Assembly: GCF_000003815.2 (NCBI RefSeq)
Contig: NC_049980.1
Span: forward strand, 17,401,154 to 17,465,153
Length of the DNA: 64,000 nt
Source of the DNA: Branchiostoma floridae
Lineage: Eukaryota; Chordata; Leptocardii; Amphioxiformes; Branchiostomatidae
Direction of reading: 5' to 3'
In this document: piece after piece, positions 1 through 64,000 of the stretch
Layout of the letters: each line of letters begins with the position of its first letter
How positions within the stretch are numbered: the first letter of the stretch is position 1
Made by a program: the position numbers and the translations under genes
The notes under the pieces: model-generated
What the model was told of the DNA's origin: nothing
The model's input: the letters and a program-made list of their open reading frames with translations, nothing else
Databases searched by the model: none

Positions 1-168
1 GTCATGATTTCACTGATACACTGTAGACTACTTTCTGGAAAATCTTTAGTTACTTTAACACTCTCATCTATTTTTACCAAGCACTGTTCCCCTGACTTTA
101 TCCTCTATTTCTAATTACGTATGTATATTTTGGTGTGTTAACACATGCCTGCCTTTCTCCATTGTCAG

Positions 169-341
169 CCATAGCTCGGTGTGTTGACCGGCGTGACAGG
201 AGTTGGTGTGATCTGGTACTCAGGTTTAATTTCTGTGTGAGGCGCTACTTTGTCAAGCGCTGCTGTGGCACATGCAAACTCTACATGGAAGACAGACCCA
301 TGCGTAGGGGTAGCTCCCGGCCCACTCAAGGAAGAAATTAA
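169..341 (+). CDS. PCSK5: PCSK5/PC6-type convertase, A-type terminal exon with PLAC domain
   Basis: Last coding exon of a secreted proprotein-convertase isoform. A pyrimidine-rich acceptor ends in CAG at 168; the exon opens with two bases that complete a codon (incoming phase 1) and stops with TAA at 339-341. The peptide has the six-cysteine pattern of a PLAC domain (RCVDRRDRSWC, then FC, then RCCGTC), which ends ADAMTS-like proteins and the PCSK5A and PCSK6 convertases. In these enzymes the Cys-rich/PLAC tail helps hold the secreted protease at the cell surface or matrix. The catalytic domain lies off the left edge. The next coding exon (2494) has the same incoming phase, so this is read as an alternative 3' end, not a separate gene. 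A PCSK6-like or ADAMTS-like tail was considered; the furin-repeat exons that follow favour PCSK5. Confidence 0.75.
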
Positions 342-2493
342 CACAGGCACTCTAGTCATAAAGCGTGCCTTAGCAGTGGACTAACAAATGAGATTCTATT
401 TTTCATTGTTGCAAAATGTGATGGTGAACAAACCAAGAACCAAAGTCACATCTTTTCCTCTGGCCATAATACAGTCCACTGTAAAATGCTTGGGAAGGCC
501 AGTTGAAAATTGTTTGGAGTCTTTTTTTCTCTATCTTACACATTCCTTCATACTATTATTTTTATTAACCCATTCTTCCTAAGCCATTAATTGGACAGAA
601 ATAACAATCCAAAATTATAGTAAAATGTACTCCCTCAGCGTTTTTAAAAACAATATACCTCTATCTACATTTTAAACTTCTTTGTAAGGGGACTATATTT
701 CCATCAAGATGTAGGAAAGGACTGAGAAGTTTTGTATCATAAGAGGCCATACATACCTCGGTGTCTTCACTCCGTATTCTTTGTTACCTCATTCAACTAG
801 ATATAGAAATACTGATAGGTAGAGTGACACTGGCAGCTAGTATCTGAAATCCCCTCTTGAATGCTTATGAAATCTGATAGCCATGTAATGTACATGTCAC
901 ATAGCACTTCATTACTCTAGAAGATATTTGGAAGATATTTTCTTACCCTGTAGATAATAATATATATTTTTAGTACACGTACACGTAGTAACAGAGTTCT
1001 GAACACTGTGTAATCAACTTGAAGTTATTCTCCATGACAAATATTAAGAGCATTTTAGGAAAATATGAGAATTGGTTAATTTTCTCGAAAACAATACTTT
1101 TTTACAGCTTTTAACTGAAGTCTGTGCCAAAGTTTGCTTTGACAAATCATTGTACAGTTCCTATTATTGTGTAGAAATATAGAACTGTTGTTTTGTATCA
1201 AAACATTAGATAGCCATAAATTTAGTCAGGAAGGGCTGTTCTAGAAAAGATCTTTGAATCTCAAACATTCATTGTTTTCAGCACTGCAAAAGGTAAGGGT
1301 TTTTTAGCCTGTTTTTCAAACTCCCTTGCTTGTTGGCTTCTCTGCTGAAGTCTGTGCCTTCTTCTGATCTTTTCTAGAACACTTCTGATGTATGATATAA
1401 TTCTGTAGTTTTCTGTAAGATGTAATATAGTACAATCATGTATGACAGAAGATCTAATGAAAAGTACACTGGACTGCTGTGTCTGAAAGCTGCTTGTCCT
1501 ATGTACTTCTTTTCACTTTTGTTATACCTTTTGTATTCAATCATTATTACTGATTAAAATAGCTTCTTTGGATCTTCTGCTTTTATTTCTGGGTCTGTCA
1601 TTTCTGAGTGGTCTCCTTACTTTATAGCTTTGATCAGGGCTGCTTGCACTTTGGTAGTCTTCTTCCAACTTAAGCATTTTCTTAGAATCTGTAGGTAACT
1701 GTTCTGAACGTCTGGACTAAGTAGTCCTAACTGCATGGCAGTCCAGTTTACTTTTCCATAGTCACATACATGTAGACATTGACTTGGATTCATGTGTAGT
1801 TTATCACTGTAACAGTAAGGGGCAGATCAGAAAAGATCATGCTTTGGAAAAACAAAACAATGAGGGATGCAGAAGAAAAGGGGAGGTACAAAAACGTGAC
1901 TTTTTTTGTACAAGTCTATTAGCTGAAAAGATCATACATGTGTAAGCTTACATGTAGGTGTAAGCTTTCTTAAATGTTGTCTTTTTTACAATATCAACTC
2001 GAGCCTTTAACCTTCATAACAACCTACTTGAAAGGCTTGTGTTTACATTATACACATATATTTAATTGTTTTCATATTCTTTAACCAGGGTGGTTTATGA
2101 AGGTCCTGGAAAGTACCAGTACATGAATCCAAAAAATCCACACAAATGTGTCGGAACAATAAATACAATGGTTACAATGTAATATGAACAAACTGTTTTG
2201 ATATTTTGTAGAGAAATGGACAAGCTCGATAGAATTAGAAGTGGCAAGAATTATCATAGGAGAGCCAATATTATAGGTGTGCTAAGAAACTGTAGGTATA
2301 AGAGAGCTTCAAGTCAATGTATAAAAGGGTCTTTGTTTATGTCTTTAAGAAAAATACAGAAATACAGGAAGCTGCATTCACTTTCCTGTAACTTGATTTT
2401 TCTAACATAGGCTCCAAGAATTTTTCCCCTCTCAACTATGAGATATTTGACATGTAGTTTGTGTAATAAAAAGAATAATCACTGTTCCACTAG
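342..2493 (+). other. 3' UTR of the A-type end and intron before the B-type exons
   Basis: No further coding exon is seen. The stretch is AT-rich. Possible poly(A) signals for the short isoform are ATTAAA at 1553-1558 and AATAAA at 2158-2163; I cannot choose between them. The remainder would be intron for the long isoform, ending at the acceptor TAG at 2491-2493. Confidence 0.4.
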
Positions 2494-5340
2494 CTTGTCA
2501 TCCAACCTGCAAGGAATGTTCAGATGAGTATGACGACACGTGTACAGCCTGCAGTGATGGCTTCGTGCTAACAGACGCCGATTCGTGCGAGGCAGGTTGT
2601 CCCCCAGGACAGTTCCTCCATCACGGCGAGTGTGACTCCTGTCACAGGGAGTGTAAGACATGTGACGGGCCTCATCATGACAACTGTCTGTCATGCCAGC
2701 CAGGATCATATCTGAACGGTGAGTTTCACGTAAAGGGTTCGATGATTCTTCAGGATGGTGAATACGAAGTCCACACTTGTCTATGCAATACTATGAAAAC
2801 TGTATGCTGCAAAAACTCCCCAACAGATCATGCAGGCCCACCGATGTTTCTTCTTCAAAACCATTTGTACACTGTGCAAATGTATATGATGTGCCTTTTT
2901 TCTTCACCAAATATGTATTGATTTACTGAGTCAGCATGGAGAAGTCTGGTACAATTTCTAAAGACACATGTATATTCAGTGTTAATTGATGGATAATACC
3001 ATATACTGTACCATATATGCATATGCATAATGTAAGTCAAAAGTGTATTCGCCCAATTTGAAACTTGTGAAGGTTTGGTGCTTAATTATTTTTACGGGTT
3101 GACTTCTAGACCAGCAGTGCTCAACCCACTGTCCAGAAGGTACATTTGAGGAGACGTATGAAGATGACAGTGGGGAGACGGTGCTACAGTGTCGCCTGTG
3201 TCACGTCAACTGTAAAACATGTCACGGGGAAGGGGAGGAGGACTGTATGGAATGTGCCAATGACATCAAGTACAAACAAGATGGAAGATGTGTGACTGAA
3301 TGCCAGGAAGGGTGAGTACAGTACATGTACATGTAGCATGTTCTGTCATCTTCAGAATTAGTTAACTGACAACTAGGAAGACAAAATAAGATAGTAAAGA
3401 CCATATGGTAGTTGACTCTCAAGTTTAAGGGTGTAATATATATTGTCCAGACAATATATAAACCATCCTCTACCTGGCTCTTCTTCTGAAAAAAACAAGT
3501 ACTAGTAGATGTAGGGTGGCAACTCTGTTAATGCTGAAAGTTCTCTGTTTTTATGACACTGGTTCAAACCTTCCTTTCAAATTACATTACATCTATTTCA
3601 AAAATTTGCACAAAAAGACATTGATTTTGTCAAGAACAATTTGGCATATTTCATTGTATGCCAAAAAAGTTTCACATGTTTATTATCACAGTAATTCAAG
3701 TAACTCCAGTTGCACTCTGCTTACTTCTTCACAACTGACCAGATGTGATCCTCCACAGGCACTATCCTGACCTGACCAATGAATGCCAGCAGTGCTCCTC
3801 TGACTGTGAAACCTGTGATGGCCCACGTAATGACCAGTGTGTGACATGCCCTTACAACTACTACCTGGTGCAGGGCAAGTGCCTGGAGGACTGTCCTGAA
3901 GGGTATTATGACACAATGAGGCAGGAGAAGGAATGTGGAGAGTGTCACCCCTCCTGTGCCACCTGCAATGGTAAATGGAGATTTTATGCTAAGAAGATGA
4001 TGCTTTACATTTCTATTCAGTGTTATACAAAATGTATGTATGAAATAGATAGCCCCATGTGTGTGACAGCTTCGCTAGTGTGAAGTGTGTTACCATAATG
4101 ACTTTTGAATGTAGATATCCAAAAAGCTACCATAGCTATGCACTGAACATGTAATTCTAGCCATATCAACCATTGTAAGATGACAATCATATGTAATAAT
4201 GAGTGCCTACTTCATTCACACAGAGGGGGGTAACTACAACTGCCTGTCATGCCCATATGGATCTAAGCTTGGGGAAGGTGTCTGTTACCCGATGTGTGAG
4301 GAACATGAATACTACGTCGAGAATACTCAGGTCTGAACTATACTTCTTACATTTTTTCCAATGAATTAGATGCCTTAGTGTTGTGTTGCTGTACCTGAGC
4401 AAAGATGATATGTCACACTGGTTTGATAAATTATAGATTAATAAACATATTGATTGACAGAAGCTTGATGTATCCTGTGCGCATTCTGCAGAGATGTGAA
4501 GAGTGTGATGATTCCTGCAAGACCTGCCGTGGTAGCACAGCCCATGACTGCCTCTCCTGCGAAGCCCCATATGGATACCACGCTATGAAACACCTCTGTA
4601 CGGCCTGCTGCGAGGAAGGATCTCCTGAGAATGAGTACTGCTGCATCTGTCACGAGTCCACACGTGAGTAGAGTATTATGGCTCACCAGTGTGCCTAGCA
4701 ATGGCGCCTCATGGAATTTAGTGTGCGGCCATTGATGCAATTGGCTCCCATTTTGGCAGCTAGTTGGGCACAGAACTGTGCATCTTGCGTTTGTAACTTT
4801 TAGAATAATCCACTATTTCAGGTGGCGTATTGTTTTTTGTTTGTACCAATTGTCTGCTCATTGGCACCTGTTCGCGGAACAGTCACAAGGTGTCACAGTC
4901 TAGTGAGATACAAAATGTAAAACTATAAATTAGGAGTCCGACATATTTTCTATTTCTATTCCCCTCAAAACTATAACGTTACTGGTGTAAAAATGTACTA
5001 GAAAAAGTGTCTCCTTGCTGTTTCAGGATTGTGTATCACAGATAGGGAAGCAGAGGGTGTGCAGTTCTCATCAGCCGACAGCATACCCACCAACGTGGCA
5101 TACATCGCTGTGGCAACCTTCATCTGTGTGGTCATAGTTGTCCTGTTCTTTGTGGTTTTCGGCTTGTTACAAGCACGCAGCAGCGGGAGACTGTGCTGGG
5201 CACACAAGTACCAACAGGTCCCCACTACCAGGTATGAGAAGATGAACGACCATGTGAACATCCTGTCTCAGGAAGACTTCTATAACGAGGACTCCCTATC
5301 AGAGGATGAAATACACAGCATTGTCCCGTCTAGACATTAA
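2494..5340 (+). CDS. PCSK5: PCSK5/PC6-type convertase, B-type end: furin-like repeats, membrane anchor, tail
   Basis: Six exons: 2494-2718, 3110-3311, 3759-3970, 4224-4330, 4492-4663, 5027-5340. All have GT-AG borders and the phases join without error (1,232 bp: 2 leading bases plus 410 codons including the stop). They encode about 318 residues of furin-like Cys-rich repeats (CxxC pairs such as CHRECKTCDGP and CSSDCETCDGP). A dense CC...CC cluster (TACCEEG, YCCIC) follows, as in the last repeat of mammalian PCSK5B. Then come one transmembrane segment (starting VAYIAVATFI, ending VVFGLL) and a tail of about 55 residues. The tail carries YEKM, as in the mammalian GYEKL, and an acidic SLSEDE cluster, features of TGN-endosome sorting in furin and PC5B. 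The donor after 4330 (GTCTGA) is weak. Role: membrane-tethered activation of prohormones and growth factors. The protease domain is outside the window. Confidence 0.85.
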
Positions 5341-7072
5341 CACTCAGTCTTGTCTTCTACAGTCCCTTTTGCTAGTTATGGAGTATTTTGCAAACTGAAA
5401 CATTGAAGTTGAAGACTAGTCATTTAAGGCTTCAATTCTTTTTTCCAACCATGTTGTTCAACATGTACATGTATCTATCACCAGTAAAGGTGAATCTATA
5501 TGCATCTGTGAGCAATTATTTACCATACCTAAGTGTTCCTGACAGAAGCAATGTATTCCTGTTCTTTATAAATTCACATCCCATGCACTCTTCCCTTGTT
5601 TATCTGCCAGAAAATGTCAGGAATGTGTTTTACCGTACTCTGATAAGCCACATATTTGTGTGTGTAATGTTATTTAGCTACTTCTCAAGATAGAGCAGAG
5701 CTGATAGTGATGAGTACTGCTGAATGGAAAAAAGATAAGAAATCTAAGAAAAAGAGAAGAAAAAGTTTTTGGTGCTAAAACAATATTGAGGTACATAACA
5801 ACATAACAGTGAAGTCTGGTCCAAAAGCAATCAAAGAAGCAGGAATCAGNNNNNNNNNNNNNNNNNNNNNNNNNNNNNNNNNNNNNNNNNNNNNNNNNNN
5901 NNNNNNNNNNNNNNNNNNNNNNNNNNNNNNNNNNNNNNNNNNNNNNNNNCTGGTTTGAATTTGTGCCAAATCTACACCTGAACTTCTCTGGAATGCTGTG
6001 CTGAAATGTTATATATATATATATGCAGATCACATTCCTTCTGTGTCCATTCAGCTACCTTTTCTTTTAGGTCATCCACCAAAATAACTTTCAAGTGCAT
6101 TCTGTAACACTTTTGTCATTATGACAAAAGGTCTCAGAAACATGTTGCTGGTAAAATTTCTACAAGAAATGCACATTTAAGCTATGATCTATGATCTGAC
6201 TAGCTGTTCATTGTTGAAACAAATGTTACCAGCTTTCTCCATATTATGATTATATGATTATTATATTGTATTTTGTGTTGATGTAAAAAATTGAGGACTT
6301 TATTGTAAAAGATTGGTTGTGCCTTAGCTTGCTGCTTTAGGCAGAAATATTTTTGCTGACAATCAATATACTGTGTCTTAGCTTATAACATAGTTTAAAG
6401 ACATATTTTATCTTCAATTTCTTAAAGAATGTTGTCATAGTCTTTAAGCTGTATTGGAGTGTTTGTGTATATTTAGGTTCTGTGATTATTCATGTACAGC
6501 AATGACTGTAAATAATCATCTTTGATCCAAAAAGATTATTGAAGAATATTAAGTTATTCAAGCTTTCAGATAATAGAGTGCCTTAAACCATTATCCAAAA
6601 TTTTGCTGTGCAAGCACGTTCTGAGTAAATGCTTGGAATGAGCCACTTATTAATGCTTCTCAAAACAGAAATACCAGTGGTGGAGATGGTTATAACTCCT
6701 TGGCAATTAGACAATACATGTAGGTACATTTATGTGTACACAGATATCTCAAGATATGACATGGACTGATATGATGTTTATATATGTTAGATCATTGAAT
6801 CTTGCTTGGAAGTAGAAGACAAAATTGAAACTCAAACTAATAAGAGGGGGAGTGCACTTGCAGTTATGTTGCAATGACTTCTCCAAGAAAATTGTAAGAG
6901 CCTTGGTTATCTGCTGATTAACCCGCTTCAGTGCTAAAGCACTCATCATTGAAAGATAAGAAATCCCCTTCAAGCCATTAAAATAGAATGATAGAGATGC
7001 CTATTTTTATAATCATTGTTAGTAGTATTCTTGGTATGTGTTGATGACGCTATGATTCAGAATGAGAATAAA
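5341..7072 (+). other. Probable 3' UTR of the long PCSK5 isoform
   Basis: AT-rich DNA with no coding signal after the TAA at 5338-5340. It contains an assembly gap of 100 N (5850-5949). A canonical AATAAA lies at 7067-7072 and could end the transcript; the true poly(A) site is not determined by the sequence alone. Confidence 0.35.
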
Positions 7073-7305
7073 TGTTTAGCCAGATATGCTCTTTAGTACC
7101 CTTTGTGTTGTTTTGTTGAATGCTCTAACTTTTGGTCTGTTTATGTAAAAAATGATTGTTTCCATAGTTACAGAAAATCTTGAGCTCCTATTGGGTTATC
7201 TTAGTGATTTTAAAAGAGTTATGAGCTCCTATTGGGGACACTAAGACACATCAGAAAGATTCTAGAATAAGATTCATTTGTCAGAAGCAACAGGGCCCAA
7301 TAGGC

Positions 7306-7470
7306 CCTTGAGAGATACATATAGAATACAACACAGTGTATTCCGTATCACCCGAGGTACCAGCCCGATCGCGGGTCGGATGGCCCGAAGGCCGGAGGGC
7401 GATCCGACACGCGGGAGGGCTGGGACCGAGGGTGATGCGGAATACACCGTGTTGTATTTCATTTATGTCA
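7306..7470. mobile_element. GC-rich foldback (MITE-like) element
   Basis: The two halves are inverted copies. The left arm contains AATACAACACAGTGTATTCC; the right arm read in reverse gives AATACAACACGGTGTATTCC, followed by matching GTATCACCCGAGG and GCATCACCCTCGG. The centre holds a second small palindrome around GTCGGATGGCCC and GGGCGATCCGAC. There is no coding capacity. Related ends occur in the element at 20511-21182 in GBA2 intron 2, so it belongs to a dispersed family. The exact outer ends and target duplication were not determined. Confidence 0.7.
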
Positions 7471-7936
7471 TACTCACCTGAGAAAACCACTGTTTTGATG
7501 TGAAATGCGCCAGAAGTTGAACAAATTTGTTGCCCTCGAAAAAAAAAGCGTTGCAACAGTAATGTTCCAACGTCCGAATCAGGTATTCGAACTTTTGATG
7601 GCGCCGTACTCGGCCCACTCGAAACAGTTTGATTTATTCGAATGGAGCCCGTGTGATAAGCCCGGGCCGTACGGAAAGTTATCAGCCGGTCCGGAACACC
7701 CGTATCGAACATTTTTGCATCACAGGTATGACATAAAGTTCCTTACCAAGCACAAACAAAAACATGTACAAGTGATCCACTGTCATGGTGATTACAAATG
7801 ACAATGTCATGACATCAAGCTTTATGAAATGTGCAAATACCTCATCCTTTATTGTGCATAACTAGCTATGTGGTAACAGATGCAATAGATGTGTGCTTCT
7901 GCACCATTTGAAGCATTGTAGGAACCTATAGCTAAG

Positions 7937-8042
7937 TAGCCTGTGTTTACACAAGCTCTCGCTGGCTGGGCTTAATGACCCCCTCCCCAGGGTGGCGGCA
8001 ATCGTAGGGCCGGCCGCTAGGGGCGCGATTTTAGTCAGGCTA
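7937..8042. mobile_element. 106-bp element with TAGCCTG inverted ends and 9-bp target duplication
   Basis: It begins TAGCCTG and ends CAGGCTA, and is flanked by perfect 9-bp direct repeats ATAGCTAAG (7928-7936 and 8043-8051). The inside is GC-rich (GGCCGGCCGC) against an AT-rich surround and has no coding capacity. The ends match those of the element at 49893-50178. Confidence 0.75.
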
Positions 8043-8054
8043 ATAGCTAAGTAG

Positions 8055-9284
8055 CAACAAAGGACTTGGTCCCAATGCATTTTTGTATCTAAAAAAAATT
8101 ATACAGTAATGCACACAAACAACCAGGTCAACCTTTGGAATGCTTCCTCAACTCCTGCTGTAGCAAGATGAGATTCAACTCATTGTGAAAGGACAAACAA
8201 CCATCATTGACTTTTGCATTTGCTTGGGTCCCAAACATTGTGACAAAACAATTTTACTTAAATACTACATCTAAGAAGTGTACTCTCTGAAACACTGCAT
8301 TTATACCAAAAACACATTTTTCATGGAAGCTGCATTTCCTGAGTGTAAACACTTAAGTCTGTAAACCACTAAATGTGCATATACTGTGCCACAACAGAGA
8401 AATGGTAAATATTTGTTACTAATTAGGCGAAAACCCCTTAACCAGTGATGACCTTCACTTCAAGGTCAGCCTTGTCAACAGCTTCATCAAGTTAACTGTT
8501 GAAGATCATCATTGTTTGTGACCATGATTGTGTGATGACAACAAAACATACATTATACAATCAATCTTTAAACAATAAAATATGATATAATATAATAAAC
8601 AGTAAAACAACACTTACTACATGTACACTGCAAGAGTTAAATCGAACTTATAAAAGACAGTTTTAGGCACATATTTGGCACCAGAGCAATAAATTAAAAT
8701 CAATAAATAACAGAGGACTGACAGCCCCATAAGAATACTACCACCTATAGTAAATATTTGTCTAATGTTCTCAAAATCCATACCCTGTTTACAAAGTCAT
8801 GCCGAATTTGTTAAATTCTAGCCAAGAAGAGATCTTGGAATGACAAAACATGGAAACCAATTATGGATACTACGTGTACTTCATAGTTTGATGACAAGCC
8901 TTCACTGAGCAATGAAAACAATGCAACCAAAATCTAAAATAACATTTGCACTAGGTCTACTGTCTAGGTCTAGGTCTAGGTACTGGCATTGGTTCTATTC
9001 AATGCATTTTTCGACTTTCCTCTATTGGTTTTAATGGTTAAAAAAGAGACGTACATTGAGGTATCCAATCTACATTGTGTATAGTAGAGTTAGTTTTTTG
9101 CATGTTCCACATTTTACAGCACTGTCATATTATCTTTGGAAAGGATCCTTGTATGAACCTAGTTCAGTTAGAGGATATCTCAAAAATGGTTCATCCTTAT
9201 GGACCATGCAGTTGTTGAAATTGTAGTTCATAAACCGCATGCAGAAAACCACACCTTGCTTCTTGTATACCAAGTACTACACAC
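8055..9284. other. Intergenic DNA between convergent PCSK5 and GBA2
   Basis: No gene is seen. There is a short CTAGGT hexamer run near 8957-8980 and a few AT-rich blocks. For the minus-strand GBA2 transcript I saw no clear poly(A) signal close to its stop. Candidates are reverse ATTAAA near 9031 and reverse AATAAA near 7848. Confidence 0.3.
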
Positions 9285-9667
9285 TAGGGGTGGGTACCGG
9301 TACAGAAAATTCAGGTCCGGTTCAGGTAAGACTCATATCAATGGTCCATTTCACTACAAAGAAATCTGTTTGGTGGAGTATTAGACTTACACTGGCATTT
9401 TAAAATCCTACAACGCTAACTGCACCTGTCCGATTGGCTGTAAAACTAAACTTGGTAGAAATTACTATAAAATCTACACTGCTTCACTCTTGTTATTTTC
9501 TTCCACCTGCAAGTGCCAAAACGTGTGAATACCTGATAAAATAATGTGTTAATTTTCTAATCGGTCCAACATCCGGTCCACCTAATTTTTCAGGTCCGGT
9601 TTCTCTGGACCCGTCCAATAAGAAAAACTGATTTTATACCGGTACGCTGTACCGATACCGAGCCCTA
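9285..9667. mobile_element. Non-autonomous hAT-like element (383 bp)
   Basis: The left end is TAGGGGTGGGTACCGGTAC; the right end read in reverse is TAGGGCTCGGTATCGGTAC, imperfect inverted ends of about 19 bp. The flanks CTACACAC (9277-9284) and TTACACAC (9668-9675) match at 7 of 8 bases, fitting the 8-bp target duplication of hAT transposons. Internal GGTCCGGTT motifs repeat. No transposase reading frame is present. It ends about 270 bp downstream of the GBA2 stop codon. Confidence 0.7.
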
Positions 9668-9939
9668 TTACACACTATTGTACATGTGGAATGTACACTG
9701 TCGCATGAATTATCAGTATTGCCAAACTAATATATATTTTTGACAACATAAGGCAAACAGACAGTTTCCTGGCACCTCAAGTTTTAGAGCTACTTGTTTG
9801 GACAATTTTAGAGGGCCAAGAAGAACCTGTTATGTGTACATGGAAAAACTACATGTACCTACATTTTTTTGTATTGTCAGTATGTCCATCATACTGTTCA
9901 TACATTTGACCTGTGAACTATGCCCTGTGACCTAATCTT

Positions 9940-12900
9940 TTAGCTACTAGTGACCCTTGCCCTGTGCCTGCTCTCTAGGGCCCACTGCATGGCCCAGATG
10001 GCCAGGGGACGCATGTAGCCCAGGGAGCGGAAAAAATCTCTCTCCAGGTAAGCTTCAGGAGTTTGGAAGGCGAAGCCACACTGGAGGTAACACATGTTGT
10101 ACACACCATAGGCTGTTTGGAAACCCTCCTCCACCATGCCCTGGGGATACAATTGTATCAACCATTACTATCAATTTGTGTACAAGTGCAATATATAATA
10201 CTACATCAAACTTTGAAGTATATGTCTGCTTACTTTTTCAGAATTTGCAGTGATGTCTGCTGGTTTGAATAGCTTGTGTTCCGAGCACATTGCCAAGCAA
10301 ACACAAAAAAACTAGAAATTACACTTTCTTAATCTCTGATATCTAATAAATATTTAGCGAGTTCTGTGCCTACCTCCTGGATCATACTGGCTGCTAGTGC
10401 ATATGTGATTCCCGTCCAAACTTCCTCACTCTGCATACTGGTCAGGTCTTTCTTCCCGTTAGGCCGCATCCCGTTGACAGCTCCCATAGTGCCCTGGTGG
10501 AACTGCATCACGTTGAAGTCATACACTTTCCTCAGCGAACTTGCGACATGGTCCAAAGGCAGGACCTGTTCAAAACAAGTCCAACAATATTATATTGAGA
10601 TTTAAAAACAGAGTAACAATGTGCCTGTGCTGGTGTCATGGTGGATGGGAAAGGGAACTGTTACAATAAGTTAAATTTGCTGTCAATATCTTACTTTCAT
10701 ATAGTATTTCTCAAGCCCAGTTTCCACACTGTCAACAAATTCATTGCAGTTTCAAAGTTCACTACTACATTCAAAGAAAATAAAAACTAAAGTCTGAGCC
10801 ATGTACATTCCTATCAGAGTCCCCTTGTGCATACACATACAATGTACATCTACCTCCTATTACACAATTGTCCCCTTACACATTTGTACATTTGTACGTA
10901 CCTCCCTATCAGAGTCCATGACTTCATTGTCCTCGGGTACCAGTCCACAGGCCCGGAGGTACCAGTGTCCTGACCCTGCCCCTGCCATGATGGAGTTGGA
11001 GTAGGATCTACCGCTGCAGTCATAGTTGTAGTACTCCCCTGACACGTATAAATATGTACACCAATTATATGTACACCAATATTTAGATAAGGCCATAAGA
11101 TTTGTCATCTCCAAAGAAAAAGCAATAAAAATAGACAATAAAACGTTGAAGTTGTAGCCAATTTTCTTTTTGACAATACACAATTAGCAGATGATTATAC
11201 CTTCAAAATACTTGTATTGGTAGTGACAAGATGGAAGGTAAACACATTGTTTTCATAGTATACATATTCTACATTTGAAAAAAAATGACTCAGTTCAAGA
11301 GCACCACTGGCTTTAAAACAGGAATAGCACAACAAAGATACGGGATAAGTGCAGAAATGGCTACCATTCCAGAGTTTCTCCTCATAGGCAGTTTTGGCCC
11401 TCTGCATGACTGCCAAGTAGTGTTGTTCTTCCTCCTCCTTCCCCAGGATGTTAGCTATCTCCACCATACACCTCAGGGCAGCTAACCACAGTCCACCACA
11501 GTAGGCACTACAGAAAAACACAGGGTACACAATGTGCACTTATTACATGTTGTATGTCACACAGTTGCACTACATAACGTACATCTGGGACTAGTCAATT
11601 AGCCGACAGAATGCCATTGGTTGGAAAGGAGACTGACCTTGCTCCAGTTACAATCCAGGCATCATAAGTCTGGTCAGCTGCCCCACTGTTGTCTATCATC
11701 CCATCCTGGTCTGTGTCCCATGTAAGGGCTTTGGTCATAACAGCCTAAAAGGTATGAAACAACATACAGTCAATTTACATTTTTTTTCAGCTCCATAAAG
11801 CAAATGTTGCACTTGATACACAAAATAATGCATAATACTAGTACAACATGTACATGTATACTTGTATCATGGTGAAAATAGTACATGAATTGCAGCTCTT
11901 GACTGTAATCTGGTAAATAAAAAAAACATCACCTGGGCTCTTGGCCACATGAAAGCTAGGAAGCCCTTATCACGTCCAACAAAGTAGTCCCTGAAGATTT
12001 GTAACACAAACTTCAGGTTCAGATCCCTCCAGTCAGACGTGTCATGCATCACATAGGCATTGACGTGGATGAATGGCTCATCATCTGTTAAATGATATGA
12101 ATAGATTCAACTCAAATGACCCATCAATGTTTAATTACATTCAAGTACAGGTATGTGCACAAAAGCAAGATTACTTTAGACAGTAGCTTGCTTACTTGCT
12201 TAAGTCGAGTCCATCCAGTCTCGAGTTGAGATGGCAGACCATGCGTCTAATCTTATAAAATCAAAGTTATCATGTAAATGTATTGTTTATTATTGTAGAC
12301 AAATGAGAAAAATGTTTGATGCCAGTCTGAACTTACAAGGGTCTCCTAAGTCATGAGGTACAGAGTTGATTGCTTTCCTGTGCATCCATCCACCATGCCA
12401 CAGTTCAGGCTGCCAACTCCTGTCTTCCTCCAGGATAGTGAGTGCTGTTGAACACAAACATGTCAACATGACGATCACTGATCGTAACAACATTGCCTCT
12501 AGGCCATGGTGTTAAAAATATGAGTTATTTTAGGAGTATTTTTAGTCTTTTGTAAGCATGTATTACTAAGTTAGTTCTACTGTTACATATACAATGTTTG
12601 CCACAATGCAACTTGTTTTTGTTGTTGCATTCTTCTCTGTTTGAAAATTTCTCCTTCATCATATTATGGTGGCCAACATCGACTTGCCGATGGATCTGCC
12701 ACACGGTTAGGTCAGAGGTGATGATGATGATTGAATTTCCTAGTAGTAGTTATGAGGTGTACTTGTACATGTAGGTAGTTAGTTGAGGTGGGCCACCTTC
12801 TCCCTGAGTTGAATGAAAAGTGGACAGGAATGGGACAGCCTATAGAGATGGGCAGATACAAGCTTTCATGCACTTATAAAAACAATTGTCCAACTGTCTT

Positions 12901-15900
12901 CTTACATTTGTGGGCCCTAAGGCCACCAAAGTAATGTGCTCACTGTCCTATTTGTTGTTCGTTGGTACGGTCATTGTCCTATTTGCTGGTTGGTATGATG
13001 GTACGTTGGATGGTTTGTTGGTTGGGTTGTACTGCTCTGGCAGAAACATTCCAATGTTGCCTAAATGCTATATGTTTTGTGGTCTATTGCATAAAACACT
13101 TCAAATTTGGTCAGAACAAAATTAAACATAGACATAAAAATGTAGGCATAAGTTAGTAACTTGTACATATGAAATTGATTATATGTTGACTTTTTATTCA
13201 TTTTGTGGCAAATTTGTTTTAGTCTTGCGCAGCTTCCCTCCTTTTCATTCAACAACAAATGTCTGCCAGTAAATGTATAATACATGGTTACATGTAGATG
13301 TATATCATTGCTTATAGTATTATCAGCATGTACAAAATTATACAGAACACTCTTATAAACCTTCACAACAAATAACTACACCAATACATTTTGTAGTCAA
13401 ATACTCTCATTTGCCCATTCCTAGTGCTGCACAAAGTCTATCCTTCCTCACCCCCATGTTGGCTACTAAGGGAGTAAAGCAATTAAAGTTGCAGCTGTAG
13501 AAGCATCACAATACATGTATGTCTTTGCACTAGACATCCACAAACTGTACAACTGTTTTCAACCCCACAAGAAGGCAAGTTTCCACAACAGGACCAATAT
13601 GAAAAGAAAAAAAACAATTTTGCCAATTGTGAGCTGTCAGAAGAAGTCTACTTTACCATAGTCATATTGGATGCTGTATTCCAACTGAGGCCACAGCATT
13701 GCTAAGGCAAAGGATGCATAGTGGTGAACATCATAGGTGTTGTACATTCTGTACTCATGGCCTGAAAAACACAAAGAAAAGACAAGAGATTCAGACAAAA
13801 TAATTCTAAACTTACTAGTAAGATATTAGGTAGCATATAACAAGTCTTATCCATGTATATTTCTAAATAGCCATAATGAACACCATTTTTATATGCAGAC
13901 GGTTAAGCTCTTGGGAATCTTTTGAATTGTGTCCCACAGTCGACCTCACAATTGTTTAATTCAAATGCAATATGACCCAAAATGGTCACAACAAAATATA
14001 CTAAAACAACCAGTACTCTGTGACTATTAACACATTGTCTGTGGTGTATGTACCTTCCAAATAGCCAAACCTCCCATACTCCATGATGTGAGCAGGAGTC
14101 TTCTCCCTGAGCCATGGTGGCAGATTGTTCTCCACATGTCCATCATTGTCCTCAGCCACTAACCAGATGGTCCCACCATCAGACATGAAGTACAACTCAT
14201 TGAACAGGGCAGACCTATACCACTCTGGGTAGGACCTGGACAGAAACAGCACATCATGTACATGTACAATGCACAATGTGGTTTGGCTATTATATAAATA
14301 GAAGTAAGGATATCAAAACTGGAAGTTCTGCTGCCATAAGTTGCCTTTGATTTCCTGACCCTTGCCCACATAAGATCCATGCATAGCTTCTCAAGTTATG
14401 CTTTACACAGTGACACAAAACACACATGTGTAAGATAATAATTTAAATAACTAACTAGTACTGGTCAGTTCTCATATATACACAGTCGTGCATCCATCAT
14501 GATCAACCCATCCATAAGTGGCTGACTGGCACTGTCATTTTCATAGGATCTGTTCCCTCTCATCATTCATTGTCTGTTTTATTAATATTTGTATTTATTG
14601 GTTTGGCTGTTCACAACACACAGCCAGGGCTGCCCAACTAGCCTATGGCTATTACAAAGGGCTAGCCATTGTCTCATGTACTCACTGATTGTCCAGGATA
14701 GGCCTCTGCCACTCCTCTATGGTGCTCTCCCACTCTGGGTAGTGACTGAGAGCATAGGCAGCAAGTTTGGGGGCAGCTGTTCCATCATCCCCGAACCAGC
14801 CTGTATACCACCTAGGACACCAACCAGATGCATATCAAATATGTATGAAAGAAAAGTTATGATAACAATGAAACAGGTAATACTATGTATACTAAGTGAT
14901 TCAAAATCAACAATTGTCAGAGGTCATATCTGACATTCTGAGGTCTTTTCCACCCAATTTCCTTGTCAATATTAGATCTAGAAATAGTACCTTGCGCATA
15001 TCATAATTCACTACAGATGTACATGTATTGTATGGTCTTCAGTATATCCTGTTGGGCTTCACTATCCAGCACTATTTACCCTATTTGGTAAAACAAGTCC
15101 AACTGGCTAAAACAGAGTCAAACAAGAATGTATCAGAATTGTGTTACCTCTTGTAGGTGCGACAGGACCCAACGAACTTTATGACAGGCATGTCCCAGGA
15201 CAGGACAAAATCAGTGTCCTGTTTTCCTCCTGATGGCAGCTTAAATGATGCACAGACTGCTCCGGCCAGGGCTTCCCCTTTAACTGTCTTGTTTGTAGGG
15301 GCTGTGGACAAACATGAACACCTACATGTACGTTGCATATACATTTTGTATGTACAACATCAATCCTGAGCACATTCAATTACACGGACAGAATGGAGGA
15401 CAGTGGGTCCAATGTTTAACTTGTCTTATAATTCAACTGGCTCAATACAACTTCTCCTCTAAAATAGCTAAGTTCACACCACTACTTATTTGATTGTCTG
15501 TCCAACTGTGTGTGAGCAGTGACAGACCTTCTGGTGACCCCAGCTCTCCATCGTACATCAGGTCCCTCCAGATCTCCTTCCCAGAACCAGCTGGGTTAAA
15601 CGATGTGCTACCTGTCACTCGGATGCCCTCCTGGAAAAAGGTGATATATAACTGACACTCAACTTCCAAACTCATGACAATGAAAGATGTATATATATAT
15701 ATATATGTCGCACAACTCTTTTGGCTGAGGTCAGAAAATCTTCATTGTTAATTGTCATTCCAAGAAATGTTTACAATGATACATGTACCAGAGCCCATCA
15801 AATCTCCCACTCCTTTCCATACCTTATGTGGTATTCCTAAGGCAATTGTGCAAGGCATCGTCTTATGCTGGTGATGCAGCAAAATCCCAGATACAGGGTC

Positions 15901-18900
15901 GACTCCTTCCTCATTCACAGAAAATGGTTCATTCCAGTGACCTCCTGAGAGGTCAGTATCAGCTCCTATGGAATTCTGGAAGGTGAACATGAGGCTGATG
16001 TCCACTTCTTCCTTCCCATGATTCTCTGCTGTCCAGACAAACACAGCTGCAGGGATGCTGCTGTCCTGGAAATGTCAATGGCCGAAGTTCATTATTCAAT
16101 AACAACATTTACAGACACACAAAAAAGGGTGGCATAGGAAATTTACTTAAATAACAATAAACTGTTGTCTAAGGAGCACAGGTTTAACGCTGATAAAAAC
16201 TGATCTTTTTTAGGTGAAAGCTACAAAAATGTTACCTAGTAAGTATTTTTTTCATTTATATATTTCTAAGGCATCAGATAAACTTGTGACTTACAGCACC
16301 AGAGTACTCAATGAAGGATATGTACATGTACATCAAGCTTAAGGAGAGTTATTCTAACCTCCTTGTGTACAATCTCAAACTCACCTTGTAGTCATGTGGA
16401 AGCACAGGTGACACCTGCCGACAGGTGAGAGTGATGTTTTGTCCAGGTAACTCGTACACTGTCCAGGCACGGGGGTACAGGGCGTGGTAATAGGCATGGG
16501 ACGGGCTGTAGCTCCAGTTCCACTCCGTCAGACATGATGGATGTCTGGTGGATAAAACCTGCTGATAGGTTGTCTGGCCTCTTCTCCTGACACACACAGT
16601 AAACTGGGCACAAAACATATCAGAACTTCATAATCAAGTCACATGTATATGAAACATTATACAGTGTACATGTAATTCAGAAGCATGATGATTCCATCTC
16701 TCTTCAGCTTTTCAGTTATAGTTTTTCATAAAGATGAGAAAAATTTGCAAATCCTTTTTTGATCCGTATGATCTAGCAGTCAAATGTATCACAATACTTT
16801 TGTTACACAATTAAAATAGGTCAGCATGGTGACTTAATTACATGAGGGAAATCTACAAGGTAGTGCCTCACTGTCTTTTTTGTCGTCTCTTTAAATTAGT
16901 GCCTCACCTGGTTGGCCATTTTGATGTCATAGCTGTAGATCCCAGGTAGCAGTGCCCATCTACAAAAGTCACCCTTCCATCCGCGGCAGATACTACCACA
17001 GCCGAGACCCCCTAGTGGCACACCTTGGTAGACAGGACAGTTTTATACAGTTAGCCAGGGTTTGAAATACAACCTGCATCAGCAGGTGAGAATTGAATTT
17101 GATCTACATGTGCCTAACCTGAATGTGGACATTAAAAATCTTTATGTGGATAAGGTAAACTTTTGTAGAAATTGCCATCTCCTGTAAGGGAAAACATCAT
17201 CACTTCTGTTCCAAAGAGTTCTCATTGGTTTACATTGTTCCTTTTGGGGAAGAGAAAGACTAGAATTTGTATCAAGTATGTGTTTTCTAATGGTACAATG
17301 TTTGTGATATAGGGAATTGCCATTCCTTTATATTATGATAAAATCAATAAAAAGCAGAAATTCTTACCTGTTACTGTACAAGCCATATCAACTTCTAACT
17401 TTTGCTTTTCTCAAGACTTACGTCTAAGGAGCCACAATATCCATCAACTTTCATGTATTACTGTATGATACTTAGATACTAAAGTTTATGTGTAAGAAGG
17501 GATAAAAGTATTTAAACTCTCCCTGACAAGCGTTCCAACATAGTTGAATTATTCATTTCCTTGCCCTTCTTCCTACCTCTGCATCATTAATTCATGACAC
17601 TATATAGCAAGTCAGCAGGTGAGACACTGTAAGAATGTGTTAATACCACAGTCATCAATCATTTAGTTTCAATCACACAACAAAAGGGCACCTGTGTGCC
17701 AGAAAACTATATTATGTGCATCAAAAGCTTCCAGAAGTGTCACCCATATATACTACAAACACAGGAGTTACTTAAAAAAAGTACCTGGCACAGGACTCAG
17801 ACTACATTTTTCTGCACATTATGTCACACTTGTACTGTCAGTCCTTTGCATGTAAATGTAATACATATAAAATAATGTTTCAAAATGTTCCTATCATACT
17901 AGCACCATTTGTTATTTTCTCTATGAAAATGTGCAGATATGACGAATGGAATGTAATTTGGTCCACTACAGTACATGGGCCAGGTGTTTCAAAATTTTGA
18001 GCTCTGTTGGCATATACATCTTCCATCTTCCAATATTACGTTAGTTCTGCACTATTAACTTTTGCCATGACTAAAAGAGACTAAAACCACCGATTACTCT
18101 TTTTTCTCACATCAATTAAGCTTACTTAGCAGTGAATATATGAACAAAGGTCATGTGACAATGTACTGGGAGATTCCCACATTACCATAGATTTGTTGAA
18201 GCTGCACAGGATTCAGGGCATCAATGAATGGTCTCTTATGTCCAGTTTTCTTCTTCATCCACCAGAAAAAGTACCTGAGGGACAAAAATACCATAATCTA
18301 CAAAGAGTCCAGATGGCAGCTTATCAGGAAACTGTATCAACTGTTTTGTGCATGCAATTGCTTACTAGATTTAATTGGGTTGGCGGAATTCGCTGCCCGG
18401 TCGGTCGGCGGAAACAGCTGCCCGGTCCGGACTGTAGGTTGGTTTTGGGGGTTTAGAGTATTGCATACCAAATGTAAACAAAATGGCCTGCTATCGTAGT
18501 AAATCAGTTATTTAAGTGGAATTCTCGTCTAGGCTGACCCTATAACTTTCAGTAGCACTATCGTAAACCGTAATTTTGTAAATTTCGAAAATGCAGACAC
18601 GGCGTAATTACTATCGTGTACACGTTTATGGTGAACACCAGATTTCGGTGCTGCCAGCTAATAAAGTCGATAATGAGCAGCGTATCCTCACCGCAAGAAC
18701 TGATTAGCGCCTTGATTTTACGACAGTATGGATAGTATGAATTTCCCGCATCCTTCTGATCCTGTGACAGTCGTAAATCAACGTAAGGCTGGCTCCCGCC
18801 GTTGCGGTCTTTCAGGTTGCTAGCGGGTGCGTTCTCATCGCTTAAAAATTATTATTATTATTTTGTGTGTGTGAAAATCAATCCCCAGTTTTATATTTAT

Positions 18901-21900
18901 ATACTCTGAAATGATAAAGATAAAGGGTTGGATTGATTGGATTGTGTAATTCATCGGAAGTTTTTGGCATTCCTTGCGTCGCACATATAATAGGTCGTTG
19001 ACCCCAAAATACTAGTACACAAATTGTTTGTGGCCACGTGTGAGGCGCTTCTAATAGGGGACAAAAGTAAACTGTATTATTTGTAATACTTGCTCTTCGG
19101 AATAGCGTTAGACAAATAAGATGTTGGCATTGATCAGAGTATGAGTCATTCTTGTTAAAGATTAATTGCTAACTAAGCATTTTTCTCGAGCCGACCGTGG
19201 CCATGTTGTTTATCGCGTTATTTGGGCTATATATAGCTGCTCTGCCGATCTCAAACTGGATGGGATTAGGCTGACTTTCAGTGTTTTGGCAACGAACACA
19301 TTTGTTAAATCCTTGTTAATTATTTGCGGGTTTCTTCATTTCCGATATGTGAGAAAATAGTATCGTGATCAATCAAAAGATTGCAGTCGGGGAAATCTTC
19401 CGACACTGGTGAAGTCGCCATTTTGATCTTGCAAGAATCCAATGTTCGGTGACAAGATGAATATTTGCTTTCGGGGAAAAAGATGACGGAGGCAGTTTTG
19501 TGTGAAGAACAAAACTATGTGAAAACATAGAACATAATTGACTACATTAATTCAAACCTGAACCTGGCAGAAAAAATTTAATCCATGTGTTTGTAAATGT
19601 ACATTTTAGTATTAGTTTATCCAAATTTGAATTCTTTTACAGTTTTTAGAGTTAGTTTCTTCTCGGACATGTCAGACAGCTCGGCGCGGTAGTGCTCACT
19701 GTGCTGTCAAAATTGATTGATTTTGTTGTTGGCGCCCGGCACATATTATACTAGATCAAAGGACCGCCTCCCAGTACAACTTGGACGTAGCGAACTTCTG
19801 ACGTTCTGTACTGGGGGCGTTCTAATAGTAGCAGCTGGGGACAATCTTACCAAGAAATGTCAAACTAACTTTTTTTTTCAAAAGATAAGAAATTTGGCCA
19901 GCTTCATTTGAACATGTAGCAACATCTAACAACATCTAACATCCGTGTACACGGTATTCAAAACATGAATACTCTGACCTCCTTGGTTGGATGTACAGCG
20001 TGTACACAATTACGCTCATCATAATTTATATACAGAATATACTACCAGCCGTTTTGACCAAAACCCTGTCCAAAATTTCGACACAGTTTTTGTACACATT
20101 AATTCTACGATGGGTGTATGTTTAATATTGAGATTACAATGCTTTCTGCTGCAAGGAGGTGCAGCTGCACTAGATACCTTACTCTGCCGTATGCGATACT
20201 CAAAATCCCCAAAACCAACCTCCGGACCGGACCGGGCAGCTGTTTCTGCCGACCGACCGGGCAGCGGATTCCGCTAACCCGATTTAATTACCCTCTAACA
20301 AAGTTTTGATGCACAGGTACAAAGGACTACTACTAAGTACTAGTACCAACTTACAAGCCAATGTTGTGTACTAAGCCTTACTCATTATCAAGGAGGTTAT
20401 GGGAACCTTATAGTCCTAAGCATTAATTGCATGCGTGTGTGTGTGCATGTGTGTGTGAGTGTGTGTGGTGTCGTTGCTTAGGCTAAGAGTTATGACGTAT
20501 GAGTAGAGTAGAGTTAAAATGGCTTGTATGCTTAACAGAAATTTAGGCATGCAGACCTTCATAAATAGTGCAAATGTAGAAATTCAGAGGGGCGAGTAAG
20601 AACAGAAAGAAACAACACCCCGACTCCCGGGATTCGAACCCGCGCCGAACCCGGGCAGCCGGATCACAAATCCAACGTGCTAACCACAACACCAAAAGCT
20701 CAAGAGCTGTTGGCGTGGTCAGTTTGGCAGCGCTAGAACCCCACTGTTACACTACTCCCCCTTTTCTTTTCAAGATTCGTCCTCGAATCTCCGAGATCGA
20801 CATCCCTGTGTGGCACATACTAGCCTGTTACTCACAGGGCCGGCGTGGGAACCATTGTAGAAATTCAGAGGGGCGAGTAAGAACAGAAAGAAACAACACC
20901 CCGACTCCCGGGATTCGAACCCGCGCCGAACCCGGGCAGCCGGATCACAAATCCAACGTGCTAACCACAACACCAAAAGCTCAAGAGCTGTTGGCGTGGT
21001 CAGTTTGGCAGCGCTAGAACCCCACTGTTACACAAAACATAGGATATTCTGTATCGCCCCCTGTCCCGGGCCTCCTGTGGGTCATGCTGCACCTCGGGCA
21101 GTACGGAATATTCCCCGTGTTGTATTTTATTTATGAGGGTCTTCATGCCTAAATTTTCCTTTAAAAATTACGAGCCATTTCAATTCACTGTTAATCATTG
21201 CCGGCCAGCTCTAATTCAAAGTTAAGCGGTATAACGTTACTATTCGTGAAACTTCTTCTTCCAACTTCATAGAGCTGAAGACTCCGGACGTGGAGTCACT
21301 CACCTATAGAACACTCCGTACAGATCTTTGAGTTGCTTGAAGCGAGGTTTGGCATTGGGCTTCATACCCCTCCGTGGAAACACATGGTCCAGGGGGATTC
21401 TCCAGCCCTGGGGGACCATACATACATACATACATATTCATACTCATGGGGAACCATGCAAATGTGATAATTTGATCAGTGCTAGCCTATGGTCAACCAA
21501 GGAGGTTAAAAAACACTGTTTTTTTACTTCTGAATATATGCCTGTGGTTTAATACATCGATCTGTCATAGGAAGTGACAGCTGACAGAATACAAGTTATA
21601 ATATTAAGACAACCAATTAAAATTTAAATCACGAACGCTGATTTAATACCTTTGCTCTTCTAGTTCTACATGGATGAAAGATTCTCTGACTCTGTCAGGG
21701 CAAGGAGGCTATATATATATATATATATAGCCTAGGCTATATAACGTTAGCCTCCTTCTGGTCAGACTCAGAGTGAAGGTATATGCAGCTGCTAAATGAT
21801 ATCAAGCGGCCAAACCACAGCCTACCCCACAGTACCCACCTGGTCAGGAACGCCGGTTCCGTGCTGGAAAAGCTTCTCCAACTTGCGCACGTCTGGGCCT

Positions 21901-21926
21901 GACAACAGCTCCTGTCGGGTGCCCAT
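9940..21926 (-). CDS. GBA2: GBA2, non-lysosomal glucosylceramidase (GH116), 18 exons
   Basis: Hydrolyses glucosylceramide to glucose and ceramide at ER/Golgi/plasma-membrane cytosolic faces. Exons in gene order: 21926-21840, 21407-21304, 18274-18186, 17023-16908, 16603-16385, 16065-15823, 15630-15528, 15301-15148, 14811-14686, 14235-14054, 13761-13657, 12444-12337, 12084-11933, 11744-11638, 11507-11365, 11038-10902, 10565-10374, 10140-9940. All phases agree and give 2,568 bp (855 residues plus stop; human has 927, mainly a longer N-terminus). The N-terminal domain shows WWMKKK and PLGGLGCGS. The catalytic domain has the nucleophile in GRFGYLEG (E474, human E527) and the acid/base in QTYDAW (D624, human D677), the same 150-residue spacing. 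It ends [22 protein letters not shown]. Odd point: the human DQxAGQW motif reads GAGSGHW (699-705). The start at 21926 is the first Met; a further upstream exon cannot be excluded. Confidence 0.95.
18377..20280. mobile_element. 1.9-kb transposon with long TIRs and 9-bp target duplication (Mutator-like candidate)
   Basis: Lies in GBA2 intron 2. Both ends start GGGTTxGCGGAATxCGCTG and stay inverted copies for about 90 bp (shared CCCGGTCGGTCGGC, AACAGCTGCCCGGTCCGG, GGTTGGTTTTGGG). Perfect 9-bp direct repeats GATTTAATT flank it (18368-18376 and 20281-20289). Long terminal inverted repeats with 9-bp duplications suit Mutator-like elements; Merlin (8-9 bp) is the alternative. Internal reading frames are under 100 codons and none resembles a transposase, so it is non-autonomous or decayed. 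Confidence 0.8.
20511..21182. mobile_element. Foldback element interrupted by a miniature LTR element
   Basis: After removing 20575-21036, the flanking halves form inverted repeats. The left side reads AATTTAGGCATGCAGACC then CATAAATA; the right side in reverse reads AATTTAGGCATGAAGACC then CATAAATA. Both continue into an ATTCxGTAxxGCCC stretch. Weaker similarity runs outward to about 20511 and 21182. The inner part resembles the foldback element at 7306-7470 (AATACAACAC, TATTCCGTA, CCCGAGG). Confidence 0.6.
20575..21032 (-). mobile_element. Miniature LTR retroelement (TRIM-like) with tRNA-like LTRs
   Basis: Two apparently identical 177-bp direct repeats (20575-20751 and 20856-21032), each beginning TG and ending CA, flank only 104 bp. 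Read on the minus strand, the first LTR is followed after one base by TGGTTCCCACGCCGGCCC, which fits a primer-binding site. The second LTR is preceded by the polypurine tract GAAAAGAAAAGGGGGAGTAG (20771-20752). Flanking CAAA (20571-20574 and 21033-21036) is a candidate 4-bp target duplication. There are no gag or pol genes. Inside each LTR, on the minus strand, lies a tRNA-like stretch: a D-arm-like TGGTGTTGTGGTTAGCAC, a TTGGATTTGTGATCC anticodon-like arm, and a perfect Pol III B box GGTTCGAATCC. The acceptor stem is not preserved. A tandem tRNA-derived SINE is the alternative. Confidence 0.7.
21688..21772. repeat. Inverted repeat with (AT)n core in GBA2 intron 1
   Basis: GACTCTGTCAGggcAAGGAGGCTA on the left is matched in reverse by ACTCTGAGTCTGACCAGAAGG then AGGCTA on the right. 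An alternating AT run (about 21710-21729) and a CCTAGG palindrome lie between. It looks like a small foldback or a decayed element. Confidence 0.5.
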
Positions 21927-22072
21927 TTTTGGACGATTAAACTCGCCTTCTTGATCGAGCTTTTGTGACCACAAACTGTCAAGAAGGATCCGAACAATCG
22001 AAACAGGCTGATCCCGATCAGCCGGCTACTTGTGTATCTGCCTGAAACGTCATCAATAAACACAGAGACTGA

Positions 22073-22080
22073 TGACGTCA
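22073..22080. promoter_or_regulatory. Consensus CRE near the GBA2 start
   Basis: TGACGTCA is a perfect palindromic CREB/ATF site about 147 bp upstream of the GBA2 ATG on the minus strand. The position suits a proximal promoter site. Its use is inferred, not shown. Confidence 0.35.
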
Positions 22081-22136
22081 TATCAAGTAGTAGTCGTAGT
22101 GGTCAGAGCATCTTTTTTCTGGTGGCAAAACAACGT

Positions 22137-22294
22137 TAATCTCCAAGCAGATCCTAAGGAAAGTATCAAAAGCGGGCAGAGGAGTGAAGCCGGCCTAGCA
22201 GTACACATTCCTATGTCGGTTTCATTCATCATTCATTGATACTATATTGTATCTTATGCTACCGTAGGATATGGTAGGATCTGCTTGGAGATTA
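22137..22294. mobile_element. 158-bp MITE with 20-bp perfect inverted ends, upstream of GBA2
   Basis: It starts TAATCTCCAAGCAGATCCTA and ends with its exact reverse complement. An internal GCAGAGGAGTGAAGCCGGCC matches the GCCAGAGGAGTATAGCCGGC box of the element at 38202-38481. Possible 9-bp flanks match at only 6 of 9 positions, so any target duplication is degraded. It lies about 210 bp upstream of the GBA2 start codon. Confidence 0.7.
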
Positions 22295-25137
22295 GAATAA
22301 CGCCTGAATTGACTACATGAGAGATGGCGATAAGATAAAACAGAAATGTGTAACCATAACCGTAACAAGTGTAACCGTCACAACATTAACATCGAAAACT
22401 ACTTTCTTATCTTCCAATGTTTGTTGGTTGTGAAATGAAATGTCGTTTTTTTCTTCTCACCTCTCCCGTTTTCCCATGTTTCTCGAAGGCTTGCTGTTCT
22501 CGTTCACTTCCATAGGGGGCGTGTCGACCATTCAAAGTGAACACTGCAGTTCAATGAGCCTGTGGTGTCAATATCCTCAACTGAACGAGACTACAGATTT
22601 GACCTGTTGAATTCTAGTATTGGTTCTCTCTATTCAGTAAGGAACAATGTAAGAATAGGATAACAGCCTGTTTTCTGTAGGAATTGTAATTCATTGTTTT
22701 TGCAAAAAGTGTGAAAGAAGCATTCAAAATTTGTCTATATCACGCCGAAGAAAACGACGGAAAGGTAACTTTCGCAAGCAAATACATAATGTTTACCTTC
22801 ACATTGTAGTCTAGTAAACTAGCCATGTTTATATTTACTCAAATACATTCATATGTATGGTGAACAGCTCTCTCCTGCTACGTTATGCTATCGAACGCTA
22901 CAGTGTGCCTGTTACACCTCCAGTCAACCATAGTCCATAGCACGAGTCTAGTCCAGGTCACTGACATCTTTTGGTTTTGAGAAGAAGAAGTAAAAACAAA
23001 AAAAGGAGTCGGAAAAAGTTCGAAGTATGCCGGGAGATACAAATTTCGGAAAATAGCAAGGTATATGGCAGTGCGACAGATGCATAAAATGAAGGCATTG
23101 ACAGGATGGACAGGATCCTAACTTGTAACACGTTGCCCTGAACCTTATTGTCATCACATGCCTAGCTTCCATGTACTAAACGTTACCACTTACAACGAGA
23201 ACAGATAAGCGAAGGAAATTGACAGTTTTGTCGTCAAGAAGGGCAATTTCTAGACGTCGACATTCAACAGAAGTACCAATTTTTGCCATCAAATTTTCTC
23301 GAGCACCGCCAGTGACGCATGTCCCTGTCTACATTAATGGCGAACCACTCGGTTGAAGTGATACTAGCGCTCGTTCACGGAAGCTAGCGTCTCTCAACCG
23401 ATAATCAGGAACAAAGGTAGTGGAACTGATTTGCACCAGATGTTATAGCCATCCACTTAAGGCAATTTTCCGAAACTTCGAAATTCTCTCTGTCTAAATT
23501 TGTACATGTACTACCGCACATTTATCATTTTCGATCACTTGAAGCAAGTGACTACTTCCGTTTCCTGTTGAATAGGGCAGACATTTAGAACGGGTTTTGA
23601 AAAAAAATGCACTGAGATTTGATTTTAATTTGAAATTGTCATGAATGAATCTGTCGATTTATGATGTACATTTTACCGTGTACGGATATAATGTTACTGA
23701 CACCACAGCTATTCGTAAAGGTAGATCATAGATTCCTCTTTATCTACCCTTCTCAACCTGCCAGGGCATTGCCCTGCCTTTCGTAAGATCGAAACAAAAG
23801 GTTAACGTAAATAGCAGGGCAATCCTATTCGGCAGGTCAGCAAAACAAATATCGTGCTGTCATAACCAAAATGTTAGAGTCGATAAATGATCTATTTCAT
23901 TTCCTTTGCAGAACTAGAAGTAAGAACAGCCTCCTGGATACAAAGCAATAAGTGAGATAGAACATACACTCGAGCTCCCTGTGTATTAATAGGGAAGATA
24001 ACAACCGCCATACCATGGTCATTATAATGCACCTAACGGTCTGTTGGACCTTATCTGCAAAGTGCATCCACCCATCTTGGGATAGCCAGAGGGAAAGATG
24101 CATCCCGACGAAAAAGTTTTGTGCATTCAGAATGTCTTCTGACCGTTCCCCCTAAGGCTATACCTCTTAACTTTTCACTGGCTTGTTCACTAGTCAGTGG
24201 TGCTCAGGGAGAAGCCATTTTAACCATGTGAATAGTGATCAGCACCAAGGACAGGTCAGCTGCTTACCTCTTGAACAAAACGTGGTGAGCATTTGAAAGT
24301 TGTCTATTCGGTTGTTTTGAGAGTCTCCAATGGTGTTAGCAGATTTAAATCGTTGGCAAATTTTAATCTTTTGTATTTGATTGCAAAAATAAGAAACTGT
24401 GAATGAAATCGAATCACAAAGACTCCTTGTAATTCTACCCCGACAATGCCATTAAAATAATATATTTTGATTTATCATCTAGCCTTTCCCATCAATTAAT
24501 GTAAATTGCTACAATTCCCATTGGACCAAATTCATCAGGTTAAATGACAACCTTATCAGCAGCGCTATGTCTCCGAAACGAAATGCCGGAATGACGTCTT
24601 CCTCCATTATATTTGTTTTGTACGGTGACTGATGCGAGGATTTAGCTCAGTAATGAACTCCATACAGACATAATTTGGCTCCTTGCTTTCAGCAATATAC
24701 GTAGATGTAGAAGCTGCCACTGACAACACATAACGGATTGGCTATATTGTCTAACTGGAGTTCGGAGACAGCAACTATTATTCCTCCAATTTGTAGTATG
24801 GATCCATGCACTGTATCCCAAAAAGTACTGTCATTGTGCAGGTCTAGTTTTGATCATGCAAAGCCTAAGTATCTCTGGGTAAGCCTCATATTTCCTGACA
24901 GACTGTCTGGATATGAGAATTGACCTTTTTCTAACTCTTCCGGATGTCCCTGTCACATTGCGCGAAAATCGATCGGACGACGAGTCTGCGGCAATCACCC
25001 GAGCCTCGCTTGCAATAATAACTTTATTGCACAACAATTGTACCAGGTACAAAGTATGGTTTATATCTGTCGATCTTAGATATGGCCGGCGTAACCCTCT
25101 GTCGATCTTAGATATGGCCGACCTTTTATCGATGCCC

Positions 25138-25179
<42 letters not shown>

Positions 25180-28100
25180 TGAGGGACGGGAGGGACGCAA
25201 AACTCATTTGGGGAAATGATGTGTGCAAGAAACTAAAATCTATTTAGACAACACTGTTACTCTTTATAACATTCAATTTGTTGAATTAGCAAGTCTATGC
25301 TACTACTTCACGACCATTAAAGACAGCTAAAGGAAACACGACTACGGAATTTACCTCACGTTCACGTCGCCGTTTCAGTCAGGTAAGCCCGTTATTGACC
25401 GGGGTGTTGGAAAGAAAACATCGGCATGCACAGATGCTTTTTCGACCTCGTCTCACGGCCCTCCATACCGCGCTCTCAATACGAGGTAAGATGTATCTTT
25501 CTTGCTGGCAGTGTAAACTCCTTACTATTGTAATCTGTGCAGTATTTTGCGGTGGTTAAGGCAGGATATTTCTGTCAATGCAAGGTGTCCCTGTCAATAG
25601 TACTAACCGAATGACAATACAAAATGCCTTGTTGACAGGAAGCACAGAAATAGTCCGAATCAGAAAACATCCGACGGGATCGGTGCCGTGGCTGGTCGGC
25701 AGAATAACCACGTCTGCCGTAGATAGACAGTTACGTACAGGCAAAGAAAATATTAAGTTATGTCAGTCTTCGCTTCTGGCCATGGTGTTTTTGTTGAAGT
25801 TGGAATATCGTGCAGTAACACTGCAGGTGATTTTCAATGTCCCATTCTTGGTTTATAGTTGGGTATAACGTTACCAGCTAAAAGCTCTCCCAAGCTAACA
25901 AACACAGAGACGCCACTTTCATAGATGTCCTTAATTCCCTTATTGGATTTCCTTTCAGTACCAAGGGTACAGGTAATAGCGATATTCTTCCCAAGCAATC
26001 TCCAACGCTACAAATCTTACTTGTCAAATCTTTCACGGCGTAACCATTTGGATTGTCTGTTGAGTGAAATATAAAGGTTGGTCGGTGATTTTTTTTTCTA
26101 ATTTTGTTGCAATGATATAAAAAATTAGCTTCACTTTTTCCTCAACGGTGTTGAGGAAATAAAATGTGATCTTGCATAATCCAAAAATACTTTGCAGATC
26201 TAGATATCAATGAAAAAATGGTCTACAATGAAAGACCCGTCTAGGAAAGCCTTACACTTTTGGTCACACTTTATGTTGTATGTTGAGAGACGTTCACAAT
26301 TTCATTTTAAATGTAGACTTTCAATAGATATGTCTTTGGGATTCAAATCCCTGACATCTTCTCGGAGAGTTATTTTTGGATTGGCAAAGGTTTCATAACA
26401 AGTTTTTGGCAACTATCATTCTTAGATAGTTCGATTTCAATATTTAGTTGAATATTGATGCGCGGAAATGAAGCAGTGTGGTGTCAAAGATTCCCAAAAT
26501 AGATCGCACGGCCATCAATGAGCAGTCACAGTGCATTTGAACATGGCCCTATCCAATATTGGTTTGGAGTTCAGGCAAAACGTGACCTTGAACCCAATGG
26601 CGGGAGGAACAGCCAGCTCAATTTAAAAGAACAAAAATGCAAGAGTGGAAATACCAATCGTGACACGAAAGTCTTACTTCGCTAGAAAAGGTGCGCACTC
26701 GCGTTTGTGTATGTATGAGTGTGTAATATTTGATATCTCAATTGTCCACCAAAAAACAAACTTCTAGTGTGCCAACACTTTGTCTGAACAACGTACAGCA
26801 GAAACTGATAGAATTTTTCCGGATGAGATATGCTCAATCCGATTTATGATGAAAAATTCGTAGCTACAATATCTCGAAGCACCCTCACACCTCACTACCT
26901 CCAATCATCCTACAGGGGGTAATGGGTAGGAGGTAGATGAAGCTCAGTCACAAATTTTACAACTATTACACTAGTACTATTGCGGGAACAATGTCTGTAT
27001 CTGTATCTATATAGCCGGTATAACCGCCGTTCGGCGTAACACACCAGCTAGATGTCATTAAGCTGGTGGTGTTGTACGGAGTTAGCAAGGAGCATTGCTA
27101 ACTCCATCCGCAGGAAAATTGCGGGAGGGAAAGTCTGTCGGGTAAATATATCATCAAAATTCGCCGCCCAACCATGAAAAGGCAATATAAGCGAGGATGG
27201 AGGCAAAAAGCCATGCCATAAATCCCACACCAAGACGTTTATGAAATAACTGCACCAGGATTTAAAAGCGATTCATTATGAGTTTAGTGAGCTCCTGACA
27301 CCCAAGTGTTGAGACATTCGCAAAATCTGATTGCAAAATTGATCGGCCAAATCGCAAACGCTCTTCTGATTACTACTTCTTAGTACTAATCTAAGGTCAA
27401 ATATTTGAACGAACTGCGCTAACACTATACGTCAATGTCGATTTTAAAAGGGTAGGATTTCTGTCTTACGGCTGTAGAATCACGTCAAAGACGACCATTC
27501 CATTAGTAGATTTGCCTTTAACTACCGAGCAAGTTACTGGGGTCAAAATGAAATCACCCACAGTTTAGTTGGTAGGAATGCTTAAGACAGGGCAGGGTCA
27601 TTGTGATTTCAATGACCATCTACATATGTGTCTGCAATTCTGAGGAAGATAAAACTACTAAAAGTTTGCAAACAAGGTGTCTAAGGGGACCAAGGGCACC
27701 ACATAGTGTATTTGGAATTTTTATGAGGATAGACAGAAAAGTAGAGAAGGGAGAGAAACTGCACTTTAAGCTAATAACTTTTTCAGACGTAAGTGACAAT
27801 ATACCAAATGTGTTCGGCAATTTAAACTCTTGCCGCTGGGTGGTCTGTGTTGTTTGTGTTTGTGTGATAATACCTGAAGCAGCTGGACCAGCGTCCGGAA
27901 GAAATAGAGATGAAATACCCAAGGCTAGACAGCAGAAACGTCGGCAGAATGCTGGGGCTCTGACCTGGCGTGTCTCTCATCTCTAACTACAAGAGGGGGC
28001 CTGATGTAAATATGAAGATACGAAATGACGAAGAAGATTGTTTTGGTCACATTTATACATAGATATCGTTATTGACACAACAAAAGTACAGCGACTTTGT

Positions 28101-31100
28101 AAAGGTCTGCTACAAATATATTTGTGAACAAACAAGTCAAGTGTATACAATCAATTACCTGCACGAATGTCTACGAATAAGAACATGTATCAATATATCA
28201 ACATGTTGAGTCTAGGGTATTATTTACACTGTTGATTCTAAGGTCTGAACATTCCTTGATATATTTACCTATTTGTACACTGTAAGGTATATCATCTCCT
28301 AGGATGTAGTTGAATTTATCTAGCGAACAGAACGTTTCAAATTCATTCGAGCAGGCGAAATAAATGTGAACAGCTTTGTGGGTTTTTATCTATTCAATGA
28401 AATCTGAAAGGGGACAGCAACAGGATTAGTATATCCTTTACAGGGCCGACACCTCCAGGGTACATGTATGACAAATAATTATAAGCACAAATAACTGATA
28501 AAGTTTTATATGTGCTACTGTTGTTCCAAATAAAAAGCTACTCGGAATATGTATACTCAAAAATAAATAAAACACATGAGCTTTGTCATTGCTTGGTTAA
28601 TCAATCTAGTCACTCCCTCAAAATCTTAGAATATATAAATATTTTATATAATGTTATGCGTATAGAATATGCTTGGAGATGAAAAGAATAAGACCATTTG
28701 TTTCGAATTCGTTCGGTATTTTCAAGCAAGACTAGTCATGCTACTTTCATGCTCATAGATCCTCAGATTTTGCTATTACTGTCTTGAGGACATACAGGAA
28801 GTTGTTTTTCAAGTCTGGATCATCTAGTCCTTTTTCTCCTAAAGTACATAAAGATACGACATCGCAATATAATGGACACATCTGTCAACTATCCGTCTCC
28901 GGACGACGGAAGAAAGAAACGTGCGACATTTAGCAACTTGTCATCATGGCAAGCTCGAGAAGTTCAGCAATGATGGATATTGAAGAAATCTAATTCAAAT
29001 GAAGGTTTACTAAAGGGAAAACGTGACGTGTCCATGCAGTCCTTGTTTGTCATGTTAAAGGGGAAATGAAGTAGTGAAAGCCGAAATTGATTAAACGTAG
29101 GGAGTGATTATGCACAAAATGACATTGTGGTATCGACCAAAGTTGCTAAGCTCCTTCCTTTGAGCCTCTTATAGTGAGGTACTAAGACTGGGAATTGTGA
29201 CAGTCTCATTTATCGTTGCATGTTACTTTTGTACAAGGGACGAGTAGGATCTTCTTCTTATGTCTCCTTCTCTCAATGAACCGGAGACGACCACAAATTT
29301 AATTTAAGACTCCGACATTCATCCGAGAGGAATTGTCTCCTAATGCTCATTGAAGGGTATCTGAATCCGGTGAAATGGTCCTTACTTCCGTCCATGTCAG
29401 TGTTACCATGTGTTAGAACCCGATAAGCTTGTCTGCCCGGATGACACGGAAGTCCCCATGCATCAGTGACTTTGCCTTTCCTACTTTGGCATTTCTAACC
29501 ATGTTCTGGCAATTGAGCGTCTTCTTCTGGTCTCATGATCTTTTTAAGCCTGTTCCCGCTGGACTGCTGCTACACGGTAGAGGGTATCCATAATCTCCAG
29601 ATATGCGTCGTTAAGCGAGAAGAGAGGAGCTGGTTATTCATTCACCATACGGAGGGGACGCAATGCTCATTCAGATTTGTTCATTTGTTCCTTTTTTATG
29701 GCATACATGTGTAGTCATGTTCCAAAATGATGGAGACTCATGCCTCCTCCAATTACAGAGACAGCATGACAAAGGCTGAAAGATGGTATTAACGATTACC
29801 AACGTCATTCGGAGACACACTTTATGATCTTTCGATTTCATATTAAATCAATCGCTCACGCTACCTACATTATAGCGTCAGTCTACAATCAAACATTACT
29901 AATTATTATATTTGGATAAACATATCTGAGGTTCAATGAAAGGGGAAATATTGTGTGGAGTGTATGATGTTCGGGGGTTTGTCAGCGAAGTTCCCTGAAA
30001 TATGACAGCAAAAATTGCTACATTGCACCGTCACGAATTGACAAACGATTCGTAAATGTGAAATATCTTAAGACACACTACATGTGAAAGATGGAACAGG
30101 CCTACATGAACAAAACACACGTAGCTCATGTAATCTTTATTGTTTTATAACTCTTACCCAAGACCAAATATAGCACGGAAATAACAAGCTTTGCATGAAG
30201 TTGTCACCAAACAGTGTTAGACGTCGGGCATTCTCATGTGTTTCCTACTTAAATTGGGCAAGACGTACGTGATCTAGCTATGAAGGAGACCTTATTGCTT
30301 GTTGAACATCTTGAACACTGACATCTTTAAGTTAGACATAAGAGATGAAGTAATCAGCCAGGGCGTTTCCTTGATTGATTGATTATGACTCGCTTGTAAT
30401 TTGAGGACAACTGGCGGCTACATGAGTATGTTGACTTTTCGCCTTCATATTCCCAAACAAGGAATAACTAGCTTGTTCGTTAATATCTGCATTTAAAAGT
30501 CGTTTCAAAAAACTGTGTAGATCAAATTACATGTACCGTTCGGGGTTTTCAGCACGACTGTTAACTGGTTAATGAAAGCAGATGTTTGGCAGATTGACGC
30601 ATTAATACTCAAGTCTTGTACATTTTATCAACCGAAACTGACGAAACATATTGGAAAAGTTTCAGCGCGAACCACCAGAAATAACCCTAAAAGTTCCCTG
30701 TTGGTTATTTTACCTTCACCGTCAAAAATATCTGTCCCCGAGGTACAATTAAGTGAACTTTATGATTTATGGGGACAGGCCAAGACGGCCCGGTGCGGCA
30801 CAGGGTTTCTAATAGGGCAATTCCGGAACACGATCATTCTATAGCTGAAGGGTTCTATCAGACCTTTACATTTTAGGGTTCCTTGCCAGACTAGCTAGCA
30901 TATGAGCGAACATTTGTTTTCAGCACACGTGGCTTCGGCCTTTGCTTTTCATGTCCTACGAGATGACGTCTTTGTAATTGCCTTTGAATAATGGAAGAAT
31001 ACGATTGGGCCCTTGTTTTCTACCAATAGGAACGAAGAAGAGTAACATAATGCGACCGAAGCGAAAAGATGTGTGATTTCAAGCAATGTGCGTGATTACA

Positions 31101-34100
31101 TGCAAGCTTTCTCGTCATTCAGCCCGTTCTTTAAATGGGCCCCGCTATGGCACATTACCTGTGCGTCACTGTAACATCATGTAGACAGTAATCAAGCGTG
31201 ATTTATACAATAAACGTTCATGAGACGATATGATCCGAAGTCTGATACCTTCCATTTTATTAGCTTACGGGCTTTCTAAACTGAAGAAAAAACAATATAG
31301 TGCACACACGTTATTATGACGTCATAGGTGGAAATATTACTCTCATCGTTTACCATAGAAGGGAGCCATTTTTCACATCCAATTACGAGTATATGTACAT
31401 TTGTACATATGTCAGAACGGGTTACTGGATGGATGGCGTTGTTTCTAACACCAACTGGTTCCAAGTTACTCTCAAATGAGGAACTTTTACTGCCAACATC
31501 TTTCTGACTGACACTGTCCAGGTACCACACCTGAAAAACACTATCTAAAGAGTGATCTAACTCTTCATATCTGTTATCTGCTGTTATGTTTAATGGCTTC
31601 ATTTTCATCAAGTGTCTAAATCAGATATATTTTATGAAACGCTTCACACATAACAGTTGAACGCGACCCAGCGGGGTTGGGAGACCTTCAACAGGAGGGC
31701 GTGTCAACCAAATGACGCACAGACGTGAGCGGAATACCTGATCTATCTGTCCGCGCAGAAACAGACTGACGCGCCCCATAAAGAGGCAACTGTACAGCCA
31801 TTAGTTACCTGGCTGACGACCGAGCTCAGAGAGAGGTGACTGCACACGTAGATGCGGCTTTAACGGTAGGATTTGTGTTTTTTATCACTTTAGCTTTGTT
31901 GTGCCGCCGCTATGTTTTATTTGTTCCCACTACACTGCGGACAAAGACCCAGTAACGATGTCATTTCTACAATTGACATTAAATTTTCTAGTTGTCCAGG
32001 AAATAGAAAAAGCCTAGTTTGTTTTCTGACTTTTTAAGCAGCAATCTGCTTTGGGTTGCTAATGTAAGCTTGCTACCATAATCCGTAGATTACATATGTT
32101 TTACGAATACAGCAGAACTTTACCTATAAGGCTATTGGATCTTAATGCAAAATGTTTAAGCACAAAATCAATTGACCTTTGAAACGTTTTCACTAGTACT
32201 TTGGTATCTTAAAAGATAACGACATACAAGACAATTGCCGCCATCTAAGGGGAGATAAGGGATTACTTGGGAGGATGTTGACATTTCTGATGAGTACTGC
32301 ACTAACGCCATTTCTTTGTGCGTGTGTATTTAGAACATATTCGGAAATGTCATGGCTGTATCTATGCTAACCATTTTGCCAATAGTTGAGTAAACCTGAT
32401 TGAATCAGCTACGTTGATACGATTTCAATTTGACGAGGAACTGTTCAAATCAGTCCTTAAGAGACAGGCTTTCGGCTATGTTGATCCGGTAAGTACCTGA
32501 AGTCGTCATACACCTAGTAGCGCAGTCGGAATGCGGTTGCCTAAAATTCTGCCCCGTGGAACATATTCCCTCCAGGACCCTGTGGTTGAAACTGAGTTTG
32601 GTATGACAGGCAGAGGCAGATCGAGGAAATTCCATTTCAACTTTTGTCAATTGCTACCGTTATATGTCCGGATATAAGTCGGCGGTTATATTCAAGTTAC
32701 GCCCAGCGAGATAACTTTCAACGGATTTACAAGATTTCTTCATATCTATGCACCAGTTACAGTATAGTACTTTGTGAAGGAAATGAGCGTCTAGAAAATC
32801 GAACATATCAGGAGCGCATGTTATATTTGAAAAATTGATGACTTCTTCTCACTGAATGTAGCCGAACAGAGTCATACAAATGTAAAAGACAGCAAAACAC
32901 AAAGCGTAAAAATATTACTTTTTTTTATACCTGTCAAATTTTAGGTCACAGAGATAGCTCGACGAGAGCACCATCCCAGTGGAAAAGGGCACCCAGCGAC
33001 GCAGAAATGTACGCAGCGACCGCTGGGTGTTTAGGTTCGAGTGTGGCACCAATTTGCCGGGACCTCCACTTCCTGAATCTACAGAAAAGGCATTTATTTT
33101 CGTCCTCCCCATGGATAGCTGCATTATTAACTTAAAGTTGAAGAGTTCGGAAGTAATTTGTCGCTACGCAGTGCTCCCCGTGGGGTACAGTGGAACAATG
33201 ATTTAGATATGCGTTACAATTTCATATCGGAATCTTTTCTAGAAGCTAATTTTCGAAATTTCTATAGTCTATTCTGTCTGTCCCTGCCTCTGCACGTAAC
33301 ATCCTTATCCGTTACAAACATGGTAGAGAAAAATATTATAGTTGATTACCAATTAAACGCACAATTCCTCAACAAGTACGGCGTACCTACCGTTATACAT
33401 ACATTTATTGTTCCTCAGTCACTGTGCGGATGAAACGTCTTTCCTTCTTAATGGCATCATTGAAGTTTCCAAATTGCGCTGCCATAGCGCCTCTGACCTG
33501 ATCCATACACGAGAGTGATGGTCACATTTTCCCCAAAGAAATTCCAAATTGCTGTATTTCCTCGTTTTCTGATGGCCTTTAAAATACGTGGGGCTATTTT
33601 TGTATGCCGCTAGCATTGTCTGACTCACTTAACAGCAAAATACGTCCTTCTGATTCCAAAGACCAGTTTTGTGAATATGTTGCTGAGGGTCTGCGAGTCA
33701 TAAATTCAATTCAGAGCTTCAATTCACAGGCATGTAACATGTCCAACACGTTTTATTTACCAAATTACCAAAACTCAGACAAAAATTCAATAGTGAGAAC
33801 AAAATAGAATCTTTTGATAATGATAATTGATCGTGGGACTAAACGAAAGAAACAGCGAAATGTAATTGACTATTCATCAAATTCTTCAGCATAGTTTATA
33901 CATCGCCGTACATTTGCCATGTCATGTCGTGTCCCCGAAGTGCGTGTACAGGTCACAACAAACTAATGTATTTGTGGGAGTCAAAGCCAGCTAATGCACT
34001 TGTACCAGCGTTTACTTTCTGAATGGTTTACTGCAGGGACTTCACTTTGTGTAAGGTCTCCTTGAACATTACACTGACAGGCGAATCGCCTCTAAAATTC

Positions 34101-37100
34101 GGTAATTCGCCTTTATATCTCCGGATCCATTTCCGCAATATTGTCTTTATTGTTACATGACTTGTATGCGGTCAAAACAGGAATAGCTTTTATACCATTT
34201 GAACACAGTTTTGAAAGGAACATTGAAAGGGACGACAAGAGGTTCTGGTCGTGAATGGTCTGTTGAATTTCACTTACTATCCTCACACACTTGCAGCGTT
34301 GTTCTCACTATGATGAAAGTGTCCATTAGTCAAATTATGCTGAGATGCAGTAACACCTCCTTTCATCTCCACCAGAGGCTGCAACCGCGCTGTGATCGCT
34401 GGGCGACTGGCGATTTGACAGAACGCTCAGCCACTTTCATTGATAAAGAAAAAAATGTTCACGATTCAGTGTTTATGTTGTTCTCTTTTATATCATGATT
34501 TTGCATCTTGCATCAAGATTCACAGAAAGGGTCGATGGACGGTGGCCTCAGTGATCCCCGTCTATTGGAAAGAGTGGCTGAAGGATTAGATTTAAGACGC
34601 AGAAGTAATGAAGGAGACAGCATACAGGTTCCTCCGATAGCAAGTCTGCACAGAATTACAATGTTCAAACTATGATATTGAAGTGTGAGTCTGATTTTAC
34701 AGCATCATAAGAATACAAGGCGGAAGTAAGTAAATGGAGTTTTGCATGACGGACGGGCTCCGGGAAGACAAGAAAAAGTGCCTACTGCTGTTCAGTAACC
34801 AGCCGATGTGGTTTAGACGGAAGAGCATTCGATCAAACCATTGAGTTTGATGCGCGAGTGAACACTATTTCAAAATAGTCCCAATACCATTTAGAATTTT
34901 CCGATAAAAGGGAGTTTTCAAAAGACGTCACCAAGGAAATGTGGGGAGCCTTACGTATACACTTCATCGACCAAAGTAATGAAAGTTGCAACGACTAGAG
35001 GTTGCTTTGAGTACTAGTGCCTTTCTGGTTCGGTAGCCGAGTATAGGGTAAAATCTAAGGCTCTACGTGCCAGGATTCCCAATCCCAGGCGGCAGCCTTG
35101 GCGAGGCAAACACGTCGCTTCCTTGTTTTTTAACGTTTCCGTTAGCGGACTCATGAGATCCTTGTTGTGCGCACTGCCACACGATGATTTAGCGTTTTGA
35201 GCCACACTGTCATGTCTAATCCTCTGGGACGGTTGTGGAACCCAGAAATGGAGGAAAAGTGCGATAAAAATGTTTGGTTCTTAAGACCATCCAAACATTG
35301 ATCACAGTAAATGAGTATCATTGTTGGAAATTATGAAATGCGTTACTATTTCAACGGAATCCCCAGGTCATAATATAGCGCCCAAGCGTTGGATAATTAA
35401 CGCTAAGCCTACTGTAGCCTATCGGAGACTGCCAGTACATACATCATTTATCTACCGAGTTGCTACTAGTCGGGCCTCTCCGCAATCAGATGAGGAAATT
35501 GGCGGTGGAAATCGATTCTAGTATTTGGCATGAGGGAGGAACCCGTTAAATCATTTGTGTACCAGTAACCATCGGAAGGAAATTAAAAGTTAACGCTAGA
35601 TTGGTTTCTCATATTAGCGACTTCAAATTATCTCCACCTGAATTCGCGTGGGTGACTACACAGATTTGGCTTCACATTGCCAACTTGCACAGCACTGAGA
35701 ACTACATAAAGAGTATTAAAGCGATGTCTACTTTGATTCCTTGCCTACGGGACCACTTTTCCTGTCAGTTTCATGACGAAGTTGTACCATATGCATCAAA
35801 CTTTGACAGCCATACTTCATGGTGGCGACATTAAGAGCTATGGTGTTACAGGCGGCGCTTGTTTATACCCAGGCCTAATGGTGCATGGTTGGTTTAACGG
35901 CGAAGTTTGAAGAGCTTTATCTTCAGCATAGCTGAAATGCATTAACTTTGCTACTCTAAAACCCGGAAGGAGATTCTAATCGTGGGAGAAAGTGCCTTTT
36001 CCTTGAACTATAAATGTGATCTCAAGTGCAGTAATGGATGGAAAGTACATCCGCCGCACTTTCCCAAAGAAAGGAGGTTGAACCTCGTTGCTCAAGGCGC
36101 GGGTATTAATACTCGCATGAAACCTTCAAGAATAGTTAATACAAGACAACTAATGTAACATCAATGTACTGTCAATAATTTCACTAACGATCAATATCAC
36201 AACAGAAAAATTAGGCTTAGATATATATAAGCGAAAAAAAGCGTTATTCCGTTACTTAAAAAACGTTTAAAAGATTCCGTTACGGAACACCAACACCTTT
36301 GCGAACGATCCCCAGAGTGATTTTTATATAGATTTTCAGAAAAGATTTTGATAGCACAGGATATTGTAAACTATCTATCAAAAAGTGTTTTGATAGATTT
36401 GCATCATCAATCTTACATTTATGAGGCTTTCATAAAGCTGTTAACAGCATTAAGAAGCGTTTGATATTCACAGAGCGTGTTTCTAGTTGGCCCAACCTTA
36501 GTTGCCGATCGGTACAGACAAGGGTGGTGATGGAAAACCATAAAGCATGCATAGGATAGGACAACAGTCTAGAGCACATTTCCCCGGAGAAAGGCGATCC
36601 ATGTATATACGACAATCAATTGTAGCAATACTGGAGGTAGGAACCTATTGGCATACAACTTTAACGTTTGATCTGATAGTATCATAAGGCAACGAATATT
36701 GATGACTGATGAGCTTTCATAGTTTGCGATGATGCTTTTGTCTACTAAGGTTCGCGACTGACAGGTTATGTATTCGTGGGAATCGTTACATCAAAGAAAG
36801 ACTTTCTCCAGTGACTAGACATCCGCCCATCTGCAGTGGGAACCCTCTGTAGTCTCTAAATGGAGCAGCTGTACTAAATCCTAAGCCACGGGGATGTTGA
36901 GAGGGAGTAACTTTCTTAGGTCTTCAACGAAGACATAAAGAAGGAGAATGATGGTCACTATTTTTATCTGAGTGCACGGTCCTCTTGAAATCAGAGAATA
37001 GCTTTTACTGCTTCCTCTGAAATGTTCCTCTGGGAATAATCTTTTTCGGTGAAGTAAAACTAGTATGGTCAAATGTCAAGTGGCTATAAAATGTTTAAAG

Positions 37101-37321
37101 ATTGTGCCTTTTGACGAATCCAACTGATCATGATATACAATTGGTTCTAATGGTGTCGTGTTTTCCGACTGTCCAAGGTTGTGCACAGACTTTGGGAAGA
37201 TGGAGTGTACTTAGGTCAACATCATCGCTGTTTATCGTCCGCTTGAGGTACCAAAACACCGACAACAGCGGGGCGAAACGGCCAGGGTCTACATCAGCTG
37301 CTGAAAAAGAAGGCTTCAGTC
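22295..37321. other. 15-kb stretch without recognisable genes, between divergent GBA2 and HCRTR-like genes
   Basis: I read both strands for exons with family resemblance and splice borders and found none; open frames stay near or below about 125 codons and look random. It holds a (TG)n run (25141-25178), a 22-bp direct repeat (25068-25089 and 25099-25120), hairpins at 26137-26159 and 32990-33029, and a second perfect CRE, TGACGTCA, at 31317-31324. Untranslated exons of either flanking gene and distal enhancers are the likely contents. Confidence 0.45.
25068..25178. repeat. 22-bp direct repeat followed by (TG)19 microsatellite
   Basis: CTGTCGATCTTAGATATGGC plus CG occurs twice 31 bp apart (25068-25089, 25099-25120). 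A perfect TG dinucleotide run follows at 25141-25178. Confidence 0.85.
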
Positions 37322-40300
37322 ATGAGCAACAATAGTACAGCGGCGGCCACGGATGGCGGCTTCAACATGACCGAAGAAGTGTACCCGACCTGGCTGCTGC
37401 CCACTCCTCCTGACTATGACTTGGAAGGATATCTGCTGGAGTACCTGTTCCCCAAACACTACGAGTGGGCGCTGATCATAGCGTACATTCTCGTCTTCTT
37501 ACTGGCTCTCATTGGCAACGGACTCGGTGAGCTTAGTTTAAGTTCATCAATGGTACATTTGTATTGTGTTTGTATTCATGTAATGATACATGTATGTGTT
37601 CGCGGGTGTGTGTCTGTCTGGGTGTGTTTACGAATCCCATACATATTATAGCTTTGCAATGCATCCTCTGTACGTTGTTATTGCCTAGCCATGCTCTAAA
37701 TCTCTAATCATACATAACAGTGTTGGAGACGTTTCCTTTATGTATATCATTCTGTTAACGTTGTTGGTCCTCATACATCAATTTTAAAACAATATCCAAT
37801 GCCAGTGCGCGCATTGTCGTCATAGATGACAATCACAATAGTATTCCACGACTCCTGGATATTTTGTGTCTACAGCACAAAACTGCCAATAATTGTCATC
37901 AAGACGTCTCCTAATGTATCTTTGAACGATACTGAATGCCCAATGCGAAAGCATTTTTGTATGTGTCTGGGCTGCTCTTAGGGAAACACTTCCCTAAGGA
38001 TGTCATTTGGAGTAATCTTTTGTCGAATGCTCATACTAGTACCTAATTGGGGTGATATCTAATGGTTACGAAGAAGCATTTGGGACGTTTCCTCTACATT
38101 ATTTTGCTTTGAAATTTGGACAAAATTCCATAAAAAACGTTAACAAATGACGAACACTATCACGACTAGTAGTGAGAGTTGCTTGTGTCAGCCGTAATGT
38201 TTAGTCTCTACCAGACTCCGGGTCGCTGGAAAACGGTAGAAATGGAACAAGTAGAGGAGTAAGTCGGCCAGAGGAGTATAGCCGGCTAGGGAACGCGTGA
38301 CCTGCTACCAGACTCCGGGTCGCTGGAAAACCGTACGCGTAGAAATGGAACAACTTGAGGAGCATAGCCGGCTAGGGAACAGCGCTGTTCCCTAGCCGGC
38401 TATACTCCTCTGGCCGACTTACTCCTCTATTTGTTCCATTTTTCTACGGTTTTCCAGCGACCCGGAGTCTGGTAGAGACTACGTGATGTTAGTACACCTC
38501 ATAGACGCACACGCGCAGGGCAGTTCAAAGTGGAATGATGTGAAAGCAGCAGCAAGCAGCCGCCGAGATTTTGGAGGAATATCTACACCAACATCAATTT
38601 ATGTCCAGAAAGACGAAAAAAATCTCAAGAAACACTCCAGTGTAGTGCCGCACTGGTTGTCTTGGGAGATAGAAACTAGTCACGCTTATGTCAGGGGTTG
38701 TTAAAAGTAACTAAAATGGCATTTGCCAAGCGTTTTGTGATCGATACCCGTAGCAGGGCATTTTTGTCTAAACATGTCAAGCACTCCACGAGGGCATACC
38801 GCTCATAAACCAACCAACCCCGGTTTCTTCTCTACCTAGAACCACGTTGATACTGGAGATCACATTGAAATGTCAATGTTCATATTACTGCAAACAGTCT
38901 ATTAAACGGCTTCGTTTCAATCGTCACCTAGTGTTTGCTGAAAAAGCCTAAATTCAGAATAAATGCGCTACGCCCATAAAAAGTCAACACGGGACGGGAC
39001 GTGATTCTCCAAGCGTCATATTCATATATAATTCAGGGAACTGAAACCTCCCCCTCCTGTTAATGATCAAACATCAAAGCAATTCGAGGGTCTCCCCTAA
39101 TTCCAAACTTGGGAAGCTATTCATCATATCCCCCAAATAGCTAAACATTGGGAAAATGTTGTGTCAAGTTTTATCGTATCTAACCGTTATGATGTTTTAC
39201 GATAGTTGAATATAGCGTTATGTCTGCTTTTTGGATGTGAAGATGGTAATGAGGCAGTTCTAAGCGCCTTTCTCCTATTTCTTATTGACCAAAACCTAGC
39301 CATCATTACGTTTTGGACAGTATTAATGTTAAAGAAATCTTAGCCTTTTGGGATCACTGTAACAAACTTTCAGTCTTTGATTTCATTTTAAATAGATGTA
39401 TTATGTAGTAGTACTGCCAAATAATTAAAAACGTCCTTCGTTAAATGTTCGCATTTCCATTGGCAATTGATTTTGTATGCACATTGTGCTGTTACATAAA
39501 ATACATATCAATTTACAGAAGGATTCAAGGATACCATATTTCCTATACAAATTGATAGCGCAATATATGTGTAAATTAGAATTCATCACGTCTTAAGGTA
39601 ATACGCAATAGGAACCAACGTCATGCTAGATATTAAACTTATTAGACTAATGCATTCTAGCCTAAGGCTGTCATACTTTATAGATCATGTTCTACTGTAC
39701 ATCTTTTATCATACGTTCTAGGGAGTTAAATTGCCAATAGTATTAATGTTCACGTTCATCTCGCCGACGCCGTGTCTACGTTAAATGTAGGTACATTAGT
39801 CTGTCGATCGGCTTCTTGATTATAGATGCCAAACAAATCCCACATAATCAGCGTCTTTCCATGTACATATCCCTATAGACTCCTTAGTGACGACTGGTGA
39901 CTGCTTAGAGACTCTCTGAACAGAATACGGCCCGACACGAGTGTGTGACAGTGAGTTAAACTGGAAGTGAGACATGCATGTGTTGCAGAGTACATGATAC
40001 ATACACTGTAGATACACAATTCACAAATTAAACACCAACATGATAATCTAAATACATATAGATATCATCACATACACGTACATACATACACTTCATCTCC
40101 TTGTTTGTGAGGCAAAGTATACAGCACAAAAAAAGGGTGTGTCTGTGCAGGGAAACCGACGGAAACCGACTCCTTAAGCGACCGACTCGGAAACAGATAT
40201 GAAGTGCCGAGGAAACAGATATGAAGTGCAGAGGAAACAGATTTGAAGTTGGCTGAGCCATAATTTGTATCCCGGGAAGACGTTTCTTGACAGGTTTTAA

Positions 40301-43300
40301 ATTGTTTACTGCCTGAAGAAATTGATAGCACGAAATATATGAAAGTTACGGAGAAAGGCATATTGCCCTGGGGTTTGTGTAAAGTGTAGCTTGCACAGAA
40401 AGGCAACCTACCCTCCGGCTTGTCTAAAGTTGGGTGGTCACTTGGGTTACTCGTAGCTTCTCTGGCGTGATCAAAATAATTCTCAAAGTAGATATAGACC
40501 TAACATGGCAGACAAGTAATAAGTTATAACGAGTACCTCAAACACGCGAGTAATGGCTATCCCGGAGGGTTCAGATTGAATAGTGATGAAGGTTGATATG
40601 CACATACCACTAGGAATAGGCTGAGGACGGGGCGTTACTTCAAGGCGATAAGCTGTTTTGCCATCCGGTAGCCATTAATTCTCAATCGTCTGAAATATGG
40701 ACATGAAAAGGAGACATTCTTTAAAAGTGGCACTTGCACTTTTGCCTAACGGCAAGGCATCTTTTAGAATCTTAGACTTTTTGAAATTCAACTTGCCAGT
40801 TGCTACAAAGTTGCTTTCTAGCTTACTAGACGATGCGCGTTAATGGCATGTCTTATGATCATAAAAGTCCAGCTTAATGATCCATGCCAATTTGCCAGAG
40901 TAGCACAATTTATGAAATGGAAAGACGCAGACTTCATTCTACTTCTCCACCATCCTAGCGATAACGGAATAGTTAAATAACAGTTATGACGTTACGTACT
41001 AGTTGGCGAAATAATATTAGCTGACGATGAAAACAACCAATAGACAATGCTTGATAATTCCAGATCCAACCACAGCTTTAACTACTAGACATTCTTGAGC
41101 AATATCTACTTCTCTTGTCACGCTGGATTTGTTGTATACGAGGGGTGATCAATAAGTTCTCGGCCTAACTCAGAAATAATAAGCACAACTCAAATTTTGA
41201 GGCACAACTTTATAGTATGAAGCCTTTTATCAATATCCTCCAAATTACAAATCATTGGAGTCATTACTTTCCAGGCATTCGTTTTATGCAAATTAGAAGG
41301 TAAGTGGCGAGAAAAAAGTGGTGTGAATTGTGATCAGACATGTGTGGGTCGAGTTCCCGATGCCGTAAATTAACAAAAGACATTGTCAAAGTGTTTGATA
41401 ATCATTCTCCTCCTATTTCAAGCTAACAGAATTGGGTGTCTGACTTCCAGCAGCGCAAGTTCGATCGCACACCTCAGGTCAGGCCAATTGTCCCATTTTT
41501 TCCGATCTCCCTTACCTAACATTACTGGGTGTCGCCTGCAAAGTAATGATCACAATGATTNNNNNNNNNNNNNNNNNNNNNNNNNNNNNNNNNNNNNNNN
41601 NNNNNNNNNNNNNNNNNNNNNNNNNNNNNNNNNNNNNNNNNNNNNNNNNNNNNNNNNNNNGAAGTTATACTTGACATCTATGCTTCGAAATCTGAGCTGT
41701 GCTTATTATTTCTCCGCAAAACCGAGGACTTATTGATAATCCCACGTACTTGTATAAAATCTTATATAAATGTGTACCAAAATTCAACTTATTGTGATCA
41801 TTACGTTGCAGGTGACACCCAGTAACGTTAGGTAAGGGATAACGAAAAAAAAGTGGACAATTGATCTGAAACCTGAGGTGTGCGGGTCAAATTGTCTGAT
41901 CACACTTCATCCTTCTTTTTCTCGCCACTTACCTTCTAATTTGCATAAAACGAATGCCTGGAAAGTAATGACTCCAATGATTTGTAATTTGGAGGATATT
42001 GATAAAAGGCTTCATACTATAAAGTTGTGCCTCAAAATTTGAGTTGTGCTTATTATTTCTGAGTAAGGCCGAGAACTTATTGATCACCCCTCGTACTATA
42101 CAGAAAAGGGAAAAGGTCGGGCTGGTTAGATACCAACTTTGATTCCATACCTTAAGAAATAATTCGTGAAAATCTTATTGAATGAATCAAATACCATATT
42201 ATGGACAGAACCACGAAAACATCTGGCGTGGGCATCTTAGATAGCGTTGATGAGGCTTGCTCTGTTCAAAGCCAGTAGAATCGCCTTACGGGTCAACAAA
42301 AATTTCTAAATCTTCCTCCTTTTGGTATCATCTACGATCTTAGGAGGTATATCATAGAAACACGCCAAAGGTGCATACCTCAGTAGGATGTACAGAGGCA
42401 TTATTGTTTTCAGAACGTTATGTTTGCTTTGAGAATGATAAGATTTTAAATGAATATTTCGAGCAGCGCAATTTTGAAAAAGCACGCTCAACCGATGTAT
42501 CTTTCTGTTCCGATATGATTTTCTCCAGTTTGCTTCGTGGTGATCCGAAACAGCCACATGCGGACGGTGACGAACTATTTCATCGCGAACCTGTCTGCAG
42601 GGGACCTGCTGGTCACCATCATCTGTCTGCCGCCCACCCTGGTGGTGGACATCATGGAGACATGGTTCTTCGGCGAGACTATGTGCAAGATCATACCCTA
42701 CTTACAGGTAACGTGCTACAACTTTTTTCCGACTTTCAAAAGCTGAAAATCCCTCCCATACTTCAGTATAATGAATGAATGACCTTTATTGCACATTATT
42801 GTCCCACTAGGCTACAGGTCACATGGTAAGAATCATATATATGTAACAATGGAAACAATAATACACATCTATATAACGTTATTCAGATATGCGTCTAATC
42901 TATTGTAGGACATTCGACTTCCTCTCGCTTCATGGTAATTGCATAAATGTAGCTAGCTTTATGGTTGGTTAGAGTTGGTTTATCAAAAGCTGCCAGGAAT
43001 ATAAATTTCTCTTTACTATTCAAGTATCTAAAGTTGGGATATTTACTTAACACATAGTATAGAATGCTCCTATGGCTATAATACAAAGGACAACCCACTG
43101 TAAAATGTACTTCATCTTTTACTTTACCTAAACTACAAAATTGGCAGATTCTTTGCTCTAGAGATTGTTTTAATGATATATGTTCGTAGATTATATTTCG
43201 CAGTCGCAACTCTGTTATCGTTGTTGTAACACAGTGTAAAAGTAGCACAGCCTACATCCCTTGACCTTAGTCATCTCAAGTTGTAGAACTTCATATAGAG

Positions 43301-46300
43301 AAACGAGTTTCTTTCCAAGAACAATTCTAGAATGGAACGCTTTACTAGCCTCGTAAAAGTAACTGTACCGTCAATGGCAGCCTTAAGCTTTAGAGAGAAG
43401 ATGGCCCATCTACCTTCAGTATACTTTACAATCACCACAAAACTACTACATGTGCAAGTACTTATCAGTGACTAGCAAAACTACCTCTGACCTGACCCAA
43501 CTGTGTGACAGATTCATCGGCTAGTCGGTCGATTTGGTCACCTATCCCGAAGAAGAAGAACAATGGCATAAAGGTCGCACACCTCTAAATGTGGCAACAT
43601 TGCTTTCTTCGAAATTCGCACGGAAAGACGCCGCTACATTTCAGCGTCTTCCTCTTTTGATAGCGATAAACAAATTCTAGAGACTTGCAAACACTGTCTA
43701 AGGGAGAGAGAATCCTCTCGGAAGCTGTGAAATGTTGTGTCGTCTTGGTACCCTACAATACAAGCATCTTCAAAATGTCTGATTTATGGGTCCTAATAAT
43801 TGTATGTATGAACGTATGTTGTTTCATCTTCTTTTAGATGGTGTCTGTGTCTGTTTCCGTCCTGACACTCTGCGCCATCGCAGTCGAGCGTTGGTACGCC
43901 ATCGTCCACCCCCTGAAATTTAAGAGCACCAACGCGCGCGCTCGCACCATCATCTGCCTCATCTGGGTGGTGTCGCTGAGCATCATGACCCCGCTGATCC
44001 CCATGTACAAGACCAACCGCACGCTGCCTGCGGAGATAACGGACCTGATGACAGTGTGTGACGAGCATTGGCCAGGTGATAGGCTCCACACATATATTGT
44101 CATCACATGTTATCATTACATACACGTAGATTGAGTGTGCCAAGACATGGCGACAAAATGGTTGTACACTTATTCCACACACGGGCGTTGATCATATGTA
44201 TATTACATATTTCTAATTCTGCTATATCTGTGAACATTGACAAAGATAATCGGACCCATCTAAACGAGAAGCAATCTTTTAAATAAATCGCATCATTTAT
44301 ATGGCTGACTCCTTTGATATCATGGGAATTGCAGCCATGCGACGTTATAATCTCTCCATTCAACACAAATTTAGCAGAGCTCTCTTTTGAGATTTGTGTT
44401 GCTCTTTCCGCTTGGGTTATACGTCAACAATTAGATCCGTGCATGGACGTAGTGGGACTTTCATGGAGGATTGATGGACGTTTTATTCGATGGTTTCCTC
44501 AATCAGAGTTGAATCACTGGCGCGGATAGATTCAATGGGAGCCGCGCTGGCAGGTTATGAAAGGCCTCCAGGCAGTTTGCAAGCAACAGCAGTCAGACCT
44601 TGTTATTCAGCACGATGTCGATGTTCTGTAGTCAGCATACTTAATTCAAAATCCTATCAATTATCAAATATGCATCAGCGTCTATTCTATTTCTATGGAA
44701 GCAAGAAATTTACTAAAAAAAAACAGAAATCCCGGATTAATCTTCATTTGACTGTATCGCGGTAGATGGAATTCACTGCGTCCTTAAGATTAATGATGCA
44801 GGTTTAATCTTCTAGAGATGCAACAATGTCAACGGCACTTGGCAATATATAAAGTTAGCTGCCCCCGGAGACCACTGACTAATTGAGGATTCCCCAGTGT
44901 TTAACCAATGAGAGCTTACTATGACTTATCGCACTTATCAATAATCATAAGTAGTGTCGGAAGACTGTCTGACTGTAGACGCAGTTAGCGTGAAATTAAG
45001 TGTCAACTGTGTCGTATCAAAAAAGGAAACGCTTAATACTAGTAAGTAGGTTTCACTGTCAGGAGGGAGATTTATCCGGAAACAAGGCCGTTATTTTCAT
45101 ATCTCTCTATTGACCTTGGACTAGCTAGTGGGGCCAATGTTCCTGGAGTAAAGACTGTGGTGCTTTGGGAAACGATGAATCCACACATAAGGTCAAACCA
45201 TGTTTTTGTGTCGTCAGCTTGGTATTTGTGTTGACTAACAATAACGAAGAGGGTTCTACCTAGTGTTAGATCCTTATTGAAGTTTCGTTGACTTATTCTG
45301 AAATTGCAAGTCATAACTTAATGCAGTCGCACTAATGCAGTCGCACTAAGACTGTTATAATGATTATATGTGATCGTATCTAGATAAACCAGTAATTCGT
45401 CTATTTATTCACTTGGTACTTAGATCCTATTTACGGAAAGATCTACCACGCCGCGATCGTGATGGTACTGTTCGGGATCCCGATTGTCCTGATGATGGTG
45501 TCCTACTGTATGATCGTTTGGAAGCTGTGGAGCGACCAGGTGCCAGGTAAATGCCACTGTACAGGCTCTATTTTCCAATAACAGATACTATAACTGGTAC
45601 GGTGAAGGTAGACAGCCAAACGGATTCGTTCTGCAATAGAAATGGCATGAAACAAGGCAGAAGCTTGGCGTTACAGTAGATTCAATGATCATAAACCTAC
45701 ACAAAATATTGACCGGAATAGCCCCTACCATGTGAAGTGTCCTAGACGACATTGGTTGATACGTGACAGCCCATTGTTACGTCACCTAGTCAAAATATAT
45801 AAAAATAAGCATTTTAGTCTGTCAAAGACTACTTTATCTCGTTGTGCTTTGGTTGCGACTTATGGCAACCTTACCATTGTGTGTTTTACGCGATAGCGTT
45901 TGACTTATTTAAGCTTAAGTGGAAGCTCTAATGAATATGAAGTTGATAAACAATGAAACTGCATCAAAATCAGATGATAACCTACACATGTGCTTATAAG
46001 TGAACGTTTTCTGAGTGTTCTAATCATAAGCTGGCCACATTTTACTGTTTGTGACTACTAACCCTGCTCTCCATTTTATCGCACAGTGATGCTTGCTATG
46101 CGAGTTGCTGGTGGCGAAGTAGTTCGCTACAGGAAACGAAAAGGAGGTCTGGTTTTGCCTTATAGACCCAAAGTTTCGTCGTTCCTTATCTATCTACTGG
46201 AGTTCAGTTCTTTCATTTCAAATTAATTCAGGCTTTATACCTTTCTTATCATGAGGATTAGTTTGTCATTTTGTGATTACAGAAGTCTCTAATACCTAAC

Positions 46301-47955
46301 AGGAAAATTGTAGTTGTTCAAAATTGTGATTTTTGAAACAAGTACTTCTTAGACATTGATCATCATCCAAGTGATGCAATCTTAATGAACCGTACTCCTG
46401 TGGAGCTGTCCATGTTTACTTCCGTTTCCAATCTTCATCATACTAACTATTTCACCAGCTGTCATGGTTTTATTTTCATTCATTCATCCATCCAGAAAAT
46501 ACCTTGCGCCAGTTGGGGAAGGATTTTGAAGGGTTTTGCCTGTTATTCTACACCATTATCATACGTTTTATCAGTTTCATCCCACCTGTTTTGGAACCAT
46601 ATTTCATGCTGCTATCTGGGAATAGCTTTTCCTGTTCCATAGACAACAGAGTCAAGCACATGTTGGTCAGGTTTCTCTCCAATAGTTGTCTTCCCTCTTA
46701 ATACCTTTGATAATCCACTCTTATCTTAGGAATCTCGAGTTCCACTAGCCTGCGAGCTCCTACTCGCTCCGACGACTCGCAGCGAATCAAGATCTCACTC
46801 AGCCGATCAACCTCGGACAACATCGTGCGGTCGGCGTCATCTTCGGCGGCGGTCGTGACAGCCTCGTCGTCTTTTCATTCGGGTACCGGCTCCATCGCAG
46901 ACAAGACAGCCGAGAACACTGTGCAGTCCCGTCGGAAGGTGGCCAGGATGTTAGTTGCAGTGGTGGTTGTTTTCGCCATCTGCTACATCCCCCTCATGAT
47001 CCTCACCTTCTTGAAAAGGTGGGAACACACTTAGATTTTACACTGCACATCTACCGAATACTTTTACATTCTTACAACTAAAGGAGAAAATATCAGATTG
47101 AGCAAAAACTAATTGTACTGTGTTGTATGAGTGTTTGCTTGTTTGGTTGCCACAGAGTCTACGGGTTCTTCGACAACACCCACGACAGGGAGGGTTTGTA
47201 TGCCGCCTTCACGGTGTCCCATTGGCTCCTGTACCTGAACAGCGCCATCAACCCGCTCATCTACAACTTCATGAGTGGTGAGATACTTCATCACAAAAAC
47301 TGCATCTCGACGTATCAACAATAAGATGTATCAGTGTTGCTTATTACCTCAGCAACTTAAAGGCAACTGTATCTTCCGTAGAAATTCAATGCGTTTGGGA
47401 TGTATTTGCAACATCTTTATGACAGATTTTTCTCATTTTACAAAGTGAAAGAAAACATTTCTCAATATAAAAATGCTATGTTGATAAGACTTTCTATTAT
47501 GATTATTTCCAGAGAAATTCAGAAGCGAGTTCAAAGCGTCACTGCCCTGCTGTTTTCCGGAGGCTGCTCGGAAGAAGAGGGAGGCGAGAGGCATGACTGT
47601 TGGGAGACCGACAATATCCCGGATGCACACCACAAGGACGACGGGAACCACAGAGCTGCTGAGTCGCTTCGAGTCCACCACCAGATATCCGAGTACATAC
47701 GAGTTCACCTTTGCCAGGGATCGCAACGAGTTCGGATTGAGTCGGTTTGACCCACGACCGTTACCAAAGAGCCCGATCCTTCCACACGACACCATGAAAC
47801 CACGTGACCACAAGGCGCCATACGACACGATTCATCAAGAGACAGACTTAAGAATGATCAGTGAGCACACAAGTGAACCGGCATCTGAACCAATGGAAAT
47901 GTCTTGCATCGTCACTGCAGTTTGTACAAATGATCTTCCAAAACAAGATGAGTAA
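37322..47955 (+). CDS. HCRTR2: Orexin/hypocretin receptor-like GPCR, 7 exons, 532 residues
   Basis: Class A receptor expected to bind an orexin-type neuropeptide and signal through Gq. Exons: 37322-37526, 42529-42707, 43838-44075, 45424-45546, 46730-47018, 47156-47277, 47513-47955; phases join exactly (1,599 bp). The N-terminus has NNST and NMTE glycosylation sites and an acidic helix ending YLFPKHYEWALI, as in orexin receptors (YPKxYEWVLI). Further orthology marks are RTVTNYFIANLS, ETWFFG, CKIIPYLQ (C121, Q128 = 3.32), SVSVSVLTL, HPLKFKST, VCDEHW, SHWLLY (H367, Y371) and NPLIYNF, then KFRSEFKA. The ionic-lock motif is ERW (145-147) instead of DRW. Position 6.55 is T341, where human OX2R has N324. 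Intracellular loop 3 is Ser-rich, near 80 residues. The symbol marks the family, not one-to-one orthology: HCRTR1 and HCRTR2 split within vertebrates. A protostome-type allatotropin receptor is the next nearest family. Confidence 0.9.
38202..38481. mobile_element. 280-bp foldback element with near-perfect 90-bp TIRs and 9-bp target duplication
   Basis: Both ends read TAGTCTCTACCAGACTCCGG inward and remain inverted copies for about 90 bp (GTCGCTGGAAAAC, GAGGAGTAAGTCGGCCAGAG, AGCCGGCTAGGGAAC). The centre holds an extra partial copy of the arm, so one arm is duplicated. Flanks CGTAATGTT (38193-38201) and CGTGATGTT (38482-38490) differ at one base, a 9-bp target duplication. There is no coding capacity. 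Confidence 0.8.
40186..40251. repeat. 22-bp minisatellite, three units
   Basis: The unit is close to GAGGAAACAGATATGAAGTG plus CA, repeated three times with the last copy diverged (ATTTGAAGTT). Shorter GGAAACCGAC repeats precede it. Confidence 0.7.
41139..42093. mobile_element. Mariner-derived long palindrome (arms about 420 bp) containing an assembly gap
   Basis: The left end CGAGGGGTGATCAATAAGTT and the right end are exact inverted copies flanked by TA (41137-41138 and 42094-42095), the Tc1/mariner target signature. The arms stay inverted through TTTGAGGCACAACTTTATAG, TTGCATAAAACGAATGCCTG and the CACCCAGTAAxGTTAGGTAAG region. The gap (41561-41660) falls near the centre. Just right of the gap, 41694-41756 resembles another mariner right end (GTGCTTATTATTTCT, then GGACTTATTGATAATCCCAC), suggesting a nested or duplicated copy. 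No intact transposase is present. Confidence 0.75.
42895..43248 (-). pseudogene. LINE reverse-transcriptase C-terminal remnant
   Basis: An open frame of about 117 codons in HCRTR intron 2, antisense to the receptor. It contains QRICQFC, then KDEVHFTVGCPLY, a CxxC...HxxxxC finger with the EDE-HF--CPLY signature seen at the C-terminus of many non-LTR retrotransposon polymerases. The start codon is not real; the upstream polymerase domains are absent. It is a 5'-truncated copy. The LINE clade cannot be assigned from this fragment. Confidence 0.6.
44076..46729 (+). other. Introns 3 and 4 of the orexin-receptor-like gene around exon 4
   Basis: Apart from exon 4 (45424-45546), nothing coding is recognised. 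The open frames near 44314-44765 and 46385-46701 have no family resemblance or matching phase. Confidence 0.5.
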
Positions 47956-49892
47956 TTGTATCCCAGTCATCACGTAAAGTATATGTATCTTTTAAAGTGA
48001 CTTGTAACTTCATGTGTACATGTGCTCATCACAAGGCCACAGTTATTTGATTTCATGTATAGGATCCTCTGGAGACCCCAAAATCATTGCGAGAGGGCGA
48101 AAGATAAAAATCCAGCAAACAAACGCTGCTAAAATATTAAAACTACAGACATATGAAGCTGGTAACACAAATTGAACCGCAGAACATGGTGTATCAAACA
48201 AGCAACAATTGAGTCTTTGTTTGTGTATTTAAGGTAGGTAGATGATGATAAAGGGCGGTAGGCTGTCTCCTTCTTGTTTCTTCTAAAGTATAAAGGCCAG
48301 GAACACCTGAATTGCCAAGCAGACGGACCTTCCTTAATCCACCATGTATCTCAACTCCCCTAGCAATCATTTCCTTGTTGCAGAAAAACCTAGTGCAATC
48401 CGTTCTTGATAGGACATCTGAAATGATCTGGGCTACATACACTGGCTGACGCGAGTCTCTCATAAAGTTGTCTGAATGTGGAATTCCCCAAACCAACATC
48501 CTATGGACCTCATACCAATCGACAATTTCGATCCCAGTCGTCTCGTGTACTTCGATGCTGACCTAGTACTGACACATTCATCAGGTTGTGCAGTAGAACG
48601 TTTTACGACAGGTCTGCGCATGCTGATATTTTATGGGCGTTATGAGTTGGTACAGTTGGAAGAGACGAGGAGGTGATTTTTAAGAACAGCCGAAAATTAA
48701 TGAACGGGTGAATGGCATCCATAAATCAAATCAGTGTGGCTTAGTGAAGTAATTAAGAAATTCAAATGAATTGTGGAAAGCATGGGAAGCCTGCTCAAGC
48801 AATGTACTGCTAGCATATACTGGAACTGTGAAGTTAGTATAACAGGAAGTTGTAGTAAGTAGCCTTACAAATCATACTGTTTGACTTCAGTAATGTTCTG
48901 TACCAGCACAGATTGAGGCTACCTAGCTGCCACAGAAAGAGTATGTGCAGAATGGGGCTCTCTCCAAGGTAGAAACCTCAGTGGAAAAGACGTCTTGCTA
49001 GTTTATGGACGTTGCTTTAATTTTTGTCACAGACTGTTGTTATATATCAGGTTGTATAACACTTTAGGAACATGGATGCACTGTCAAGTAAAAGTAACGA
49101 GTAACGTATTCATTTGAAAACAGGTATGTGTAACAACTGATGAATTTGACAAGGTAAGTGATATCAGACCGATTGTGGTGATTGAAATGTTACGTTTGTG
49201 TTGATATGTCATTGATGATGATGAACATTGAGGTCTAGTCTACTAGACCATGGCATCAGGTTTTCATAGTGACAGATAATACGGCTCTTGATATAAACAC
49301 TGTTGAATTTATATGGAATTGATAACTGTAAATTGATAACTCCAGTTCGTATAGGCTTTTTAAGGCTTTTAAAGTCTTCTCTATCTACATGTATAAAAAT
49401 GTAACCACAGATAATTGAGGTAGGCAGACTTCCAGTCGCACATGTACGTACTGACCTTCTTCGGATGAAGGATGACGTTAAACCTTAGGGAGCACTATTT
49501 TGTTCCGCACAAAAATGGGGATATGTCATCTCTTGATTTCTAGCGACTAAGGAAGGCCTCCCTCACCAAATATGTTTTGGAAGTATAGACAAGATAGATG
49601 TGAAAAAAAGGGTATTACTATTAGGGACAGAGAGAGCTGACCCCTTCTACAGGTAAATGGCAAAGGTTGTCCTGGGTGTGTGTCCTGAACAGTCTAACCA
49701 ATAAACAAATAAATACATCAATGAACGCAGAGAGATCTACAAGATATCGTACGCAGTGAAATAGTATCATCAGCATCTACATTAAGCTGTGCAAGTGTCC
49801 TATCAACCCTCGATATTATTGCGATGAGTAATCGTTGTAAATGATACTCCGTACAGAGCGGCGATCCTTTTCGTATCTTGTCGTGACACCTT
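47956..49892 (+). other. 3' UTR of the receptor gene and downstream DNA
   Basis: No gene is recognised. Candidate poly(A) signals are far from the stop (AATAAA motifs near 49702-49711), so the transcript end is uncertain. The antisense frame at 48194-48499 has no recognisable domain. Confidence 0.35.
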
Positions 49893-50178
49893 TAGCCTGG
49901 GTACCATACCTTCGAGGCGCTCGAGTTGCTCTTCGGCGGTGTAGGGGTGGCCGCCCGTGCAATCAATTGCTACAGGCCGAGGGAGTTCTTACGCTGTTAG
50001 GTTAATTTCGTCGCGCCCCGACGCTGGCGGCGTAAACTCCAAAGGCCGGCTACAAGCTCTGGCGGCCAAATCTGAAAGGGCAGCTAATCAGACAGGCTGA
50101 CAGAAGCAGGTCGGTGCCTAATCACTGGGCCGGGTAAAGCAACCCAAAGCCGACCAGAGGAGAATGGTACCCAGGCTA
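49893..50178. mobile_element. 286-bp element with 15-bp perfect inverted ends and 9-bp target duplication
   Basis: It starts TAGCCTGGGTACCAT and ends with its exact reverse complement. Perfect direct repeats TGACACCTT flank it (49884-49892 and 50179-50187). The interior is GC-rich with an internal hairpin (GGAGTT...TACGC against GCGTAAACTCC) and no coding capacity. Its first seven bases equal those of the element at 7937-8042. Confidence 0.85.
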
Positions 50179-50187
50179 TGACACCTT

Positions 50188-52502
50188 GTGACAGAATATT
50201 CTATTGTTCTTGTACATCCACATCAGTATTATCCCGTTGTTCCATGTACAAACTTGTCTCCAGGTTGTGGTCGAGTCTCGTTGGTAATATTAACTGTGCA
50301 CATGAATTATATGTTTTTAAACTAGTTGATATCTTTAAAGTTAATTTCTCGTGTCCTCGTTGGACCTATGGCGTCCGAGCTCGTGCAGAATTGATTTTGT
50401 CCTTGATATTGTAAGCTTAGTCATTGTTCTCTATATAGCAATCCCGAATTGGATACCCGGTGCATTGTATATGGGTACTGAGATCAGCTATGAGCGCTGT
50501 AAGACATACATCATCGGAGGCTTGTTTTTTGAAACTCGAATCATTCAAAGGGGAACTCAACGGCAGAAGCGGGTGTTCTGGATATCATTTTCTGAATCTA
50601 AGAAAAATGATTGTATCGGTAACTTGGCATCGGTATTGGAGTAGGCAACAGTTGCATTTGATACACAACTCAATGATGGAAATTCTGAATCCCTCGAGTG
50701 CCCTCCAGAAAAATTGCATGTACAATTGTATCTCGCGAACAATTGTAGACAAACTTTAACGTGAGCCATGTTAAGGAACCCTGGACTGATCTGGAAATCA
50801 TTGTTGCAATTTGTTTCTGGATACATGTACTTATTTATCACTTAATAACCTTAGTGACTTAAATTTTCCCGCACACATTGACGTTGATCTCGGCGATCAT
50901 CCCATCGAAATCCATGCGCAAGTCTGCATTATTTCCATCGCTTATGGCTGGGTCATAAAGAGGGGCACTATTCAGTTTATTAGTTACAAATGGTCCATTT
51001 CTTTGTTATTAATCTGTGCAAAGAAATTACATTGTACAGACATTTTCATTTTCTGTTTATAGAAATATGATCTCTTAGAAAATGATACCTACTTCTGCTG
51101 TCAAGTACTCCTTTTCAGAGCTAGTGTATGCTGTAGATATCCATGCTTATCTATATATAATTAACTATGGCATTTCTCTAGAGGGTACCATGACCTAGTA
51201 CTGACGTGGACATGTTATGGACAGTGCCCAGTACTTGACATTGGTTGTAGGTTGTGACACCAATAATCATTTGAAATCTTCCAATGTCTTGGTGGGTTGC
51301 ATTGATGAACGCCACCCTGTGATCTTTCTCTGAACTGCTGCCATGAACCAGCTTTGATAAAAATTTTCGTTAAAAGTATCTGTGATGATATTACCGCATT
51401 GCCTTGCCTTGCCAGCCATAACATTGCTAGATGTTGAATATAGCATGCTGTAAAGTATGTCATAAACGTTGTATTTTTGTGACGATGTAAAAGTATTTGT
51501 GGAAATAAAATGACAAAAACCACCCGAATATCATGAATTGTTAATCTTAGGCTATACTATAGTATAGTATAATATATGGTATGAAAATAGTTGTCAAAAC
51601 GGGGAACTCCTCAAAATCACAGAGGTAAAGATATGATTATCAATCTGCACTTTTCAACGGGAACATTGCTGGCAACCACGACATACTGACACGTGTAGAA
51701 TACAATATCTGAACCTCTACTTGTCCACTTGATTGTGCGTCAGAATTGACATTTACATAATCCTTAACAATTGAGTATTGCCAGCGTCCATGTTGTAAAG
51801 ATGATGGAAATCTCTAGTTTTCTTTACATAGTACTTGACCTCATGATAATTGTCCATTTGGCCACGATGCCTAAAGCAAGTCTCTGACGAGCTCGAAATT
51901 GTCAAGTTGAAGTCTGGACATGTTCTGTTATCTCTGCCTTTTGTAAGCCAAACATTTCAAGCAACCATTGGAGCAATCTTTTCTCGTTTTGTTCATCGGA
52001 GACTTATTTCTATTTCTGTAACAATTATGTGTGGGAATACTAGTAAGCTATTTCCATTCATGTTGGCCCTATCAGTAAAATGCTTGTGGTTTGGATAATT
52101 CCATGGCCAGGTTTTATCAGTTAAAATCAGTTCATTTTGCACAGTAGAGACAAGAGAGCTTCCATGCCAGAGCAGTGCGAGTTGGGTGTAGATCGTACGT
52201 ATCTCAGCGGTAGATAGCATCCCGTGTACCCATTATGTTCTCGCCTTCACCTTGCACGATTAGTTAACATGATAAGACGAGATTCCATACCTTGGCTGTG
52301 GTAATTTTCCTCATTAAGGTACAACTAACCAAGAAGGTCGAACCTCCTTGAAGAATAGCGATAGGAAACAAGCGTTTGGATATCTCATACCCCATGAAAA
52401 ATTTAGAGCCTTTACAGATTCATTGTTTCATTATATTTCAGCCATACCATAGGTATGGTGAAATATATTGTTCTCTTCGCCAAGAAGAGTATGAGATTGC
52501 TG
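50188..52502. other. Intergenic DNA, no feature recognised
   Basis: AT-rich sequence with scattered short open frames and a short ATAGTATAGTATAATATA run near 51556-51573. I see no gene or structured repeat. Confidence 0.4.
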
Positions 52503-53545
52503 ACTTGGGTCTGTATGTAGGTCAACAGCATATAACTCGAGAAATTGTGGATGGAACTTTGTGATTTTTGGTAGGTGCGTAGCGGTTGTTGAAAGGAATG
52601 CCAAGTTTGAAAACGGTTTACCTGGCGTTTTCCTACGGTACTGCAGCGAGCTTGGTATGTTTTTTGCGGTTTGTTTTGGGCAGCATAAGTCAAAATCTAG
52701 CTGGGCGATTTTCACGAAACTTGGTAGGTGTGTAGCGGTTATGGAGAGGAAGGTCAAGTGGGAAAATGGTTTACCTGGCTCTTATCTAAGGTGCTGTAGC
52801 GGGATTTGTATGTAAGTGCGTTTGTCTGTATGCAAGATAACTCGAGAACCCTTGAATGGATCCTGATTATATTTGTTAGGTGGATGGGGGTTAGGAAAAC
52901 AAAGGTCAAGTTCGATAATGGGCACCCTAGTGGCTGCCTAAGGTACTGCAGCAAAACTTTTAATTTTGACACTTCGTGTTCTGGACATACTGTGGTCATG
53001 ATTTTTGAGTGGTAGATAGCCCTTGGAACAGAGAGTAAGTGCTGTGAGTTTGGACCGCCTAGCGGCTTTTTGGGAACTGCAGGCACCGATTTCCGTTCAA
53101 ACTTTGGACGAGAATAACTCGAGAACGTGTAAACGGATCATCAGGATTTTCGGTATGTAGATAGAATGAGTGATGACTTATACAATGTAACACTAATTAT
53201 GCAAATCAGTAGCTAATTTGCATAATTAATGAGGAACGTTCATAAATCCATGCCAACAGCATATAACTCAAGAAGCTGTGTATGGATTTTCATGATATTT
53301 GGTATTTAACTAGCGTTTGCGGAAAGGAAGGTTGTGTTCGAAAATAGTTGTCGTAGCATTTTCCGTTAGGACGGTAGCGGGCCGAGTGTGTGCGTCCGTT
53401 TGTTTGTGGAATGCATAACTCGAGAAGCCTTGAAAAAATCCTGATAATATTTGGTAGGTGGGTAGGGGTCAGGAAAACGAAGATAAATTATGATAGTGGG
53501 CCCCCTAGCGGCTTCATAAGGTACTGCAGCAAAACTTATTAACAG
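52503..53545. repeat. Divergent tandem array, unit about 152 bp, six units
   Basis: Recurring order: ATAACTCGAGAA, then TTTGGTAGGTG, then GGAAxGxCAAGTT, then a xCCTAGxGGCT or TACCTGGC block, then GGTACTGCAGC. Unit spacing: 52570 to 52722 (152), to 52876 (154), to 53013 (about 138), then units near 53301 and 53454. Between the last units sits an AT-rich block with ATGCAAATCAG and AATTAATGAGGAACGTT. The same sequence type recurs at 61680-62060 in this orientation and near 55340-55530 and 59870-59970 in reverse. Confidence 0.75.
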
Positions 53546-53882
53546 AAATAAACTGTGGTCTATATATCTCATTTTGACCTATATCTATGGACACAGCTGT
53601 TATACAGATGTTTTGCTGGAGCAGCCTTAGCTTGTGAGCTGGACACCCTTACACTGGGGACAAAGTCTTTGACAAGCATGAAATTCTGATTGACCAGGGA
53701 TGCTACCATGTCATCTGTCAGGTCACAGTCTGGTTTTTGGTCATATTTGTGTGTTTGTGAGGAACACAGTTCATGCAGTCATTTGCTATTTAGTAATACA
53801 TGAATAAGACCTTAAAGTCTTAAATAAAGGCATGATTATTTGGCGAAGAGATGGGTTCGTTGAACTCTCGTATTCGTAATGT

Positions 53883-53906
53883 TTCTTTCTTTCTTTCTTT
53901 CTTTCT
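53883..53906. repeat. (TTCT)n microsatellite
   Basis: Six perfect TTCT tetramers. Confidence 0.9.
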
Positions 53907-53924
53907 CCTGTCAAATCTTCAAAG

Positions 53925-54560
53925 TGATTCATCTCCGCCGTTCCTGGACCGAATGACCTGAAATTTGGCACAAGGGTAGAGTGGACCAATACCTTGATGC
54001 CTTTTTCATTTTTTTCATATCTGTTTTTTAAATGATTTTATTAAGGTTTTTTGGTCATCTTAAGACAAAAACTGTATATTTTGGTCCCCTGTACCCTGGT
54101 ATTATAACCGAATGAGCTGAAATTTGGCACAGATGTGCCTTGATAATCCCCCCATATAAATTCAATATCACTTTTGGTGTACAGTATAACGAAATGCTTA
54201 TTTTTGCGATTTTTTGGTCATTTTTTAACCAAAAAGAACACTTTTGGCTCCTGTACCCTGGTTTTAGAACCGGAAGACCTGAAATTTAGTATAGGAGTGC
54301 ACTAGATATATGCGCACATGGATTCATTACCACTTGAGGCATACAGTACAACAAAATGCTTAATTTTGCGATTATTTGGCCATTTTATGACCCAAAACGT
54401 ACATTTTAGCTTCTGTACTCTGGTTTTAAAACCAAATGACCTAGATTTTGGTAAAAGGATGCACTAGATATTTATTCAAATGACGCATGTATAATTTTTG
54501 GCATAAACCACTTCAAAATGATATATCTGGGGATTTTTTTGTCATTTTCCAATAGCCAGA
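53925..54560. repeat. 161-bp tandem repeat, about four units
   Basis: The box ACCGAATGACCTGAAATTTG recurs, with drift, at 53948, 54107, 54269 and 54431 (spacings 159, 162, 162). Each unit also has TTTTTGGTCATTTT, CTGTACCCTGGTTTTA and CAGTATAACGAAATGCTTA boxes. The copies diverge progressively, so the array is old. Confidence 0.85.
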
Positions 54561-55340
54561 GTGCTCAATGACCTTAAGGTCGTTGACCTCCCCACCTGTA
54601 GATTGCACCTACTGGCCTGTATGTCTATTTAATCTAATTAGATAGGTCACCAATCACTTAGCCTGAATCTATATCCTAAGGAGGGGGGGGGGTGGCAGCC
54701 AATTAGCGGGCCCGATGTTATCTGGAAGAGTCCATTCTTACACGGAGGGGTTCATTTTTTTTAAATTCATCACTAGACTGGTGAAGTCTTTCAGCGGGTG
54801 ACTGGGTGTATTTTTGGACTGGTCTATTTTGCAATTTTACAGAAGGTGTGTTGGAAGCAATTTTGCATAATCTATTCTAATAATGATGGTCTTTTCAATC
54901 AAAAACACATTCTATGTGTAAGTCCTTTCATTTGGAAATATTCCATGTAATCATGGCACTCTTACATTAATAATGCAAATTAAACTCTTATTTGCATAAT
55001 CAGCATATGTTGATGATACCCTATCATGAAACATATATTTTGCATGTATAAAAGCAATATTATGGAAACACTAGATTTTCAGGAATTCCTTATTTCATGA
55101 TTATGCACATTGTGTCCTACTTTGAATAATATGCATGTCAATGTATACGTCTCTGCCTAAACTAGCTGCATACCGAATTTCATGGAAATTTGTCGTTGCT
55201 TTGTTTAGGTATCCTATCAAAGTATATTTCTATAACAAAAGCCCCTTGTACTTCCAAAGCAAGCTGCTTGGGGCCGAAAATACGCATTTTCTTTCTTATA
55301 TCGAAAGCTACCTGCCACCAAAGACCATAGCATCTCCAGG
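54561..55340. other. AT-rich intergenic DNA
   Basis: No gene. A poly-G run (54683-54692) and repeated ATGCAAATTA and TATTTGCATAATC motifs resemble the AT-rich block in the neighbouring arrays. Confidence 0.4.
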
Positions 55341-55533
55341 AAAAAAAGATTAAAAAACCGGAGGTTCTAGATCTGCTGCAGTACCAAGGTCACATCAGGG
55401 GACCAAAATCGACCATAACCTTTGACTTTCCAACCCCAACATACCAAATCTAATCGCGATCCAATCAGAGGTTCTAAAGTTAAGCCGACCACAAATATTC
55501 GACAACACAAACTCACATAGACACGCGCACACG

Positions 55534-55584
<51 letters not shown>

Positions 55585-55640
55585 GCACACACACACGCAC
55601 GCACACACACACACACACACACAAACACACACATCCATTT
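55341..55640. repeat. Reverse copy of the 152-bp repeat type joined to a (CA)n/(CG)n microsatellite
   Basis: CTGCTGCAGTACCAAGG and ACATACCAAATCTAATCGCG are reverse-strand versions of the GGTACTGCAGC and TTTGGTATG boxes. From about 55536 to 55632 the sequence is an almost pure alternating CA/CG run with a core of (CG)n at 55570-55586. Confidence 0.7.
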
Positions 55641-58600
55641 TTCATGGAGGTCACGTGAAGAAGACGGCTTGCGCACAGCAAACAACACTGTTTCCTCCTG
55701 CGGTGTGGTAAAGGGGTGATCTCACTGCAGCTAGGGTACGTTGGCGGCGTAGCTGCGGCTGATTGATTGGACAGAGTGCTTTGAACTTCATCGATGAGAA
55801 ACGAAGCTTTTTACGCTTTGTGTGTTTTGTTGTCTTTTAGTCATATTTTGACGTTTTGCATGACATTCATATAATCAATTTAAGGGTTGTACATATTCAA
55901 TTCAGAACACAGCGACGCCGGCCCGGCGGCCGCCAGCGTACCGCAGTCCAGTGATCGGATCCCCCCTTATAAGCTGTTAAATGACCATCAGGTGCACAAC
56001 TTGCAGAGGACGGTAGAGGCCGCTACTACCTCTCATCACAACATCTACATCACCAACACATCATGAAAGTCAAGACATCTATCAAGATCATATCCTCTGA
56101 GACCTTCAATACGTAATAGTCTGAATGCGGGTAGTGAGAAAGGAAGTGACGCGAAAACAACTACATGACCAAAACAGGTACAGTATAAGTACTAATGTTG
56201 TATGAGAATGCAACAGAATACAATAATGTTGTATTACAGACGTTCCACTAATTGTTCAATCTATCAGCGCCACCATACACCCAAGCAGGCCTTCCAAGAA
56301 AGGTACAGAACCTGTCCCATGATCGCTTGCGATGCCCCGCGATGTGAGACAGGATGTGTCATTTGAGCAGATGGTGAGTGAGTAGACCAAACATGTAGAT
56401 AGATCTCCTCACCATTCTTTGTCCACAAGGGCGCATTGCCATACTTTTCAAAACAAAAATTTTACACGGTTTGAAATTCGTTACTTCATCGCAGCGTCTG
56501 CAACAGAAGGACCCAGGCGACTGAGCAAGAGGTAGCTATGGAATTTTTTCTTCTGTTCTATAACCGTCATTGTGCTTAACCTTTCTGTGAGGGCTACCAT
56601 TTCGGTGGTTTGTGTCTTTTCTGTCAAAATATGTATTTTCTCATTACCGAAATACTTCAAATATGGTGAAACTGGTAAATCATCTCCAAGAGGTGAAATC
56701 TATTGTTCCATATGGTATGTTTGTCATCTCCTCGCTCTTTCGGCGCAGTAGATGAACTCTTTAATTCTGCCATATTTCACCAGGATTCATTGCACCGGTA
56801 TAGGAATATATTCAATCTATTACGGATTAGCGACAGGAAAACAACGTCACTATACACATTACTCTCGCCATGGGAGACACATCGTATGGTCTAGGCGCCG
56901 ATGCGGCAGTCAAATAAAATTACAAGGTCTATGCATGCGACAAGCCTAAGGGGCGCTAGCTATCCTTAAACTCATCAAACATTGTAACGAGAGTGTCGCA
57001 AGAACGTGACAAACAAATGGTTCTTAAGCCGTGTTTACACAATCATCCCTGGCTGTGTGTTACTTTAACCATTGTGTCTCATCTTTACTGCTGTAACCGC
57101 ATCGTCAAGGTCATAGAAATTTTTATCACCAGATGCAATGAACAAGTTTTTCCCTTTAACCTGCGTTACCTACCTACCGCCTACATTCCCAGCCCATTCA
57201 GGGATTATATTTCCCCAAACACAGGCTCAAATTGATTGATGCCTCATGAGAACTCACGGTAGTATAGAACACAAACAACTGGACGGAGTTTCGGGACGCT
57301 GGCGAGCATTCCGTTCACGTCTGGTTTTCTCGGGCAGCGTGGGGGGCGGTTTCCTGGGAAACTCACCGCTTGACCTGAGCTACATGTAGAGAGAGCCACA
57401 GAGCGCCTCCTCCTCACAAGGCAGCTGCCGTTCCTACAAAGCTACAGGTTGTCGACGTCCAAGGTAAGCTTTACGGTAGTCGCAAGATAACAGCTACTAC
57501 ATCAACTGTATAGATCCGAAACGTCTGACCATCTACAAATCTGACCAGTGACTTGACTAACCGTTATCTGATTAATCTTGCTACCTGGATGTGTAACCTT
57601 CCTCGAAGTATGGTAGTCATTTTGAAGGATCTAAATATCGAATATGGATTAGAATGGACAGACAGTAAAACAGACATTTAGTTCTGTTAGAAGGTGACTT
57701 GACAGTGACTTTGTCTTTGACCACTTCCAGCTATCGTCATTTTATTTCGCACTGATATATTTGAGACATGTATGTGATTTTTATATGCACCAGCTTTTTA
57801 AGGAAATATACATTTTTAGTACAACCTCAGCCGACTGGCAATGCCATCGTGAGCTGGGTATCCGTACACCCTGTTTGTGTATATTACTTCAAGATTTATG
57901 ACATGTATCAAACATGGCAGTAACCTTCAATTGACAATGGAAATAAACCATAAACAGACTCGTGTCTCTTATCAGGACACGTTATTTGCCATTTTATAAC
58001 TGTCACGGCGCGAAATGAAATAGAAATATAACTGGATTTCTTCTGTGATCTGTCCCGAACTTTTTAAACTTTTGTATGATGATAAGTAATGTTCGATTCA
58101 TCTCAGGTAGGAAGGAGCACTTCCAAAAGACAGTACTGCAGTAAGCCTGTCATTGCTGAGTGCAGTGCTAGAAGATAGAGAGCGTACTGAACAGAATGAA
58201 ATGCGTGACAAATGAACGAGAAGTAATGGCGTCTCTCTGTGACAAGTGAGGTCACGATACAGAAAACTTCTAAGCCCAAAAGTCGAACTACATTAAGATT
58301 ATGGTATCAACGTGAATGGAAATGATTGCTATATTACTTGCAAAACCTGGCTTAAAACCAAATGACTTTGACAGACAACTTCCGGTCTGTTAGGGATAGT
58401 ACGTCCATAATGATGCTCATTTCGCGTGATTGAGTATCTTGTGCATTCTCCTAATATTACATATTTGCCTTTCTCCATATGCTCTCTTGTATGTACAGAC
58501 ATGTTTCATCGTTGACAAGTCCTATGTTGCTATATCCTTTTTACGTTGGGTAAGCCGTCATGACTGATACATTCGTATAAGAAATATACTTAGTCTAGTA

Positions 58601-59342
58601 GCTACGAGGTGTAGCTCTTACGTCGCAATAACGTTTAACCGTATTCTTCGCTGGCAGTCACTTAGCATACATAAAAGACCTGCCTTACAAAATGAACTAC
58701 GAAACAAAACACTCAAAGCAAACGACTCCTGTTATTGATGCGGAGTTTTTACTGAGCATTTCAGCCATTAAATTTGCCATCTGTTGCTGTTATAAGCTGA
58801 ACGCCTTAGATAAACGATTTTTCTTCCATCATGTAAAATGTCAGCAGACTAACGGTGTCCTGGCTGGTGTCCAGGTATGGAATTGATGAGTGTGAGGTGA
58901 AAGTGTCCCTTCAGAGTGGCACTGTATACAAGTTAGTTATCGATCAGGAGATGATTGTACACTGGACGATGATAAGAATGTGTGCATTAGCCTTTCCCAT
59001 ATAAAGGCATACTATCCTATTTTCAGAGTATTAAAGGCACTGGTGCCACACGGAGTGATCACAGCGATTAGGCTACCTAGATGTATATCTGTAGTTGTGG
59101 CAACATGTTTCTTTAGCATATCCCAACTCAGCAATGCGGGCTTACTTGGAAATTGGTACTACCTCGTCCAGCCAACCGTTGGCGACCCTTACATATGTAT
59201 CTTGGGCACAATCGCGGAGACAGAGCGTACTTGTACACAGAGCGTACATCTTGCATTCAGTGCTTATGACTTCATGTTACATTCGGTAAACTGTTTATCT
59301 TATGACTAAGCACGACGATGATAATTCTAGGGTCATATTGAC
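55641..59342. other. Region without recognised coding exons
   Basis: Apart from the candidate untranslated exon at about 57261-57463, I see no gene. A GC-rich patch GACGCCGGCCCGGCGGCCGCC lies near 55912-55932. Confidence 0.35.
57261..57463 (+). other. Candidate untranslated first exon
   Basis: A locally GC-richer block ends in a strong donor, CGTCCAAG|GTAAGC. No acceptor or open frame precedes it. It looks like a 5' exon of a plus-strand gene extending beyond the window, but no coding exon confirms this; the 5' limit is a guess. Confidence 0.25.
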
Positions 59343-59359
59343 GTCACCGGCTCATCATT

Positions 59360-59690
59360 ATTTCTTTGACTTTATTCAGGTTGTAAACAATACAATACAC
59401 GCAGGTCACACACATTAACAAACAGACATAAAATTAATACATCGAATAAATTCAATACCATCAATGAATAAATAAAGTCTAAAATATAAAATATTATCTG
59501 AGATAATAGTACTTGTATTTATCTGGCAGTCCAATTAGACAGCCTCTGCTGGAGAACTCTCAGACTGGGCGCTTGTTTCACTGCCTGGGGTAGTTGGTTC
59601 CAGAGACGGGAAGATATGGTATAAAACTGGACTTGTATATCTGGGTTCTACGGAGACGCAAGTGGAGGTGTGTCGAGTTGTGAAGCTAAA
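59360..59690 (-). pseudogene. LINE 3' end with frameshifted polymerase C-terminus
   Basis: On the minus strand the last codons read SRLWNQLPQAVKQAP, then SLRVLQQRLSNWTAR and a stop at 59521-59519. This is the C-terminus typical of chordate non-LTR retrotransposon polymerases. The preceding part (LRLRRTQIYKSSFIPYL) is in another frame, so the copy is frameshifted. The sequence below 59519 is its probable 3' tail. Confidence 0.65.
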
Positions 59691-59786
59691 TACCTGTGGC
59701 TCTTTGCTGTCCTCATGTGGTGGGTATCAGTGGTTGCAGGTTAGGGGGAACCAAGCCATTTCCCCGAGCAATATCAACCATTTTGT

Positions 59787-61679
59787 CAAAATGACATGAA
59801 TACGTCTTTACACCTCGTAATTTATCTTCCACTAAAAAATCAAAATCAAACGCAACAGCAAAACCGGATATTCCGCTGCAGTACCATAAGAAGCCACTAG
59901 GGAAGAAAATCTAATCATTTTGAGATCTCATTAAACCTACTCACATCCCAAGAAAAAATACATACTCTAGTTATCGTGCTCACACACACGTGCTCACACA
60001 CACATCAAAAACATACCCTTCTTGGCGAAGGCAATAATCAACAATGCACTAGCCAAGTTGATCTTTCGGGGCCCCATTTATGCACATGACGTTAATGGAC
60101 ATCGCTCAAGAGTCCCAGATTGAAAGCTGTGGACCCGAAATTGAATAAACTATACTTCGAGGCACTGACACTGCAACAGGATTGCCTGTTTTTAATATTC
60201 TCCTACACAAGCACCTAACCATGTTATAGGTGATGGAAATATCTGGAGAAGCTGATCATTTTGAGGCAGATAAGTTGTGGAAAATGTTATAACCACATTC
60301 CTCGTCATATATATGCGTGATGACTTTACAGCACTATAGTTCTGCGGAGGTGATTGTATTTGCTGGCCATCCTCTGCTTTATTCAGAAGTAAATGTAGGC
60401 AATTTCCTTATCTTCCTGTTACTACTTGGTACTTCCAACCCACCAGGCCGACTAGGTTCCCATCTATGCTTATCAGCTCTCCTTTACAGAGGCCATAATC
60501 TGCAAAGCTGTGACCATTGTGCAAGTACATGTATAACAAGACAAGATCGGAGGTCTTAATTGGCGCAACATCACAACACCACCGCTAGTTTTGCAGAGTT
60601 GCCCACTTAGTCGTACATCTGTGATAAAGATACCATCAAGACCGCTGGCAGTAATAACAGAAGCAGACAAAGTGCGGTAAGACGTTCTATCGATGTTACG
60701 TGAGCCTACTGTAAATTCTCACAATTATTTGTAAGACCAGCGGAAGTTCACCTATAAGGATGGANNNNNNNNNNNNNNNNNNNNNNNNNNNNNNNNNNNN
60801 NNNNNNNNNNNNNNNNNNNNNNNNNNNNNNNNNNNNNNNNNNNNNNNNNNNNNNNNNNNNNNNNNNNNNNNNNNNNNNNNNNNNNNNNNNNNNNNNNNNN
60901 NNNNNNNNNNNNNNNNNNNNNNNNNNNNNNNNNNNNNNNNNNNNNNNNNNNNNNNNNNNNGAGAATTGTAAAACTAATTCAATTGTTTCATTAAAACAAG
61001 TTTACCATCGGACACCGATGCCACATGTTCCATGTATGGTAAACTTTAAAGCGACACACAGGTGGAAATCAGGAGTCCATCAAGACGCTAGAGATTGGTT
61101 TCATTGATCGTTCAGGTGTTCCAATTGTATGTGGGGTGACCCGAGGTTATCCCACCACGTCAATAACCATCGGCCACTTGGCAGGAATATCAAACTAATT
61201 CATCCCTACCGCTACCACGTCCGTACACCATCGATATGGCCCATGAGTGCAGCAACAGTACGGCTCACAAAACAAGTAGGCAAAGGCCATCACTTTGGCT
61301 TGCGTCGTAAAATAGTTTTGCTTAAAGCTAAGGAAACTTTCAGTGTCATTTCGAACACTGGCAGGATACCATTTCACTTCTCCGTCTCAGGCGCTGTGAA
61401 CATGACTTGAATAGGGTATTTCATATTATAAAGTGCTGTTAGAGTAAGGTGTCAACACTTGAACGTGTTGTGTTTTTCCTGCACATTCATCATACAGGAT
61501 ACAAATGTGTGAACGTGTTGTGTTTTTCCTGCACATAATGTTTTTTTAGACTTTTTTTACTCACACTCAGGTTCTTAACCTGTCTTTAAGGTATCCCTGG
61601 ACACGTATATAGAGACATTACAATATATATATATATGTATAAACACAACAAGGGGTGATCGGGCTTGTTGTTTTGTAGA
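59787..61679. other. Intergenic DNA with a 196-N gap
   Basis: It holds a reverse fragment of the 152-bp repeat type (GCTGCAGTACCATAAGAAGCC near 59876), short CACACACACGTGCTCACACA motifs, the gap at 60765-60960, and TGAACGTGTTGTGTTTTTCC plus TGCACA as a 26-bp direct repeat at about 61459 and 61512. No gene is recognised. Confidence 0.4.
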
Positions 61680-62290
61680 AGACTAGCATAAATCGAGAAC
61701 GCCTGGATGGATTGTATTAATATTCGGTGTGAGTAGGTCTTGATGAGACCTAGAAACAACTAGCGACTTGTTACGATACTGCAAAGGAATTTCAGGGTTT
61801 GATATCTCAAGTTCTTGACATGGTGTATGGTTGGACCGCCTAGAGGCTATTTTGGAACTACAGTGGCCGGTTTAGTATTTGGAGGGAAATAACTGAAGAA
61901 ATGGTTGACGGAATGTCATAATTTTTGGTATGCAGATTTTTGCTATGTAGATTTTTGGTTTCTTAGATGGCTTAAGTAATGCTTCATGTGGTTAGATATT
62001 AGTTACGCAAATCAGAATCTATTTTGCATGATTAATGAGGAACGTTTATGAAACAACTCTATTCCATGATGGGGTTGTTCCTACATGTGACAGGTGAACA
62101 TCAGTAAACACTAATTAGACCTCATTTGCATAAAGTATTAGAAAATGCTATTATAGCCCCTTTTTCAAGATTTTGTACGTGTGTTATTTTGGTGGAGATG
62201 AACAACTAATATAATATATACAAATTATGCAAATGAGGAGGACCTTATCATTATACTTCATGACAAAATAACAATACATCAGTTGTAAAG
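61680..62290. repeat. Further copy of the divergent 152-bp repeat type with its AT-rich block
   Basis: It shares with 53030-53240 the series TTGGACCGCCTAG-GGCT, GGAACT-CAG, GAAATAACTGAAGAA, TTTTTGGTATG, then ATTAATGAGGAACGTT. ATGCAAAT/ATTTGCAT octamers recur through its 3' part. Confidence 0.6.
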
Positions 62291-64000
62291 GTTAAATTCA
62301 TTTGGCGAATGTATGGAGTCACGGAACTCTAGTTTTGAAATGGAATTGAGAAAAAAGACAAACGTACATTCAAGTAATACGGTCACGGTCACTGAGTAAG
62401 GATGGGGAAGTGGTCCATGCATGTAAGACGTGCTGTTTCTTTAGATCTGATTATGTTTCTATGCTGTACAAGTGAGAGAAGAAAGTGAGAAGTACCAGAA
62501 GAACCCCCCCCCCCCCCGTCAACATTGTTCTTATATCCAGCTTTACTGTAGATTGATTAGACCCCAGTCCAACCAGCCCGAGTCTTCTTGATTAAAAGGA
62601 AACGTGCCGCACTGCTCATATGATTTATATGTCAGTCGGTACATATGGAATCTGCCATGAATATACTATAAGACTAGATCTGGAGAAAATCTAAATCAGC
62701 AGAGAGTGCCAGAAAACTGCTTTTAGTTCTGGGCCGCCTGCGTATATTTTCATTTTATCCAGACAGGCAAGCAAAAGAAGCCAATGGCACAAGTCTAAGG
62801 AAATATTTCATCCCCTATACAACTGGAAGTGCCTTTGTAAGAACTAAAATCCGTCCTAAAAGGACAATTGTCGTAAAGTGGGATGGCATGGAGTGAAGGG
62901 ATGCAGCATTGACCGTGACTCAGTAGCGAACGCGATTCTGAACCTGTGAGGAAAGATAAGGACGGTGTCGTGTTCCTCTTGCATGCAGCACAAACAGCTT
63001 CCAAGTAAGTCTGCGACACGGAAGTGCTCTGGGTAATACTAATGTGGTCCCACAAGACGTCATGCCGAATCATGGGGTCGCTGCATCATTCCACCGTCTC
63101 GCTGTTGAACAGACTTATGTGACTGAGACTGTCATGGCCAAATGTGCTCAGTTTTGGATTTCCTTACCACACACATCCTTTCATGGAGGTCATAAGGGAG
63201 CTAACTGTAACTTTTTTTAGAAGTCTAAATGAGTTGATGATTTCAATTAGACAGGACAGTTCAGGGTTCAATTCTCATTCATTCCTTCACATATGAACAT
63301 TGCAGACATACAAGCAAAACAATGGTCTGGGTGATGTTAATACCTACAATTAGAGCATCATGTACATATGGGAGCTGAGGCTGAGAGGCAAGTTGAAGCA
63401 CAGTTTTTCATACAACTGAGGTTCAGAATACATGTACTCCTGCCTGCTTTATAACAGAAGGCAATGTTACTCCGTTGTCAAACCATTATTAAACGTATTA
63501 TCAGGTTAAAACTGTGCCAATCTTCATAACACATCTCCCTCAGGCTTCAGTTTTCAAATTGCACAAATTTGGTTGAAGTTTTTGTTTCTCCTGTATCTTC
63601 CTAACATCACATGTAATGCTACTAGCAGGCCGGTAATGCGTGCAATATAAAAGGATGATCTACGAATGATGCAGTTCACACAACCACATATCCTGGAATA
63701 TCATGGAACATTGCATTCTAAACAAACTCTTGCTAATGGACGGAACATTGATCTTTGTCATCACAATTCTCCAACATTCTTTACTACAATTTCCTTCTTC
63801 CCACTTAGGAATTCCCTCAGCAGGCAAAGCAACATGGACTGCTGTTACTTGAGATAATGAAGTAGTAGAAAATCGAAGACTGTCGTCCCCGAACAGAACC
63901 GCAGAGGTAATTATTTCCCGGGATGGAAGATTTCCATCATACTTTGGAAACTCCCTTGAAATTCCGAAGAGCTTATGAACACGCCAATGGCTTGCGATTT
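62291..64000. other. Right-edge DNA without recognised genes
   Basis: There is a poly-C run at about 62506-62518. The remaining frames are short and show no family resemblance on either strand. Confidence 0.4.

Follow-up and report, generated by a model that had tools for sequence, protein, structure and literature searches.

A TRIM with tRNA-like LTRs in the lancelet Branchiostoma floridae and related copies joined to tRNA-Glu

We analysed a window of 64,000 nucleotides (contig NC_049980.1) from the lancelet Branchiostoma floridae. It contains a complete TRIM of 458 bp on the minus strand (20575–21032), which consists of two LTRs and an internal part and is flanked by a 4-bp duplication. The window also contains exons of a GBA2-like glycosyl hydrolase and furin-like repeats, and the best solved relatives of a receptor exon in the window are orexin receptors. 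Read along the minus strand from 21032 to 20575, the order of the parts is as follows: the 5' LTR (20856–21032), a single A, the primer-binding site TGGTTCCCACGCCGG (20840–20854), the polypurine tract GAAAAGAAAAGGGGGAGTAG (20752–20771, 19 of 20 bases are purines) and, adjoining the tract, a 3' LTR of the same sequence (20575–20751). The internal region spans 104 nt (20752–20855). According to the direct-repeat search the LTRs are 177 bp each, 100% identical and have the ends TGTAAC...CTACA; the repeat finder gives 178 nt instead of 177, as the target duplication and the internal part happen to begin with the same base. The target-site duplication CAAA lies at 20571–20574 on the low-coordinate side and at 21033–21036 on the high-coordinate side. 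An earlier reading, made from the sequence only, had described two identical-looking 177-bp TG...CA repeats, a TGG-starting stretch resembling a primer site one base from one LTR, a 20-base polypurine tract against the other LTR and CAAA flanks, all of which we confirmed. Its suggestion of recent movement is supported as well: the LTRs are identical and the insertion is thus probably young.

Two further characteristics of the locus were recorded. A plus-strand stop-to-stop frame of 145 aa (20580–21017) covers most of the TRIM. Inverted arms of 29 nt, 93% complementary, bracket the TRIM at 20539–20567 and 21128–21156. Given these arms, the target of the insertion may have been a fold-back or MITE-like element.

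Copies were searched for in the host genome (513,431,437 bases in 431 contigs). The whole-element search gave 1265 first-look candidates, among which 40 were scored; all 40 were inspected (the window copy and 39 others). Clustering of the flanks placed 18 of these 40 best matches together in one shared context and left 22 as independent insertions. Exact 4-bp duplications flank 20 of the 22 independent insertions, 17 found by script and three (L022, L043 and L045) by eye with corrected LTR ends. The two exceptions are L019, which matches in three of four bases, and L042, which lacks the 3' LTR end. The identity of the LTR pairs ranges from 100% to about 81% (the truncated L042 excepted). As copies elsewhere have the same ends and duplications, chance is excluded as the origin of the structure in the window. 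A second sample was taken from the first listed of 203 matches to a junction word and comprises 17 single places and three arrays. One of the 17 loci lies in the repeat shared by the cluster of 18 (the carrier, see below), and 11 of the 16 others have exact duplications by script (the exceptions are L090, L091, L096, L099 and L100). The number of junction-word matches overstates the number of copies, because an unrelated 152-bp satellite contains the 16-base junction word. We therefore rejected the 152-bp arrays as arrays of the TRIM. The three arrays that carry the LTR/primer-site word (L084, L085 and L086) are not TRIM, and in L084 and L086 the 152-bp unit is rich in TGTAGAAATTCTACA palindromes. 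Exact-pattern scans of viral contigs gave 0 and 0 matches and a phage blastn search gave no match. A search for the GFP family (E 0.001) found 0 matches in the host genome and none in 14 control genomes, an outcome that does not demonstrate absence.

The sequence-only reading had proposed a search for solo LTRs and for full copies with duplications. Both are present, with duplications of 4 bp. The window-type LTR has 103 exact starts in the genome (reversed control: 0). Among 100 listed starts we counted by eye 16 pairs spaced 275–281 bases apart and 68 unpaired starts. We inspected 20 of these 68, chosen from loci outside the earlier samples: 15 proved to be solo LTRs that begin and end exactly as the LTR does, none of them with a tail, and 4-bp duplications flank 12 of these. 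One of the 12 (L159) is the carrier site. The other five starts run into the primer site (L157), follow a purine tract (L171), lie in the carrier (L170) or break off into other sequence (L156 and L168).

The cluster of 18 has common flanks, LTRs which are 79–84% alike and, in most cases, the duplication TTCC. These copies, 92–94% identical, could be taken for a subfamily; we rejected this, as the shared flanks of 18 of the 40 copies indicate a single insertion that was copied as part of a larger repeat. We compared six longer stretches. The match between L048 and L053 extends for about 3.75 kb (L048:2465-6216), L049 and L050 match the same span in pieces, and L051 and L052 match part of it. 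The ends of this carrier are 17-bp inverted repeats (CGCCCATTCCTCATTAA / TTAACGAGGAATGGGCG), and by eye we found 4-base duplications around it: ATAC in L048, TGCA in L049, GTAA in L050 and TACA in L053. For the second type of LTR, 27 of the 30 loci that were cut out fall in the carrier. The site of the TTCC insertion also occurs in its empty form, with 15 exact matches (reversed control: 0). Eight of these were inspected and all eight have carrier sequence on both sides, with a left match of 27 to 150 nt. The filled site and the inspected empty sites thus have the same carrier flanks, from which we conclude that a DNA-transposon-like repeat multiplied one TRIM insertion.

Each LTR contains a tRNA-like region in sense orientation. 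In the window LTR a perfect B box GGTTCGAATCC starts at LTR position 112 (minus strand, 20911–20921 in the 5' LTR and 20630–20640 in the 3' LTR) and an A-box-like stretch TGGTGTTGTGG at position 58 (20965–20975 and 20684–20694, respectively). The two starts are 54 nt apart and 43 nt separate the boxes. The perfect B box and the tRNA-like region on the same strand of each LTR had been noticed from the sequence before and were found again; the spacing given at that time was 46 bases. The A box of the window departs from the usual consensus, with a T in place of the expected A: TGGTGTTGTGG fits YGG, not TRGCY, whereas TGGCCGAACGG of the B-type LTR conforms to the consensus. As a gene the window LTR bears only a weak resemblance to a tRNA. 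ARAGORN with default settings found no tRNA gene in it, whereas relaxed settings produced a tRNA call for LTR type A and also for type B. At the Rfam gathering thresholds the window showed neither a tRNA nor a 5S match, and a permissive scan of 20560–21050 (E up to 10) returned only sub-threshold matches to tmRNA (E 0.0009) and mascRNA (E 2.3). LTR types A and B share the positions of a T4 (55), the A box (58) and the B box (112), and the boxes are fixed in position although the surroundings of the A box differ between the two types. LTR types C, D and E, where seen, retain GGTTCGA.

On the sense strand of the window element the T4 is found at this site only, once per LTR (20975–20978 in the 5' LTR and 20694–20697 in the 3' LTR, minus strand); a transcribed stretch free of T4 would, however, not be unusual in random sequence (P about 0.20). 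It follows a palindrome of ten bases, GCTCTTGAGC (20979–20988 and 20698–20707). These ten bases vary by subfamily (GCTCTTGAGC, GGCTTAAGCC, GCACTAGTGC and GCTCTAGAGC), yet they are palindromic throughout. In five rows picked by hand, with the odd-length variant D (L091) excluded, 20 of 20 cells pair and three of the four pairs changed on both sides. The covariation score was 1.000 compared to 0.334 in shuffles, and none of 500 shuffles reached it. Two of the five measures were no better than the shuffles: the both-side changes (155 of 500) and the further pair types (264 of 500). Folded as RNA, the palindrome gives short stems only (-2.3 and -3.3 kcal/mol), and it may hence have a different role such as dimerisation. 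Pol III usually starts 12–20 nt before the A box, so that the start would fall within the palindrome. Judging by this position just upstream of the A box, we infer that the palindrome and the TTTT form the site of Pol III termination and of a short R, with the TTTT of the 3' LTR as the putative terminator of the full transcript. Palindrome and T4 thereby offer a testable anatomy for the start and stop of Pol III in a TRIM with a tRNA promoter, where a short R is expected.

Alternatively Pol II could transcribe the TRIM, and the tRNA-like stretch would then be a passenger left by an old SINE insertion. The imperfect A box of the window and the poor tRNA fold would agree with this. However, a passenger would have to account for boxes whose place in the LTR is the same in type A as in type B despite the differing surroundings of the A box, for the GGTTCGA kept in the C, D and E types that were seen, and for a palindrome and T4 which covary beside the A box. 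We regard transcription by Pol II as unlikely and Pol III as the putative polymerase of the element.

The primer site TGGTTCCCACGCCGG agrees in 14 of 15 bases (by eye) with the complement of the tRNA-Glu 3' end including CCA, and the odd base permits a G:U pair. A match of the primer site to a host tRNA 3' end, as the sequence-only reading had suggested looking for, is thus given by tRNA-Glu. The related copies point directly to this primer as well, since they carry mature tRNA-Glu sequence after the LTR end. We searched for the pattern CANTGGTTCCCACACCGGGAA, which is CA-N-TGG followed by the tRNA-Glu complement, and inspected all 41 places where it occurs (reversed control: 0). Local alignment detected at least 50 nt of antisense tRNA-Glu(CTC; anticodon by eye) in 33 of the 41 and the full 75 nt in eight. 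Window-type U5 lies upstream in 27 places, and in 23 places, crossed by eye, it is found together with at least 50 nt of tRNA. Several of the remaining places end, judged by eye, in sequence that resembles older related LTRs. The chimeras include CCA, whereas no encoded CCA was observed in any of 16 distinct tRNA-Glu 3' ends followed by T4 (by eye, 21 rows). Among the eight copies with the full 75 nt, L107 and L126 are without window-type U5; by eye, L107 is flanked by short direct repeats ACGTTTCAA and could be another kind of insertion. L104 and L134 are a near-identical pair with only 20 nt of tRNA. In L106, L111, L127, L130 and L138 older LTR-like ends, some of them tRNA-like upstream, are joined to tRNA-Glu copies (by eye); these are probably further related families.

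The end points of the tRNA copies differ (75, 72, 71, 69, 68, 67, 66, 65, 55 and shorter), and so does the sequence that follows. The tRNA is continued by the LTR start (L108 and L118), U3 (L109 and L131), the palindrome (L100), the B box (L125), the U5 end (L120, L123 and L132) or the internal part (L099 and L129), and elsewhere by DNA that could not be placed. Duplications were found in seven of 12 assessable tRNA-bearing copies. Six of them were detected by script after a tail ending in CA (0.26 expected), and the seventh is L091, where the duplication GATA lies one base past the tRNA. The tail of L114 is 63 nt long. For L120 the script picked a distant match, and by eye we found CATT after the nearer tail TCGGGTTGTTTCA. 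No duplication was detected in L119, L121, L137, L099 and L100; a separate match inside the tRNA of L137 was taken as chance. Opposite A58 lies nucleotide 19 of the copy, directly beyond the reach of the search pattern; 32 of the 33 long copies have the expected base there, and 31 of the 33 have it at the next position. The unchanged base opposite A58 would be consistent with a tRNA-Glu primer that lacks m1A58.

According to an HIV-1 review (PMC13191261), plus-strand synthesis normally stops at m1A58, and with an unmodified tRNA it reads through to the tRNA 5' end. The over-extended plus-strand strong-stop DNA of HIV-1 (P1) is alike in that an unmodified primer tRNA is copied to its 5' end; the review does not count this read-through product among the active templates, whereas similar products of the lancelet appear integrated, often after jumps. 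We lean towards the reading that the reverse transcriptase repeatedly runs past primer position 58, sometimes to the first tRNA nucleotide, and that jumps rescue the DNA before integration follows. If this is true, the more than 20 LTR-tRNA chimeras are a natural genomic record of a reverse transcriptase over-reading its primer. Integrated chimeras of this kind may be new: among the literature matches listed, from a search with most subscription journals outside it, no title concerned integrated whole-tRNA copies.

A stable sub-family with a whole antisense tRNA as its primer site could also give LTR-tRNA junctions, and the same tRNA-Glu sequence is indeed common to many copies. The differing end points, the differing joined sequences and the several LTR types make such a sub-family quite improbable compared to repeated read-through. 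A tandem dimer of a tRNA-derived SINE mimicking an LTR element would explain why each repeat has a tRNA-like head containing an A and a B box, but it has next to no chance and was rejected on the duplications (20 of 22 independent insertions) and the solo LTRs (15 of 20 unpaired starts, 12 of them with duplications and 0 of 15 tailed), with the exact TG...CA ends, the primer site, the purine tract and the tRNA-Glu with CCA copied at the junction of LTR and primer site also speaking against it. Lone, tailed tRNA-SINEs are what the sequence-only reading had named as evidence against a TRIM, and the lancelet element differs from a tRNA SINE, which is tailed, has a variable 3' end and shows no LTR structure.

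That reading had described a TRIM-type LTR element of an animal in which each LTR carries tRNA-like A and B boxes on the sense strand, which our results bear out. It had also regarded an animal TRIM with a tRNA promoter as a new parallel invention, and this part has to be given up: TRIMs with tRNA-like LTRs were already described in 2024, from animals, fungi and one plant, and named Helenus (Kojima 2024, PMC10886601). Helenus elements occur in six animal phyla, have 4-bp duplications in animals and are 311–1263 bp long as whole elements; their Pol III function is, according to the same study, without experimental validation (PMC10886601). The lancelet TRIM, with 177-bp LTRs, TG...CA ends and 458 bp, falls within this range. 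It is also alike in its TRIM size, the tRNA-like LTR with A and B boxes, the purine tract, the solo LTRs and the tandem copies. The primer site is complementary to a tRNA 3' end in both, and tRNA-Glu is listed for bivalves (PMC10886601). Both have GGTTC in the B box (GGTTCGAATCC in both LTRs of the lancelet element) and 4-bp duplications, which we observed in 20 of 22 and 11 of 16 insertions and in 12 of 15 solo LTRs. A difference concerns the copied tRNA: the Helenus primer-site section (PMC10886601) describes none, whereas relatives of the lancelet element carry such copies. The host table of Helenus includes vertebrates and lacks cephalochordates, and the words amphioxus, Branchiostoma, hairpin and TTTT are all absent from the main text (PMC10886601). 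Because cephalochordates are absent from the table, the lancelet TRIM is a new member of the Helenus type, an assignment made by the described features, and it extends Helenus-type elements to a cephalochordate. No title reporting a lancelet TRIM was present among the literature matches listed, in a search that left out most subscription journals.

Other known TRIMs are less similar. Cassandra of plants also has a Pol III promoter in its LTR, but this promoter is derived from 5S rRNA and is not tRNA-like; the permissive Rfam scan of 20560–21050 (E up to 10) revealed no 5S sequence in the lancelet element. The Cassandra transcript extends from the 5' LTR into the 3' LTR, where it ends, and leaves 18-bp repeats (Kojima 2024, PMC10886601). 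The short R proposed for the lancelet TRIM would correspond to this arrangement. Among animal TRIMs, Ajax of nemerteans likewise has a promoter sequence of the Pol III type; unlike the lancelet TRIM it is 5S-derived and has 5-bp duplications (PMC10886601). The biv-TRIM of bivalves, again from animals, resembles the lancelet TRIM by description in that it has solo repeats and occurs in tandem; its abstract mentions no tRNA-like LTR (PMC6934838).

The 458-bp element is very probably a non-autonomous LTR retrotransposon that moved recently and belongs to the Helenus type, i.e. a TRIM with tRNA-like LTRs, and we propose the following cycle for it. Pol III would start in the 5' LTR, 12–20 nt upstream of the A box and at the palindrome, pass the tRNA-like part, U5 and the internal part and stop at the TTTT of the 3' LTR. 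The palindrome and T4 would then be present at both ends of such a transcript as a short R, about 18 nt in length. A reverse transcriptase and an integrase from another LTR element would then copy the RNA from tRNA-Glu and insert the product. In the case of the tRNA-bearing copies plus-strand synthesis would have overrun tRNA position 58 into the primer, and before integration the over-long end would have jumped to a different sequence, in many cases that of a TRIM molecule or an LTR end, with short matches at some of the jumps.

The sequence-only reading had also suggested looking for a coding helper element, and none was found. The only longer candidate was L155, which we rejected as a helper: 10 frame pieces from its 30 frames of at least 70 aa gave no Pfam match. 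L155:174-5282 is a 5.1-kb LTR-like element with 186-bp repeats which are 99% alike and a tRNA-Glu primer site.

Some copies show an unusual arrangement of their LTRs. L067, L071, L097 and L100 are tandem LTR-internal-LTR arrangements, and the tandem of L097 is flanked on the outside by an exact 4-bp duplication. In L035, L045 and the carrier copies the left and right LTRs are clearly unlike while the 4-bp flanks match, which may be due to gene conversion or cDNA recombination.
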